A stretch of 55,938 bases of DNA from Armatimonadota bacterium (GTDB taxonomy: Bacteria > Armatimonadota > Chthonomonadetes > Chthonomonadales > CAJBBX01), in the NCBI GenBank assembly GCA_026392115.1, contig JAPLCQ010000088.1, positions 1-55,938 on the forward strand, in the 5' to 3' direction. The notes beneath the pieces are model-generated. The model was not told the origin of the DNA and made no database searches. It saw only the letters and a list, made by a program, of their open reading frames with translations. The translations under genes and the position numbers were made by a program. Below are positions 1-55,938 of the stretch, piece after piece. Each line of letters opens with the position of its first letter. The stretch's first letter is position 1.

Positions 1-80
1 AGCACCTCCGCCCACCCCTCGCCGGGGTGGATGTTGGTGCAGTAGGTCAGATCGAGCGGGGCGGCGGCTGGAACCTGCAT
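1..80 (-). CDS. eboE: EboE, metabolite traffic protein (N-terminal fragment, cut by window edge)
   Basis: Only the first 26 codons are visible, starting at the ATG whose complement is at 78-80. The peptide includes LTYCTNIHPGEGWAEV, which matches the conserved N-terminus of EboE, a TIM-barrel protein of the sugar-phosphate isomerase superfamily. The gene starts 12 bp after the eboB stop codon and is the last visible gene of the operon, in the order expected for ebo clusters. In cyanobacteria ebo genes are needed to move a scytonemin precursor to the periplasm; the cargo in this organism is unknown. The rest of the gene lies outside the window. Confidence 0.8.
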   Translation of the reverse strand, partial: MQVPAAAPLDLTYCTNIHPGEGWAEV

Positions 81-92
81 GGCGGTGACTCC

Positions 93-914
93 TCAGACGG
101 CGTGGGCGGAGACGGGCGGCTCAAACTTGGGGCACTGGCCCAGGAAGGCGATGGGGTTATCCCAGACGATCTGCCGCGCCAGGCTGTCGGCATGGCCGCG
201 CCGCCGCATCTCCATGACGAACCGCGGCACCGCGGCGGGGACGCTGTGGCCCCAGTCGCAGGCCGAATCGACGTAGACGCGGTCGGCGCCGTGCATCTCG
301 ATGATGTCCACCGCGCGGGCGACGGAGACCTTGGTCTGCGGGTAGAGCGTCAGGCCGGTCCAGAAGCCGTTGTCCAGGATCATCTCGATGGTGTGCTCTT
401 CGGCGTGGTCGATGCTCACCCGCGCCGGGTCCATGTTCGGGAACGACTGGAGCGCCTGGATGATGGCCCGGGTGCCCTTGTGCTTGTCCTCGAGGTGCGG
501 CGTGTGGATCAGGATCATCTGGTTGTGTTCCAGCGCCAGGGCCACATGGTCCTTGAAGGTCTCGATCTCGTTCCGCGTTACGCGGTTCAGGCCGATCTCG
601 CCGATGCCCAGCACGTTGGCGTGGTCGAGGTACTTGGGGATGCGCCGCACCACGGCCCGCGCCAGGTCCCGCTCCTCGCCCTCTTTTGGGTTGAGGCAGA
701 GCCATGTGTAGTGCTTGATGCCGAACCGGGCCGCGCGCTTCGGCTCGAACTCCGTAAGCTGGCGGAAGTAGTCGTCGAACCCGTCGGCGGTGCTCCGGTC
801 CCAGCCGGCCCAGAACGCCGGTTCGGTGATGGCCGCGCAACCCATGAGCGCCATCTGCGTGTAGTCGTCGGTGGTGCGCGACACCATGTGGGCGTGCATC
901 TCGATGTAGTCCAT
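93..914 (-). CDS. eboB: EboB-like TatD-family metal-dependent hydrolase
   Basis: The 273-residue protein is a TIM-barrel amidohydrolase of the TatD type. It begins with the metal-binding HxH motif (EMHAHM, residues 5-10) and continues with the expected barrel motifs: [20 protein letters not shown] and a late Asp in DSACDWG. Length and motifs fit EboB. It starts 5 bp downstream of the small gene at 920-1231 and 12 bp before eboE, so all are probably co-transcribed. The substrate is not known; in ebo clusters the protein is presumed to process or help export a small metabolite. Confidence 0.8.
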
Positions 915-919
915 GGCGG

Positions 920-1231
920 CTACGCTCCCTTCTCCGATGCCGGGTCCCAGGCGCCGCGGGCGGCCTTCTGGTCCAGCTTGGGCTTGGGCTCAACGGTGGG
1001 ATCGCTGAAGATCATCTGGATGCGCTGGGCGCGGCCGGCGCCGGGCTCGGCCAGTACGCCGATGGCCCGCACCAGGGCCGCCATGCGGTAGTCCGACCGC
1101 CAGTCGCCGCCGGACCTGTCCAGCCGATCCAGGAAGGCGGCCACGTCCAGGACGCGGTGCCGGTTCTCGATGAAGTACTCGTCGACGGCCTCCCGGGCCG
1201 GGAGGGGCTTGGGTCGGCTTGTTTCGCTCAT
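920..1231 (-). CDS. small conserved-looking protein inside the ebo operon
   Basis: The 103-residue soluble protein has a strong GGAGG ribosome site about 6 bp before its ATG and lies between eboD (13 bp gap) and eboB (5 bp gap), so it is a genuine operon member. The N-terminal half contains [14 protein letters not shown] and [14 protein letters not shown], predicted helical and acidic/basic amphipathic; the C-terminus is polar and probably disordered. It occupies a place in the operon but does not look like the longer repeat-containing EboA that I recall from cyanobacteria. I do not assign a function. It could be a small regulator or adaptor of the TatD-like or DHQ-synthase-like enzymes. Confidence 0.75.
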
Positions 1232-1244
1232 GCGGGCCTCCTTG

Positions 1245-2407
<1,163 letters not shown>

Positions 2408-2411
<4 letters not shown>

Positions 2412-3313
2412 GTCACCGAGAAGACCCGCGCCAGGGAACGGGCCAGAGGCGCGGCCGCGAGAATCGCCGCTCCAGTGTATACGCCGCCGAAACCCGCGGC
2501 GACGGCGGCGTCGAGGGCGATGAGCGAAAGCACGCCAGCGCGCACCGCGGCCGCGGCCAACGCCGGAGACGGCGACGCGGCGCACCGAAGGTAGGCGGGC
2601 GCCACCAGGCCGAGGGGCAGCGCGGCGAAGAGGCCGCTCCAGATCGCCGAGCCGCCGAGGGCGAAGGCCAGGCACGGTAGGCCGACGACGGACGCCCCGA
2701 GCAGGGCCAGCGCCGCGACGGCGGGCGTGCGGCGGGCGCCCTGGACCTCGCCCAGGCTCACGACGGTCACGGCCGCGATGTAGAGCATGGGAACCACGGC
2801 CACAGGCCACCGCTGTTGCAGCAGCAACGGCGACGCGCTCAGCCCCAACAGGAGGTTGAGGCCCCTGCACGAGGCCATCACCGCGGGCCCGGCCACGGGG
2901 CGCCCCTTGGCCCACGCGTCATACATGATGATGCAGGCCGCCAGCGCCGAAGCCGCCAGTCCGCTCGTGGGCGACGCGGCCAGCGCCAGGGCCACGCCCG
3001 CGGCCAGGCATCCGAAGGCCAGCGTTGCCGCCCGCGGCCGGGTGACGCGCCCGCTTGGGATGGGACGCTCGGGACGCTCGACCGCATCCAGTTCGGCGTC
3101 GCAGACGTCGTTGAGGGCCACGCCGCCGGCGTAGAGCAGGACCCCTGCCGGAGCGAGCAGAGCCAGCCGGCTCCAGTCGGGCAGCCCGGCCACGGCGAAG
3201 CCCGCCACCACGTCGGCCGCGGCGGTCACCAGGTTCGGGGGCCGCAAGAGCCGCAGCCACGCCGGAGGTGTCGGGCGCGAACGGGCGCCGGGCGCGCAAG
3301 AGGGTGTTTCCAT
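2408..3313 (-). CDS. eboC: EboC, UbiA-family membrane prenyltransferase
   Basis: The protein of about 301 residues is a polytopic membrane enzyme of the UbiA superfamily. The first Asp-rich motif is clear in ALNDVCDAELDAVERPERP, followed by IPSGRV; the matching second motif is weak. Several hydrophobic segments rich in Ala/Leu/Gly follow. The start at 3313 (METPSC...) is preferred over the upstream in-frame start because the extra residues are low-complexity and unlike the family. It is the first gene of the ebo operon and diverges from the GH172 gene across about 100 bp. In ebo clusters this protein is thought to take part in forming or anchoring the trafficked metabolite. Confidence 0.8.
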
Positions 3314-3415
3314 GGGCGGCGTGAGTGTACCTGCTGTCCCGAGCAGGAGCGAGGCGCCTTGGTATCGAAACATGGGTCCGGCGCGGCGAACGCGCACCCT
3401 TTGGAGGCTTGCCCT

Positions 3416-4507
3416 ATGTCAATCGGATGCACCACGCTCAAGTCGCTCGTTCGGCCCAGAGCCGCCCGCACCTGCCGCATCTCCAGCTACGACAAGACGG
3501 GCGGTAATGCCGACGCCTGGCCCATCCCGGTGGGCGAGACCGCCACGCTGGCCGACATCCCCGGCGCCGGCTGCATAACCCACATCTGGTTCACCATCGC
3601 CTCGCCCGACCGCTACTACCTGCGCCACCTCATGCTCCGCGTCTACTGGGACGGCGAGGAGACGCCCTCGGTGGAGTGTCCGGTGGGCGACTTCTTCAAC
3701 ATCGGCCACGGCCTGGCGGCCTCCAACGCGGCCATTCCGCTGGCCACCGTCGCCCCGGACGACCAGGAGTGCAAGCTGGGCGGCAACATGGCCATGAACT
3801 GCTACTGGCAGATGCCCTTCGCCGCCGGAGCCCGCGTCACCATCACCAACGAGGGCACGGAACCCGTTGGCTCGTTCTACTTCTACATCGACCATGAGCG
3901 CTTCGATGCGCTGGACCCCGAGGTGCTCCGCTTCCACGCCCAGTGGCGCCGCGAGAACCCGACCGTGGGAACCGAGGGCGACCTCTCGGCGCAGGGCGTC
4001 AACTACTGGACCCGCCTGGCCAAGCCGAACCTGGACGGCAAGGAGAACTACGTCATCCTCGAGGCCCAGGGCGCAGGCCACTTCGTGGGATGCAACGTCA
4101 GCGTCGACAACATCGACCCGACGCCCGACGGCCTCACCTGGTGGGGCGAGGGCGACGATATGTTCAACATCGACGGCGAAGAGATGCCCTCCATGACCGG
4201 CACCGGCTCCGAGGACTACTTCTGCCACGCCTGGGGAATGCATCCCAAGGGCTACCCCTACGCGGGCACGTCGGTACACGAGCACAACGCCAAGTTCCCC
4301 GGTCGCCACAAGTGCACCAGCTACCGGTTCCACATCGAGGACCCGGTCCACTTCAAGCAGTCGCTTCGGGTCTCCATCGAGCACGGCCACGCCAACCTGC
4401 AGAACAACGACTACAGCTCGGTGGCCTACTGGTACCAGACCGAGCCGCACGCGCCCTTCCCGGAGCTGCCCGACGCCATCGCGCGCCGGCCGCGCCCCGA
4501 CCGATAG
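3416..4507 (+). CDS. DUF2961 / GH172-family glycosidase
   Basis: The 363-residue protein matches DUF2961, now glycoside hydrolase family GH172, a double jelly-roll family acting on alpha-D-fructofuranosides and D-arabinofuranosides. Hallmarks are the N-terminal GAGCITHIWFT, LRVYWDGEETPSVECPVGDFF, and MTGTGSEDYF near residue 260-270, whose Glu lies in the family's catalytic region. Length is close to characterised members. A TTGGAGG ribosome site precedes the ATG at 3416. There is no signal peptide, so action in the cytoplasm is likely. It is followed by a GH43-like gene on the same strand, suggesting joint use of a furanoside-containing glycan. Confidence 0.88.
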   Translation: MSIGCTTLKSLVRPRAARTCRISSYDKTGGNADAWPIPVGETATLADIPGAGCITHIWFTIASPDRYYLRHLMLRVYWDGEETPSVECPVGDFFNIGHGLAASNAAIPLATVAPDDQECKLGGNMAMNCYWQMPFAAGARVTITNEGTEPVGSFYFYIDHERFDALDPEVLRFHAQWRRENPTVGTEGDLSAQGVNYWTRLAKPNLDGKENYVILEAQGAGHFVGCNVSVDNIDPTPDGLTWWGEGDDMFNIDGEEMPSMTGTGSEDYFCHAWGMHPKGYPYAGTSVHEHNAKFPGRHKCTSYRFHIEDPVHFKQSLRVSIEHGHANLQNNDYSSVAYWYQTEPHAPFPELPDAIARRPRPDR

Positions 4508-4565
4508 GCCGATGACCCGGCGGGCGTCGCATCCCGGCGCCCGGCCCCGCCTACAGGAGGCCGCC

Positions 4566-5507
4566 ATGAGCCCGATCCTGCTCGCAACCCTCTGCCTCGC
4601 CTGGGCCGCAGCCGCAACCCCGGCCAGGCAGAAGGCGCTCGTCTTCACCTCGTTCCGGGGCAACGGCGAGGACGGCCTCCACCTGGCGTTCAGCCGCGAC
4701 GGCCTCGCGTGGGAGGCGCTCAACGGCGACCGGCCCCTGCTGGCGCCCACGGCCGGAGGCAAGCTCATGCGCGACCCGCAGATCGCCCGAGGCCCCGACG
4801 GCCTATATCATATGGTATGGACCACGGCGTGGGAGAAGCAGGGCGTGGGCTACGCCTCCTCCAGGGACCTGATCCACTGGTCCGAGCAGCGCCTGATCAC
4901 GGTGATGGACGCCGAGCCGGGCTGCCGAAACGTCTGGGCCCCGGAGCTGGTCTACGACCCGGCCGTCAAGCGCTGGCTCATCTACTGGTCCAGCACCATC
5001 CCGGGCCGTTTCCCCGAGACCGAGAGGGCCGGCGACGACGGCTACAACCACCGCATCTATGGCTGCGAGACGGCCGACTTCGCCACGTTCACGCCCACGC
5101 GGCTCCTCTTCGATCCCGGCTTCAACTGCATCGACGCCACCATCGTGCGCGACGGCGGGCGGTGGCTCATGTTCCTCAAGGACGAGACGCGCAACCCGCC
5201 CGCCAAGCGCCTCCACTGGACCAGCGCGCCCCGCGCGGCGGGACCCTACAGCCGCACCCTCTCGCCCGCCATCACCGGCGACTACTGGGCCGAGGGCCCC
5301 ACGGCCATGAAGCTCGACGGCCGGTGGCGCGTCTACTTCGACCGGTACATGGACGGCCGCTACGGCATGGTCTCCTCGAACGACCTGAAGCAGTGGCGGG
5401 AGGCCCCCGCCGAGTCCGTCCGCTTCCCCGCCGGCATGCGCCACGGAAGCATCCTGGCGGTGCCCGAAGCCGTGCTGCAAGGGCTGATCGGGCTGGGTGG
5501 CGGGTAG
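4566..5507 (+). CDS. GH43-like five-bladed beta-propeller glycosidase, secreted
   Basis: The 313-residue protein has a short signal peptide (ILLATLCLAWAAAATPA) and repeated propeller blades of the GH43/GH32 clan: LHLAFSRDGLAWE, RDPQIARGPDGLYHMVWT, VGYASSRDLIHWSEQ, VWAPELVYDP and YWAEGPTAMK. An Asp in RDPQI, a Glu in the APEL strand and the Glu of AEGPT fit the usual Asp/Asp/Glu-type active site, though exact roles are inferred. An AGGAGG site directly precedes the ATG at 4566. It lies 58 bp after the GH172 gene and probably shares its transcript. Substrate (arabinan, xylan, fructan or other furanosides) cannot be decided. Confidence 0.82.
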   Translation: MSPILLATLCLAWAAAATPARQKALVFTSFRGNGEDGLHLAFSRDGLAWEALNGDRPLLAPTAGGKLMRDPQIARGPDGLYHMVWTTAWEKQGVGYASSRDLIHWSEQRLITVMDAEPGCRNVWAPELVYDPAVKRWLIYWSSTIPGRFPETERAGDDGYNHRIYGCETADFATFTPTRLLFDPGFNCIDATIVRDGGRWLMFLKDETRNPPAKRLHWTSAPRAAGPYSRTLSPAITGDYWAEGPTAMKLDGRWRVYFDRYMDGRYGMVSSNDLKQWREAPAESVRFPAGMRHGSILAVPEAVLQGLIGLGGG

Positions 5508-5629
5508 GGGGCTGCCGCCCCTGATGGCTCGGGCCTCCGCGCCCGAGTCCGCAGGTGCAGCGTCTCACGTCGGGGGAATCCGTTCGCTTCGCGGCAGGAT
5601 GACGGCACGGGCGGCGCCCCGCGCCGGCT

Positions 5630-8581
5630 TCACGCGACGCCGGACGCCTGCGCCGCCAGCTCCAGCGCCTCCTCGCTCGTCATGCCGCGGCCGCGGCACG
5701 CTGCGAGCTCATAGGCTTCGGGGTCGAGGTCGGCTTGCAGCTTGGCCGCCAGCGCAGCCGGCCCCTGCATTTCCACCGCCGACCGGGGCAAGAGATACGG
5801 CCCCTCGCGCAGCTTGGCGGCGTGGCACAGGAGGGCGGCCGCGGACTCGGTCTCGCCGTCGTCGTCGGCGACCTGGGCCATGGCCTCCAGGCACGAGGCG
5901 TACACGATCGTATGGCCCCCGGCGCGCACGAGGCCCAGCATGGCCAGGGCGCGCCGGCGCGCCTCGTCGGGCAGGCCGCCGTCCCTGGCGATGGCGCCCA
6001 GCGCCCAAAGGCAGCGCGCCTCGCGGTAGGTGTCGCTCAGGTCGCGGCAGTAGGTCAGGCTCTCTTCGAGCTTGGCGCGCGCCCCTTCCAGATCGCCGGA
6101 CCGCCAACAGAGCAGCCCCAGGTCGTGCAGGAGATGCGCCATATACCTCTTGTTGCCCAGCCGCCGGGCGATGTCCAACGCCCGGCGCTGTGCCTCGGCG
6201 GCCTCGGCGGGCCGGCCCTCCTCCTCGGCGCCGAGGGCCAACCCAAGCAGCGCGGCAAGGGCGACCTCGTCGGCGCCGCTGGCGCGCGCTGCCGCCAGAG
6301 CCTCCTCGAAGGTGAGGCGAGCGGCGTGATGGTCGCCCTGGTGGTGATGGATGACGCCCAGCGAGCTCAGCGCCTGCAACTCCCCCTGTCCGTCGCCCAG
6401 TTCGCGGTAGATGGCAAGGCTCTCGCGGCCGCACGCCGCGGCGTCGGGCTGCCCGCGGTCGGTGCCCAGGTTGAGGCCGAGCCCCTGGAGGGCGGCGGCG
6501 TAGGCGGCGGTCCGGCTGCCTGCGCCTGCGAGCCGGGCGGCGGTGAGCCACTTGCGGGCCTCCTCGCGGCGCCCCACGCTGCCCCAGTAGGGCCAAAGGC
6601 CGGCGGCGAGCCGCACGCCGGATGCCGTGTCCTCGGCGGATCGCCCGGGTTCGAGAAGGCACCACTGGAGCGCGGCGGCGCAGTTAGCCAGGTCGGGCTC
6701 CAGCGCGGTGGGCCAGCCCTCCACCGTGTCTGCCGAGGCCTGCACCACCACCCGCTCCGCCATCTCAGCGAACCAGAGGGCGTGGCGGCCGCGTAGCCCG
6801 TCGGCCGCCTCCGGCTCAAGGAGACTGGCGGCGTGGGTCCGCAGAGTCTCCAGCATACCGAAGCGCATGCGGCCGCGAGTTTCGACCGAGGTGATGAGCG
6901 AGTGGTTGTGCAGCGCCCGCAGGGCGTGTGGCGAGGCGCCGCAGACGCCCGCCGCCGCCTCGGCGCGCCAGCCGCCCCTGAAGACGGAGAGCTCCGCGAA
7001 GAGCCGCCGCTCATCTTCATCCAGCAGGCGCAGGCTCCAGTCCGTGGCAGACTGGAGCGAGGCCACCCGCGCGGGCGCAGCCGCGGAAGGATCGGCCAGG
7101 AGGGCCGGCAGACTCTCCACGCGAGCGAGAATCTCTTCGGGGGTGTAGACGCCCGACCAGCCGGCGACGATCTCGATGGCCAGCGGCAGGCCGTCCAGCC
7201 GGGCGCACAGGTCGGCCACGGCCCGCGCGTTCCGGTCGGTCACCTCGAAGTCCGGGCGGTGGGCCTGGATGCGGTCGGCGAGCATCTGGACGCCGGCGAA
7301 CCGCACCGCCTGCTCGGCGACCGCAGCACCCGCGGGGCTCTCCAGCGGCGCGACCCGCAGCACCCGCTCGCCTGCGAGGCCGACAGGCCGGCGCGAGGTG
7401 GCCAGCACGGTCAGACCCCTACAGGAGGGCAGCAGGCGCGCCAGCATCCGGGCGGCGTCGTCCGCCACATGCTCCAGGTTGTCCAGCACCAGCAGGCAGC
7501 CCGCGCCGTCGGAGCAACCCTTGCTGAGCGCGACCGATAGGCCGGCGACGGAGCCGGCGGGAAGGCCAAGGGTGCGCCCCACCGCCGAGGCCACTCCTCC
7601 GGGGCCGGGCAGGTCGGCCAGCGGCACGAAGCGGACGGCGCCTTCGTAGGCGGCGCCCAAACGGGTTACTGCCTCGATGGCGAGGCGGGTCTTGCCGGAG
7701 CCGCCCGGCCCCGTGAGCGTGAGTAGGCGGACGCGCTCCTCACCGGGCGCCAGCAGCGCCGCGATCCGGCCCAGCTCGGCCGACCTGCCGAAGAAGCGGC
7801 CCATGGGCGCGGGCACGGGACCATCCAGTGGCGGGCGTCGGCGCGTCGGTGCGTCGGCGGCTTCGATGGCCTCATCGGGCGGCTCGGAGCCCATCTCCTC
7901 GCGCCAGAGCTTTGCCATGGCCGCCAGGCGCCGGCGGGCGGCCGCGTGGTCGCCGCGCCGCGCCGCGCACCGTATGACCGTGATGTGGGCGGTCTGGTTC
8001 AGCGGGTCGATGGCGATGGCCCGAGCGGCATGCTCGCCGGCGGCGGCATAGTCGCGGGTAGCTTCGGCGGCCACGGCCAGGTTGCGCAGCGCCTCGATCA
8101 CCCGCTCGCGCAGGCGCCGGCGCTCAACGGCGAACCAGTCGCCGTCCAGGTCGGGCAGCAGTTCGCCGGTATAGAGGGCCGCCGCGCGGGCCAGCGCATG
8201 GACCGCCGCTTCGCCCTCCAGGCCGGCGGCGGCGTCCATGGCGGCGTCGAACTGCGCTACGTCGGTGATGACGGCGGTGGGGTTCAGGCCGACGTGGTCG
8301 CGGCCGGTCTTGAGTACGCTGCCCGGCGCGATACCTGCCGGTTCAAGGATTCTCCGAAGGCGCAGCAGCACCTGACGCAGGTGCGTCCGGCCCTCGTCAC
8401 GATCCAGGTCGGGGTAGAGCAGGTCGGCGAGCTCTTCGCGGGAGATGCGTGGTCGGTCGGGGTAGGCCAGGCGCGCCACGAGGCCGGCCGTGCGGCGAGT
8501 AGGGTGGACGACCGCGCCGCCATCCCATGGATGGAGGGCGAGCCCCCCCAAGAGCTGAACTCTCCAAACGCCCTGTGCCAC
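5630..8581 (-). CDS. BTAD/SARP-type transcriptional regulator with NTPase and TPR domains
   Basis: This 983-residue protein has the AfsR-like layout. Residues about 1-100 form an OmpR-type winged helix (LLGGLALHPWDGG, RTHLRQVLLRLRRIL); about 105-250 is the BTAD helical domain. The NTPase follows, with Walker A GPGGSGKTRLA and Walker B LLVLDNLEHV, and the C-terminal third consists of TPR-like repeats. The start is GTG at 8581, preceded by GGGAGTGG. It diverges from the SBBP gene at 8831 across 249 bp, so it is a plausible local regulator of that gene. Such proteins usually couple nucleotide-dependent self-assembly to activation; the signal here is unknown. Confidence 0.88.
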   Translation of the reverse strand: MAQGVWRVQLLGGLALHPWDGGAVVHPTRRTAGLVARLAYPDRPRISREELADLLYPDLDRDEGRTHLRQVLLRLRRILEPAGIAPGSVLKTGRDHVGLNPTAVITDVAQFDAAMDAAAGLEGEAAVHALARAAALYTGELLPDLDGDWFAVERRRLRERVIEALRNLAVAAEATRDYAAAGEHAARAIAIDPLNQTAHITVIRCAARRGDHAAARRRLAAMAKLWREEMGSEPPDEAIEAADAPTRRRPPLDGPVPAPMGRFFGRSAELGRIAALLAPGEERVRLLTLTGPGGSGKTRLAIEAVTRLGAAYEGAVRFVPLADLPGPGGVASAVGRTLGLPAGSVAGLSVALSKGCSDGAGCLLVLDNLEHVADDAARMLARLLPSCRGLTVLATSRRPVGLAGERVLRVAPLESPAGAAVAEQAVRFAGVQMLADRIQAHRPDFEVTDRNARAVADLCARLDGLPLAIEIVAGWSGVYTPEEILARVESLPALLADPSAAAPARVASLQSATDWSLRLLDEDERRLFAELSVFRGGWRAEAAAGVCGASPHALRALHNHSLITSVETRGRMRFGMLETLRTHAASLLEPEAADGLRGRHALWFAEMAERVVVQASADTVEGWPTALEPDLANCAAALQWCLLEPGRSAEDTASGVRLAAGLWPYWGSVGRREEARKWLTAARLAGAGSRTAAYAAALQGLGLNLGTDRGQPDAAACGRESLAIYRELGDGQGELQALSSLGVIHHHQGDHHAARLTFEEALAAARASGADEVALAALLGLALGAEEEGRPAEAAEAQRRALDIARRLGNKRYMAHLLHDLGLLCWRSGDLEGARAKLEESLTYCRDLSDTYREARCLWALGAIARDGGLPDEARRRALAMLGLVRAGGHTIVYASCLEAMAQVADDDGETESAAALLCHAAKLREGPYLLPRSAVEMQGPAALAAKLQADLDPEAYELAACRGRGMTSEEALELAAQASGVA

Positions 8582-8725
8582 GAAACCACTCCCGACGCAT
8601 GGCCCAAGCGCCCTTCAGCGGAATCGATATTGGTGGCGCGCGCCTCTAGGATAGCATCTGCCGGGCGGCGATTTTCCAAGATTGAGGCCCGCCGGTGGCC
8701 CGATGACGCGATTCGGGCCGGATTC

Positions 8726-8736
8726 GTAACGGTTAC
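8726..8736. promoter_or_regulatory. short palindrome in divergent promoter region
   Basis: GTAAC-G-GTTAC is a 5-1-5 inverted repeat, followed by a partial direct repeat (ACGGT). It lies between the divergently oriented BTAD regulator and SBBP protein 1, about 95 bp before the SBBP start. Position suggests an operator, but no binding data exist and short palindromes also occur by chance. Confidence 0.3.
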
Positions 8737-8830
8737 ACAACGGTGCGTCCGTACACTGGCGCATGTCGGAGGGGTATCCGTCAAGGAGCCATGGCCCTCC
8801 GCCAATACCATAGAGAGGACCCAAGCACAC

Positions 8831-11758
8831 ATGTACGGTCTCTGCGTGATGGCCGGGTTGCTTGCCACGGCCGGGGCGCCTGTGGCGGCCAAGCCTCGGC
8901 TCGTCCTGCCCAACTCGCCGATCACCTTTGAGCGGAACACCGGCCACTGGCCCAAGGACGTCCGGTTCGTGGCCCGCACCGGCCGCGGCATGCTTTTCAT
9001 TACCCGCCGGGAGGCCGTGGTCTCGATCCGCAAGGGGGATCGGACCTCGACGCTCCGGCTGAAGCTGCAGGGCTCCGACCCCGCCGCCGTCGCCTCGGGG
9101 CTTGAGAAGCGGCCCGGCATCGTCAACTACTTCATCGGCAAGGACCCGAAGCAGTGGCGGACGAATGTCCCCACCTACTCGCGCGTGAAGCTGGCCGGGG
9201 TCTATCCCGGCGTGGACCTGGTCTACTACGGCGCGGGACAGGGCCGCGAGCTGGAGTATGACTTCGTGGTGAAGCCCGGCGCCGACCCCTCGAAGATCCG
9301 CATGTCGGTCTCCGGCGCCAGGTCGCTGCGGGGCGTCGGGGGCCAGGTGGTCGCCTCCACCGAGTGCGGCGACGTCGTTCTGAATCGTCCCTACGCCTAC
9401 CAGACCGTCGGCGGCATCCGCAGGCAGGTCGCCTGCTCCTTCGAGCTGGAGCGCGATACCGTCGCCTTCCGGGTGGCCCGCTACGACGCCTCGCGGCCGT
9501 TGGTGGTGGACCCCACGCTGAGCTACTGCACCTACCTGGGCGGGGCCGGCGACGAGGGGTTCCACGCCATCGCGGTCGACGGCGCCGGCGCAGCCTACGT
9601 AGTGGGTGATGTCACAACGGGCGGCTTCCCGGTCACCCCGGGAGCCTATAGCACCACGCTTGCCAGCGTTCGCGACTGCGTGGTGGCGAAGCTGGCGGCT
9701 GACGGCAAGAGCCTCGTCTACGCCACCTACCTCGGCGGCGATAAGAACGACGCCGCTTACGCTGTCGCCGTCGATGCAACCGGGGCGGCGATCGTGGGAG
9801 GCGAGACCCTGTCGGGCACCTTCCCGACCACCCCCGGCGTCCTCGGCTCGGCCCTCGGCGGCGGCACCGACGCCTTCGTGGTCCGCATCAGCCCGGCGGG
9901 CAACGCCCTGCAGATGGCGACTTATCTCGGCGGCGCGGCCTATGACAACCTGAGGGGCATCGCCCTCGGCAGCGGCGGCGCCGTCTATGCCACGGGCCAG
10001 ACCAACTCGGCCGCGTTCCCGACCACGCAGGGAGCCTACAGCAGGGCCCTGGCCGGCGACCGCGATGCGTACGTCGTCAAGCTGACCGCCGACGGCAGCG
10101 CCCTGGTCTACGGCACGCTGTTCGGCGGAACCTACCGGGACACCGGCAACGCCATCGCGGTCTCCAGCGCCGGCGTCGCCTACATCGCCGGCGGCACCGA
10201 GTCCAATAACCTGCCGGCCGCCGGCTTCTTCCAGCCGGCCTATGGAGGCGGCGACCGCGACACGTTCGTCATGGCGCTCTCAGCCGACGGGAGCTCCCTG
10301 CTCTACGCCACGTACTTCGGAGGGACCGCCCTGGAGTCGGCCGAGGGCATCACGGTGGACGGCTCGGGTTGCGCAACCGTGATCGGCACGTCGGAGGGCT
10401 CCATGCCCCTGCCGCCCGGCGGCTACCAGGCGGTCCGCGGCGGCAACTACGACACCTTCCTGGCGCGGTTCGCCGCCGACGGCAAGAGCGTCCTGGCCGG
10501 CACTTACCTCGGGGGGACCAGCTCCGAAGGGTATGCGACATTCGCCACAGACGCGACGGGCGATATCTGCGTCTTCGGGTACACCAACTCCGACAACTTC
10601 CCCGTGACGCCCGACGCGTTGCAGTCCACGCGCGGCTCCGGTCAGGCCTACTACGTGGCCAAGCTCAACTCGGCCATGACGAGCCTGATCTACGGCACCT
10701 TCCTGGGCGGCTCGATCTACGACGAGAGCTCGGCATGCGCCGCGGCGGGCGGCGCGCTCTACTTTGTGGGCGGCACACTGGGCGGCATCGCGGCCACGGC
10801 CGGGGCCTACCAGACCAGCCCCGGCGGCAGCTTTGACGGCCTGGTGGCCAAGCTCGCCTTCGTCCAGCCGTTGAGCCTCGCCGTCGCCGACGTCACGGCA
10901 ACCGCCGGCTCGCGCACCACGCTCGCCGCCACGTTGACCTCGGGTGGATCGCCGGTATCGGCGCGACGGCTCCAGTTCCGCATAGACGGCGGTGCATGGA
11001 CCAACTCCGAGACCCTCACCAGCGCCGCCGGCCGAGCCACCCTCACCCTCACCGCACCGGCGGCCGGCCCGCACACGATCGACTGCCGGGCCCTCGACGC
11101 ATCGGCGGCCGTCGAGGCCGCCGGCTCCGGCTCCCTCACCGCCACGGCGCTCATCGGCACCGCCACGAACGCCTGCGACCGAACCTCCGGCCCCGGCGAC
11201 GTCGTGAACCTGCCGGCGTACCTGGTCCTGCCCTCCGCGACCTCCACCGGTACGGGCGTCGCCGGGAAGCCGATTGAGTTCCAGTTCAACGGCGGCTCCT
11301 GGACCGCGGCATCGGCCCTGACCGACGCCACCGGCAAGGCCGCCCTCGCCGTCACCGCTCCCGCCGCGGTCGGCGACTACACCATCAACGCGCGCTTCCT
11401 GGGCGACGCCACCCACGCCGCCTCCAGCGGCACGGCCAAACTCACCGTGGCCGCCAAGCGGAACGCCTACGTTTACACCGCCAACCGATCCGGCAAGGCG
11501 GGCTCGGCGGGCACGCTGATCTCCTTCTTCTACTGGTACCAGAAGAACGGAACCCTGACCCCGGTCAGCGGGAAGTCCCTCCGGTTCCAGTGCGCCGGCG
11601 TGAGCCTGGACAGCACGGTCACCACCGACGCCTCCGGCAAGGCCACGGTTACGGTCACCCCGGCCTCCGCCGGCTCGTTCCCGTTCACCGTGGACTTCAC
11701 GGCGGACGCCGACTACAACGCGGCCGGCGGCGCAGGCACGCTGACCGTGGCGCCGTAG
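8831..11758 (+). CDS. secreted SBBP seven-bladed beta-propeller protein 1 with Ig-like C-terminus
   Basis: The 975-residue protein opens with a signal peptide (MYGLCVMAGLLATAGAPVAA). Residues about 30-230 form the domain that typically precedes SBBP repeats (FERNTGHWPKDVRF ... RPLVVDPTLSY). Seven SBBP repeats follow, each with a [YA]-x-T-[YFL]-[LF]-GG strand, a DGxGxAYV stretch and FPTTPGAY-like turns, consistent with one seven-bladed propeller. About 300 C-terminal residues form three Ig-like modules (LQFRIDGGAW, IEFQFNGGSW, LRFQCAGVSL). It is a close paralogue of the protein at 17564, but its promoter differs. The role is probably extracellular or surface binding; no enzymatic motif is seen. 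Confidence 0.9.
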   Translation: MYGLCVMAGLLATAGAPVAAKPRLVLPNSPITFERNTGHWPKDVRFVARTGRGMLFITRREAVVSIRKGDRTSTLRLKLQGSDPAAVASGLEKRPGIVNYFIGKDPKQWRTNVPTYSRVKLAGVYPGVDLVYYGAGQGRELEYDFVVKPGADPSKIRMSVSGARSLRGVGGQVVASTECGDVVLNRPYAYQTVGGIRRQVACSFELERDTVAFRVARYDASRPLVVDPTLSYCTYLGGAGDEGFHAIAVDGAGAAYVVGDVTTGGFPVTPGAYSTTLASVRDCVVAKLAADGKSLVYATYLGGDKNDAAYAVAVDATGAAIVGGETLSGTFPTTPGVLGSALGGGTDAFVVRISPAGNALQMATYLGGAAYDNLRGIALGSGGAVYATGQTNSAAFPTTQGAYSRALAGDRDAYVVKLTADGSALVYGTLFGGTYRDTGNAIAVSSAGVAYIAGGTESNNLPAAGFFQPAYGGGDRDTFVMALSADGSSLLYATYFGGTALESAEGITVDGSGCATVIGTSEGSMPLPPGGYQAVRGGNYDTFLARFAADGKSVLAGTYLGGTSSEGYATFATDATGDICVFGYTNSDNFPVTPDALQSTRGSGQAYYVAKLNSAMTSLIYGTFLGGSIYDESSACAAAGGALYFVGGTLGGIAATAGAYQTSPGGSFDGLVAKLAFVQPLSLAVADVTATAGSRTTLAATLTSGGSPVSARRLQFRIDGGAWTNSETLTSAAGRATLTLTAPAAGPHTIDCRALDASAAVEAAGSGSLTATALIGTATNACDRTSGPGDVVNLPAYLVLPSATSTGTGVAGKPIEFQFNGGSWTAASALTDATGKAALAVTAPAAVGDYTINARFLGDATHAASSGTAKLTVAAKRNAYVYTANRSGKAGSAGTLISFFYWYQKNGTLTPVSGKSLRFQCAGVSLDSTVTTDASGKATVTVTPASAGSFPFTVDFTADADYNAAGGAGTLTVAP

Positions 11759-11776
11759 AATCTCGGACGCAGCAAC

Positions 11777-11804
11777 GCCCCCGGAAACTCCTGCTTCCGG
11801 GGGC
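11777..11804 (+). terminator. GC-rich hairpin after SBBP protein 1
   Basis: A perfect 10-bp stem (GCCCCCGGAA / TTCCGGGGGC) with an 8-nt loop begins 19 bp after the stop codon. No long T run follows, only CTTT. The same type of C5-6/G5-6 hairpin follows the other two secreted-protein genes of this family in the window. It can also serve the convergent epimerase gene. Confidence 0.65.
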
Positions 11805-11827
11805 GCCGCTTTGGTAGGCGCCCGCCG

Positions 11828-12868
11828 CTAGAAGAAGCGCTTGACCAGGCCGAGGATGCCCTGCTTCCACGGGACGCGGTGGCTCACGCCGCTCTTGTTC
11901 TCGAACTCCGCCTTGTGGGCGATGTACCACTCGTAGTTGCGGATCAGCGCGGCCTGGTTGGAGTGCTTCGGCTGCCAGCCCAGCACGCGCTGAGCCTTCT
12001 CGATGGAGACGAACGAGTCCTTGGCCGCCGTCTCATAGACCCACTTGTAGAGCGGCGAGAGGTGCAGCGCCTCCAGCAGGCGCAGCGTGGCGATGACCGG
12101 CCCGGCCGGCGTCCCCTTGATCTTCTTGCCGAAGCCCGCCTTGTCCAGCACCGCCTGGTAGTCCTCCTTCATCGTGGCGAACTCGGCCGCGCCGATGTTG
12201 AAGGTGTCGTTCACAGTCTCGGCGGGCAGCGTCAGGCAGAGCCAGATCGCCTGGCACAGGTCCTCCACGTCGAGCAGTTGGTACCGGTTCGCGCCGGAGC
12301 CGATCACCGGGAAGCCGTGGCCGCTCTGCGCCCAGTCGTAGAAGAGCGCGAAGACGCCCAGCCGCTCCGGCCCCACAAAGGACTTGGGGCGGACGACGGG
12401 CACGCAGAGGCCCTTCTCGCGCATCTTGACGCACTCGCCCTCGGCCTCAACCTTGGCGATGCCGTAGGGGCCCACGCCCACCATCTGGTCATCCTCCACC
12501 AGCGGATGGTGGTCCGGGATGCCGTAGACGGCGGTGGAGGAGATCATCACCACCCGCGGGATGCCCAGTTCGTGGGCGATCTCCAGCACGTTGCGGGTCC
12601 CCACCACGTCGGTGGTGTGGATGTCGTCCGGCGGGTAGAGCGGCAGCGCGGCGGCGGTATGCACCACCAGGCCGCAGCCCCGCATGGCCTGCTTCAGGGC
12701 GCGCCGGTCGCGGATATCGCCCTTCACCTCGGTCACGCGGCCCCGCTCGGGGTAGTCGAACGGCGCCAGGTCGTAGCTGACGACGCCGCACACCTCGGCC
12801 AGCAGCCGCCGAACCAGGTTGATGCCAAGAAAACCGGCCCCGCCGGTGACGAAGACGTTGGAAGCCAT
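11828..12868 (-). CDS. NAD-dependent epimerase/dehydratase (extended SDR)
   Basis: The 346-residue protein begins with the Rossmann motif FVTGGAGFLGINLV and contains the extended-SDR active-site segments ISSTAVYG and GPYGIAKVEAE (Tyr-x3-Lys). The acidic residue after the second strand (YDLAPFDYP) favours NAD. It resembles nucleotide-sugar 4-epimerases and related dehydratases; substrate cannot be fixed. The start at 12868 has a GGGAGGGATC ribosome site. The ORF extends further upstream only into repeat DNA. It stands alone, convergent with SBBP protein 1 and next to a repeat array. Confidence 0.87.
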   Translation of the reverse strand: MASNVFVTGGAGFLGINLVRRLLAEVCGVVSYDLAPFDYPERGRVTEVKGDIRDRRALKQAMRGCGLVVHTAAALPLYPPDDIHTTDVVGTRNVLEIAHELGIPRVVMISSTAVYGIPDHHPLVEDDQMVGVGPYGIAKVEAEGECVKMREKGLCVPVVRPKSFVGPERLGVFALFYDWAQSGHGFPVIGSGANRYQLLDVEDLCQAIWLCLTLPAETVNDTFNIGAAEFATMKEDYQAVLDKAGFGKKIKGTPAGPVIATLRLLEALHLSPLYKWVYETAAKDSFVSIEKAQRVLGWQPKHSNQAALIRNYEWYIAHKAEFENKSGVSHRVPWKQGILGLVKRFF

Positions 12869-12935
12869 GCGCGATCCCTCCCTGCGATGCCCGATGATAG
12901 CACACGGGCGGAGGGGCGGGGGCGGGGGAGGCACC

Positions 12936-13793
12936 GGCGACTGAAGTCGCTGCAACGAACGGCGGGAAGTCGCCCTTCGGCGACTTGGGCGGGTGCGGCC
13001 GCCGTCCCTACGGGCAATCTGGGGGCTCACTGACGCCACTGATGGTGGCCCTCCGACGCCGTCCAGTCGCCGAAGGGCGACTTGCCGACTTTCGTTGCGG
13101 CGGTTTCAACCGCCCGCACCCCGTCAAGCCACGTTGCCGATGGAATCGGGGTCCTTCACTTCGTTCAGGACGACCGGCAAGGGCGGCGGAGTCCGGCGAC
13201 TGAAGTCGCTGCAACGAACGGCGGGAAGTCGCCCTTCGGCGACTTGGGCGTGTGCGACCGCCGAGCCTACGGGCGCTCTGGGGGCTCACTGACGCCACTG
13301 ATGGTGGCTCGCCACCGCCGTCCAGTCGCCGAAGGGCGACTTCCCGTCGTTCGTTGCCGCGGTTTCAACCGCCCGCACCCCGAGCACGCCACGTTGCCGA
13401 TGGAATCGGGGTCCTTCACTTCGTTCAGGACGACCGGCAAGGGCGCCGGGGGTGCCGGCCTGCCGGGGGCGCCGGCGACTGAAGTCGCTGCAACGAACGG
13501 CGGAAAGTCGCCCTTCGGCGACTTGGGCGGGTGCGGCCGCCGTCCCTACTGGCGCTCTGGGGGCTCACTGACGCTACAGGTGGTGGCCCTCCGACGCCGG
13601 CCAGTCGCCGAAGGGCGACTTCCCAACTTTCGTGGCGGCGGTTTCAACCGCCCGGACCCCGTCAAGCCACGTTGCCGATGGAATCGGGGTCCTTCACTTC
13701 GTTCAGGACGACCGGCAAGGGCGCCGGGGGTGCCGTCCAGTCGCCGAAGGGCGACTTCCCGCCTTTCGTTGCGGCGGTTTCAACCGCCCGCAC
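12936..13793. repeat. array of three 260-280 bp palindromic interspersed repeats
   Basis: Units begin near 12936, 13195 and 13474. Each has a left arm (GGCGACTGAAGTCGCTGCAA, then AAGTCGCC-CTTC-GGCGACTT), a centre with GGGGGCTCACTGACGC, and a right arm that is nearly the reverse complement of the left arm, ending GCGGTTTCAACCGC. Arms are about 50 bp and contain two small nested hairpins each. A shared linker (CACGTTGCCGATGGAATCGG, then a GGTCCT/AGGAC inverted repeat) joins the units. The third unit carries an extra right arm (13736-13790). ORFs crossing this area are repeat-derived. No transposase is encoded nearby, so the elements are probably non-autonomous or structural. Confidence 0.9.
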
Positions 13794-13798
13794 GGAGG

Positions 13799-14056
13799 CT
13801 ACGCGAGGGCCTCGCTGCAGACGATGCGCGCCGCTTCGTCGGCGTCGACGGCGCGCCGCTGCGCCGAGGCGGCCATCTCGGCCATGCCGTGCTCGTGATA
13901 GATGTCGGTCAGGGCCCCGCACCGGCGGAGCCTCGTGATGAGGTCGAGCAGCAGGCTGCAAACGGAAAAGCCACCCGGCGCAATGCCGCGGTGGCTCTGG
14001 AGACGAATACACACAAAACGTGTGGGACTATAGTTCGGAAGATCGCTCTTCCGCAC
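13799..14056 (-). CDS. possible small protein or gene remnant (85 codons, GTG start)
   Basis: The frame reads to a stop next to the repeat array. The last 50 codons (LLLDLITRLRRCGALTD ... ARIVCSEALA) use almost only G or C in third positions and look coding. The first 35 codons do not, and they overlap the hairpins and terminator of the candidate ncRNA. I see no good ribosome site. It may be the 3' end of a decayed gene behind a surviving leader, or a small protein with a start I cannot place. No family is recognised. Confidence 0.3.
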   Translation of the reverse strand: MRKSDLPNYSPTRFVCIRLQSHRGIAPGGFSVCSLLLDLITRLRRCGALTDIYHEHGMAEMAASAQRRAVDADEAARIVCSEALA

Positions 14057-14141
14057 ATCGAGGGTCTCCCCTCAAGGCACCGTCGCCGTCTCCAGGCCGG
14101 TTGCCAGGCGCAGCGCGAACGCTGCTCCATTCCTGATGCTG
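13965..14141 (-). ncRNA. candidate structured leader RNA / riboswitch / sRNA
   Basis: The minus-strand transcript expected from the promoter at 14147-14175 folds by eye into defined helices. P1 is GCAUC/GAUGU, enclosing three hairpins: P2 GCAGCG-UUCG-CGCUGC; P3 with GGCA-ACCG paired to CGGU-GCC around a GCC/GGC tip; P4 GAGGG-GAGA-CCCUC. A separate hairpin CGGAAGA-GCGA-UCUUCCG follows, then CACAC-GUUUU-GUGUG, then a terminator. UUCG and GNRA-type loops are typical of real structured RNAs. The three-hairpin junction and the GCAACC/GGUGC pair recall SAM-I riboswitches, but the P2 pseudoknot loop and J3/4 are missing, so I do not call that class. Confidence 0.55.
13966..13995 (-). terminator. intrinsic terminator of the candidate ncRNA
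   Basis: On the minus strand GCCACC and GGTGGC pair, continued inward by CGGC/GCCG with one bulged base and a 5-nt loop, and the stem is followed directly by TTTT. It lies about 150 nt downstream of the predicted transcription start. Confidence 0.6.
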
Positions 14142-14146
14142 GTAGT

Positions 14147-14175
14147 ATTGTACAGCAACGCGGCCCATCTGTCAA
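14147..14175 (-). promoter_or_regulatory. consensus sigma-70 promoter reading leftward
   Basis: On the minus strand TTGACA (complement of 14170-14175) is separated by exactly 17 bp from TACAAT (complement of 14147-14152). This is the strongest -35/-10 pair seen in the window. It points away from the metallophosphoesterase gene and into the structured region at 13965-14141. Confidence 0.7.
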
Positions 14176-14214
14176 GCCCGTTTTAGGCGCCGGACCGCGG
14201 CCCAGGAGGTCCCC

Positions 14215-15048
14215 ATGGAGTGGCTGGCTCTCACCGCCGCGCTGGCGGTCTGCGCGCTCTCGACGGTCGTGGCCGAGGCCGCGCCGCAGCGCACGGTGCG
14301 CATCGCGCTGCTCAGCGACACGCATGTCCGAACCAACCCCACGGGCGACCACGCGGCCTACCGCGACCGCCTGCTGCAGGCCGTCGCCCAGGTGCGCGAG
14401 ATGAAGCCCGACGTCACGCTCTTCGCCGGCGACCTGACCGAGAACGGCTCGCCGGAGGACTTCCTCACCTTCAAGGCGCTGGCCGCCGGGCTGCGGAAGC
14501 CGGTGCTGTGGGTGGCGGGCAACCACGACGTGGGCGGCAAGCGGCTGCCGGGCAAGGCCGAGGGCGTCACCGAGGAGAGCATGGCCGCGTTCGAGGCGGC
14601 GCTTGGCCCCGGCTTCGGCGCCCGCACGGCCGGCGGGGCGCGGATCATCACCCTCAACGCCTCGCTGCTGGGCAGCGGCCTCCCCTCCGAGGCGCGGCAG
14701 TGGGCCCTGCTGGAGCGGGAGACCGCACGCAAGGGCGCCACGCCGAAGGTGATCCTCCTCCACAACCCCCTCTTCGTCAAGGAGCCCGGCGAGAAGGGCG
14801 GCGACTACTGGTGCGTGGAGCCGGAGCCCCGCAAGCGCCTGCTGGACCTGGCCCGGCGCGGCGGCGTGCGGGCCATCTTGTCGGGGCATATCCACCGTCC
14901 GCTGGAGGCCGAGGCCGAGGGCATCGCCTGCATCACCACGCCGCCCGTCTCCTTCGGCCTGCCGCCCGGCGCGCAGCCGGAGGGGTGGACCTGGATAGAG
15001 ATCGACCCGGCAGGGGCCGTCACCGCACGGGTGGTGGAGATTCGGTAG
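14215..15048 (+). CDS. calcineurin-like metallophosphoesterase, exported
   Basis: The 277-residue protein carries a signal peptide (ALTAALAVCALSTVVAEA) and the ordered metallophosphoesterase motifs: LLSDTHV (DxH), LFAGDL (GD), WVAGNHDVGG (GNHD), LLHNPL and LSGHIHRP (GHxH). These residues bind the dinuclear metal centre. A CCAGGAGGT ribosome site precedes the ATG. The substrate (phosphodiester, nucleotide or phospholipid) is not evident. Repeat arrays lie on both sides, so it is probably expressed alone. Confidence 0.88.
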   Translation: MEWLALTAALAVCALSTVVAEAAPQRTVRIALLSDTHVRTNPTGDHAAYRDRLLQAVAQVREMKPDVTLFAGDLTENGSPEDFLTFKALAAGLRKPVLWVAGNHDVGGKRLPGKAEGVTEESMAAFEAALGPGFGARTAGGARIITLNASLLGSGLPSEARQWALLERETARKGATPKVILLHNPLFVKEPGEKGGDYWCVEPEPRKRLLDLARRGGVRAILSGHIHRPLEAEAEGIACITTPPVSFGLPPGAQPEGWTWIEIDPAGAVTARVVEIR

Positions 15049-15072
15049 GCCCGGAGGGCGTCGGAGGGCGCC

Positions 15073-15514
15073 GGCGACTGAAGTCGCTGCAACGAACGGC
15101 GGGAAGTCGCCCTTCGGCGACTTGGGCGGGTGCGGCCGCCGGGCCTACGGGCACTCTGGGGGCTCACTGACGCCACAGGCGGTGACCCTTCGCCGCCGTC
15201 CAGTCGCCGAAGGGCGACTTCCCGCCTTTTGTTGCCGCGGTTTCAACCGCACGTACCCCGAGCAAGCCACGTTGCCGCCGGAGTCGGGGTCCTTCACTTC
15301 GTTCAGGCCGACGGCACGGGCGCGGAGTCCGGCGACTGAAGTCGCTGCAACGAACGGCGGGAAGTCGCCCTTCGGCGACTCGGGCGGGTGCGGCCGCCGA
15401 GCCTACGGGCGCTCTGGGGGCTCACTGACGCCACAGGCGGTGACCCGCCACCGCCGTCCATTCGCCGAAGGGCGACTTCCCGCCTTTTGTTGCCGCGGTT
15501 TCAACCGCCCGCAC
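15073..15514. repeat. second array of the palindromic interspersed repeat (two units)
   Basis: Units start near 15073 and 15331 and have the same arms and centre as the array at 12936-13793, with small differences such as CTTTTGTTGCCGCGG in the right arm. The second unit ends after the right arm at about 15514. The remaining bases to 15643 hold a short spacer and the presumed promoter region of the histidine kinase; TATGATAGGAT near 15595 is a possible -10. Confidence 0.9.
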
Positions 15515-15643
15515 GCGCCGACACGGACCGCGCCGCTTCCCGGCGGCTCGGGCTTCCGTGCCGGCTTCGCGCAGGCTTAGGTACTCCGGTGCGCTATGAT
15601 AGGATGTGTGATCCGTCGGACGCCGTCCTCGGCGAGAGGGTGA

Positions 15644-17278
15644 GTGTCGTCGCTTTCCATGCATTTCGGCAACCACATCTGGTACCAGCTTCTATGCCTG
15701 AGTAGCGCGGCGCTCAGCGTCGGGCTCATGTGGCGCATCCTCCGGCGCGGCGCGCCTGGAAACAAGCCGGCCGCCGCCTTCATGGGTTGCGCCGCCCTCT
15801 GGTCGCTCGGAGCCGCGGGCGAGTACGGCTGCACGAGCCCTGCACAGGCCAACATCTGGTATGCGATTGCGGCTCCGGGCAAGGCGCTGGGCCCGCTCTT
15901 CCTCTTTCTCATGGTGCTGGAGTATCTCCGCTACCACACGCTCGTCACCCACCGGGCGGTCGCCTACTTCGCAGTTGTCCCGGTCCTTACCGTGCTGGCC
16001 CGCTGGACCGATCCGTGGTTGGGCCTGTACTACGCGCATACGCCGCCGCCCGGCGCGTTCCAGGCTGCGACATACACTCCGCTGGGGTGGCTCATGCTCG
16101 GCTACTCGCTGGTGATCGCCTTTGCGGGCCATACGCTGCTGCTGCTGCACATCGCCCTCGCGCCGACCGGCCACCGACGTCAGATCAGCCTGTTCCTGAT
16201 CGGCGCCCTGATGCCCGTGGCCGGGGCGGCTCTTTACATGCTGGACGTGGGGCCGTTCGCGGTGTACGACCTGACGCCGCCCTTGCTCAACTTCGCGGGC
16301 CTGATGCTGTCGCTGGGGATGGTGAAGCACCGCCTCTTCCGCATGACGCCCCTGCTGCACCAGATCGTGGCCGCGTCGCTGAAGGACGGCATCCTGATCC
16401 TCGACGACTCGGGGACCGCCATCGAGTGCAACAGCGCGGCCCGACGCCTGCTGGACTGGTCGGACGGCGATGTCGTGGGGAAACACTGGCCCGCCTCGGC
16501 GCCGGACTGGTACCGGGAGGCCATGCCGGCGGCGCAGGCGGAAATGTGGGACGTGACCCACGACGGCGTGACGCTGCAGGTCTCCACCACGCCATGCCCG
16601 GCGCCGCACACGGATGAGACCATCATTACGCTACGCGATGTGACGGCGGAACGGGCCATGGTGGAGGAGAAGGCCCGGCGGGCCATGGCGCGGTACCTGC
16701 ACGACGACATCGGCCAGTCGATCTCCGCATGCCTGCTGCACCTTGCCGCGCTAAAGCGCCAGGGCGTGACACCGTCGCAAGCCGACCAGATTCAGGCGAT
16801 AGCGGGGGGGCTGGAGCACACGTTGCGCCGTTCGCGCGCGGTCACCCTGGAGATCACTCCGGCTCTGCACTGCGATGAGGGCGTGTCGCCCATGCTGCGC
16901 TGGCTGGCGGCCAACATGCAGCGCGCGTTCGGCGTCGCCATACGGGTTGATGCGGACAGGTCCGTGCCCGACCTGGACGCAGAAGGTTGCCGCAGGCTCT
17001 TCGGCATGGTCCGCGAGTTACTGTTCAATGCCGTGAAGCACTCCAGGGCCCGGGAAGTGATGGTCACCGTGGCGGCGGAGGAGGGGCGGCGCCTGATCAC
17101 GGTGACCGATAACGGCGTGGGTATCGACGCCGGGGCCTCCGAGCCGGCCGGTATGGGGCTGGCCACGATCCGGGCGGAACTGTCCACGTTGGGCGGCGAC
17201 CTCGTGGTCGCGCCGTCCCCCGCGGGAGGGACATCCGCCTGCATCGTCTGGCCCCTGGATCCCCAGCCCGCGCAGTAG
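15644..17278 (+). CDS. membrane sensor histidine kinase (7TM + PAS + HisKA_3/HATPase, NarX-like)
   Basis: The 544-residue protein has about seven N-terminal hydrophobic segments (residues about 10-235) of the 7TM histidine-kinase sensor type, then a PAS-like region (DGILILDDSGTAIECNSAAR). The dimerisation domain has its phospho-acceptor His near residue 353 in RYLHDDIGQSIS, the HisKA_3 form used with NarL-type regulators. The ATPase shows N-box ELLFNAVKHSRA, VTDNGVGID and GMGLATIRAEL. The start chosen is GTG at 15644 behind GAGAGGG; ATG at 15659 is an alternative. The likely partner is the response regulator at 20630, separated from it by SBBP protein 2. Confidence 0.9.
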   Translation: MSSLSMHFGNHIWYQLLCLSSAALSVGLMWRILRRGAPGNKPAAAFMGCAALWSLGAAGEYGCTSPAQANIWYAIAAPGKALGPLFLFLMVLEYLRYHTLVTHRAVAYFAVVPVLTVLARWTDPWLGLYYAHTPPPGAFQAATYTPLGWLMLGYSLVIAFAGHTLLLLHIALAPTGHRRQISLFLIGALMPVAGAALYMLDVGPFAVYDLTPPLLNFAGLMLSLGMVKHRLFRMTPLLHQIVAASLKDGILILDDSGTAIECNSAARRLLDWSDGDVVGKHWPASAPDWYREAMPAAQAEMWDVTHDGVTLQVSTTPCPAPHTDETIITLRDVTAERAMVEEKARRAMARYLHDDIGQSISACLLHLAALKRQGVTPSQADQIQAIAGGLEHTLRRSRAVTLEITPALHCDEGVSPMLRWLAANMQRAFGVAIRVDADRSVPDLDAEGCRRLFGMVRELLFNAVKHSRAREVMVTVAAEEGRRLITVTDNGVGIDAGASEPAGMGLATIRAELSTLGGDLVVAPSPAGGTSACIVWPLDPQPAQ

Positions 17279-17340
17279 GACGCGGGCATATCGCTCCGTG
17301 TGGATCACCATGACGGGCTGCAGGCCGATCGACGGCGCAC

Positions 17341-17376
17341 GGACGGACACGGACCAACACGGACTCACACGGACCG
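17341..17376. repeat. short CACGGAC tandem repeats between histidine kinase and SBBP protein 2
   Basis: The motif ACACGGACNN recurs about four times, followed by CCGCCGTTCTCACC and a pyrimidine-rich run. Closely similar tracts occur at 21319-21378 and about 22955-22985, each at a gene boundary of this cluster. Confidence 0.75.
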
Positions 17377-17413
17377 CCGTTCTCACCCCTTCTCCCCTTC
17401 ACCCCCTCACCCC

Positions 17414-17608
17414 CTCACGCCCTCCACCGCCGCGTAGAACTACGCGAAAATCGAGTAGAAACCGGAGCGCTCGCGCGTACCTTTCCGCTTCCCTTGTCGT
17501 GCGCAGCCGGGCTACGATGGGTCGTGGCGCGTGGAGCGCCATACTTCACTCCTGGAGAGGCACATGCTCAGTCGTACCAAACGCACGCCGCGACTGGCCC
17601 TGGCGGCG
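17414..17608 (+). repeat. duplicated promoter/RBS/signal-peptide cassette, copy A
   Basis: About 195 bp here match 21407-21601 with roughly ten base differences. The cassette covers the upstream region, the palindrome, CGGGCTACGATGGGTCGTGG, the GGAGAGG ribosome site, the ATG and the first 15 codons (MLSRTKRTPRLALAA). The ATG is at offset 150 in both copies. The downstream proteins are unrelated. Confidence 0.92.
17431..17446. promoter_or_regulatory. 7-2-7 palindrome, candidate operator (copy A)
   Basis: CGCGTAG-AA-CTACGCG is a perfect inverted repeat 118 bp before the SBBP protein 2 start. Further TAGAA half-sites follow (GAGTAGAAACC). It is invariant in the second cassette. A dimeric NarL-type regulator is encoded next door and could bind it; this is inference. 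The palindrome could alternatively form a short hairpin. Confidence 0.45.
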
Positions 17609-20542
17609 GCCTTGGCCGCTGTTTCGGCCGCCGCAGCGGCGGCTCCGCCGGCGAAGATGGCGCGCCTGTCGGGGCTCAACCTGCCGTTGTCCTTTGAGAA
17701 GAACACCGGGCACTGGCCCAAGGGCGTGGAGTTCGTCGCCCGCGGCGGCGGCGGGACGCTCTTCCTGACCAGGCGCGAGGCCGTCCTCTCGCTCCGCAAG
17801 GGCGACAAGGCCGCGGCGCTCCGCCTGAAGCTGCAGGGCTCCAACGGCGCCGCCGTGGCGTCCGGGCTGGAGAAGCAGCCCGGCATCGTCAACTACTTCA
17901 TCGGGAACGACCCCGCGCAGTGGCGCACGAAGGTCCCGACCTACTCCCGGGTGAAGCTGGCGGGCGTCTACCGCGGGATCGACCTGGTCTATTACGGCGC
18001 GGGCAAGTCCCGCACGCTGGAGTACGACTTCGTAGTCAAGCCCGGAGCGGACGCGAAGCAGATCCGCATGGCCGTCTCCGGCGCGAAGTCGCTCCGCACG
18101 GCCGGCGGCAGGCTCATCGCCTCCACGGCTTGCGGCGACGTGACGCTCAACCGGCCCTACGCCTACCAGACCATCGACGGCGTCCGCAAGCAGGTGGCAT
18201 GCGCATTCACCCTCGAGCGCAACACCGTGGCCTTCCAGGTCGCGCGGTACGACGCGAGCCGCCCGCTGATCGTGGACCCGACGCTGGAGTACAGCACGCT
18301 CATCGGCGGCGCCGCGAACGACGACGGAGGCTACGACATCGCCGTAGACGGGACCGTGGCGGCCTATGTTGCCGGCAGCACCTTCAGCGCCGACTTCCCG
18401 ACTACCTCCGGTGCGTACAGCGTGTCGCACCAGGGCGCGACAGATGCGTTCGTCGCCAAGCTCAACGCGACGGGTACGGGATTGATCTACAGCACCTTCA
18501 TCGGTGGCGAGGTGTGGGATGACGGCCGGAGCGTCGCCGTTGATAGCGCTGGGTGCGCCTATGTCATGGGCAGTACGAACTCGAGTGCATTTCCAACTAC
18601 AACTGGCGCATATCAAACAGCATTATCAGGTGCTTACGATGTATTTGTTGCAAAGCTGAATGCCGCAGGAACGGCGCTGACCTACAGCACCTTGTTGGGC
18701 AGCGGCAATGCCGACAACGGCTGCGGCATGGCCGTCGATGCCGCAGGCGCCGCCTACATCACGGGCACCACCGACAGCCCGGGCTTCCCTACCACTCCCG
18801 GCGCGTTTGACTCGTCGCTCACGGTCGCGAATGATGCCTTCGTCACCAAACTGAATGCCTCCGGCACAGGGCTGGTCTACAGCACCTTCCTCGGCGGTGG
18901 CGACGATGACCAGGGCCTCGGTATTGCAACGGATGACACCGGAAACGCATATATAACGGGATACACCTGCAGCGCCGACTTCCCGACCACATCGGGCGCC
19001 TACGACACGACGTACAACGGTATGAAGGATGCCTTCGCCGTCAAGCTCAACCCGACCGGCACGAACCTGATCTACGCCACCTATGTCGGCGGCAGCAGCG
19101 ACGACGAGCAGGGTCAGTGCGTTGCCGTCGACAGCGCCGGAGCCGCCTACATAGCCGGCTACACCTGGAGCGCCGACTATCCGACCACGTCGGGCGCCTA
19201 CGACACGTCGCACAACGGCAATGTCGACGTCTTCGTCACCAAGATCAGCTCTGACGGCAAGGCGCTCACGTACAGCACCCTCCTGGGCGGCAACGACTGG
19301 GACGAAGCAACGCGCATCGTGGTGGACGGCGACGGGTGCGCCTCTGTCGCGGGCACCACGCTCTCGGTAGGCTTTCCGACGACGGCGGACGCCCTCGCCA
19401 CATCGTTCGGCGGTGTCGCCGATGCGTTCGTCGCCCAGATGAACGCGACCGGGACAGGGCTGAAGTACAGCACTTTTCTGGGCGGCACGGGTAACGACAA
19501 CGGCAGGAGCGTCGCCCTTGGGCCGGGACAATCGATGTTCGTTACGGGTTACACGAGATCGGCCGCCTTCCCAACCACCGCCGGCGCCTACCAGACATCG
19601 CGGCGAGGCAGTAATGACGCCTTTGTCCTGAAGATGCTCCTGTCCTCCACGAAGCTCACCGTCGACAGCCTCGCCGGCGGCGCCGGCGCTCGCGTCACGC
19701 TGCGGGCCCGGCTAACGGATGCGGGCGAAGCCGGGATCGCCGGGCAGCGGCTGCAGTTCCGGATCGACTCCGGCGCATGGGTCAACTCGGAAATCCTCAC
19801 GACGCCCGTGGGCTATGCCGTGCTCACCATCACGGCTCCGGCAGCGGGCGCCCATACGCTCGACGCGCGCTTTGAGGCCTCGGGCGCCTACGGCGCCGCC
19901 ACGGCGAGCGGCACGCTGACCACCACGGCGCTGCCGGCAACCAGCCTGGAGGTGACCTCGATCACCGCCGGGCCCGGCGACGCCTTCACGATGGTCGCCT
20001 ACCTGCGCGGTCAGGGCACCGGCACCTCGCCCGGTCCCGGCCTCCTGAACAAGCCCGTCGGCCTGCGGATGAACGGCGGGGCCTGGCTGGGCGCGTATGA
20101 CCCGACGGACGCCAATGGGAGGGCATACCTCAAGATGACGGCGCCGTCGACGCCGGGCACCTACAGCCTCGAGGCCATGTTCATCGGCGACGCCGGCTAC
20201 GCCGCCTGCGCGGGTTCGGGCACGCTGACGGTGGCCGCCAAGCGTAGCTGCTACGTCTACACCATCAACCGAACCGGCAAGGTTGGCACAGCCGGTTCGC
20301 TTGTCGCCTACTTCTACTGGTACAAGAAGGACGGCACGATGACGCCGGTCAGCGGCAAGTCGCTCCGCTTCCAGTGCGCCGGAGCGGGCCTGGACAGCTC
20401 GGCCACCACCGACGCCTCGGGCAAGGCGACCGTCTTGGTCACCCCGGCCACGGCCGGCTCGCACCCGTTCACCGTGACCTTCACGGCGGATACCGACTAC
20501 AATGCCGGCAGCGGCGGCGGCACGCTGACCGTAGCGCCCTGA
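17564..20542 (+). CDS. secreted SBBP seven-bladed beta-propeller protein 2 with Ig-like C-terminus
   Basis: The 992-residue protein starts with a signal peptide (MLSRTKRTPRLALAAALAAV). It then repeats the layout of the protein at 8831: pre-propeller domain (FEKNTGHWPKGVEF ... RPLIVDPTLEY), seven SBBP repeats (YSTLIGG, YSTFIGG, YSTLLGS, YSTFLGG, YATYVGG, YSTLLGG, YSTFLGG) and three Ig-like modules ending GTLTVAP. The ATG at 17564 has GGAGAGG 4 bp upstream; a longer GTG-started frame is less likely. Blades 2-3 contain an AT-richer stretch (about 18577-18662) unlike the rest. The gene sits between a histidine kinase and its probable regulator, suggesting two-component control. Confidence 0.9.
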   Translation: MLSRTKRTPRLALAAALAAVSAAAAAAPPAKMARLSGLNLPLSFEKNTGHWPKGVEFVARGGGGTLFLTRREAVLSLRKGDKAAALRLKLQGSNGAAVASGLEKQPGIVNYFIGNDPAQWRTKVPTYSRVKLAGVYRGIDLVYYGAGKSRTLEYDFVVKPGADAKQIRMAVSGAKSLRTAGGRLIASTACGDVTLNRPYAYQTIDGVRKQVACAFTLERNTVAFQVARYDASRPLIVDPTLEYSTLIGGAANDDGGYDIAVDGTVAAYVAGSTFSADFPTTSGAYSVSHQGATDAFVAKLNATGTGLIYSTFIGGEVWDDGRSVAVDSAGCAYVMGSTNSSAFPTTTGAYQTALSGAYDVFVAKLNAAGTALTYSTLLGSGNADNGCGMAVDAAGAAYITGTTDSPGFPTTPGAFDSSLTVANDAFVTKLNASGTGLVYSTFLGGGDDDQGLGIATDDTGNAYITGYTCSADFPTTSGAYDTTYNGMKDAFAVKLNPTGTNLIYATYVGGSSDDEQGQCVAVDSAGAAYIAGYTWSADYPTTSGAYDTSHNGNVDVFVTKISSDGKALTYSTLLGGNDWDEATRIVVDGDGCASVAGTTLSVGFPTTADALATSFGGVADAFVAQMNATGTGLKYSTFLGGTGNDNGRSVALGPGQSMFVTGYTRSAAFPTTAGAYQTSRRGSNDAFVLKMLLSSTKLTVDSLAGGAGARVTLRARLTDAGEAGIAGQRLQFRIDSGAWVNSEILTTPVGYAVLTITAPAAGAHTLDARFEASGAYGAATASGTLTTTALPATSLEVTSITAGPGDAFTMVAYLRGQGTGTSPGPGLLNKPVGLRMNGGAWLGAYDPTDANGRAYLKMTAPSTPGTYSLEAMFIGDAGYAACAGSGTLTVAAKRSCYVYTINRTGKVGTAGSLVAYFYWYKKDGTMTPVSGKSLRFQCAGAGLDSSATTDASGKATVLVTPATAGSHPFTVTFTADTDYNAGSGGGTLTVAP

Positions 20543-20561
20543 CACGCCGCACCCGCACCCA

Positions 20562-20592
20562 CGCCCCCCGGGATCGTGCCTCCCGGGGGGCG
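20562..20592 (+). terminator. GC-rich hairpin after SBBP protein 2
   Basis: A perfect 12-bp stem, CGCCCCCCGGGA / TCCCGGGGGGCG, with a 7-nt loop lies 19 bp after the stop codon and just upstream of the response regulator gene. It lacks a T run, so it may attenuate rather than fully end transcription into the regulator. Confidence 0.6.
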
Positions 20593-20629
20593 CAGGCACA
20601 GAACACCGACGTATGGGGACCGGAAACGC

Positions 20630-21313
20630 ATGGAGCAAGACGTGGGCAACTCGTTCTTTCTGGTGGATGACCATGACATGCTGCGCGACGGCTTGCGCGC
20701 GCTGCTTCAGGCCGAGGGGTACCACGTGGTGGGCGAGGCCGGCGACGGCGAGGCCGCGTTGCAGGCCATCCCGGCGGCGGCCCCCGACGTTGCGGTCATC
20801 GATGTGGGCCTCCCCGGCCTGAACGGGATCGAGTTGACCCGCGAGCTGGCTCAGACGGCGCCGGAGGTTCGGGTGATCGCCCTGTCGCTCCATGCCGAGC
20901 GGTCGATCATCATCGCGATGCTGCGCGCCGGCGCCCGGGCCTACCTTCCCAAGTCGGCGGCCTTCGGCGAACTGCTCACGGCCGTCGGCGAGGTCCTGCA
21001 GGGCCGGCTCTACCTGAGTCCGAGCGTCGCCTCGGGCGTGCTGGAGGGCCTGCTCGCCGGCCCGGTCGACACTCCGCACGGCGCCTTCGCCAGTCTCACG
21101 GCGCGCGAGAGGCGGATCATTCAGCTCATCGCCGAGGGCCACACCTCCAAGGAGATCGCCGCACGCGAGGCGATCAGCGTGCGGACGCTGGAAACGCACC
21201 GGTCAAACATCATGGCCCGGCTGCGCCTGACCAGCGTGGCCGCGCTGACCAAGTACGCCATCCGCGAGGGCCTCACCACGCCCGACATCGCCCACACCGA
21301 CGCCACGGGGTAG
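20630..21313 (+). CDS. NarL/FixJ-family response regulator
   Basis: The 227-residue protein has a receiver domain with acidic residues in FFLVDDHD (13-14), phospho-acceptor Asp58 in VIDVGLPG, a Ser in ALSLH and the conserved Lys in YLPKSA. A LuxR-type helix-turn-helix follows at about 165-215 (LTARERRIIQLIAEG, EIAAREAISVRTLETHRSNI). ATG at 20630 gives the natural receiver start; a GTG at 20642 is possible. The HisKA_3 kinase at 15644 is the obvious partner. Its DNA site may be the palindrome found before SBBP protein 2 and before the amidase. Confidence 0.9.
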   Translation: MEQDVGNSFFLVDDHDMLRDGLRALLQAEGYHVVGEAGDGEAALQAIPAAAPDVAVIDVGLPGLNGIELTRELAQTAPEVRVIALSLHAERSIIIAMLRAGARAYLPKSAAFGELLTAVGEVLQGRLYLSPSVASGVLEGLLAGPVDTPHGAFASLTARERRIIQLIAEGHTSKEIAAREAISVRTLETHRSNIMARLRLTSVAALTKYAIREGLTTPDIAHTDATG

Positions 21314-21318
21314 GCGCG

Positions 21319-21378
21319 CACGGACGAGCACGGACCCACACGGACGAACACGGACGGACACGGACGGACACGAACCGC
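21319..21378. repeat. short CACGGAC tandem repeats after the response regulator
   Basis: About six imperfect copies of ACGGACNNACACGGAC-type sequence, followed by CCGCCGTGCTCACC and a C/T-rich run, almost as at 17341-17376. It leads directly into the second promoter cassette. Confidence 0.75.
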
Positions 21379-21406
21379 CGTGCTCACCTCCTCACCTCCT
21401 CACCCC

Positions 21407-21601
21407 CTCACGCCCTTCACCGCCGCGTAGAACTACGCGAAAATCGAGTAGAAACCGGAGCGCCCGCGCGTACCTTCCCGCTTCCCTTATCGTGCGCAGC
21501 CGGGCTACGATGGGTCGTGGCGCGTGGAGCGCCCTAATCCACTTCTGGAGAGGCACATGCTCAGTCGTACCAGACGCACGCCGCGACTGGCCCTGGCGGC
21601 G
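21407..21601 (+). repeat. duplicated promoter/RBS/signal-peptide cassette, copy B
   Basis: Same cassette as 17414-17608 at about 95 percent identity by eye. Differences cluster just upstream of the ribosome site. Identity stops sharply in the codons after LALAA, where the coding sequences become unrelated. Confidence 0.92.
21424..21439. promoter_or_regulatory. 7-2-7 palindrome, candidate operator (copy B)
   Basis: CGCGTAG-AA-CTACGCG, identical to 17431-17446 and again 118 bp before the start codon, followed by the same TAGAA half-site. It lies between the response regulator gene and the amidase gene. Confidence 0.45.
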
Positions 21602-22858
21602 ACCATCGTTCTGACGGCCCTGGCGGTCGTCCTGCCCGGCTGCGGGGGTTCGGGTGGCGGCGGAAACCCCGGCGTCGTCGTAGGGCACGCCAGGATCACC
21701 AACTGCGGCGCGTACTATAACGTCACACTGGACTTCACCGGTACGACGCCCCGGCAGGTCGGCGCCGACTATGGTCAGGCCATCAAGGCGATCAAGCCGG
21801 ACTTCGAGGCCCAGCTCGACACCTTCCTGGCGGACATGCTCGGCGGCGACGCCATGTTCGCGGCGTTGCTCCACCGCGTCGATGCCATCAAGCCCCAACT
21901 CGACGCGTCGTATCGCGAGGAGATCGAGGGCATCGCCTCGTCGCTGTCCGGCGGCTCGACCGATAAGCTCGGCGACGGCCAGCTCTCGCTGAACGAGCTC
22001 TACATGGTCAATCTGAACACCGATGCTCTGCGGCCCACCCAGTGCTCGTTCACCTCGGTCTGGGGCCAGCGCTCGGCGACGAGGCGCACCATTTCGGCCC
22101 GCGTGCTGGATTGGCCCGACGGCCCCACCTTCCCCATGGCCAAGTGCCAGGCGGTTGTCCACTACGTCAACGGCGCGAAGTCGGTCTACACCATCGGCTA
22201 TCTCGGCTACCAGGGAATGCTGACCGGCATCAACAGCCAGGGCGTGTTCGGCGCCGTCCTGGACTCGCCTTCGTGGGCGCCCTTCCCGGATCCGCCGACC
22301 GGCTACTACTCCTACTCGTTCGACCTGCGCCACGCGCTCGAGAACCAGCAGACGCTGGATGGCGTCGCTTCGGCGATGACCGCGCATCCCTACACCTTCT
22401 GCCACAACATCGCGCTCTCCGACCCGAGCATCAGCCGAATTCTGGAGAACGACCAGACGCCGGGCCACCGCCGCGCCCTGCGATCGGACACCTCGGCGCT
22501 GCGCAGCGGCGTAACGTGGGGCATCTCCAACGCGGTCGCGTCTGTGAACTCCTTCTTGCTGCCGGAGAACGTCGACAACCACTCACAGGACGTGCACAAC
22601 GTGGCTCGGTGGGAGAGCATCGTGACGCAACTGAAGTCGAAGGGCATCACGGTGGATAGGCAGGAGCTGACGGCCGTCGAGGGCTACTACAAGGGCTCGA
22701 TCCCCGGCAAGGCGACGCAGGGCGATGTCTTCAGCGTCGCCAGCCAGATGCTCGTCATCTTCCAGCCCAGCACCAAGGGCCTCGACATCGCCTTCCACCC
22801 GCATGACGGCGACTGGGCCGGCCCGCCGACTTTCACGTCGGTGCCCGTGACGTTCTAG
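21557..22858 (+). CDS. lipoprotein Ntn-hydrolase (C45 / linear amide C-N hydrolase-like)
   Basis: The 433-residue precursor has the shared signal peptide ending in a lipobox (VVLPGCGG), so it should be lipid-anchored outside the cytoplasm. The body resembles C45-type acyltransferase and linear-amide hydrolases. A Cys in TQCSFTSVWG fits the position of the N-terminal nucleophile after self-cleavage, followed by ISARVLDWPDG and GYLGYQGMLTGINSQGVFGA, typical of the Ntn fold. Substrates of relatives are acyl amides such as penicillins, N-acyl amines or bile conjugates; here unknown. The promoter and leader are those of SBBP protein 2, so both are probably co-regulated. Confidence 0.75.
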   Translation: MLSRTRRTPRLALAATIVLTALAVVLPGCGGSGGGGNPGVVVGHARITNCGAYYNVTLDFTGTTPRQVGADYGQAIKAIKPDFEAQLDTFLADMLGGDAMFAALLHRVDAIKPQLDASYREEIEGIASSLSGGSTDKLGDGQLSLNELYMVNLNTDALRPTQCSFTSVWGQRSATRRTISARVLDWPDGPTFPMAKCQAVVHYVNGAKSVYTIGYLGYQGMLTGINSQGVFGAVLDSPSWAPFPDPPTGYYSYSFDLRHALENQQTLDGVASAMTAHPYTFCHNIALSDPSISRILENDQTPGHRRALRSDTSALRSGVTWGISNAVASVNSFLLPENVDNHSQDVHNVARWESIVTQLKSKGITVDRQELTAVEGYYKGSIPGKATQGDVFSVASQMLVIFQPSTKGLDIAFHPHDGDWAGPPTFTSVPVTF

Positions 22859-22915
22859 TCCGGCGGCACGCTGACCGCCGCGCCCCCCGGGGAACCCACC
22901 TCCCGGGGGGGGCGC
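22859..22915 (+). terminator. remnant of an SBBP 3' end plus GC-rich terminator hairpin
   Basis: Directly after the amidase stop the sequence GGCGGCACGCTGACC repeats the last codons of the SBBP genes (GGTLTVAP region) and then continues into a stem CGCCCCCCGGGGA / TCCCGGGGGGGGCG, matching the terminator after SBBP protein 2. It is outside any reading frame here and looks like leftover SBBP sequence. Confidence 0.7.
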
Positions 22916-23145
22916 CGCACCCATCCCGGAGGTCCCGGGCCACCAGACCAGACCGGCGCACGGCCGATCACGGACCGCCGTTCTCACCGCTTTGCCCCTT
23001 CACCACCTCACCATAGCCCGCACCGCGTGTGCCACAATGCAGGCGTGAGTATCGCAACACCCATGGGGATCCTGCACGTGCCGCCGGACCCGACGGACCT
23101 TCGCCGACCGTGGCGAGGCGTTGCTTCGGGTGCTGGAGGCGCGCA

Positions 23146-23481
23146 ATGATCACTCTGACCACGGACGAACTATCCAAAGTGCAGGCCATCCTGGCCCGGC
23201 TCTTGCCGGACCGGGAGGTCTGCGCCTTCGGCTCCAGGGCCACCGGCCGGGCGCGCGAGTTCTCCGACCTGGACCTGGCCGTCATGGGCGATGAGCCCCT
23301 GCCGCCGCCTGCCCGGGCCGCCCTGCGCGAGGCGTTCGCGGGGTCGACGCTGCCGTTCCGTGTCGACATCGTCGATTGGTGCGAAGCCGGCGAGCCGTTC
23401 CGCACGGCTGTCGGCGGCCGGCTGGAGCGCATCTCACCGGTCGCGGCGGCGCCCCAGACGGACCCGGAGACGACCGACTGA
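23146..23481 (+). CDS. minimal nucleotidyltransferase (MNT) domain protein
   Basis: The 111-residue protein has the MNT signature GSRATGRAREFSDLDLAV (about residues 30-47) and a third Asp in FRVDIVDW, giving a complete catalytic triad. Such proteins usually pair with a HEPN partner in toxin-antitoxin modules, where the MNT protein modifies and silences the HEPN RNase. No HEPN ORF is seen next to it. The ATG at 23146 follows GCTGGAGGCG. The region before it (22986-23145) holds no convincing gene, only short coding-like frames that could be a remnant. The gene is convergent with 23486. Confidence 0.82.
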   Translation: MITLTTDELSKVQAILARLLPDREVCAFGSRATGRAREFSDLDLAVMGDEPLPPPARAALREAFAGSTLPFRVDIVDWCEAGEPFRTAVGGRLERISPVAAAPQTDPETTD

Positions 23482-23485
23482 AGCG

Positions 23486-25636
23486 CTACAGCGGCTTGCT
23501 GGTGATGAGCCCGATCCCCCGCCCCTTGTCTCCCACGGCGCAGTAGAAGAGGTACCAGACCCCGTTCGCGGGGTTGCGGACCAGCGAGATTTTGTGCGCG
23601 TAGGTCCTGTCCAGCCCGCTGGGGTTGCCGCCCGCCTTGTAGAGCGGCTCGGGATCGGCGGTCCAGTGGAGCAGGTCCCGCGAGTAGGCGGCCATGATGT
23701 GCGCGCCGCCGCGGCCGACGCCGAAGTAGAACATGGTCCAGTGGTCGCCGTCGCGGAAGACCTTGGGGTCGGAGCAGAAGCCCTCGTCGTAGCCTCCCGG
23801 CACATTGTGCAGAACCGGATTTCCGGGCGCGCGGCTCCAGTTCAGCAGGTCGCGCGAGGTGGCGATGCCCGTCTGCTCCTGCCCGCCGTCGGCCGCGTTG
23901 TAGAAGCTGTAAAACCGGCCTCCGCTCTCCACCACCCAGGGCTGGTAGATGCAGTCCTTCTCCCAGACCCCGCAATCGGGCTCATGCACGCTCAGCGTGT
24001 AGCCCTCCTTGGCCCGGCGCCATGTGCGGCCGTCGTCGGAGCAGGCCACGCCGTTGTAGCCCGGCCGCAACTCGTAGCCCCCTTGCAGCGGGTAGGCGCC
24101 GTAGAGCGACCAGTACTTCCCGTCACGCTTCTTCAGCGTGCGCGGACCCGCCACATCGTAGGAGCCGTTGAGGTAGGCGCCCAGCACGCAGCCGCCGTTG
24201 TCGAACTGCCCCCGCGGCCCGAAGCCCATGGCCAGGCGGTAGTCGGACCAGTGGATCAGATCATCGCTCGCGGCGGTGAACGAGTTGTAGCCCTTGCCGT
24301 CGAACGCGATGAAGCTCACATACCATCGTGGGTCGCCGGGAATCTGGTAGATCGTCGGGCAGTCGGTGGACTTGAACTCCTCGTGCCCCGGCACGTTGGG
24401 CTCGGCGGGGATCACGTGGTCGGGGTGGTGGACCCATCCGCGGTAAGGCGCCGACCAGCGCCGCACGGTCTCGGGGTCGATGGGCGCCAGCACCCGGAAG
24501 CCCTTGATGCGGTGGAAGGTGAGGTAGTTCGCGTCGTGCTGGTTGTGCGCGCCGCCCATGCCGTCATCGTACGCCGTGCGCGAGGCGACGATGATGTCGG
24601 CCCCCTCGAAGAGCCAGTCGACGTACTGAAATCCGTGCGTCACGGCGTCGTCGTGCTGCACCACGATGGAGCGGACCTGCCAGGCGCGCAGGTCCGGCGA
24701 GCAGATCAGCGCGAGCGTGTTGCGCGTGCTTGCCGGCGGTCGGTTGCGGTTGCGGGCGGGCACATAGTTGGCCAGCGACCAGTAGAGCTTCGTCCGCCCG
24801 TCCCAGCGGATGGTGAACTTCTTGGCGCCGCCGGGGAAGGCCGTGAAGCCTGCCTCGGGGTCGAAGGCGGCCGTCTTGCCGTCCGGGCTGATCTCGACCA
24901 GTGCGGCCTGCTCCTCGTGGTCGGGCGTCTGCACCCGCAGGATGTCGAGCATCCGGCCGTCGGGCGCCACAACGGCGTTGCCCTCCAGCCACCCGCCGAA
25001 GCGGCCGTTGAGCCACTTCGCGCTGCTCGCCAGCCGGTTGCTGCTGGTCCAGCTGGAGGCCTTGAGCAGGTCGGCCCCTTCCGGCGCGGACATCATGAAG
25101 GCCCGAAAGGTGATGCCCCATGTGCGACCGCCGGTGTTGTCCTCCATGGCGCGCCAGAGGCGGCCCTTGTGGCGCAGCACGGGCACGGGCGCGCAGTGGT
25201 AGTTCCCCTCGGCGAAGAGGAGCCCCGAGTCGGCGTCGCGCGGCTCGGTCCAGGTGGCCCCGCCGTCGGTGGACCGCATGATGACCAGCAGTCCGTAGTG
25301 CCTGTCCGGCCCCATGAGGTAGACGGCGCCCCGGTGCACGAAGATGCTGGCCCAGAAGAGCCCCTGGATGTCGGTGACGTGGCTCCACGTCTTGCCCTGA
25401 TCGCGGGAGCGGAAGACCTGGGTGGTGGCCTTCTCGAACTCGCCGGAGTTCGGCCCGAAGAGGTCGCTCTTCGCCAGGTAGTCGCCGTTGGGCAGGATGG
25501 CGATGCCCGGCGAGCCGACGTAGCGGCCCGTGGAGGCCGGCACATGGGTGATGATCGAGCCGGGCGCGCGGGCATGGTCCGATGGTGCTTGGCCTGCCGC
25601 GGCGGCCGCCGCCGCGATGACTGCGAGCATGTTCAT
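23486..25636 (-). CDS. secreted two-module protein: BNR/sialidase-like propeller plus GH43-like propeller
   Basis: The 716-residue protein has a short signal peptide (MLAVIAAAAAAAGQA). The first half contains Asp-box BNR motifs (SRDQGKTW, STDGGATW), arranged as in sialidase-type six-bladed propellers. The second half has GH43/GH32-clan blades (STDCPTIYQIPGDPRWYVSF, SDDLIHWSDYRL, CIYQPWVVESGGRFYSFY, SRDLLNWSRAPGNPVLH, FCSDPKVFRDGDHW). I cannot confirm catalytic residues in the first module. The start at 25636 or 25630 follows GGTAGGT. It diverges from the BTAD-AAA gene. The role is probably extracellular glycan cleavage or recognition. Confidence 0.75.
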   Translation of the reverse strand: MNMLAVIAAAAAAAGQAPSDHARAPGSIITHVPASTGRYVGSPGIAILPNGDYLAKSDLFGPNSGEFEKATTQVFRSRDQGKTWSHVTDIQGLFWASIFVHRGAVYLMGPDRHYGLLVIMRSTDGGATWTEPRDADSGLLFAEGNYHCAPVPVLRHKGRLWRAMEDNTGGRTWGITFRAFMMSAPEGADLLKASSWTSSNRLASSAKWLNGRFGGWLEGNAVVAPDGRMLDILRVQTPDHEEQAALVEISPDGKTAAFDPEAGFTAFPGGAKKFTIRWDGRTKLYWSLANYVPARNRNRPPASTRNTLALICSPDLRAWQVRSIVVQHDDAVTHGFQYVDWLFEGADIIVASRTAYDDGMGGAHNQHDANYLTFHRIKGFRVLAPIDPETVRRWSAPYRGWVHHPDHVIPAEPNVPGHEEFKSTDCPTIYQIPGDPRWYVSFIAFDGKGYNSFTAASDDLIHWSDYRLAMGFGPRGQFDNGGCVLGAYLNGSYDVAGPRTLKKRDGKYWSLYGAYPLQGGYELRPGYNGVACSDDGRTWRRAKEGYTLSVHEPDCGVWEKDCIYQPWVVESGGRFYSFYNAADGGQEQTGIATSRDLLNWSRAPGNPVLHNVPGGYDEGFCSDPKVFRDGDHWTMFYFGVGRGGAHIMAAYSRDLLHWTADPEPLYKAGGNPSGLDRTYAHKISLVRNPANGVWYLFYCAVGDKGRGIGLITSKPL

Positions 25637-25752
25637 ACCTACCGCCAGTGGAGTTGGGATACGCCTATGGTGGCACATCGGGCGGCGCGCCGCACCACCG
25701 GCCCGGGCCCGGCGGCCTCGGACGGTGATCGCCCAAAAACGCGGCGAGGGCC

Positions 25753-25781
25753 TTTCCATCAGCTTGGATATGTGGGACAAT
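25753..25781 (+). promoter_or_regulatory. candidate promoter for the BTAD-AAA / AAA-WD40 operon
   Basis: TTTCCA and GACAAT are spaced by 17 bp and lie about 95 bp before the ATG at 25877. The match to consensus is moderate, and no better pair is seen in this divergent region. Confidence 0.35.
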
Positions 25782-25876
25782 GGGTGCAGCGATGTCGCTT
25801 CGTCCGTTCTGCACTGTTTCGGCGATCCCTCCCTGCTCGAGGGGCCGCCCTGTCGGCAAGCACCTGAGGGACCTGT

Positions 25877-27630
25877 ATGGGCCACACTTTCGAAGCCGCC
25901 GAGCTTTCGCTGCGCCTGTTCGGACCGATCGCGTTGGATGTGGACGGTTCGCCGGCCGCGACCGTTCGTTCGCGCTGCGCCGACCGTGTTCTGGGCTACC
26001 TCGTGGTCCAGGGCAGACCCGTTTCACGTTCGTTGGTGGCCGACACCATCTGGCCGAAGACGAGCAGTTCCGAGTCGCTTCGCCAGAGCATCAGCACGTT
26101 GCGCCGGGCGCTGGGCTCGCACGCTTGGCGGCTCGGATGCGACAACGGCACGTTGAGCTTCGATTCCGCGGGCGCCGACGTGGACCTGGCCGATTTCTAC
26201 CGGCTGTCGGCCGGCGACGATCTGGACGGCATGGTCAAGGCGCTGGAGATCAGCCGGAACCCCCTGCTGGATGGCAGCGACGAGCCGTGGGTCCTCAAGG
26301 CTCGGTCCGACGTGCGCCGCCGACGGCAGGAGGTCGCACACCGCGCCGCACACGCCGCGGCGGCAGCCGGACGGGGCGAACTGGCCCGCGACCTCTTGGC
26401 CCGGCACATCAGCATGACCCCGGCGCTGGAGCACGGCTGGCATGATCTGATGGCCATGTACGTGGAGGATGGCGACCGCGCCGCCGCCATCGGCCTTTAC
26501 AACAAGTATTGCGAGCGCCGGAAGAGCCATGACGGCATCGGGCCGTCGCCGGCCATGGTGGAGCTCTTTGGCCGGGCCCGTGCCACGCCGGCCGGCGACG
26601 ACGAGGCGTCTCCGCCCGCGTGGCCCGAGGCCCCCACGGTCGGCGGCGCCGTGCCGCTGACCTCGAACCTCTACATTGAGCGGCACGTTGATGCCGGGTT
26701 CGCCGAGGCGCTGGCCCGGCGCGAGAGCATCGTCAGGCTTCAGGGACCACGGCAGACGGGCAAGTCCTCCATCCTCGCCCGCGGCCTTCAGAGGGCTCGC
26801 GGGCTCGGCTCCGCCACCTTCGTCGTCGAGTTCGGCCGGCTGGCCGAGGCGGACCTGGGCTCCATGGACGCGCTCTGCCGCAGGCTTGCGGCCATCATCG
26901 CGGCCCAGCACGAGGAAGAGGTGGACCCCACCGAGACCTGGCTGGAGGCCCTCGGCGCCGGGCTGAACCTGGAGCGGTTCGTGCTGCGCCGCGTCGTCGC
27001 GCCCCGGGCCGAGCCCGTCGTTATCGCCATCGATGACGTGGACCGCCTCTTCGGCCGCCCCTTCGCCGACGAGTTCTTCGCCCTGCTGCGGTCGTGGCAC
27101 GAATCCCGCGCGAAGGACCCCGTCCGCCCCTGGGATCGCCTCACGCTGGCGCTGGTTCTCGCAACCGACGCCCGCCTCTACCTGCGCAACATCAACCACT
27201 CTCCGTTCAACGTGGGGCGCCGCGTGGCCGTGGAGGACCTGCGCCCCGCCGAGATCGACGAGATGGTGCGGCGCCACGGCGTGGACCTCGGCGGCGGCGA
27301 GGACCAGCGGCGATTCCACGAGATGGTCGGCGGAAGCGCCTACTTCGCGTGCCGGACCCTCCAAGCGATGGCGGAGCAGGGCTGGAGCGTGGAAGAGGTG
27401 TGCGTCCACGCCGGCCGCGACGACGGCCCGCTCGCGGGCCCGTTGCGCGACATCTACGCCAAGCTCGCCGGCGACGCCGAGCTGTCGGGCGCCGTACGGC
27501 GCGTCCTGGCCGGCCAGGGCTGCGGCGACGACGAGCTGTCGCGGCTCCGCTCCGGCGGCGTGCTGCTGGGCGAGCCCGAGAGCCCGCGCTTCCGCAACGC
27601 CGCCATACGCCGCTACCTGGAAGACCACCT

Positions 27631-27634
<4 letters not shown>
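25877..27634 (+). CDS. BTAD-type DNA-binding regulator fused to AAA-like ATPase
   Basis: The 585-residue protein has an N-terminal winged helix (LSLRLFGPIALDVDG, LRQSISTLRRALGS) and a BTAD-like helical region to about residue 240. An AAA-like ATPase of the PF14516 type follows, with Walker A LQGPRQTGKSSILA near 288-300 and Walker B VVIAIDDVDRLFG near 380, plus the family segment SPFNVGRRV. A GAGGGA site precedes the ATG. The stop overlaps the start of the next gene (GTGA), whose ATPase is a paralogue of this one. The pair probably forms one signalling unit, with this protein as DNA-binding output. Confidence 0.85.
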
Positions 27635-31185
<3,551 letters not shown>

Positions 31186-31229
31186 GCCGCAGCGACGCGG
31201 CCGGAAGCTCAGAGGGAGGTACGGAAACC

Positions 31230-31469
31230 ATGCTCTACGTGACCGTGCGGGTGGTGGACCCATCGGGTCGGCCCAAGGAGTACTCGCGCGTCTCTGTGAA
31301 GACGCCGGGCTTCCTCGGCGGATGGATGGCGGAGGTGCGGACCGACGCCGACGGAGAGGCCGAGTTCGAACTCAACATCGGCGCAAGCGACCGCATCGAG
31401 GTCTACGCCGACGGCCAGATTCTCTACGAGGACTACCCGAAGTCCCGCATCACCGTCACCGTGCGCTGA
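31230..31469 (+). CDS. small transthyretin/CarboxypepD-reg-like beta-sandwich protein
   Basis: The 79-residue protein consists of a single predicted beta-sandwich (LYVTVRVVDPSGRP, VRTDADGEAEFELN, IEVYADGQILYEDY), the pattern of carboxypeptidase regulatory-like or transthyretin-like domains. It has a strong GGGAGG ribosome site and no signal peptide. It begins 45 bp after the AAA-WD40 gene and may be the third member of that operon. Function is unknown; a role as accessory to the upstream sensor is a guess from position only. Confidence 0.75.
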   Translation: MLYVTVRVVDPSGRPKEYSRVSVKTPGFLGGWMAEVRTDADGEAEFELNIGASDRIEVYADGQILYEDYPKSRITVTVR

Positions 31470-31491
31470 CAGGCAAGTCGGGCGGCCCCTT

Positions 31492-32307
31492 CTACCCCGG
31501 CTTCTGGTAGACGCGGAGGTAGTCGACCTCGAACCGCGCGGGGAAGGTGGTGGATGCCGGGTCGCCTCCGTTGGCGCCGCCGATGGCCAGGTTCAGGATG
31601 ATGTGGTGCGGCCGGGTGAACGGGTTCGAGCCGTCGGGGTTCAGAGTCGCGGTGAGAAGCGTCTCGTTCAGCAGTTCGCCGTCGACGAAGAGGCGGACGG
31701 CCTCTGGCGTCCAGTCCATGCGCCAGACGTGGAACCGACCGGACCAGCGCTTGTCCTTGAACTGGGCGATGGGCTTGGCGGCGGCGTCCCACTTCGCCAC
31801 CCATCGCCGGTCGGTTCCCCACGCCACGTTGGCCAGGAGCATGCCCCGGTAGTACTCCATGATGTCGATCTCGCCGCCGGCGGGCCACTCGCCCTGGTCG
31901 CCCACGGTCCAGAAGGCGGGCCAAAGTCCCGCGCGCGTATCGATGCGGGCGCGCATCTCGAAGCGGCCATAGGTCCACGAGTGGAGACCGGCGGTCTTCA
32001 GGCTGGCGGAGGTGTACTCGGCGAACTCGCGCTTGGCCCGCCAGTCGGCCGCTCCGGGTTGGTAGCCGGGGTTCGGCTTCCGCTCTCGGCGCGCCTCGAT
32101 GATGAGGCGGCCCCCCTCGCACCGGGCGTTGTCTGCCTGGTACCACTGCGCCTCCTCGTTGCGCACGAAGCCGGTCTCAAAGGTCCATTTGGCAGGATCA
32201 GGCCGGCCGGCCCGGTTGAAGTCGTCGGACCAGACCAGCCGATATGCGTCCGGCGCACCCCCGGCGCAAGCAAGGCAGAGGGCCGCAAGGGCCACGCAGG
32301 TCAACAT
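31492..32307 (-). CDS. GH16 endo-beta-glucanase/laminarinase-like enzyme, secreted
   Basis: The 271-residue protein has a signal peptide (MLTCVALAALCLACAGG) and a single GH16 domain: LVWSDDFNRAG, NEEAQWYQ, the catalytic motif EIDIMEY (nucleophile Glu146, Asp148, acid/base Glu151), WRMDWTPEAVRLFVDG and HHIILNLAIGG. These fit endo-1,3-beta-glucanases and related enzymes; exact linkage specificity is not readable. A GGGAGG site precedes the ATG. It lies 17 bp downstream of the mrr-like gene on the same strand and may be transcribed with it. Confidence 0.9.
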   Translation of the reverse strand: MLTCVALAALCLACAGGAPDAYRLVWSDDFNRAGRPDPAKWTFETGFVRNEEAQWYQADNARCEGGRLIIEARRERKPNPGYQPGAADWRAKREFAEYTSASLKTAGLHSWTYGRFEMRARIDTRAGLWPAFWTVGDQGEWPAGGEIDIMEYYRGMLLANVAWGTDRRWVAKWDAAAKPIAQFKDKRWSGRFHVWRMDWTPEAVRLFVDGELLNETLLTATLNPDGSNPFTRPHHIILNLAIGGANGGDPASTTFPARFEVDYLRVYQKPG

Positions 32308-32324
32308 GGCAGGAACCTCCCGGA

Positions 32325-33248
32325 TTACATTTCGGCGAAGAAGTCCGAGTCCACGCGTTTCACGCGGTACTGCTCCACCACCGACACGCCCAGTTCATGC
32401 TCGACCATGAGCCGCGCCAACTCAATGCCATCGATGAGCGACACCTTGGGGCTACTCAAGCGGGCTTGGTAGTCGCGGGCCTCTGCGCTGAACCGCGAGG
32501 TGGTGATGAAGACGCCCTTCTGGGCACCCTGCCCGGTGAGGGCGCCTACAAAGGCCTGAATCTCTTTGGAGCCCACTGTGGAGCCGCTCCAGCGCTTGGC
32601 CTGCAGGTAGATGCGCTCCAGCCCCAGGCGGTCCAGGCTGATGACGCCGTCCACGCCGCCGTCACCCGACCGGCCAAGCACGCGCCCGGAGTCGTCGCCC
32701 AGCCCGCCATAGCCCAGTGTGAGCATGAGCTTCACGATGAGCCGCTCGAACGCCGCCGGGTCCATGCTTTGGACCTGCTGAAGCACTTCGGCGGCAAGCT
32801 GTTGCGTATGGCCAGCGAAGGCATCGGCCATTAGCTCCTGCGGCGACAGGTCAGCGGTCGGCAACTCGGTGCCGACCGTGGCGCCGGTTGCCTGCACCGG
32901 CCGCTCGCGCTTACGGAAGTCCGCGAACTCGGGGAAGCACTCAAGATCGGACGGGCGGATGGGGTTCGGCGCCTCGCGCAGATACTCCATGCCGCTCGGC
33001 GAGATGGCACTGACGGCACGGCCGGCAGGCTGGATGAGGCGCGCTTGCCGCAGGTAGGTAAGAGCCCATTGAGTGCGGCTTGCGATCCGCCTGCTGTTGC
33101 CACTGCGGTCGGTCTCCTGACGGTCAGCCTCCGTCAGCGCCAGCGCTGTGCAGCACTGCTCCATCACTTCGCGCCAGTGTCGCGCCTTCCCGTCGGACAG
33201 CGCCACGAGTGCGGGTCGCATGAACATATGGAACGGCGGAACGGCCAT
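32325..33248 (-). CDS. mrr: Mrr-type restriction endonuclease (type IV)
   Basis: The 307-residue protein has the Mrr N-terminal winged-helix domain (residues about 1-95, LVALSDGKARHWREV) and a C-terminal PD-(D/E)xK nuclease: LMLTLGYGGLG, then SGDGGVDGVIS (catalytic Asp) and LQAKRW (QxK). Length matches E. coli Mrr. These enzymes cut methylated foreign DNA. GGAGGTGA precedes the ATG. No modification methylase is nearby, as expected for a type IV enzyme. It diverges from the isomerase operon at 33514. Confidence 0.9.
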   Translation of the reverse strand: MAVPPFHMFMRPALVALSDGKARHWREVMEQCCTALALTEADRQETDRSGNSRRIASRTQWALTYLRQARLIQPAGRAVSAISPSGMEYLREAPNPIRPSDLECFPEFADFRKRERPVQATGATVGTELPTADLSPQELMADAFAGHTQQLAAEVLQQVQSMDPAAFERLIVKLMLTLGYGGLGDDSGRVLGRSGDGGVDGVISLDRLGLERIYLQAKRWSGSTVGSKEIQAFVGALTGQGAQKGVFITTSRFSAEARDYQARLSSPKVSLIDGIELARLMVEHELGVSVVEQYRVKRVDSDFFAEM

Positions 33249-33334
33249 GGCGTCACCTCCGGGGTTGCTCTTCGGCGTGCGGCAGCAATGCTACGCCCTT
33301 CGTTGTACCTCTCGGCGCCCGGGCGCAGGGCCTT

Positions 33335-33436
33335 GGGACGGATGGGACCTATGCGACTCATGGGACGGATGCGACCGGGGTATGGGCGGCGCTCCCATCG
33401 GTCGCATTCGTCCCATCGGTCCCATCAGTCCCATTC
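33335..33436. repeat. inverted GGGACNNATG-type repeat forming a long imperfect hairpin
   Basis: The left arm consists of GGGACGGATGGGACC, TGCGACTCATGGGAC and GGATGCGACCG; the right arm of CGGTCGCATTCGTCCCATCG, GTCCCATCAGTCCCATTC. The arms are near reverse complements of about 40 bp. A shorter relative occurs at 50250-50323. It lies between the divergent mrr-like gene and the isomerase gene. Confidence 0.75.
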
Positions 33437-33513
33437 ACCGGTCCTCCGACACGGTGCAGGAGGCCGCGCCTGCTGCGGTGAATCCTACGGCACTACGCGC
33501 TCTGGAGGGCAGC

Positions 33514-34350
33514 ATGAGACTGGGTGGACCCATCTTCGCACCGGCGGCCGACCCCGCCGCCTGGGTGGCGGCGCACCGCGCCGAGGGCTATACCGCGGCT
33601 TTCTGCCCGCTGGGACCCGATGCCGACGATGCCGCCGTGGCCGCCTACGAGCGCGCGGCCAGGGAGGCCGGCATCGTCATCGCCGAGGTGGGCGCCTGGA
33701 GCAACCCCATGAGCCCCGACGAGGCGACGCGCAAGGCCGCCATCGAGAACTGCAAGCGGCAGCTGCACCTGGCCGACCGCATCGGCGCGCGCTGCTGCGT
33801 CAACATCGCCGGCTCGCTGGGCGCACAGTGGGACGGGCCGCACCCGGCCAACCTCACGCGGCCCGCCTTCGACCAGATCGTGCAGACCGTCCGCGGCATC
33901 ATCGACGCCGTCCACCCGAGCCGCTCGTTCTACACCCTTGAGACGATGCCGTGGATGTACCCCGACTCGCCGGAGAGCTACGCCGACCTCATCAAGGCCA
34001 TCGACCGCAGGGCCTTCGCGGTGCATCTGGACCCCGTGAACCTGGTCTGCAGCCCCCAGCGCTACTTCGGCAACGCCGACCTGCTCCGCGCGTGCTTCAA
34101 GAAGCTGGGACCGCACATCCGAAGCTGCCACGCCAAGGACATCATCCTCCGCAGCAACCTGACGACCCACCTGGATGAAGTCGTGCCCGGCCAGGGCGGC
34201 CTCGACTACGGCGTCTACCTGACCGAGCTGAGCAAGCTGGCGCCGGACATCCCGCTGATGATGGAGCACATGGCCAAGCCCGAGGAGTACCGCGCCGCGG
34301 CCGCGCACATCCGCAAGGTGGCGGCTGAGAAGGGGCTGGGCGCGCTGTGA
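33514..34350 (+). CDS. sugar phosphate isomerase/epimerase (TIM barrel, AP endonuclease 2 family)
   Basis: The 278-residue protein has the family layout: LADRIGARCCVNIAG, YTLETMPWMYP (Glu ligand), FAVHLDPVNLVCS (Asp), SCHAKDII (His), LDYGVYL and LMMEHMAKPEEY (second Glu). These supply the metal-binding residues typical of keto-sugar isomerases and epimerases. GGAGGG lies 7 bp before the ATG at 33514; the longer upstream frame runs into repeat DNA and is rejected. It overlaps the next gene by 4 bp (GTGA), starting a three-gene operon. Confidence 0.87.
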   Translation: MRLGGPIFAPAADPAAWVAAHRAEGYTAAFCPLGPDADDAAVAAYERAAREAGIVIAEVGAWSNPMSPDEATRKAAIENCKRQLHLADRIGARCCVNIAGSLGAQWDGPHPANLTRPAFDQIVQTVRGIIDAVHPSRSFYTLETMPWMYPDSPESYADLIKAIDRRAFAVHLDPVNLVCSPQRYFGNADLLRACFKKLGPHIRSCHAKDIILRSNLTTHLDEVVPGQGGLDYGVYLTELSKLAPDIPLMMEHMAKPEEYRAAAAHIRKVAAEKGLGAL

Positions 34351-35345
34351 GCGGCGGTCTCCTCTCGGTCGCCTTCACGGCGCACCGAACCGCCGAGCTG
34401 GTGACGCAGCCCGCCGATGAGGCGCCTCCCGGCCCCGGTGAGATCGCCGGACCCACCCTCGCGTCGCTGGTTAGCCCCGGCACGGAGCTGAACTGGGCCT
34501 ACCTGGGCCAGGAGTTCCCCTCCTACCCCGGCTACGCCGCCGTCTTCCGCGTGGAGGAGGTGGGGCCGGATGTCTGCGGCTTCGACGTCGGCGACCTGGC
34601 CTTCTGCATGGGCCCGCACCGGAGCCGCCAGCGCACCTCGGCCCGCGACGCCGTCCGCGTGCCGCCGGGTCTGGGCGCCGCGCCGGCCTGCCTCTGCCGT
34701 CTGATGAACGTCTCCATGAGCACCCTCACCACCACCACGGCGCGCCCGCCGCAGAGCGTGCTGGTGACGGGCCTGGGCATCGTGGGCCATCTGGCCGCGC
34801 AGATCTTCGCCTCCTGCGGCTACGAGGCGCTGGCCGTGGACCCCGACGAACCGCGCCGGGCCCTGGCCCGCGACAAGGGGCTCGAGGCCGTCTTCGCCCA
34901 GACGCCGCTGAAGGACACCGACCTGGCCGGCCGCGTGGCGCTGGCGTTGGAGTGCTCGGGCCACGAGGCCGCGGCCATCGACTGCTGCCGCATGGTCCGC
35001 CAACGCGGCGAGGTGGTCCTGGTGGGCGTGCCGTGGCGCAAAAACACCGAGCAGAGCGCCCACGAACTGCTCCATGCGATCTTCCACCAGTACGCCGTGG
35101 TTCGCAGCGGATGGGAGTGGGAGGTGCCGCGCCACCCGGCGCCCTTTGTGACCGGGAGCCTGCAGGAGAACATGGCGGCCGCCCTGCGCTGGATCGCCGC
35201 CGGGCGGGTGGACGTCTCGGGTCTCTATGAGACCGTCTCGCCCGCGGAGTGCGGCGCCGTCTACGAGGGCCTGCTGGACCGCAGTTGGCCCGCCCTATCG
35301 GCCATCTACGACTGGGCCGCCCTGAGCGAGGAGTCACCCACATGA
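34347..35345 (+). CDS. medium-chain dehydrogenase/reductase-like sugar dehydrogenase
   Basis: The 332-residue protein is an MDR family member: N-terminal GroES-like part (VSPGTELNWAYLGQ, YPGYAAVFRVEEVG, FDVGDLAFCMGPH) and Rossmann part (VLVTGLGIVGHLAAQIF). The usual Cys ligand and GHE motif of catalytic-zinc alcohol dehydrogenases are not evident, so it may be zinc-independent. The GTG start overlaps the isomerase stop; its stop overlaps the SDR start. The tight coupling suggests it oxidises or reduces a sugar handled by the other two enzymes. Confidence 0.82.
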   Translation: MSGGLLSVAFTAHRTAELVTQPADEAPPGPGEIAGPTLASLVSPGTELNWAYLGQEFPSYPGYAAVFRVEEVGPDVCGFDVGDLAFCMGPHRSRQRTSARDAVRVPPGLGAAPACLCRLMNVSMSTLTTTTARPPQSVLVTGLGIVGHLAAQIFASCGYEALAVDPDEPRRALARDKGLEAVFAQTPLKDTDLAGRVALALECSGHEAAAIDCCRMVRQRGEVVLVGVPWRKNTEQSAHELLHAIFHQYAVVRSGWEWEVPRHPAPFVTGSLQENMAAALRWIAAGRVDVSGLYETVSPAECGAVYEGLLDRSWPALSAIYDWAALSEESPT

Positions 35346-36079
35346 CGAGGACAGCCGTCGTAACCGGGGCCAGCAGCGGCATCGGCGAAGCCACCGCGCG
35401 GGCGCTGGCCGCCCAGGGCTACCACGTCATCGCCGCCGCGCGCCGCATGGATCGCCTGGCGAAGCTGGCCGGCGAGATCGGCGGGACCGCCGCGGAGCTG
35501 GACGTCACCAGCCAGGCTTCGGTGGACGCGCTGGCCGCCGCGCTGCCCCCCGAACTCCAGGTGTTGGTGAACAACGCCGGCGGAGCGCTGGGCCTCGAGC
35601 CCATCGAGGCGGCCGACGAGGCCCACTGGGTGGGCATGTACGCCACCAACGTGCTGGGCCTCATGCGCGTGACGCGGGCGTTGCTCCCGGCGCTCAAGGC
35701 CGGGCGGGGGCATATCGTCAACATCACCAGCATCGCCGGGCGCGAGGTCTACGTCAACGGCGCGGGCTACACGGCCGCCAAGCACGCCGCCGTGGCTGTC
35801 ACCAAGACCCTCAGGCTGGAGCTCAACGGCCTGCCCGTCCGCGTGACCGACGTGGCGCCGGGGCTCGTGGAGACCGAGTTCGGCCTGGTGCGCTTCGACG
35901 GCGACGCCGACCGCGCCGCCGCCGCCTACAAGGGCATGACGCCGCTGGTCGCCGAGGACATCGCCGAGTGCGTGGCGTGGGCCGTCAGCCGCCCGTGGCA
36001 CGTGAACATCGACGAGATCGTCGTACGGCCCGTCGCTCAGGCCACCGTCAGCCTCGTGGCCCGGGACAAGGGCCTGTAG
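35342..36079 (+). CDS. short-chain dehydrogenase/reductase
   Basis: The 245-residue protein is a classical SDR: VVTGASSGIGEATAR (NAD(P) site), VLVNNAGGAL, ITSIAG (catalytic Ser) and GYTAAKHAAVAV (Tyr-x3-Lys), with the VAPGLVETEF segment. Basic residues after the second strand (AARRMDR) favour NADP. It resembles YdfG-type serine/3-hydroxy acid dehydrogenases. The ATG overlaps the MDR stop (ATGA). Substrate unknown; operon context indicates a carbohydrate derivative. Confidence 0.9.
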   Translation: MTRTAVVTGASSGIGEATARALAAQGYHVIAAARRMDRLAKLAGEIGGTAAELDVTSQASVDALAAALPPELQVLVNNAGGALGLEPIEAADEAHWVGMYATNVLGLMRVTRALLPALKAGRGHIVNITSIAGREVYVNGAGYTAAKHAAVAVTKTLRLELNGLPVRVTDVAPGLVETEFGLVRFDGDADRAAAAYKGMTPLVAEDIAECVAWAVSRPWHVNIDEIVVRPVAQATVSLVARDKGL

Positions 36080-36102
36080 CGCGCGCCGAAGGGGGCGCAT
36101 CC

Positions 36103-38685
36103 ATGAAGAGGGCATGCCTGATGGCGATCACGATGGCGATGGGCGCCGCGTCGCTGGCCGCACCCGGCGCGGATCGGCGGGCGATCCCGCCGCACACGGC
36201 GTTCCGGCGCTTCGATGCGGCGGCCTTCGCCAAGCCGGAGGCCTTCTTCTGGCCCGGATACATGTGGATATGGAACGACCGGCTCGACCCGGCGGCCACG
36301 CGCGCACAGCTGGCCGACATGGCGTCCCACGGCGCCATGGCCCCCATGGCCATACCCGAGCCCAGGGAGTTCCGTCCCGTCAACATGCCCACGCTCCTGG
36401 AGCCCGACTACCTGAGCGGCGGCTTCATGGATCAGGTCCGCGTGGCCGTGGACGAGGCCGCCCGCCTGGGCATGTGCACCTGGCTCTACGACGAGGGCGG
36501 CTGGCCCAGCGGCAGCGCCTGCGGCCGCGTGGTCGCCAAGGATCCGACGGTCGTGCAGAGGCAGGTCCGCTGGAGCTGGTCCGAGCCGAAGCCCGGCGAA
36601 GCGTTCCGCGCGCCCGCCGACTGCCTGGTGGCCTACACGCGCATCGGAAAGGAGCCCTGGCGGCGGCTGGAGCCCGGCGCCGAGCGCGGCTTCGCCGAGG
36701 CGGGCCGCGCCCTCGTCATCACCACGCCCGCGTCGGGCCGCTACCCGGACCTGACCAATGCCAGGGCCACGCGCCTCTTCATCGAGCTCACGCACGAGGC
36801 CTACAAGCGCGCCGTGGGGCACGAGTTCGGCAAGTCGATCCCGCTCATCTTCACCGACGAGCCCGGCTGCGGAGGCCTGCCATGGCCCGAGGACGCCGTG
36901 GAGGACTTCCGCGCGAAGAAGGGCTACGACCTGCGCGACCGCCTCTACGCCCTCATCGAGCCCGAGAACGACGCCGAGCGGCAGGTGCGCGTGGACTACT
37001 TCGACTGGTGGTCCGACCGTTTCGCGCGCAACTATCTGGGCCAGATCCAGGAGTGGTGCGCAAAGAACGGCATCCTCTCCGGCGGCCACCTCAATGGCGA
37101 GGACGTTACGCTGGGCTCCCGCATGTACGGCTTCGGCCAGATGCTCCGAGCCCTGCGGCGGCTCGACATCCCCGGCGTCGACGTCATCTGGCGGCAGCTC
37201 TGGCCCGGCCAGGCGAACCACTTCTTCCCCAAGTACGCCTCCACCGTTGCCCGGCAGGAGGGCGGCCGCTTCGCCATGAGCGAGAGCTTCGCCGTCTTCG
37301 GCAACGGCATGACGCCCGAGCAGATGAAGTGGCTAATCGACTACCAGCTCGTCCGCGGCATCCAGCTCTTCGACCTGGCGGCCTATCCCTACTCCTCGCG
37401 CGACTGGTTCATGGGCGGCGAGCGGCCCCACTTCGGCCCGGCCAACCCGCTCTGGAAGCATATGCCGCGCCTCCACGCCTACATCGCCCGCACGGGCCGC
37501 CTGATGAGCCTGGGCCGCGCCGACTGCCGCACGCTGCTCTACTTCCCCGTACGCGACATCTGGGCCGGCGCACCCGATCTGGAGCAGGTGCGGGCCTCGC
37601 AGGACGACCTGGCCAACGCACTGCTCGCGGCACAGCGCGAGTTCGACTTCGTGGATGACGATGCCCTGACGCGCCCCGCCACCCGGGTTGTCGGCGCCTG
37701 CCTCCGCATCGGCGAGATGGAGTACGACACGGTGCTCGTGAGCCGCGCGTCGTGGATTTCCGAGGCGTCCATGCGGCGGTTGAAGGCCTTCGCGGCGTCG
37801 GGCGGGCGCGTCGTCTGGGTCGATCGTCCGTCGGGCCTTCCCGCGCCCGGCTTCGGCGCGGCGGCCACGCGCGGCGACGCGGTGGCCATGGTGACCCCCG
37901 TGGTGCGCGTCGAACCGGCCAATGCCGCCGTACGGGCCACCGGGCGCCGCTTCACCGGCGGGGCCGCCTACCTCATCACCAACGAGGGCGCCGGCCCGAC
38001 CCGCTGCTCCGTCGTCATCGACCGTCCCCAGCGCCCGCGCCTGCTGGATGCCGAGACCGGGCGCATCCTGCGCATCGCCTCCGCCCAGCCCTGCGGCGAG
38101 GGGTGGCGCGTGGAGCTGGACCTGCCCTTCGGGGGCTCCGCGGCCCTGCTCTGTGGCGGCCGGGGGCGCGCCGAGGGCGAGGCAGACGCGGCCATCGCGG
38201 AGACCGCCTCCTTCGACGCGGCATGGACCCTTACGCCCCTCCGAGCATGGACCTTCGGCGAGCACGACTTCGAGGAGCGCCCCGGCGACGGCCGCCCGGT
38301 GGCGGCGCTCCCGGCCGACTTCTCCGGCGAGGCCGAGTACAGCGCCGTCCTGCCCCTGACGGAGCAACAGGCCCGCCTCGGCGCCGAGCTCGAACTGAGC
38401 GGCGTCCGCTTCGCCTGCGAGGTGGAGGTCAACGGCCGCCCCGTCGGTTCGCGGCTCTGGGGCCCCTGGCGCTTCCCGGTGAAGGGCCTGCTCAAGCCCG
38501 GCGCCAACATCGTCCGCGTGCGGGTAACCAACACGCTGGCCAACCTCTACGTCAACAACGACGCCCTGAGCCGCTTCACGGACAACCAACTGGGCCCCTA
38601 CCACCCCCGCGCTCTGGCCTTCGAGCGGGAGAGCGTCACCACCGACCTGCTCGGACCACGGCTGCTCCTCCACCTGGCGGAGTGA
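36103..38685 (+). CDS. GH106-like alpha-L-rhamnosidase, secreted
   Basis: The 860-residue protein has a signal peptide (ITMAMGAASLAAPGA) and the GH106-type TIM-barrel motifs FFWPGYMWIWNDRL, CTWLYDEGGWPSGSACGRVV, LIFTDEPGC and GGHLNGEDV. A C-terminal beta-sandwich (GVRFACEVEVNGRPVGSRLW, LKPGANIVRVRVTNTLANLY) looks like a GH2-type sugar-binding domain. It starts 23 bp after the SDR gene and probably belongs to its operon. Rhamnose-containing pectin or other polysaccharides are the expected substrate; the linkage is inferred from the family only. Confidence 0.87.
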   Translation: MKRACLMAITMAMGAASLAAPGADRRAIPPHTAFRRFDAAAFAKPEAFFWPGYMWIWNDRLDPAATRAQLADMASHGAMAPMAIPEPREFRPVNMPTLLEPDYLSGGFMDQVRVAVDEAARLGMCTWLYDEGGWPSGSACGRVVAKDPTVVQRQVRWSWSEPKPGEAFRAPADCLVAYTRIGKEPWRRLEPGAERGFAEAGRALVITTPASGRYPDLTNARATRLFIELTHEAYKRAVGHEFGKSIPLIFTDEPGCGGLPWPEDAVEDFRAKKGYDLRDRLYALIEPENDAERQVRVDYFDWWSDRFARNYLGQIQEWCAKNGILSGGHLNGEDVTLGSRMYGFGQMLRALRRLDIPGVDVIWRQLWPGQANHFFPKYASTVARQEGGRFAMSESFAVFGNGMTPEQMKWLIDYQLVRGIQLFDLAAYPYSSRDWFMGGERPHFGPANPLWKHMPRLHAYIARTGRLMSLGRADCRTLLYFPVRDIWAGAPDLEQVRASQDDLANALLAAQREFDFVDDDALTRPATRVVGACLRIGEMEYDTVLVSRASWISEASMRRLKAFAASGGRVVWVDRPSGLPAPGFGAAATRGDAVAMVTPVVRVEPANAAVRATGRRFTGGAAYLITNEGAGPTRCSVVIDRPQRPRLLDAETGRILRIASAQPCGEGWRVELDLPFGGSAALLCGGRGRAEGEADAAIAETASFDAAWTLTPLRAWTFGEHDFEERPGDGRPVAALPADFSGEAEYSAVLPLTEQQARLGAELELSGVRFACEVEVNGRPVGSRLWGPWRFPVKGLLKPGANIVRVRVTNTLANLYVNNDALSRFTDNQLGPYHPRALAFERESVTTDLLGPRLLLHLAE

Positions 38686-38698
38686 GCCGGCCGGGGTG

Positions 38699-38755
38699 CG
38701 GGCGGTTTAAACCGCTGCAACGAACGGCGGGAGGTCGCCCTTCGGCGACTGGACG
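38699..38755. repeat. single arm of the palindromic interspersed repeat
   Basis: GGCGGTTTAAACCGCTGCAA then GGTCGCCCTTCGGCGACT is one arm of the element found at 12936 and 15073. The gap 38686-38981 otherwise holds a short coding-like stretch on the minus strand (about 38760-38900, reading RTYSNDGWALDATGPLY), perhaps a remnant, and the tRNA promoter. Confidence 0.8.
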
Positions 38756-38944
38756 GCGGCGGAGGGTTCTCGCTGGTCGCCCTGAACGATCAGGCGCCGA
38801 CACGCCGCGGGAGCGCAATAGAGCGGCCCGGTTGCGTCGAGCGCCCAGCCGTCGTTTGAGTAGGTCCGCGCCGCCGTTCGCTCGGACCGTATCGAGATCA
38901 CGGCGCAACAGTTTGGCGGGGAGTGGCGATCGACCCCATGCAGC

Positions 38945-38970
38945 TTGACATCGTCGGGGTGTGCTATAAT
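38945..38970 (+). promoter_or_regulatory. promoter of tRNA-Pro
   Basis: TTGACA (38945-38950) and TATAAT (38965-38970) both match consensus exactly, but the spacer is only 14 bp. A TG one base before the -10 (TGCTATAAT) gives an extended -10, which could make the short spacer tolerable. The predicted start is a few bases before the tRNA. Confidence 0.65.
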
Positions 38971-38981
38971 GTCTCCTGCCT

Positions 38982-39058
38982 CGGGGTGTGGCTCAGCTTG
39001 GTAGAGCGCGCGGTTCGGGACTGCGAGGTCGGAGGTTCAAATCCTCTCACCCCGACCA
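38982..39058 (+). tRNA. tRNA-Pro (anticodon CGG), CCA encoded
   Basis: A full cloverleaf can be drawn. Acceptor CGGGGTG/CACCCCG, D stem GCTC/GAGC, anticodon stem CGCGG/CTGCG with loop TTCGGGA (anticodon CGG, codon CCG), variable AGGTC, T stem GGAGG/CCTCT with loop TTCAAAT, discriminator A and encoded CCA. Total 77 nt. The CGG anticodon fits the high-GC codon use of the neighbours. Confidence 0.95.
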
Positions 39059-39068
39059 AGGCGAAGAG

Positions 39069-39103
39069 TTCGAGGGCACAAACACCTGGTTTGTGCCCTC
39101 GAA
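39069..39103. terminator. 15-bp perfect hairpin after tRNA-Pro
   Basis: TTCGAGGGCACAAAC pairs perfectly with GTTTGTGCCCTCGAA around a 5-nt loop. A partial direct repeat, GTTTGTGCCCC, follows at once. The position 10 bp after the tRNA suggests tRNA termination and possibly termination of the convergent gene at 39168. No integrase gene is present to argue for an attachment site. Confidence 0.6.
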
Positions 39104-39167
39104 GTCGTTTGTGCCCCATTTCAGCCCCACCACGTCGCGTACCCAAGCACCTCCACCGGCATGGCGG

Positions 39168-41510
39168 CTATCCGGGCGGGTCGCTCCGGATGCCCTTGCC
39201 CGCGACGAACGCCAGGTCCTCGAAGACCACCTCCGCTCCCGGAATGCCTGAACAACCGATGTACAGGCCCTCCAGCGGCTCTCCCGCACGGGCCATCTCC
39301 TGCACCGCCGGGTCAAGGGTGGTGGCGTAGCGGCCGAGGTGCGGGAACTCGCCGAAGGGGATGTAGTCGGCCAGGGGGCTGTCGGGCGCGTCGAACCGGC
39401 CCTGCAGCTTGATCACCCACGAGCCGCCCGTCAGCGACCGGACCGTCATGTTCATCTGGCCGCAGCATGCGGGCAGCAGGATGCCGGGGAGGCGCGCCAG
39501 TCCCCACTTGGCCTCCGGCGCCAGCTTTACCCGGATGCCGCGCGCAGTGGCGGTCACCGTGGCGCCGTTGACCCCCTGCCAGTTCTCTGCCCGCCGCCAG
39601 AGCGCATTGGACCAGGGCAGGGGAGCCGTCGTCTGCACCTCGGCCGGGCGCTCCGCGACGCCGCGGCGCGAGGCCGGCGCCTGGGCAGCGAGGTGCATCA
39701 GCGTGCCGAGGTCCACGATCTCGAACCGCTCGGGGTCCAGCCGCTTCCGCAGCTCCCCCAACGCCTCGGGCAGGTCGTTCTGGAGCCCGTAGAACTCCAG
39801 GAAGGCGGGCCGGCCGCGCTCGGCGTAGACCTTGTTCAGGTAGCCGAGCAGCTTGTCCCAGTCGATGGTCCAGTGGTTCCCCTCGACCTTGCCCCAGGTC
39901 ATCATACAGTAGTAGGCGTCGCCGGCCGATAGCACCGGCGTCCGGCTCGGCCCCGCGAAAGAGAGCCAGCCGTACCTGTGCGCGCCGGACGGCTTGGGGA
40001 GGATGCCGCGGATGCCGGGCAGCTCCCGCGCCAGCGCGTCGAACGCGGCCTGCTGGCTGCTTCCCCAGAGCGAGACCTCCCGCACGTTCAGCGTCTCCCG
40101 GATGATCCGCGCGGTGTTGCGGAGGTGCTTGTCGGCCAGGCCGGGCGGCATGAAGTCCATATGCACATAGCCGGCCCCGCTGGGAGCGCATGCGAAGTGG
40201 TCGGCCGGCGTCTTGGTCAGGAAGTAGTAGTCGAACAGGGCCGGGAAGCGAGCCACCAGCAGCGGGTTCAGGTACCAGGTCCGGGGCACGTCGCAGCGCG
40301 GCCGGTGGTCGGACCAGTCGAGCCTGGGCGCCTCGTCGCCGTCGAAGCGGGCCAGGGCATCGTAGACCTGGCTGCCCGTCCACCCCCACCACTGGAGGTT
40401 CGCCTTGAGGCCGAGGGTGTCCCCTTCGTTGCTCGTGAAGGCGATGTAGACCTTCTTCTTCGGCGTGTCGACGCGGGGCCGGTCGTCCTGCCGGAACGGC
40501 AGCTTCACCAGGGGCTTGACGGCTGCGTGGAACGAGAGGTTGCCCGCGCCCGGCGTGTGGACCATGGAGTGGCCCCAACGGCTCTGGTCGGCCTCGGCGG
40601 TCCCCCAACCGTAGCAGACCGCCGGCGCGCGGAGCTTCCGCATGATCGCGGCGAACGTCGCGGCATCGTCGGGCGACCCGGCGAGGCCGGCGCCCTGCGG
40701 GTTGGGGCCGCCGGCCACCAGCGTGGATGAGGCCTGGAGGCTGCTGATGTTGTACAGGAAGGCCTTCTGGTGGAAGCCCACGTCGGCGCCGATCAGGTAA
40801 TCGGGCCACTCGTTGGGTCCCATGAGGTTGTCGGGGAACCTGGCGTCCGGGCAGTATGAGCAGCCGGGGTCGAGCCTCGGGAGGCAGTTGGCCAGCAGCC
40901 AGCCATAGGCGGCGCGGCGCGACGGGAACTGGTTGCGCCCCACGGTCGCCACGACGCGGGCCGCGCCGAAGGCGCCCCGATGCCGGCGGTAGAGGTCGGT
41001 CGAGACCGGCACGCAGAAGTTGGCGGAGGCGATGTTGCCCGCCACGAAGTGGTTGTCCGAGTTCGCCGCGTCGTAGAGGATCAGGCCGTTGAAATGCGGC
41101 ACGAGGGCGCGCACGAACGCGTCGAAGGAGGGCCCCTTGCTGACGAAGCGGAAGCCGTGCTTGTCGCGGTACCAGGCGCGCCAGACGTACTCGGTCTTGT
41201 AGCCGTAGGTCGTGTGGTCGAGCCAGACCAGCGGCCCGCTCCGGTTGACCATCCCCTGGATGGCGTAGCGCGTCCACTTCTCGTCGAAGAGGGGAAGCAG
41301 GCGCGCGGCGGCTCCGGGCGCGAACTGGGGCTCGCCGTGCCAGACGAAGCTCAGGACCTCGCGCGGCTTGAGGCCCAGGTCGCGGGGCGTGATGCGCCGC
41401 GCCGGGAGGCCGTACCAGCCGCGAAGGGGGGCGGCATCGACGCGGCAGGCCGGCGTCACGGCCCCGAGAAGGCCCAGGACGCAGAGGCCGATGGCGGTCG
41501 GTCGGGTCAT
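39168..41510 (-). CDS. GxGYxYP-motif family protein, secreted
   Basis: The 780-residue protein has a signal peptide (IGLCVLGLLGAVTPACRVDA) and the features of the GxGYxYP family, including its name motif in the form SGAGYVHMD, plus WTRYAIQGMVNRSGPLVWLD and YIAFTSNEGDTLG. The C-terminal 170 residues look like a carbohydrate-binding beta-sandwich. Members occur among glycan-degrading bacteria and are presumed glycosidases, but activity is unproven to my knowledge. ATG 41510 is chosen because TTGGAG upstream acts as ribosome site, making the TTG-started extension unlikely. Confidence 0.83.
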   Translation of the reverse strand: MTRPTAIGLCVLGLLGAVTPACRVDAAPLRGWYGLPARRITPRDLGLKPREVLSFVWHGEPQFAPGAAARLLPLFDEKWTRYAIQGMVNRSGPLVWLDHTTYGYKTEYVWRAWYRDKHGFRFVSKGPSFDAFVRALVPHFNGLILYDAANSDNHFVAGNIASANFCVPVSTDLYRRHRGAFGAARVVATVGRNQFPSRRAAYGWLLANCLPRLDPGCSYCPDARFPDNLMGPNEWPDYLIGADVGFHQKAFLYNISSLQASSTLVAGGPNPQGAGLAGSPDDAATFAAIMRKLRAPAVCYGWGTAEADQSRWGHSMVHTPGAGNLSFHAAVKPLVKLPFRQDDRPRVDTPKKKVYIAFTSNEGDTLGLKANLQWWGWTGSQVYDALARFDGDEAPRLDWSDHRPRCDVPRTWYLNPLLVARFPALFDYYFLTKTPADHFACAPSGAGYVHMDFMPPGLADKHLRNTARIIRETLNVREVSLWGSSQQAAFDALARELPGIRGILPKPSGAHRYGWLSFAGPSRTPVLSAGDAYYCMMTWGKVEGNHWTIDWDKLLGYLNKVYAERGRPAFLEFYGLQNDLPEALGELRKRLDPERFEIVDLGTLMHLAAQAPASRRGVAERPAEVQTTAPLPWSNALWRRAENWQGVNGATVTATARGIRVKLAPEAKWGLARLPGILLPACCGQMNMTVRSLTGGSWVIKLQGRFDAPDSPLADYIPFGEFPHLGRYATTLDPAVQEMARAGEPLEGLYIGCSGIPGAEVVFEDLAFVAGKGIRSDPPG

Positions 41511-41532
41511 GCGGCTCTCCAAGCGCCGGCTC

Positions 41533-41561
41533 TGCCGGACGCCTGGTTCAGGCGTCCGGCA
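41533..41561 (-). terminator. 13-bp hairpin downstream of rubrerythrin
   Basis: TGCCGGACGCCTG pairs perfectly with CAGGCGTCCGGCA around a 3-nt loop, 62 bp after the rubrerythrin stop and just before the GxGYxYP gene start. No T run follows. Confidence 0.5.
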
Positions 41562-41622
41562 GCGATCGGGGTCGTCGCCTTCGTGCCGCCCGGTCCCGCG
41601 ATGCGAGCAGGGCGGCGCCAGC

Positions 41623-42234
41623 TTACTTGACCTTGATGAACTCGTCCTTGGATCGGGCGCAGACCGGGCAGTCGGTCGGGGCGCCGCCCTTGTAGGTCGA
41701 GCCGCAGACCGGGCAGACGTAGAAGATGGCCTTCGGCTTGGCGGCGGCGAGCTCCTTGAGCGCGGCGGCGTAGAGAACCGCGTGCTGGCGCTCGGCCGAG
41801 ATGGCGTAGGTGAACGAGCGGAGGGCGCCGTCCTGCCCTTCGGCCTCGGCCTCCTTGATCATCTTCGGGTACATCACGTCCTTCTCGTACGTCTCGCCCT
41901 TGACGGCATCCTGGATGTTGGCCGCGGTGGCGCCCGGCGTTGCGGTGTACTTGCCGGGCTTCGGGTCGGTCACGCCCAGGTCGACCAGCTCGCTCTTATG
42001 GTTGGCGGCATGGATCTTCTCGGCCGATGACGCGGCTCGGAAGAGGGTTGCGGCGGCTCCGAAGCCCTCCTGGTCGGCCTTCTTGGCGTAGGCCGCATAC
42101 TTGGCGCACGCCGTGGACTCGCCGATGTAGGCGGTCTTCAGGTTGGCTACGGTCTTCTCCGACTGGGCGTCTGCCGGCATCGCGATCGCGGAGATCGCGA
42201 GCGCTCCCAACGCCGTCCAAAGTCCAACGCGCAT
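41623..42234 (-). CDS. rubrerythrin with export signal
   Basis: The 203-residue protein combines a diiron four-helix domain and a C-terminal rubredoxin-like Fe(SCys)4 site (CPVCGSTYKGG ... CPVC). Diiron ligands are suggested by YIGESTACAKYAAYA, AEKIHAANH, KGETYEKDVMYP and SAERQHAVLY. The first 23 residues form a signal peptide (LWTALGALAISAIAMPADA). The usual role is peroxide reduction; most rubrerythrins are cytoplasmic, so export is unusual. AAGGAG precedes the ATG at 42234. It stands between two genes for secreted carbohydrate proteins. Confidence 0.92.
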   Translation of the reverse strand: MRVGLWTALGALAISAIAMPADAQSEKTVANLKTAYIGESTACAKYAAYAKKADQEGFGAAATLFRAASSAEKIHAANHKSELVDLGVTDPKPGKYTATPGATAANIQDAVKGETYEKDVMYPKMIKEAEAEGQDGALRSFTYAISAERQHAVLYAAALKELAAAKPKAIFYVCPVCGSTYKGGAPTDCPVCARSKDEFIKVK

Positions 42235-42361
42235 GGTATGGCTCCTTTCGGGCGCGCCCCGCGCACCTCGGTTCCGGATGCGGGTCGCCCCTCGGCACGG
42301 GTCTGCCGCGCCCTGTTGAGTATAGCGACTCGGGGCCGCAAGCCGCATGGAGCCCCCGGTC

Positions 42362-45300
42362 CTATCGCGCCTCCAGCCGCACGTCCGCCCACTGGGCCCA
42401 GTCGCAGAGGTTGGCGCCGCTGCTGTCGGTGACTAGGCTCAGGAGGATGGGCTTGCCGGACCAGGCGCGCAGGTCTACGGAGCCCTGCTGCCAGCCGATC
42501 GGGTAGGGCATGGGCAGGTTCCAGACCGGCTGGCCGTTCACCTGCACCTGGAAGCCCACGGCATTGCCTCCCTGGCGCACGCGGACGCGGAACGTGAGGC
42601 GCAGCGGCTGTGCCGGGAGGCGGAGCGGCCAGTCGAGGACGGTGCGGCCCTCGTCCGGCGTGTGGCCGTTGATGACGCGCGTGGGCTTGCCGTCGATCTC
42701 CTCCAGCGTCACCTCGCCGCTCCCGAAGACCGAAGCCTCGCGCATGATGCCGCCGGATGCGGACCCGACGATGGATGGGAGCGTAGCCAGCTCGACGCCG
42801 GGCTCCGCGGCGACGGTGCGGAAGAGGAGCCCGAACGGCTGCGGGCGCGGCAGCTCGACCTCCAGCACGGCGCCGCCGCCGGGCGCGGGCTTCGCGCCGA
42901 CGATGCGGCCCGGGCGGTCGGGATCGCCGAAGCAGGCGTCGGCCGTCCCCCCGGGGCTGTAGACGCTGAGCCGCAGGGGTTGCGCCGAGGCCTCGCCCAG
43001 GTTGATGACCCGCGGCTGGCCCCAGACCGCCCAGTCGAAGCTGACGACACCCTTTGGTCCGGGCGATGTGGAGAGGCGCAGGACGATGGAGCGGCCCTTG
43101 AAGGCCGTCAGGTCTGCCTCGCGCCAGACCCACCTCCCGCGCAACACGTGCTCCGAGAAGAGGCGGCGACCGTCGGCGGCGACGATGAAGGTCGCGCCGT
43201 CGCTCAGCGGCGTCACCTTGTCGTCGGCGGCCTGGCGCGCGTCGGTCAGGTCGCCCAGCCCCATGGCGAAGCGGAGGAGGGTCCGGCCGGACGCCGGTAC
43301 CGACAACACGTACTCGCCGTAGGTCAGGCCGCCGGCGGTATCGCCCTCATAGGGCGGATGGGCCAGGATGCCCGGAAGGGCCTCGCCGCCGCAGGCCGTC
43401 TGGGCCACCTTGAAGGAGGCGCCCGATCCGATGGGCTCCTGCCGCCCGCCGACGAGGATGCCCACGGCCGCCGACGTGGCGTTCTCCACCAGGTCGGCCA
43501 CAACGGCGCTCTGGCCCGACAGCACGAAGAGCGCGCGCGCCGGGTTGTCGCGCACCTCCCGCACCACGATCGGGCTGGAGGCCGATGTCAGGTGGAGGAG
43601 CCCGGGGTTCGGCGGATCGGGGCTGACGGCGTAGAGGCGCTCCGGGTCCAGGCCGAAGAGGCGCTTGCCGTCGAAGGCGCGCCAATCCAGCACGGAGCCC
43701 TCGCCCTCGTAGCTGTTCACTTTGCCGAAGAGGGCCCAGGCGGGACGGTCGGGCGCCGATCGCGGGGCCAGGCGGCGGCCCGGAGGCGTGTCGAAGAGGG
43801 CGCTGATCCCGTTGTCGCCGCGCCATGCGTAGAGCTCGGTCGGGAGGCGGACCTCCTCCGGGGCGGGGACCAGGCCATGCCGCTGGAAGTAGCGCGCCTC
43901 GGAGATGACCAGGTTGGTCCCTTCGGCGCCCGGGTTCAGCGGCCCGTCGATGCTCAGGGTAGGCCAGGCGCCCATGCGGTCGAAGAAGTCGTGGTGGTTC
44001 AGGAAACCGGGGAAGGAGCTCTCCTGCGAGGGCATCCCCAGGTGTCCGTAGAGGCCGCAGTAGGGAGAGAAGAGGAGGCCGCGCACCGGGTGCATCTGCA
44101 CGCCGGGCGCCTTGCTGACCCAGTAGGGCTCGCCGATCTGGGCGAAGGAGCAGGCCAACAGCGTCTCGTTCAGTCCCTCTGTGCCCAGGGCCACGCCGGG
44201 CAACGCGGCGCGCAGCTCGTTGAGGTAGACCTCCACGCCCCGCGAGCTGCTCATGCCGTCGATGTCGCCCTCCACGGTGGAGACCAGCGTCGGGAAGTCC
44301 AGATGGATCGCGTCGAAGCCGACGACCTCCCAGGCCTTGCGGAAGCGCTCGATCAGCAGCTCCCGCACCGGCGCGGCGGCGGGGTTCAGGCAGTAGATCT
44401 GGCAAGGGTCGCCGGGGCGGTCGAGGTACCAGCCCGCCTGCGTGCCGGAGGCGCGATCGGTCTGAATGTACCGCTCCACGCGCGGCAGGTCGAGGCTCTT
44501 GGGGCCGATGCCCACCATGTTGCCGTGGACCATCACGCGGTAGCCCAGGCCCTGGACCGCCCGGCTCCACGCCACAAAGCCCTCGCGCGGCGTGTAGTCG
44601 GGGTATAGCACGTCGTAGGGGAGCTTGCGCCATGTGGGAATGTAGACCAGTGTCTGCCTGGCGTCGACCCGGGCGGCGAGGTCGCGCAGGGCCTGGAGCG
44701 TCGTGCCGTTGGGATCGGAGACGCGCACCAGCAGGCGTATCTGCCGCGCCCAGGCGGGGTCGCGCACGGCGATCGGCTTCTGGTTCCGGGCCATGCGGGC
44801 GCGATAGGCGAGTGCGGGGACCTTCCAGTCGCCCTTGTGGGCCTGGACGCGCCAGACCGGCGACGTCACGCTCCGAGCGTCGGCCAGGGCCTGCCGGCTC
44901 TCGGAGCCGAAGCTGAGGGTCAGCTCCCGGCCGACGCGCCGTATGGCGAGGCTCTTGTAGATGGCTTCGGGGTCATCAGCCCAGATGGAGAGCCCGCCGC
45001 GCGCGCCCTGCAGCGTCACCTGCGCCGCCTGCCAGTTGGAGGGCCAGCTCCAGAGCAGGGAGCCGGGGCCGCGCAGGCCGTCGATGGCCTGACCGCCCAG
45101 GAACGGGGCCACGATGCGGGTGCGTGACGCGTCGATGCCCGCCACGCCCCAGTGCGCCGAGAGCAGGGCCGCGGCGTCGCGCTTGCCGGTCAGCTGCACG
45201 GTGAGGGAGCCGTCCGGCTCGGAGCCCAGGTCCAGAGCGAGGAGGGCGCCGGCGTCGCCGGAGAGGCCGCGGAGGGTCACGCGGACACCCGGGCCGCGCC

Positions 45301-45583
45301 GAACCGCCGAGACACGCGTGGCGCGGTCCGCCGAGGAGGCCCCCTTGGCGTCGCGCAGTGAGGCGGAGCAGGTAGACGTCGGCTTCGGCGCGAAGAGGCT
45401 GTCGCCGCCCGTCAGGTTCGCCAGCGAGACCAGCGCGCCGTCGCGGAACGCGGCCCGCAGCGTCCGCGTGGTCACGCCCACGGTCCGCTGGTCGGGCGAG
45501 ATCGTCCAGGATGCGGCCCGGCCCGCAAGGGGCAGCCCGCCCAGGATAAGACAAATCAGCCCCAGCGCGCGTCGCGATCCCAT
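42362..45583 (-). CDS. large secreted TIM-barrel glycoside-hydrolase-like protein
   Basis: The 1073-residue protein has a signal peptide (LGLICLILGGLPLAGRA), an N-terminal beta-sandwich, a central barrel (about 300-560: VYIPTWRKLPYDVLYPDY, YRVMVHGNMVGIGP, FDAIHLDFPTLVS, GVALGTEGLNETL) and C-terminal beta domains (about 760-1073) ending in a carbohydrate-binding-like module. The layout resembles DUF6259-type or GH101-related proteins. Possible catalytic acids are the Asp in HLDFP and Glu in GTEGL, by inference only. GGAGGA precedes the ATG. It is single, divergent from 45839. Confidence 0.75.
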   Translation of the reverse strand: MGSRRALGLICLILGGLPLAGRAASWTISPDQRTVGVTTRTLRAAFRDGALVSLANLTGGDSLFAPKPTSTCSASLRDAKGASSADRATRVSAVRRGPGVRVTLRGLSGDAGALLALDLGSEPDGSLTVQLTGKRDAAALLSAHWGVAGIDASRTRIVAPFLGGQAIDGLRGPGSLLWSWPSNWQAAQVTLQGARGGLSIWADDPEAIYKSLAIRRVGRELTLSFGSESRQALADARSVTSPVWRVQAHKGDWKVPALAYRARMARNQKPIAVRDPAWARQIRLLVRVSDPNGTTLQALRDLAARVDARQTLVYIPTWRKLPYDVLYPDYTPREGFVAWSRAVQGLGYRVMVHGNMVGIGPKSLDLPRVERYIQTDRASGTQAGWYLDRPGDPCQIYCLNPAAAPVRELLIERFRKAWEVVGFDAIHLDFPTLVSTVEGDIDGMSSSRGVEVYLNELRAALPGVALGTEGLNETLLACSFAQIGEPYWVSKAPGVQMHPVRGLLFSPYCGLYGHLGMPSQESSFPGFLNHHDFFDRMGAWPTLSIDGPLNPGAEGTNLVISEARYFQRHGLVPAPEEVRLPTELYAWRGDNGISALFDTPPGRRLAPRSAPDRPAWALFGKVNSYEGEGSVLDWRAFDGKRLFGLDPERLYAVSPDPPNPGLLHLTSASSPIVVREVRDNPARALFVLSGQSAVVADLVENATSAAVGILVGGRQEPIGSGASFKVAQTACGGEALPGILAHPPYEGDTAGGLTYGEYVLSVPASGRTLLRFAMGLGDLTDARQAADDKVTPLSDGATFIVAADGRRLFSEHVLRGRWVWREADLTAFKGRSIVLRLSTSPGPKGVVSFDWAVWGQPRVINLGEASAQPLRLSVYSPGGTADACFGDPDRPGRIVGAKPAPGGGAVLEVELPRPQPFGLLFRTVAAEPGVELATLPSIVGSASGGIMREASVFGSGEVTLEEIDGKPTRVINGHTPDEGRTVLDWPLRLPAQPLRLTFRVRVRQGGNAVGFQVQVNGQPVWNLPMPYPIGWQQGSVDLRAWSGKPILLSLVTDSSGANLCDWAQWADVRLEAR

Positions 45584-45838
45584 TGGTGGTGTCCTCCTAC
45601 GCAGGCAGGATACCCAAGGACGGTTGCGGCCGGGCGGGTCCGGCGACCAGTCGTCAGGGCCACGGCGCGTCGGCGCTGCACCGTCACGGAGTGGTCACAA
45701 GCCCGTCCGGCCTGTTGTGGCATAGATTCCAGTGCCAAACCCATCTGGGCGGTGAGCGACCAGTCGGCGGGCCTCGTGTGCCGGCGATCTCTGCCGCCCG
45801 CTACGTCACATCGTGGTCGTGAATGGAGACAGATCACA

Positions 45839-46054
45839 ATGCAATACAGTGTCATACCGTTTATTCCCGTCGTCAAGCAGCAGGGCGCCGCCGCAGCGAC
45901 TGCCGCGCAACTGACTGAGCTGATCAGCAAATGGACCAAAGAGGGTTGGGAGTATGTCAGGATAGAGACTGTTCGCGCGGTGGTCACCAGTGGATGCTTC
46001 GGCAATCAGGCGACTCAGGTCGACTACTACATGGTCGTCTTCAGGCATAACTGA
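45839..46054 (+). CDS. small DUF4177-like protein
   Basis: The 71-residue protein has the pattern of DUF4177: an N-terminal strand (YSVIPFIPVV), a helix (AAQLTELISKWTKEGWEYV) with the characteristic EGWE, and a C-terminal strand (DYYMVVFRH). A GGAGA site precedes the ATG. It ends 5 bp before the YidD-like gene, so they may be co-transcribed. Function unknown. Confidence 0.72.
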   Translation: MQYSVIPFIPVVKQQGAAAATAAQLTELISKWTKEGWEYVRIETVRAVVTSGCFGNQATQVDYYMVVFRHN

Positions 46055-46059
46055 CTCAA

Positions 46060-46422
46060 GTGCGGTGGCTGCTCATCGCCTGCATCGGGGCCTACAGGGC
46101 CATCCCGCAGTGGCTGAAGTGGCGGCAGTGCCTCTTCAACGAGTCCTGTTCGACTCACGTGCTTCGGGTCACTCGGGATCTCGGGTTCCTGGCGGGCTGC
46201 CGCGCCTTGGCGGTGCGCCGACGGACCTGCAGACCGCTCCAGGAGGTCTGGTATGACGACGCCGGTGGTCACTGGCGCTTCATGCTGGCCGACGGGACCG
46301 TGGCGGATGTGGCCGACCTTGCTCCGAGCGCAGTCCAGCTGTACACAGGCATCGTCGTGGGGGGCCGTGCGTGCGAGGACGACTCGTCTGCCCGCACGGC
46401 ACAGCCTCCACCGGCGCTGTAG
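46060..46422 (+). CDS. yidD: YidD family membrane protein insertion efficiency factor (divergent)
   Basis: The 120-residue protein starts with GTG at 46060. Residues about 10-57 follow the YidD pattern: YRAIPQWLKWRQCLFNESCS (for the usual YQ..sP....CRF.PTCS), then a helix and GFLAGCRALAVRRRTCRP. All four expected Cys positions are present, but surrounding residues are divergent and there is a 60-residue C-terminal extension. yidD normally lies between rnpA and yidC; here it is separate, next to a DUF4177-like gene. It may be a second, specialised copy. Confidence 0.78.
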   Translation: MRWLLIACIGAYRAIPQWLKWRQCLFNESCSTHVLRVTRDLGFLAGCRALAVRRRTCRPLQEVWYDDAGGHWRFMLADGTVADVADLAPSAVQLYTGIVVGGRACEDDSSARTAQPPPAL

Positions 46423-46478
46423 CTGCGATTGAGGCGCGGCCGGCGACGGCGCGTTGCGGCCCGGCGACGGTGGCCGTG

Positions 46479-49400
46479 CTAATCGCTTGAGCCCCGAGCC
46501 CTCTGCTGCACCACGCAGCCCACGGCCTTCGGTCCGAGGTCGAGGCGGAGCGTGGCCCAGCCGCCGCGCACCTCGGGCTGCAGGCGGGCTTGGTTCCAGG
46601 CGTCGGCGTAGGTGGCGCCGGGCGTGTGGCGCACCCGCAGCAGGGCTCCGCGCAGGCTGCGGCCGTTGGCGTTATAGAGCGTCCAGGCCGTGCGGGCCGG
46701 AGCGCGGAAGGCGTTGGCGAAGAGGCCGTCGGCCAGCGTGTCGACGAGCGGCTCCACGTCGCGCGAACTGAAGGCGTCGCGGTAGGTGCAGAGCACACGC
46801 ATGGCCTGGCGGAGGAAGGCCAGCGCCGGGCCGTCGCACGCAGTCAGGTTCGGCTCGCCCAGGTCGTAGCTCTCGCCGTTGAAGAAGGGGAACTTGAGCA
46901 GCGACCAGTTGCCCGAGCGCATGGGCGCGTAGTGGATAATGTGGAACTGCTTGAACTCCGGGAAGGCGAAGCGCGGCAGGTCGATGAAGTGGGGCGCCGC
47001 CGGCTCCTGGTCCACGCTCCAGAGGGCCTGGTAGGTGAACGAGCCGTCGAGGATGGTGCGGCTCACCTCGGCGGGCGGGTACTCGGTGTAGAGCGCCACG
47101 CCGGGCCCCACGGCGGCGCGGATGGCTCGCATGGTGGCGACTTCGCCCGCGTAGGGCACCTCTGCGCCGTTGTGGCCGTGGTCCCTGGCGTGGCAGACCC
47201 AGCGGCCATCCGTGGCGCCGTATTCATCTATGTACATTCCGCGCACGCCGGTCTCGCGCACCACGCGCCGGTAGACGCCGGCGAGGTGGTTGCGCCAACC
47301 CTCGCTGGTCGGGCACTGGTTGTAGGCGTTGTAGACCGGGATGAAGTCCGGCGAGCCGTCGGCGCGGCGCATGGCCCACTCCTTCGCCCGCGAGCCCACC
47401 GTCTGGCCCTTCTCGTTGCTCAGGTAGCCGTCCTGATAGAGGCCCACGGCCACCCCGCCCGCCTGCGCCGCGCCGATGTTGGACCGGAAGCCGGGCAGGC
47501 CGCCCACGGCTTCGTCGTAGTGGGAGTAGTCGCCCCAATCGCCGTAGGCCGGGAGCGACGACCAGCCGAAGAGGTGCACCATGTCGCACCAGCCCAGCAG
47601 CTTGCGGGCGAGGTCGACGGCGGGCTTCACGGCGCCCCGGTCGGCGGGCTTCGGGTAGCTCTCGTAGTGTGCGTTTCGCGTGATGAAGGCGAAGGTGCGC
47701 TGGAACCAGGGCTTGGCCGCCGGCGGGCGGTACCATCCGGCCAGCCACTTGCGGTACGTGGCGAAGATGGCCCGCCAACCGCCGGTGCAGGCCGTCACCT
47801 CGGCCTCGGTAGCGACGAATGAGGCGCCGGGCGCCAGGTCGCGCTCCACGCATTCGGGCGCCCAGGCCCCGCCGGAGGCATCCAGCCCCAGATTGATGAA
47901 GTGGTGCTGCGCGGCCGTGTCATGGGTGATCAGCGCCAGCGCGTCGCCGGTCTCGGGGCAGAAGAAGCCGTCCATCTGGAGCGGGTGCGGCTCGCCCAGG
48001 CCGTCACGGAAACGCACGGGCTGGTCGGTGAGGATGCCGCCTCGCCGGCCCGAGAGGCACCAGGTGCGCCCGCCGCCGAACCGGACCCCGCGCAGCACGG
48101 GGAAGCGGAGCGTGGCGGTGCGCGGCTGGGCGCCCTCGTTGCGGAGCGTCATGCGGAGGGTCAGGCCTCCGGCGCCGCTCTGGGCGGCGGCGACCTCGGC
48201 CACCAACCCCGTGGCGGCGTGGCGCAGGCGGCATCGGCCGGGCTCAGAGGCCATGGGCGCCCACTCGGATGCCGGGATCGGATTGCCGCCGACCTCCACC
48301 TCGAAGAACGGACCCGGCGCGGCCGACGCACGCCCGGCGTTGAGGCGCAGCGTGCCGTCGGGCTCCAGCGCGGCGTGCAGGGCGGTCGCACGTGGCTGCG
48401 ACGGACGTGTCCGGATCGCCGCCGAGAGGGCCCTCCATCCCGGCTCCGGCACGCGGGGCGCGCCCGACCAGGCGGTCGCGGCCAGCAGCGCCACCGAGGC
48501 GGTCTGCATGCGGTCGAGCAGCGTCAGCGAGACGGGCTTGCGGGCCGGGTCGGGGTGAACCACGCAGACGGCCAGGCCACGCGGCAGCCCGCGCAGGGCC
48601 GTGGCGGCGTCTACCGGGATCACGCGGTCCGGCGGGCCCGAGGCGTAGCGGATCTCCGCCAGCGCCTTTTCGGGTTCGCAGAGGCGCTCCTGCTTGCGCG
48701 GGTTGTTGGCCTCCAGCCCGAACGGCTCCTTCTCCGGGGCGGCCACCGCGGTGAGCAGGTAGACCTCGCGGCAGGGCCCATCCAGGCGCACCGTGAGCGA
48801 GCCCAGGTCGCCCGTGCCGGTCTGGCGGACGGCATCGGGCGTGGACGGCAGTCGGAACGGTGCGCCGGCGGCCTCGGCATCGGCGGTCTTGAACCAGCCT
48901 TGCAGCCCGATCCGCGGCCAGAGCGAAGCCGCCGGACGTCCGCCGGTCGGTGCGGGCAGCGCGCGGAAGCCCGCCGGCCACGCCCCTGCCAGTGCGCGAT
49001 GCGGGAGCATCTCCTGCGCGGACCACCTGCGCGGGCGCGAACTGAAGGTGAGGTCGCCCAGCGTGATCTCCGCCGCCGCGCCGTCGCAGTCGAGCCCCAC
49101 GGCCAGGTGCGTCACGGCGAAGGGCGATCCCAGCCGCACGGACGCGGTGTGCCATCGGCCGTCGGCCACCAGATCGCCGGGGTTCAGCGCCACAACGGCG
49201 CGGCCGCCGGAGCCGGCGGGGTCATCGCCCAGCCAGATCGTGTAGCCCGTCCGCACCAGCCCGCCGGTGGCCCGGTAGCGTAGCGAGAGGCAGGGCGTGC
49301 GGGCCAGGTCCACCGGAGCGCGAAGGGCCACGGGCCAGCGCATGCCGCGCCCGGCCTCGGGCACGGCGAAGCGGGCGCCGTCCTCAGTCAGGCGGGCCGA

Positions 49401-50030
49401 TGCGCCGGCGGACGGCGTGGTGGTCCAGCCGGGGGCGGGCGTGAGCGCGGGCAGGTCGCTCCAGGTCACGCGCCGCTCCTCGCGGGTGATGGCGGGAGTG
49501 CGGCACAGGCGGGCGTCGGCCGGCAGCGCGTCGGCGAACCAGACGCGCCCCAGCGTAACCTCGGCCTTGCCCCGCGGGCCCGGCGCGAGCTTCAGCGCGA
49601 CCTGCGTGGTGGCCTCCTCGGGCTCTCCCGCGGCCAGGTCCACCGCCAGCAGATGCCACGCGCCGTCGCCCATGGGCTCGTCGGAGAAGGCGTAGGCGCG
49701 GCCGCCCACCGTCCCGTCCCATCCATGCAGGAAGTAGACGCCCGGCGAGGCGTCGAGCCCCTGCGCCCGGTAGCGGACCAGCAGGTAGCGGCTGTCGCCG
49801 TCGAGTTCCGATGCGGTGAAGGCCCGGAGCCAGGGCATCTCGGTCCCGACGCCCTCGGCGCGGAACGCAAGCCCCTCGGCGGCGCGAGCAACCGACCAGG
49901 CCGAGGGCCGGTGCGTCACCCAGCCGGGGCAGGCGGTCCAGCGGCGGGCATCGGCCAGGTCCACGTCGCGGTCGGCGGAGGCCCCGACGGACGCAAGGGC
50001 AAGGAGGGCGGCAAGGAGGAAGCGCTTCAT
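46479..50030 (-). CDS. very large secreted protein with DUF6259-like TIM barrel
   Basis: The 1183-residue protein has a signal peptide (FLLAALLALASVGASA). Two tandem carbohydrate-binding-like beta-sandwiches follow (YLLVRYRAQGLDASPGVYFL; LSLRYRATGGLVRTGYTIWL), then a central barrel of about 400 residues (FAFITRNAHYESYP, CDMVHLFGWSSLPAYGDWGD, GVRGMYIDEYGATDG, GVALYTEYPPAEV) and a C-terminal beta domain. The IDEYG and YTEYP strands could supply the catalytic acids. The layout suits DUF6259-type glycan enzymes. ATG 50030 (MKRFLLA) begins the signal peptide; longer upstream starts are rejected. Confidence 0.77.
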   Translation of the reverse strand: MKRFLLAALLALASVGASADRDVDLADARRWTACPGWVTHRPSAWSVARAAEGLAFRAEGVGTEMPWLRAFTASELDGDSRYLLVRYRAQGLDASPGVYFLHGWDGTVGGRAYAFSDEPMGDGAWHLLAVDLAAGEPEEATTQVALKLAPGPRGKAEVTLGRVWFADALPADARLCRTPAITREERRVTWSDLPALTPAPGWTTTPSAGASARLTEDGARFAVPEAGRGMRWPVALRAPVDLARTPCLSLRYRATGGLVRTGYTIWLGDDPAGSGGRAVVALNPGDLVADGRWHTASVRLGSPFAVTHLAVGLDCDGAAAEITLGDLTFSSRPRRWSAQEMLPHRALAGAWPAGFRALPAPTGGRPAASLWPRIGLQGWFKTADAEAAGAPFRLPSTPDAVRQTGTGDLGSLTVRLDGPCREVYLLTAVAAPEKEPFGLEANNPRKQERLCEPEKALAEIRYASGPPDRVIPVDAATALRGLPRGLAVCVVHPDPARKPVSLTLLDRMQTASVALLAATAWSGAPRVPEPGWRALSAAIRTRPSQPRATALHAALEPDGTLRLNAGRASAAPGPFFEVEVGGNPIPASEWAPMASEPGRCRLRHAATGLVAEVAAAQSGAGGLTLRMTLRNEGAQPRTATLRFPVLRGVRFGGGRTWCLSGRRGGILTDQPVRFRDGLGEPHPLQMDGFFCPETGDALALITHDTAAQHHFINLGLDASGGAWAPECVERDLAPGASFVATEAEVTACTGGWRAIFATYRKWLAGWYRPPAAKPWFQRTFAFITRNAHYESYPKPADRGAVKPAVDLARKLLGWCDMVHLFGWSSLPAYGDWGDYSHYDEAVGGLPGFRSNIGAAQAGGVAVGLYQDGYLSNEKGQTVGSRAKEWAMRRADGSPDFIPVYNAYNQCPTSEGWRNHLAGVYRRVVRETGVRGMYIDEYGATDGRWVCHARDHGHNGAEVPYAGEVATMRAIRAAVGPGVALYTEYPPAEVSRTILDGSFTYQALWSVDQEPAAPHFIDLPRFAFPEFKQFHIIHYAPMRSGNWSLLKFPFFNGESYDLGEPNLTACDGPALAFLRQAMRVLCTYRDAFSSRDVEPLVDTLADGLFANAFRAPARTAWTLYNANGRSLRGALLRVRHTPGATYADAWNQARLQPEVRGGWATLRLDLGPKAVGCVVQQRARGSSD

Positions 50031-50115
50031 GGGCCCACATTCGACGGGAGGGGCAGGCGCTCCTGCCTTGAGGGCTATCATGTACTGACCGCCCTTCCGC
50101 CATGGAGGCCCGACC

Positions 50116-50244
50116 ATGGGACTGCTGCTCGCACGGCTCTTCGTTGGCGCCCTCGTCCCCTGCGTGTCGGCAGGCAAGAGGGTGCGCCTGCGCTTCCACC
50201 TGTGCGGCGCGACGATCTACGCGGTGACGGGCGGGGACGAATAG
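50116..50244 (+). CDS. small hypothetical protein (42 residues)
   Basis: ATG at 50116 follows GGAGG by 7 bp. The protein starts with a hydrophobic stretch (MGLLLARLFVGALVPCVSAG) and ends with basic and beta-like residues (KRVRLRFHLCGATIYAVTGG). Codons are GC-rich at third positions. It may be a small membrane or secreted peptide. No family is recognised. Confidence 0.45.
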   Translation: MGLLLARLFVGALVPCVSAGKRVRLRFHLCGATIYAVTGGDE

Positions 50245-50249
50245 GAGCC

Positions 50250-50323
50250 ATGCGACAGATGGGACGGGCGGCGCTTGGGCTGGAGCGGCGAACCATTCGT
50301 CGCAGAGGTCCCATTCGTCGCAT
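50250..50323. repeat. inverted repeat related to the one at 33335
   Basis: ATGCGACAGATGGGAC and GTCCCATTCGTCGCAT are reverse complements apart from two central bases, separated by about 40 bp. The sequence family (GGGAC/ATGCGAC) is that of 33335-33436. The stretch up to 50398 shows nothing else. Confidence 0.65.
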
Positions 50324-50398
50324 CGGTCGCGGCGTGCACCCAGGCTGGGTGCTCGGTATACTCAGCTTGGGAGTCCCTGCATACTCGGGAGGTGCTGT

Positions 50399-50656
50399 AT
50401 GACCCTGACGCTGAACTTGCCGCCTGACATTGAGACGATGCTCTGTGCCGACGCGGCATCAAACGGAATGGACGTAACGGCCTATGCCAGCCGCCTCCTG
50501 GATGAGGCGATCCGCCGGCACCAGCCTGACGCCGTTGCGTCGGACGATCAGTGGGAATGCGAGCTGCGCCGGTTCATCGACAGCCTGCCCCGCAGGCCGG
50601 CGCCGCTACCTCCCAACGCCACTCATCGGTCGAGCTTCTACGAGGACGCCGCATGA
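50399..50656 (+). CDS. putative antitoxin of a PIN-toxin module
   Basis: The 85-residue protein begins with a strand (MTLTLNLPPDIETML) and helix (DVTAYASRLLDEAIRRHQ), the pattern of ribbon-helix-helix DNA-binding antitoxins, and has a Pro-rich C-terminal tail that could wrap the toxin. GGGAGG precedes the ATG. Its stop overlaps the PIN gene start in ATGA, the usual arrangement of VapBC-like operons. Confidence 0.77.
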   Translation: MTLTLNLPPDIETMLCADAASNGMDVTAYASRLLDEAIRRHQPDAVASDDQWECELRRFIDSLPRRPAPLPPNATHRSSFYEDAA

Positions 50657-51089
50657 AGTGTCTGCTGGACACAAACGTGCTTCTGCGGATGTGCGAGCCA
50701 GGTACGGCGGCCTGTGACAACGCGCTACGGGTGGTTGCTCTGCTTCGGCGCGCGGGTCACGATCTAGTGATAGCGCCGCAGATCATGGTCGAGTTCTGGT
50801 GTGCCGCCACACGGCCGGTCGCCCGCAACGGTCTCGGTTGGTCGGTTGCACAAGCCGATGCCGCTGTGGCCCAGTGGGAGGCATCGTTTGGGCTAGCTCC
50901 TGAGACACCGGGCATATACCCGGCATGGAAGCGTCTGGTGGCCTCGGTTGGGGTGTCAGGGGTCCAGGTTCATGTGCTCGGCTTGTGGCCACCATGCACG
51001 TCAATGGTTTGACGCACATACTGACGTACAACGTGTCTGATTTTGTAAGGTTCGACAGCATAATCGTGGTAGACGCCGCATCCGCCTGA
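50653..51089 (+). pseudogene. PIN-domain toxin gene with one-base deletion
   Basis: The first 107 codons encode a PIN domain: CLLDTNVLLRM (first Asp), IAPQIMVEFWCAATRP (Glu) and VSGVQVH. After His107 the frame is lost: CATGTGCTCGG stands where CAT-GAT-GCT-CGG is expected, one A short in the conserved Asp codon. Restoring it yields ARLVATMHVNGLTHILTYN then VSDFVRFDSIIVVDAASA, the typical PIN C-terminus, ending at 51089 for 145 residues. As written, translation stops at 51012 and lacks the third and fourth acidic residues, so the RNase should be inactive, unless the deletion is a sequencing error. Confidence 0.85.
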
Positions 51090-51254
51090 CCCCGCCCCTT
51101 CACCGCCTCGGCCATCCTCCCCCAATCCCCCGCGATTCCGCCCTCCCTGGTAGGAACCACGCCGCCTCGCGTCGAACTGGCTTGCACAGGGCCGGGGGCG
51201 CGTTGCGGCTTGGCCCGGTGACACGCCTCACACTCGACGAACAGGAACACCAAC

Positions 51255-52484
51255 ATGAGCCAACCGTCCACTGCGACTCTTGCCGGCCGCGCACTCGATG
51301 CGGGTGGCGGCATCTTGCGACTGGCGCCGAACTGGGTGCCCCGGTCGTTCTGCGTGCCGGGGCGGCGCATCAAGCTCCACCCGGACGACTACTACGCCCT
51401 CGGCGCGGCTCGCGGCGGGATCGACGAGCGCTGGTTCGCATCAACCACGCCCGCCGACAACGGCCCTCTGACCGCCCCGCACGAGGGGCAGAGCTGGATC
51501 GTCCTCGAGGAGGGCGGTCGCGTGGAGCGCGTGCTCCTTCGCGACGCCGTGGCGGGACTGAAGGGCGCGATCCTGGGCGAGAAGATGTGGCCCGAGCATG
51601 GCCGGTGGCCCATGTTCTCCAAGTTCTTCGACAACAAGGGCGCCCTGCCGCACCACGTCCACCACCGCGACGAACACGCCGCGAAGGTGGGCCAGCTGGG
51701 CAAGCCCGAGGCCTACTACTTCCCGCCGCAGGCGAACAACTACGGCGCCGACTACCCCTACACGTTCTTCGGCCTGGAGCCGGGAACCACCAGGGCCCAG
51801 GTCCGCGCCGCGCTGGAGGCCTTCACCAAGGGCGACAACAAGCTGACGAACCTCTCCAAGGCCTACCGGCTGGAGCCCGGCACCGGCTGGGACGTGCCGC
51901 CGGGCATCCTGCACGCGCCCGGCAGCCTCTGCACCTACGAGCCGCAGCGGGCGTCGGACGTCTTCGCCATGTACCAGTCGCTGGTCGGCGATGCGCTCCT
52001 GCCCGAGGAGCTGCTCTGGAAGGACACGCCGCCGGATCGCAAGGGCGACTTCGACTACCTCGTCGAGGTGCTGGACTGGGAGGCCAACACGGACCCCGAC
52101 TTCGCCGCGCACCACTTCATGCGGCCCAAGCCGGTGGACGACCCGGCCGCCATGGAGGCCCAGGGCTACGTGGAGAACTGGATCTGCTACCGGTCGGCCT
52201 ACTACAGCGCCAAGGAGCTGACGGTCCTGCCCGGCCGCACTGTGCGCATCACCGACGGCGCGCCCTACGGCCTCATCGTCATGCAGGGCCACGGGACCAT
52301 GGGCGGCTGGGACATCGAGACGCCCGCGCTGATCCGGTACGGGCAGCTCACCCGCGACGAGTACTTCGTCACGGCAGAGGCGGCCCGGGCGGGCGTCATC
52401 ATCGCCAACCCGTCGGACTGCGACCCCATCGTCATGCTGAAGCACTTCGGCCCAGACAACCCGGACCTCGTCGTCGAGAACTGA
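51255..52484 (+). CDS. cupin, mannose-6-phosphate isomerase-like
   Basis: The 409-residue protein resembles class I phosphomannose isomerase-like cupins: LPHHVHHRDEHAAKVG (His/Glu metal ligands), PGTGWDVPPGILHAPGSL, and a second cupin half (LTVLPGRTVRITDG, YGLIVMQGHG). It differs from housekeeping ManA in length and C-terminus. It is the first gene of the run ending at 55431 and probably isomerises a sugar or sugar acid in that pathway. The stretch before it (51090-51254) shows no clear promoter. Confidence 0.75.
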   Translation: MSQPSTATLAGRALDAGGGILRLAPNWVPRSFCVPGRRIKLHPDDYYALGAARGGIDERWFASTTPADNGPLTAPHEGQSWIVLEEGGRVERVLLRDAVAGLKGAILGEKMWPEHGRWPMFSKFFDNKGALPHHVHHRDEHAAKVGQLGKPEAYYFPPQANNYGADYPYTFFGLEPGTTRAQVRAALEAFTKGDNKLTNLSKAYRLEPGTGWDVPPGILHAPGSLCTYEPQRASDVFAMYQSLVGDALLPEELLWKDTPPDRKGDFDYLVEVLDWEANTDPDFAAHHFMRPKPVDDPAAMEAQGYVENWICYRSAYYSAKELTVLPGRTVRITDGAPYGLIVMQGHGTMGGWDIETPALIRYGQLTRDEYFVTAEAARAGVIIANPSDCDPIVMLKHFGPDNPDLVVEN

Positions 52485-52503
52485 ACTGCAACGGAGGAGC
52501 GAC

Positions 52504-53409
52504 ATGAAGGACATCTCGATCGGTTCATGGGCGTACACCATCGGTCCCTACGGCAAGAGCCCCGTGCCGTGGGAAGAGGTGATCGTCACGCTGAAGCGCC
52601 TGGGCTTCCAGGGCGTCGAGCTCGGCGGCTTCCCGCCGCACCCGAACCCGGACGACCTGCCGACCAAGGAGCAGCGCGAGGCCTGCAAGGCCCGCCTGGC
52701 CGAGGTGGGGCTGCGCTTCTCGGGCCTGGCGGCGAACCTGTGGGCCGAGCACCTCATCGACACCGATGACCCGTCGGACTACATCGCCTGCTTCCGCAAG
52801 AACCTGGACTTCTGCGTGGACCTGGGCATCCAGGGCCTCCGCGTCGACACCGTGCAGCCCCCGACGATCTTCGAGACCGTCGACGAGGCCACGGCCCGCC
52901 GCCGCGTGGTCGACACCTGGAAGCAGTGCGCCCGCGAGGCCGCCGACAAGGGCGTCTACGTCACCTGGGAGTTCGAGCCCGGCTTCGCGTTCAACAAGCC
53001 TTCGGACATCATCGGCATCACCCGGGAGATCGGCAGCAGCAACTTCGGCGTCCAGTTCGACACATGCCACGCGCACATGGTGGCCGCTGTGGGCGCCCGG
53101 CAGCCCGGCGTGCCCGAGACGCTGCCCGGCGGCGCGCTGGAACTGGCGCAGAAGCTCCGCGGGATGATCAACCACATCCACCTGATCGACTCCGACGGCA
53201 CGCTGCACGACGACGAGACCTCGACCCACGCGCCCTTCGGCGACGGCATCCTGGACTTCGACGCCCTGCTCCCCGAGCTGAACAAGAACCAGCTGCCGCA
53301 CAACTGGTGGACCATCGACCTCTGCTTCTGGCCGGACGCCTGGGCCGTCACCGAGCGCGCCAAGGCCGCGATTGATGCGCTCAATGGGAAGTGGGGTTCC
53401 GGGCAATGA
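52504..53409 (+). CDS. sugar phosphate isomerase/epimerase
   Basis: The 301-residue TIM-barrel protein has [40 protein letters not shown] (Glu), [11 protein letters not shown] (Asp/His), [11 protein letters not shown] (His) and [10 protein letters not shown]. These place the metal ligands of the AP endonuclease 2/xylose isomerase-like family. GGAGGAGCG precedes the ATG. Its stop overlaps the start of the Gfo/Idh/MocA gene (ATGA). Inositol- or hexose-derived substrates are likely. Confidence 0.88.
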
Positions 53410-54548
53410 GGGACCTGAACATCGGCCTGATCGGCTACGGGTTCATGGGGCGGGCGCACTCGAACGCCTACCGGAAGGTGAACCAGTTCTTCAAGCTGGG
53501 CTACCGGCCCGTGATGAAGGCCGCCTGCGCCCGCGACGGCGCGCAGATCGCCGAGTTCGCGGATAACTGGGGCTGGGAGAGCGTCGAGACCGACTGGCGG
53601 AAGCTCATCGCGCGGCCTGATATCGACGCCATCGACATCTGCAGCCCCAACGTCACGCACCACGACATCGCCATCGAGGCCGCGAAGGCCGGGAAGATGG
53701 TCCTCTGCGAGAAGCCGCTGGCCATGAACGCCGCCGAGGGGCGCGCCATGGTCGACGCCATCGAGAAGGCCGGCGTGGCGAACATGGTCTGGTTCAACTA
53801 CCGCCGCGTGCCCGCCATCGCGCTGGCCAAGCAGATCATGGACGAGGGGCGGATCGGCCGCGTCTTCCACTACCGGGCCAAGTACCTGCAGGACTGGACC
53901 ATCAGCGCCAAGGTGCCCCAGGGCGGAGCGACGCTCTGGCGCCTGGACATCGACGTGGCCGGCAGCGGCGTGACCGGAGACCTGCTGGCCCACTCCATCG
54001 ACACCGCGATCTGGCTCAACGGCCCCGTCGAGGCCGTGACCGCCATGACCGAGACCTTCATCAAGGAGCGCGAGGTCCAGGGGCAACCGGGGACGGTGAA
54101 GCCCGTGGGCATCGACGACGCCTGCGCCTTCCTGGTGCGCTTCAAGAACGGCTCCATCGGGACCTTCGAGTCCACCCGCTACGCCCGGGGCCGCAAGAAC
54201 CAGAACACGTTCGAGGTGAACGGCGAGAACGGATCGGTCTGCTTCGACCTGGAGGACGCGCACCGCCTGCAGTACTTCGACCACGGCGATGTGAGCCACC
54301 TCCACGGCTGGCGCGACCTGCTGGTCACCGACTCCGACCACCCCTACATGGGGCACTGGTGGGTTCCCGGCTGCGTCATCGGCTACGAGCACACGTTCAT
54401 CCATGCCGTCGCCGACTTCCTGACCGGGCTGGAGACCGGCGTGGCCGTGCAGCCCGACTTCCGCTGCGCGCTGCAGACGCAGCTCATCTGCGACAGCGTG
54501 CTGGAGTCCGCCCGATCCGGCCAGTGGGTCAAGGCGCCCGAGGCCTAG
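53406..54548 (+). CDS. Gfo/Idh/MocA family oxidoreductase
   Basis: The 380-residue protein begins with the Rossmann motif [19 protein letters not shown] and has CEKPLAMN (the family EKP motif), followed by the C-terminal beta-sheet domain with [17 protein letters not shown], whose Asp/His fit the catalytic positions. It should oxidise or reduce a sugar or inositol with NAD(P). There is no signal peptide, so it is cytoplasmic. Coupled translation with the preceding isomerase supports one catabolic pathway. Confidence 0.92.
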
Positions 54549-54585
54549 CCGAAGCCGCCGCCAACCTGAAGGCAAGGAGGAAGCC

Positions 54586-55431
54586 GTGAAGATCGGCATC
54601 AACGTCTTGCTCTGGACCGCCGCCGCCGCCGAGGAGCATCTCGGCCTGCTCGGCGACATCCGGACCTGGGGGTACGAGAGCGTCGAACTGCCCATGTTCG
54701 CGCCGGACTGCTCCCCGTGGCCCCTCCTTGCCGGACGGATGGACGAGCTGGGGCTCTCGCGGACGGCCGTCACCGTCATGCCGCCCGAGGCCAACCCCAT
54801 CTCCGACGACGCGGCGGTGCGACGGGCCGGCATCGACCACCTGCGCTCCTGCATCGACGCCTGCGCCCAGATGGGCGCCGACGTGCTCTGCGGCCCGATG
54901 TATTCGCCCTGCGGCGCGCTGGTGGGCCGCGGGCGCACGGAGCAGGAGTGGGACCTGGCCGTGGAGTGCCTCCGGCGGGCGGGGGAGCACGCCTCGGGCG
55001 CCGGCGTCACGCTGGCCGTGGAGGCGCTGAACCGCTTCGAGACCTACTTCCTCAACTGCGCGGCCGACGCGGCGCGGCTCGTCGACGAGGTGGGCCTGCC
55101 GTCGGTGGGGCTCCTCTTCGACACGTTCCATGCCAACATCGAGGAGAAGGACCCCGTGGGCGCCATCGGCGCGGCGGGCGGGCGCATCGCCCACTTCCAC
55201 GTCTCCGAGAACGACCGCGGCACCCCCGGCGAGGGCCATGTGCCCTGGGATCGGGTCTTCCCGGCGCTGAAGGCCACCGGCTACGACGGCGCCCTGACGG
55301 TGGAGGCCTTCGGCCGGGCCCTGCCGGAAGTGGCCGCGGCCACCTGCATCTGGCGCCCGACCTTCCCGAACGCGCAGCATCTCGCGACCAGCGCGGTTCG
55401 GCACATACGGGACGGCTGGTCCCGCTCATGA
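54586..55431 (+). CDS. sugar phosphate isomerase/epimerase (tagatose/psicose 3-epimerase-like)
   Basis: The 281-residue protein starts with GTG at 54586 behind AAGGAGG. Motifs are INVLLWTAAAAEEHL, YESVELPMF, LAVEALNRFETYFLN (Glu), LLFDTFHANIEEKD (Asp/His), AHFHVSENDRGTPGEGHVPW and LTVEAFGR (second Glu). These match D-tagatose 3-epimerase-type enzymes with an Mn-binding Glu/Asp/His/Glu set. It follows the dehydrogenase by 37 bp and completes the operon, perhaps epimerising its product. Confidence 0.9.
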   Translation: MKIGINVLLWTAAAAEEHLGLLGDIRTWGYESVELPMFAPDCSPWPLLAGRMDELGLSRTAVTVMPPEANPISDDAAVRRAGIDHLRSCIDACAQMGADVLCGPMYSPCGALVGRGRTEQEWDLAVECLRRAGEHASGAGVTLAVEALNRFETYFLNCAADAARLVDEVGLPSVGLLFDTFHANIEEKDPVGAIGAAGGRIAHFHVSENDRGTPGEGHVPWDRVFPALKATGYDGALTVEAFGRALPEVAAATCIWRPTFPNAQHLATSAVRHIRDGWSRS

Positions 55432-55451
55432 GCGACGCGAGGAAGGACACC

Positions 55452-55938
55452 ATGCAAGACGAGAAGATCATCCGGGGCTCCACGCGCCGCCAGTTCATCG
55501 GCAACACCCTCGCCACAGGGGCCGCCTTCGCCCTGCCCGCCTTCATCCCCGCGCCGGCGCTGGGGCGGGGCGTGGTGACGGACCAGGCGTTCCGCACTTC
55601 CCTGCCCGGGGTGTATGCGGCCGGGGATTGCGCCGAGGTGGCGGGGCGGATTGAACCGCTGTGGTATGCGGCCAAGCGGCAGGGGGAGGCGGCGGCGCGG
55701 GCGATGCTGGGTGAGACCGTAGAGTACACCCCGCCGACTTACTACAACAGCGCGAAGTTTTTTCATCTGGAGTGGACCGGGGTGGGCGAGACGGCGGCGG
55801 GGCCCGGCCGCTTCCGGAAGCTACCGGGGCGGGAGGCGAGCGTGCGGGTGATTGAGCGGGAGGGGGTCGTGGTGAGCTTCTCGATGCTGGGTTCGCGCTG
55901 GAACCACCGGGTGCTGGCGCGCTGGGTGGAGGAGCGTC
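55452..55938 (+). CDS. chimeric ORF: Tat signal joined to a flavoprotein C-terminus (runs off window)
   Basis: Residues 1-38 (STRRQFIGNTLATGAAFA ... PAPALG) are a twin-arginine signal typical of exported Gfo/Idh/MocA oxidoreductases, which fits the operon. From about residue 39 (55566) the text becomes VVTDQAFRTSLPGVYAAGDC, then RQGEAAARAMLGE and YYNSAKFFHLEWTGVG, the C-terminal FAD-binding and tail part of pyridine-nucleotide-disulfide-type oxidoreductases. No FAD N-terminal or NAD domain is present, so the product cannot be a normal member of either family. Codon choice also changes at the junction, from C-ending to G-ending (GCG, GGG, CGG). It may be an assembly misjoin or a recombination scar. 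Confidence 0.7.
   Translation, partial: MQDEKIIRGSTRRQFIGNTLATGAAFALPAFIPAPALGRGVVTDQAFRTSLPGVYAAGDCAEVAGRIEPLWYAAKRQGEAAARAMLGETVEYTPPTYYNSAKFFHLEWTGVGETAAGPGRFRKLPGREASVRVIEREGVVVSFSMLGSRWNHRVLARWVEER

Follow-up and report, generated by a model that had tools for sequence, protein, structure and literature searches.

The window, that is, the whole 55,938-nt stretch of Armatimonadota DNA analyzed here, encodes on its minus strand a riboswitch RNA (14144-13966) that has a promoter of its own and ends in a terminator whose U-tract is short. We assign this element, with a probability of roughly 0.9, to the SAM-I/IV riboswitches (Rfam RF01725), on a transcription-terminator platform that ancestrally controlled a MoxR-type AAA+/VWA operon and was orphaned by the loss of that operon. 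The riboswitch class itself is already known, and the window RNA is a fresh member of it. Its class, structure and pocket identities, as well as the absence of the operon, were established computationally. Most likely, the element switches transcription OFF in response to SAM and was orphaned through gene loss.

A preliminary description, made from the letters alone, had placed here a structured RNA of ~175 nt behind the promoter TTGACA-17-TACAAT, and both proved real at the correct coordinates. The sigma-70 type promoter (14175-14147, minus strand) matched the consensus at 11 of 12 positions in the promoter scan, with none expected in shuffles, and was aligned and conserved in two congeners (G001 and G002). 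Transcription by RNA polymerase would start near 14140. The RNA folded at -88.6 kcal/mol compared with -67.2 ± 4.0 for shuffled sequences (z -5.3), none of 200 being equally stable. The terminator had been called perfect; folding and sequence confirmed its stem (13995-13970, GCCACC..GGUGGC) and the U4 tract (feature 13966-13995, minus strand), but the hairpin, at about -20 kcal/mol when folded alone, was absent from the list of a consensus terminator scan with strict criteria and is weak by those criteria. The locus is bordered by a divergent metallophosphoesterase gene (14215-15048, plus strand), whose synteny is kept in both congeners. Farther out, two large, similar secreted-type repeat proteins (7946-11758 and 17531-20542), paralogues by eye, flank the locus.

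The Rfam search proposed in the preliminary description identified SAM-I-IV (RF01725) as the one significant family in the stretch, matched over all 99 model positions at 37.0 bits (E 2.8e-4), slightly below the curated cut-off of 41.1 bits, which is an operational threshold. SAM-I-IV was retained as the best match within its clan. Furthermore, an independent model (R2) built from 17 sequences outside the genus, several of which themselves exceed 41.1 bits, recovered the element as its sole match in 56 kb, at 80.1 bits (E 2e-18). The aptamer thus matched by both models occupies 14144-14020 on the minus strand, the full model length. On these two matches a new riboswitch class, one of the readings offered earlier, was rejected.

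Homologues were collected across the phylum Armatimonadota by DNA similarity and covariance search, including both congeners' copies. The covarying relatives that the preliminary description had called for were indeed found: among 42 matches (38 distinct sequences; some of the weakest matches belong to SAM-I and not to SAM-I/IV), 25 of 33 pairs showed compensatory changes on both sides. In the alignment 88% of cells pair, a figure biased toward the structure because the alignment was fitted to the covariance model; structures slid by 1-3 columns drop to about 40%. This control and the count of compensated pairs are more reliable than that percentage. Covariation gave strong support to P1, P2, P3 and P4, while P5 is length-variable and the model columns represent it less well. 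On the minus strand, P1 (14139-14135 with 14059-14055) closes the junction in the Rfam alignment and contains the pocket residues A6, U7, C8 and A87 (SAM-I numbering). P2 (14130-14106) is a hairpin capped by a UUCG loop and lacks both an internal loop and PK-1, as seen in both the Rfam and the congener alignments; in the window it has one A.G mismatch, absent in the congeners. P3 (14105-14076) shows the pairing GGCAACC/GGUGCC that had been described, holds the SAM-binding internal loop GCAACC/GGUGC and carries loop L3 (GGAGAC, 14093-14088). Inside the junction, P4 (14073-14060, GAGA loop) has 5 covarying pairs and also aligns in the congeners, and P5 (14053-14036, GCGA loop) lies 3' of P1, with a compensatory change in G001. 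The three loops of P2, P4 and P5 are all as first reported. According to PMC6890682, the SAM-I residues within 5 Å of SAM are 6-8, 11-12, 44-47, 57-59 and 87. The corresponding positions in the window are all of the SAM type (AUC, GA, CAAC, UGC and A, respectively), and promoter, pocket and P3 are identical to both congeners in the alignment. The window RNA is predicted to bind SAM.

The earlier interpretation was right in its likeness to SAM-I, with the core shared and the pocket nucleotides intact, and in noticing that the P2 pseudoknot is missing; it erred in offering a new class or a degenerate S-box. The parts it called missing are absent class-wide, because SAM-I/IV riboswitches are described as having an undivided P2, no PK-1 and, unlike SAM-IV, a P4 (PMC6890682), and as lacking the P2 internal loop (PMC2864571). 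The intact pocket, and the fact that the class as a whole lacks the same parts, led us to reject a degenerate S-box. It is the absence of the P2 pseudoknot that distinguishes SAM-I/IV from SAM-I, and PK-2 is found instead. SAM-I (S-box, RF00162) shares the ligand-binding core and terminator logic, but the window RNA has P5 and PK-2 and lacks PK-1 and the kink-turn internal loop of P2, which is a continuous UUCG hairpin. SAM-IV shares the core, P5 and PK-2, yet it has a P2 split into P2a/P2b, a PK-1 and no P4, and was ruled out by the presence of P4 and the absence of PK-1 in the window. With RF01725, on the other hand, the element has in common P1, P2 without an internal loop, P3, the junction P4, P5 outside P1, PK-2 (L3 with the 3' side) and all SAM-contacting nucleotides. 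It departs from that family in PK-2, where a small hairpin displaces the 3' strand and the proximal copy of this strand is degenerate, and in that no target gene remains in the genome, the copies of its relatives serving MoxR/VWA operons.

PK-2 had been overlooked in the preliminary description. L3 (as GGAGACG) pairs with CGUCUCC directly before the terminator; 13 of 1000 shuffles reached a helix of that strength. The majority of homologues pair L3 GGAGAC with GUCUCC in a single register after P5, and compensatory forms occur, such as GAAGAAC/GUUCUUC in G041. Across the window genus, homologue comparison showed the proximal strand to be degenerate (GUCCC, 14028-14024, minus strand; GUCUC in relatives). 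The perfect partner of L3 in the window is the distal strand, beyond the small hairpin CACAC-GUUUU-GUGUG (14024-14010, minus strand; congener alignment and folding) and adjoining the terminator. This distal strand, UCGUCUCCAG (14006-13997, minus strand), can form 10 bp with L3 and the 5' side of P3 according to pairing and the folds of cut transcripts, and it is the PK-2 partner and/or the start of an antiterminator. Both strands, with the hairpin between them in the window, are also present in G035 and in the second copy of G001.

Minimum-energy folds were used to examine the switching mechanism. When transcripts were cut before the 3' arm of the terminator, its 5' arm paired with the P3 5' strand in 8 of 8 homologues (this genus and G035), suggesting that L3 and the P3 5' strand act as the antiterminator. 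Pairing of the terminator 5' arm with the P3 3' strand as a simple antiterminator was, by eye, inconsistent across homologues, and the cut-transcript folds favored the P3 5' strand. Full-length folds retained the terminator with or without pairing between L3 and the distal strand. At high SAM levels the P1-P4 aptamer, P5 and PK-2 (L3 with CGUCUCC) would form, the terminator 13995-13970 would fold and transcription would halt after about 175 nt. At low SAM levels, L3 and the P3 5' strand would extend their pairing into the 5' arm of the terminator, allowing read-through. The direction of the switch is accordingly predicted to be OFF.

That no metabolic gene follows, as had been remarked, holds for the window, and its relatives point to loss of the downstream operon as the cause. 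In G001 the order is divergent metallophosphoesterase, riboswitch, MoxR AAA+ gene, a 193-aa gene, VWA gene and epimerase, and G002 shows the first part of this order up to its contig end. The window flanks align to both congeners at 87-97% identity, up to 12930 on one side and 13906-13940 on the other, and the gap between (12930-13906) does not align. In the place of the operon lies about 1 kb of DNA, mostly repeats. No MoxR gene was found elsewhere in the window's genome, the best other match having 32% identity, and 13799-13906 held no convincing similarity to the lost operon beyond a 45-nt flank shared with G002. Given that the switch was left behind, we infer that the operon was lost here and not gained in the two congeners; the repeats make misassembly at this place a possibility. 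Two clusters (12925-13793, in the place of the lost operon, and 15055-15514) hold dispersed repeat units that measure about 260-280 bp and are 85-95% alike, and a partial unit lies at 38692-38789. The only RNA family above its cut-off in the window is a tRNA gene at 38982-39055.

Ancestrally, the switch would have controlled the MoxR-type AAA+/VWA operon, and at present it would at most stand ahead of an NAD-dependent epimerase gene (12868-11828, minus strand), now the nearest gene behind it, about 1.1 kb downstream. That the riboswitch has come to regulate this gene is possible, though rather unlikely. The epimerase gene comes next on the riboswitch's strand, in G001 about 90 nt separate it from the preceding VWA gene, and the promoter scan found no sigma-70-like promoter in 12800-14300 besides the riboswitch's own; against this, the intervening 1.1 kb is mostly repeats, promoters of other types are invisible to such a scan, and no metabolic connection between the epimerase and SAM is known. 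A still less probable reading is a stand-alone SAM-responsive small RNA, in which the promoter and core were kept despite the absence of the operon because the 175-nt terminated product acts in trans. The unchanged promoter, pocket and P3 relative to both congeners and the lack of any gene resembling a target downstream would fit it, but the element is an ordinary operon leader in the congeners, and the operon loss may simply be recent.

We then asked which genes the SAM-I/IV riboswitches precede in relatives of the orphaned element. A protein search of 291 phylum genomes found this MoxR family in 7, and in all 7 the gene lies directly behind a SAM-I/IV riboswitch located within about 0.6 kb upstream. 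Five of the 7 have a divergent second SAM synthetase at the locus in addition to a canonical one in the genome. In two of these (G041 and G217) the operon consists of MoxR, a protein of ~130-160 aa, a metallopeptidase/VWA (DUF2201-like) protein and the divergent SAM synthetase, and in the other three (G252, G124 and G247) the same synthetase lies about 4 kb behind the riboswitch. G247 carries tandem SAM-I/IV riboswitches about 400 nt apart before its MoxR operon (L109 446-958). SAM synthetase-type genes also follow homologues in other families. Judged by eye from translations, a SAM synthetase gene follows the homologue in G066, and a gene of the cystathionine gamma-synthase type follows those in G117 and G092. 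Behind the homologues of G035 and G025 lies a second SAM synthetase-like gene whose neighbors are unrelated. Other SAM-I/IV-led operons, in G035 (L078 1025-4849), G201 (L112) and G025 (L070), encode proteins without a Pfam match; the second SAM synthetase of G035 and G025 is N-terminally cut in the called frame, and the unknown proteins of G035 and G201 are alike by eye. In the window's genome, the canonical metK has its own SAM-I leader. Three SAM-clan riboswitches also lie within 1.1 kb elsewhere in this genome (G000:C116:40032-41151; L063 1533-2651), namely a SAM-I/IV and a SAM-I in tandem before a YbjN-like gene and a SAM-I-like element (41.3 bits, below cut-off) before a SNF2-type helicase gene. 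The arrangement recurs in G001, where each of the three scores above cut-off. In an exact-pattern scan of the named genomes, many matches to the loose pattern other than the congeners look like chance.

Many homologues have non-standard downstream genes, as might be expected of a new ligand class on the SAM-clan scaffold, comparable to the spermidine variants of SAM-I with altered pocket positions in J1/2 and the P3 internal loop (PMC10853860). Those very positions are of the SAM type in the window, which rejects a spermidine variant, and SAM synthetase genes stand behind homologues, making a different ligand very improbable. A chance cluster of hairpins, or protein-coding sequence mistaken for RNA, is refuted by the covariation and the independent model match; the fold z of -5.3 also speaks against it. 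The region does contain several open frames, and the single minus-strand frame examined across it gave no Pfam match.

The accessory module of the relatives comprises a MoxR-type AAA+ ATPase, a small protein X, a metallopeptidase/VWA protein and a divergent second SAM synthetase. It resembles the vWA-MoxR ternary conflict systems (PMC7159879) in pairing a MoxR-like AAA+ with a VWA protein, and the AAA+ protein matched bpMoxR slightly below cut-off; as a difference from those systems, the scanned operon proteins showed no beta-propeller. The main text of PMC7159879 mentions neither riboswitch nor AdoMet nor DUF2201, and PADLOC returned only weak or generic helicase/HEAT matches. We found no report of a link between the riboswitch and the MoxR operon, nor a description of SAM-I/IV with the MoxR/VWA/second-MetK module, in the open-access literature searched. 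Tentatively, SAM-I/IV in Armatimonadota might control this module so that it is on at low SAM, as a depletion response possibly directed against SAM-consuming invaders, and the window would be a relic of one such locus; that the module answers SAM depletion is speculative.

The window RNA illustrates a riboswitch outliving its genes. The regulon of its relatives is the more useful part, given that every gene of this one MoxR AAA+ family found in the phylum sits behind a SAM-I/IV riboswitch. This constant position, usually near a divergent second SAM synthetase, links the AAA+/VWA module to the SAM level and offers a direct handle on the function of a poorly understood module.
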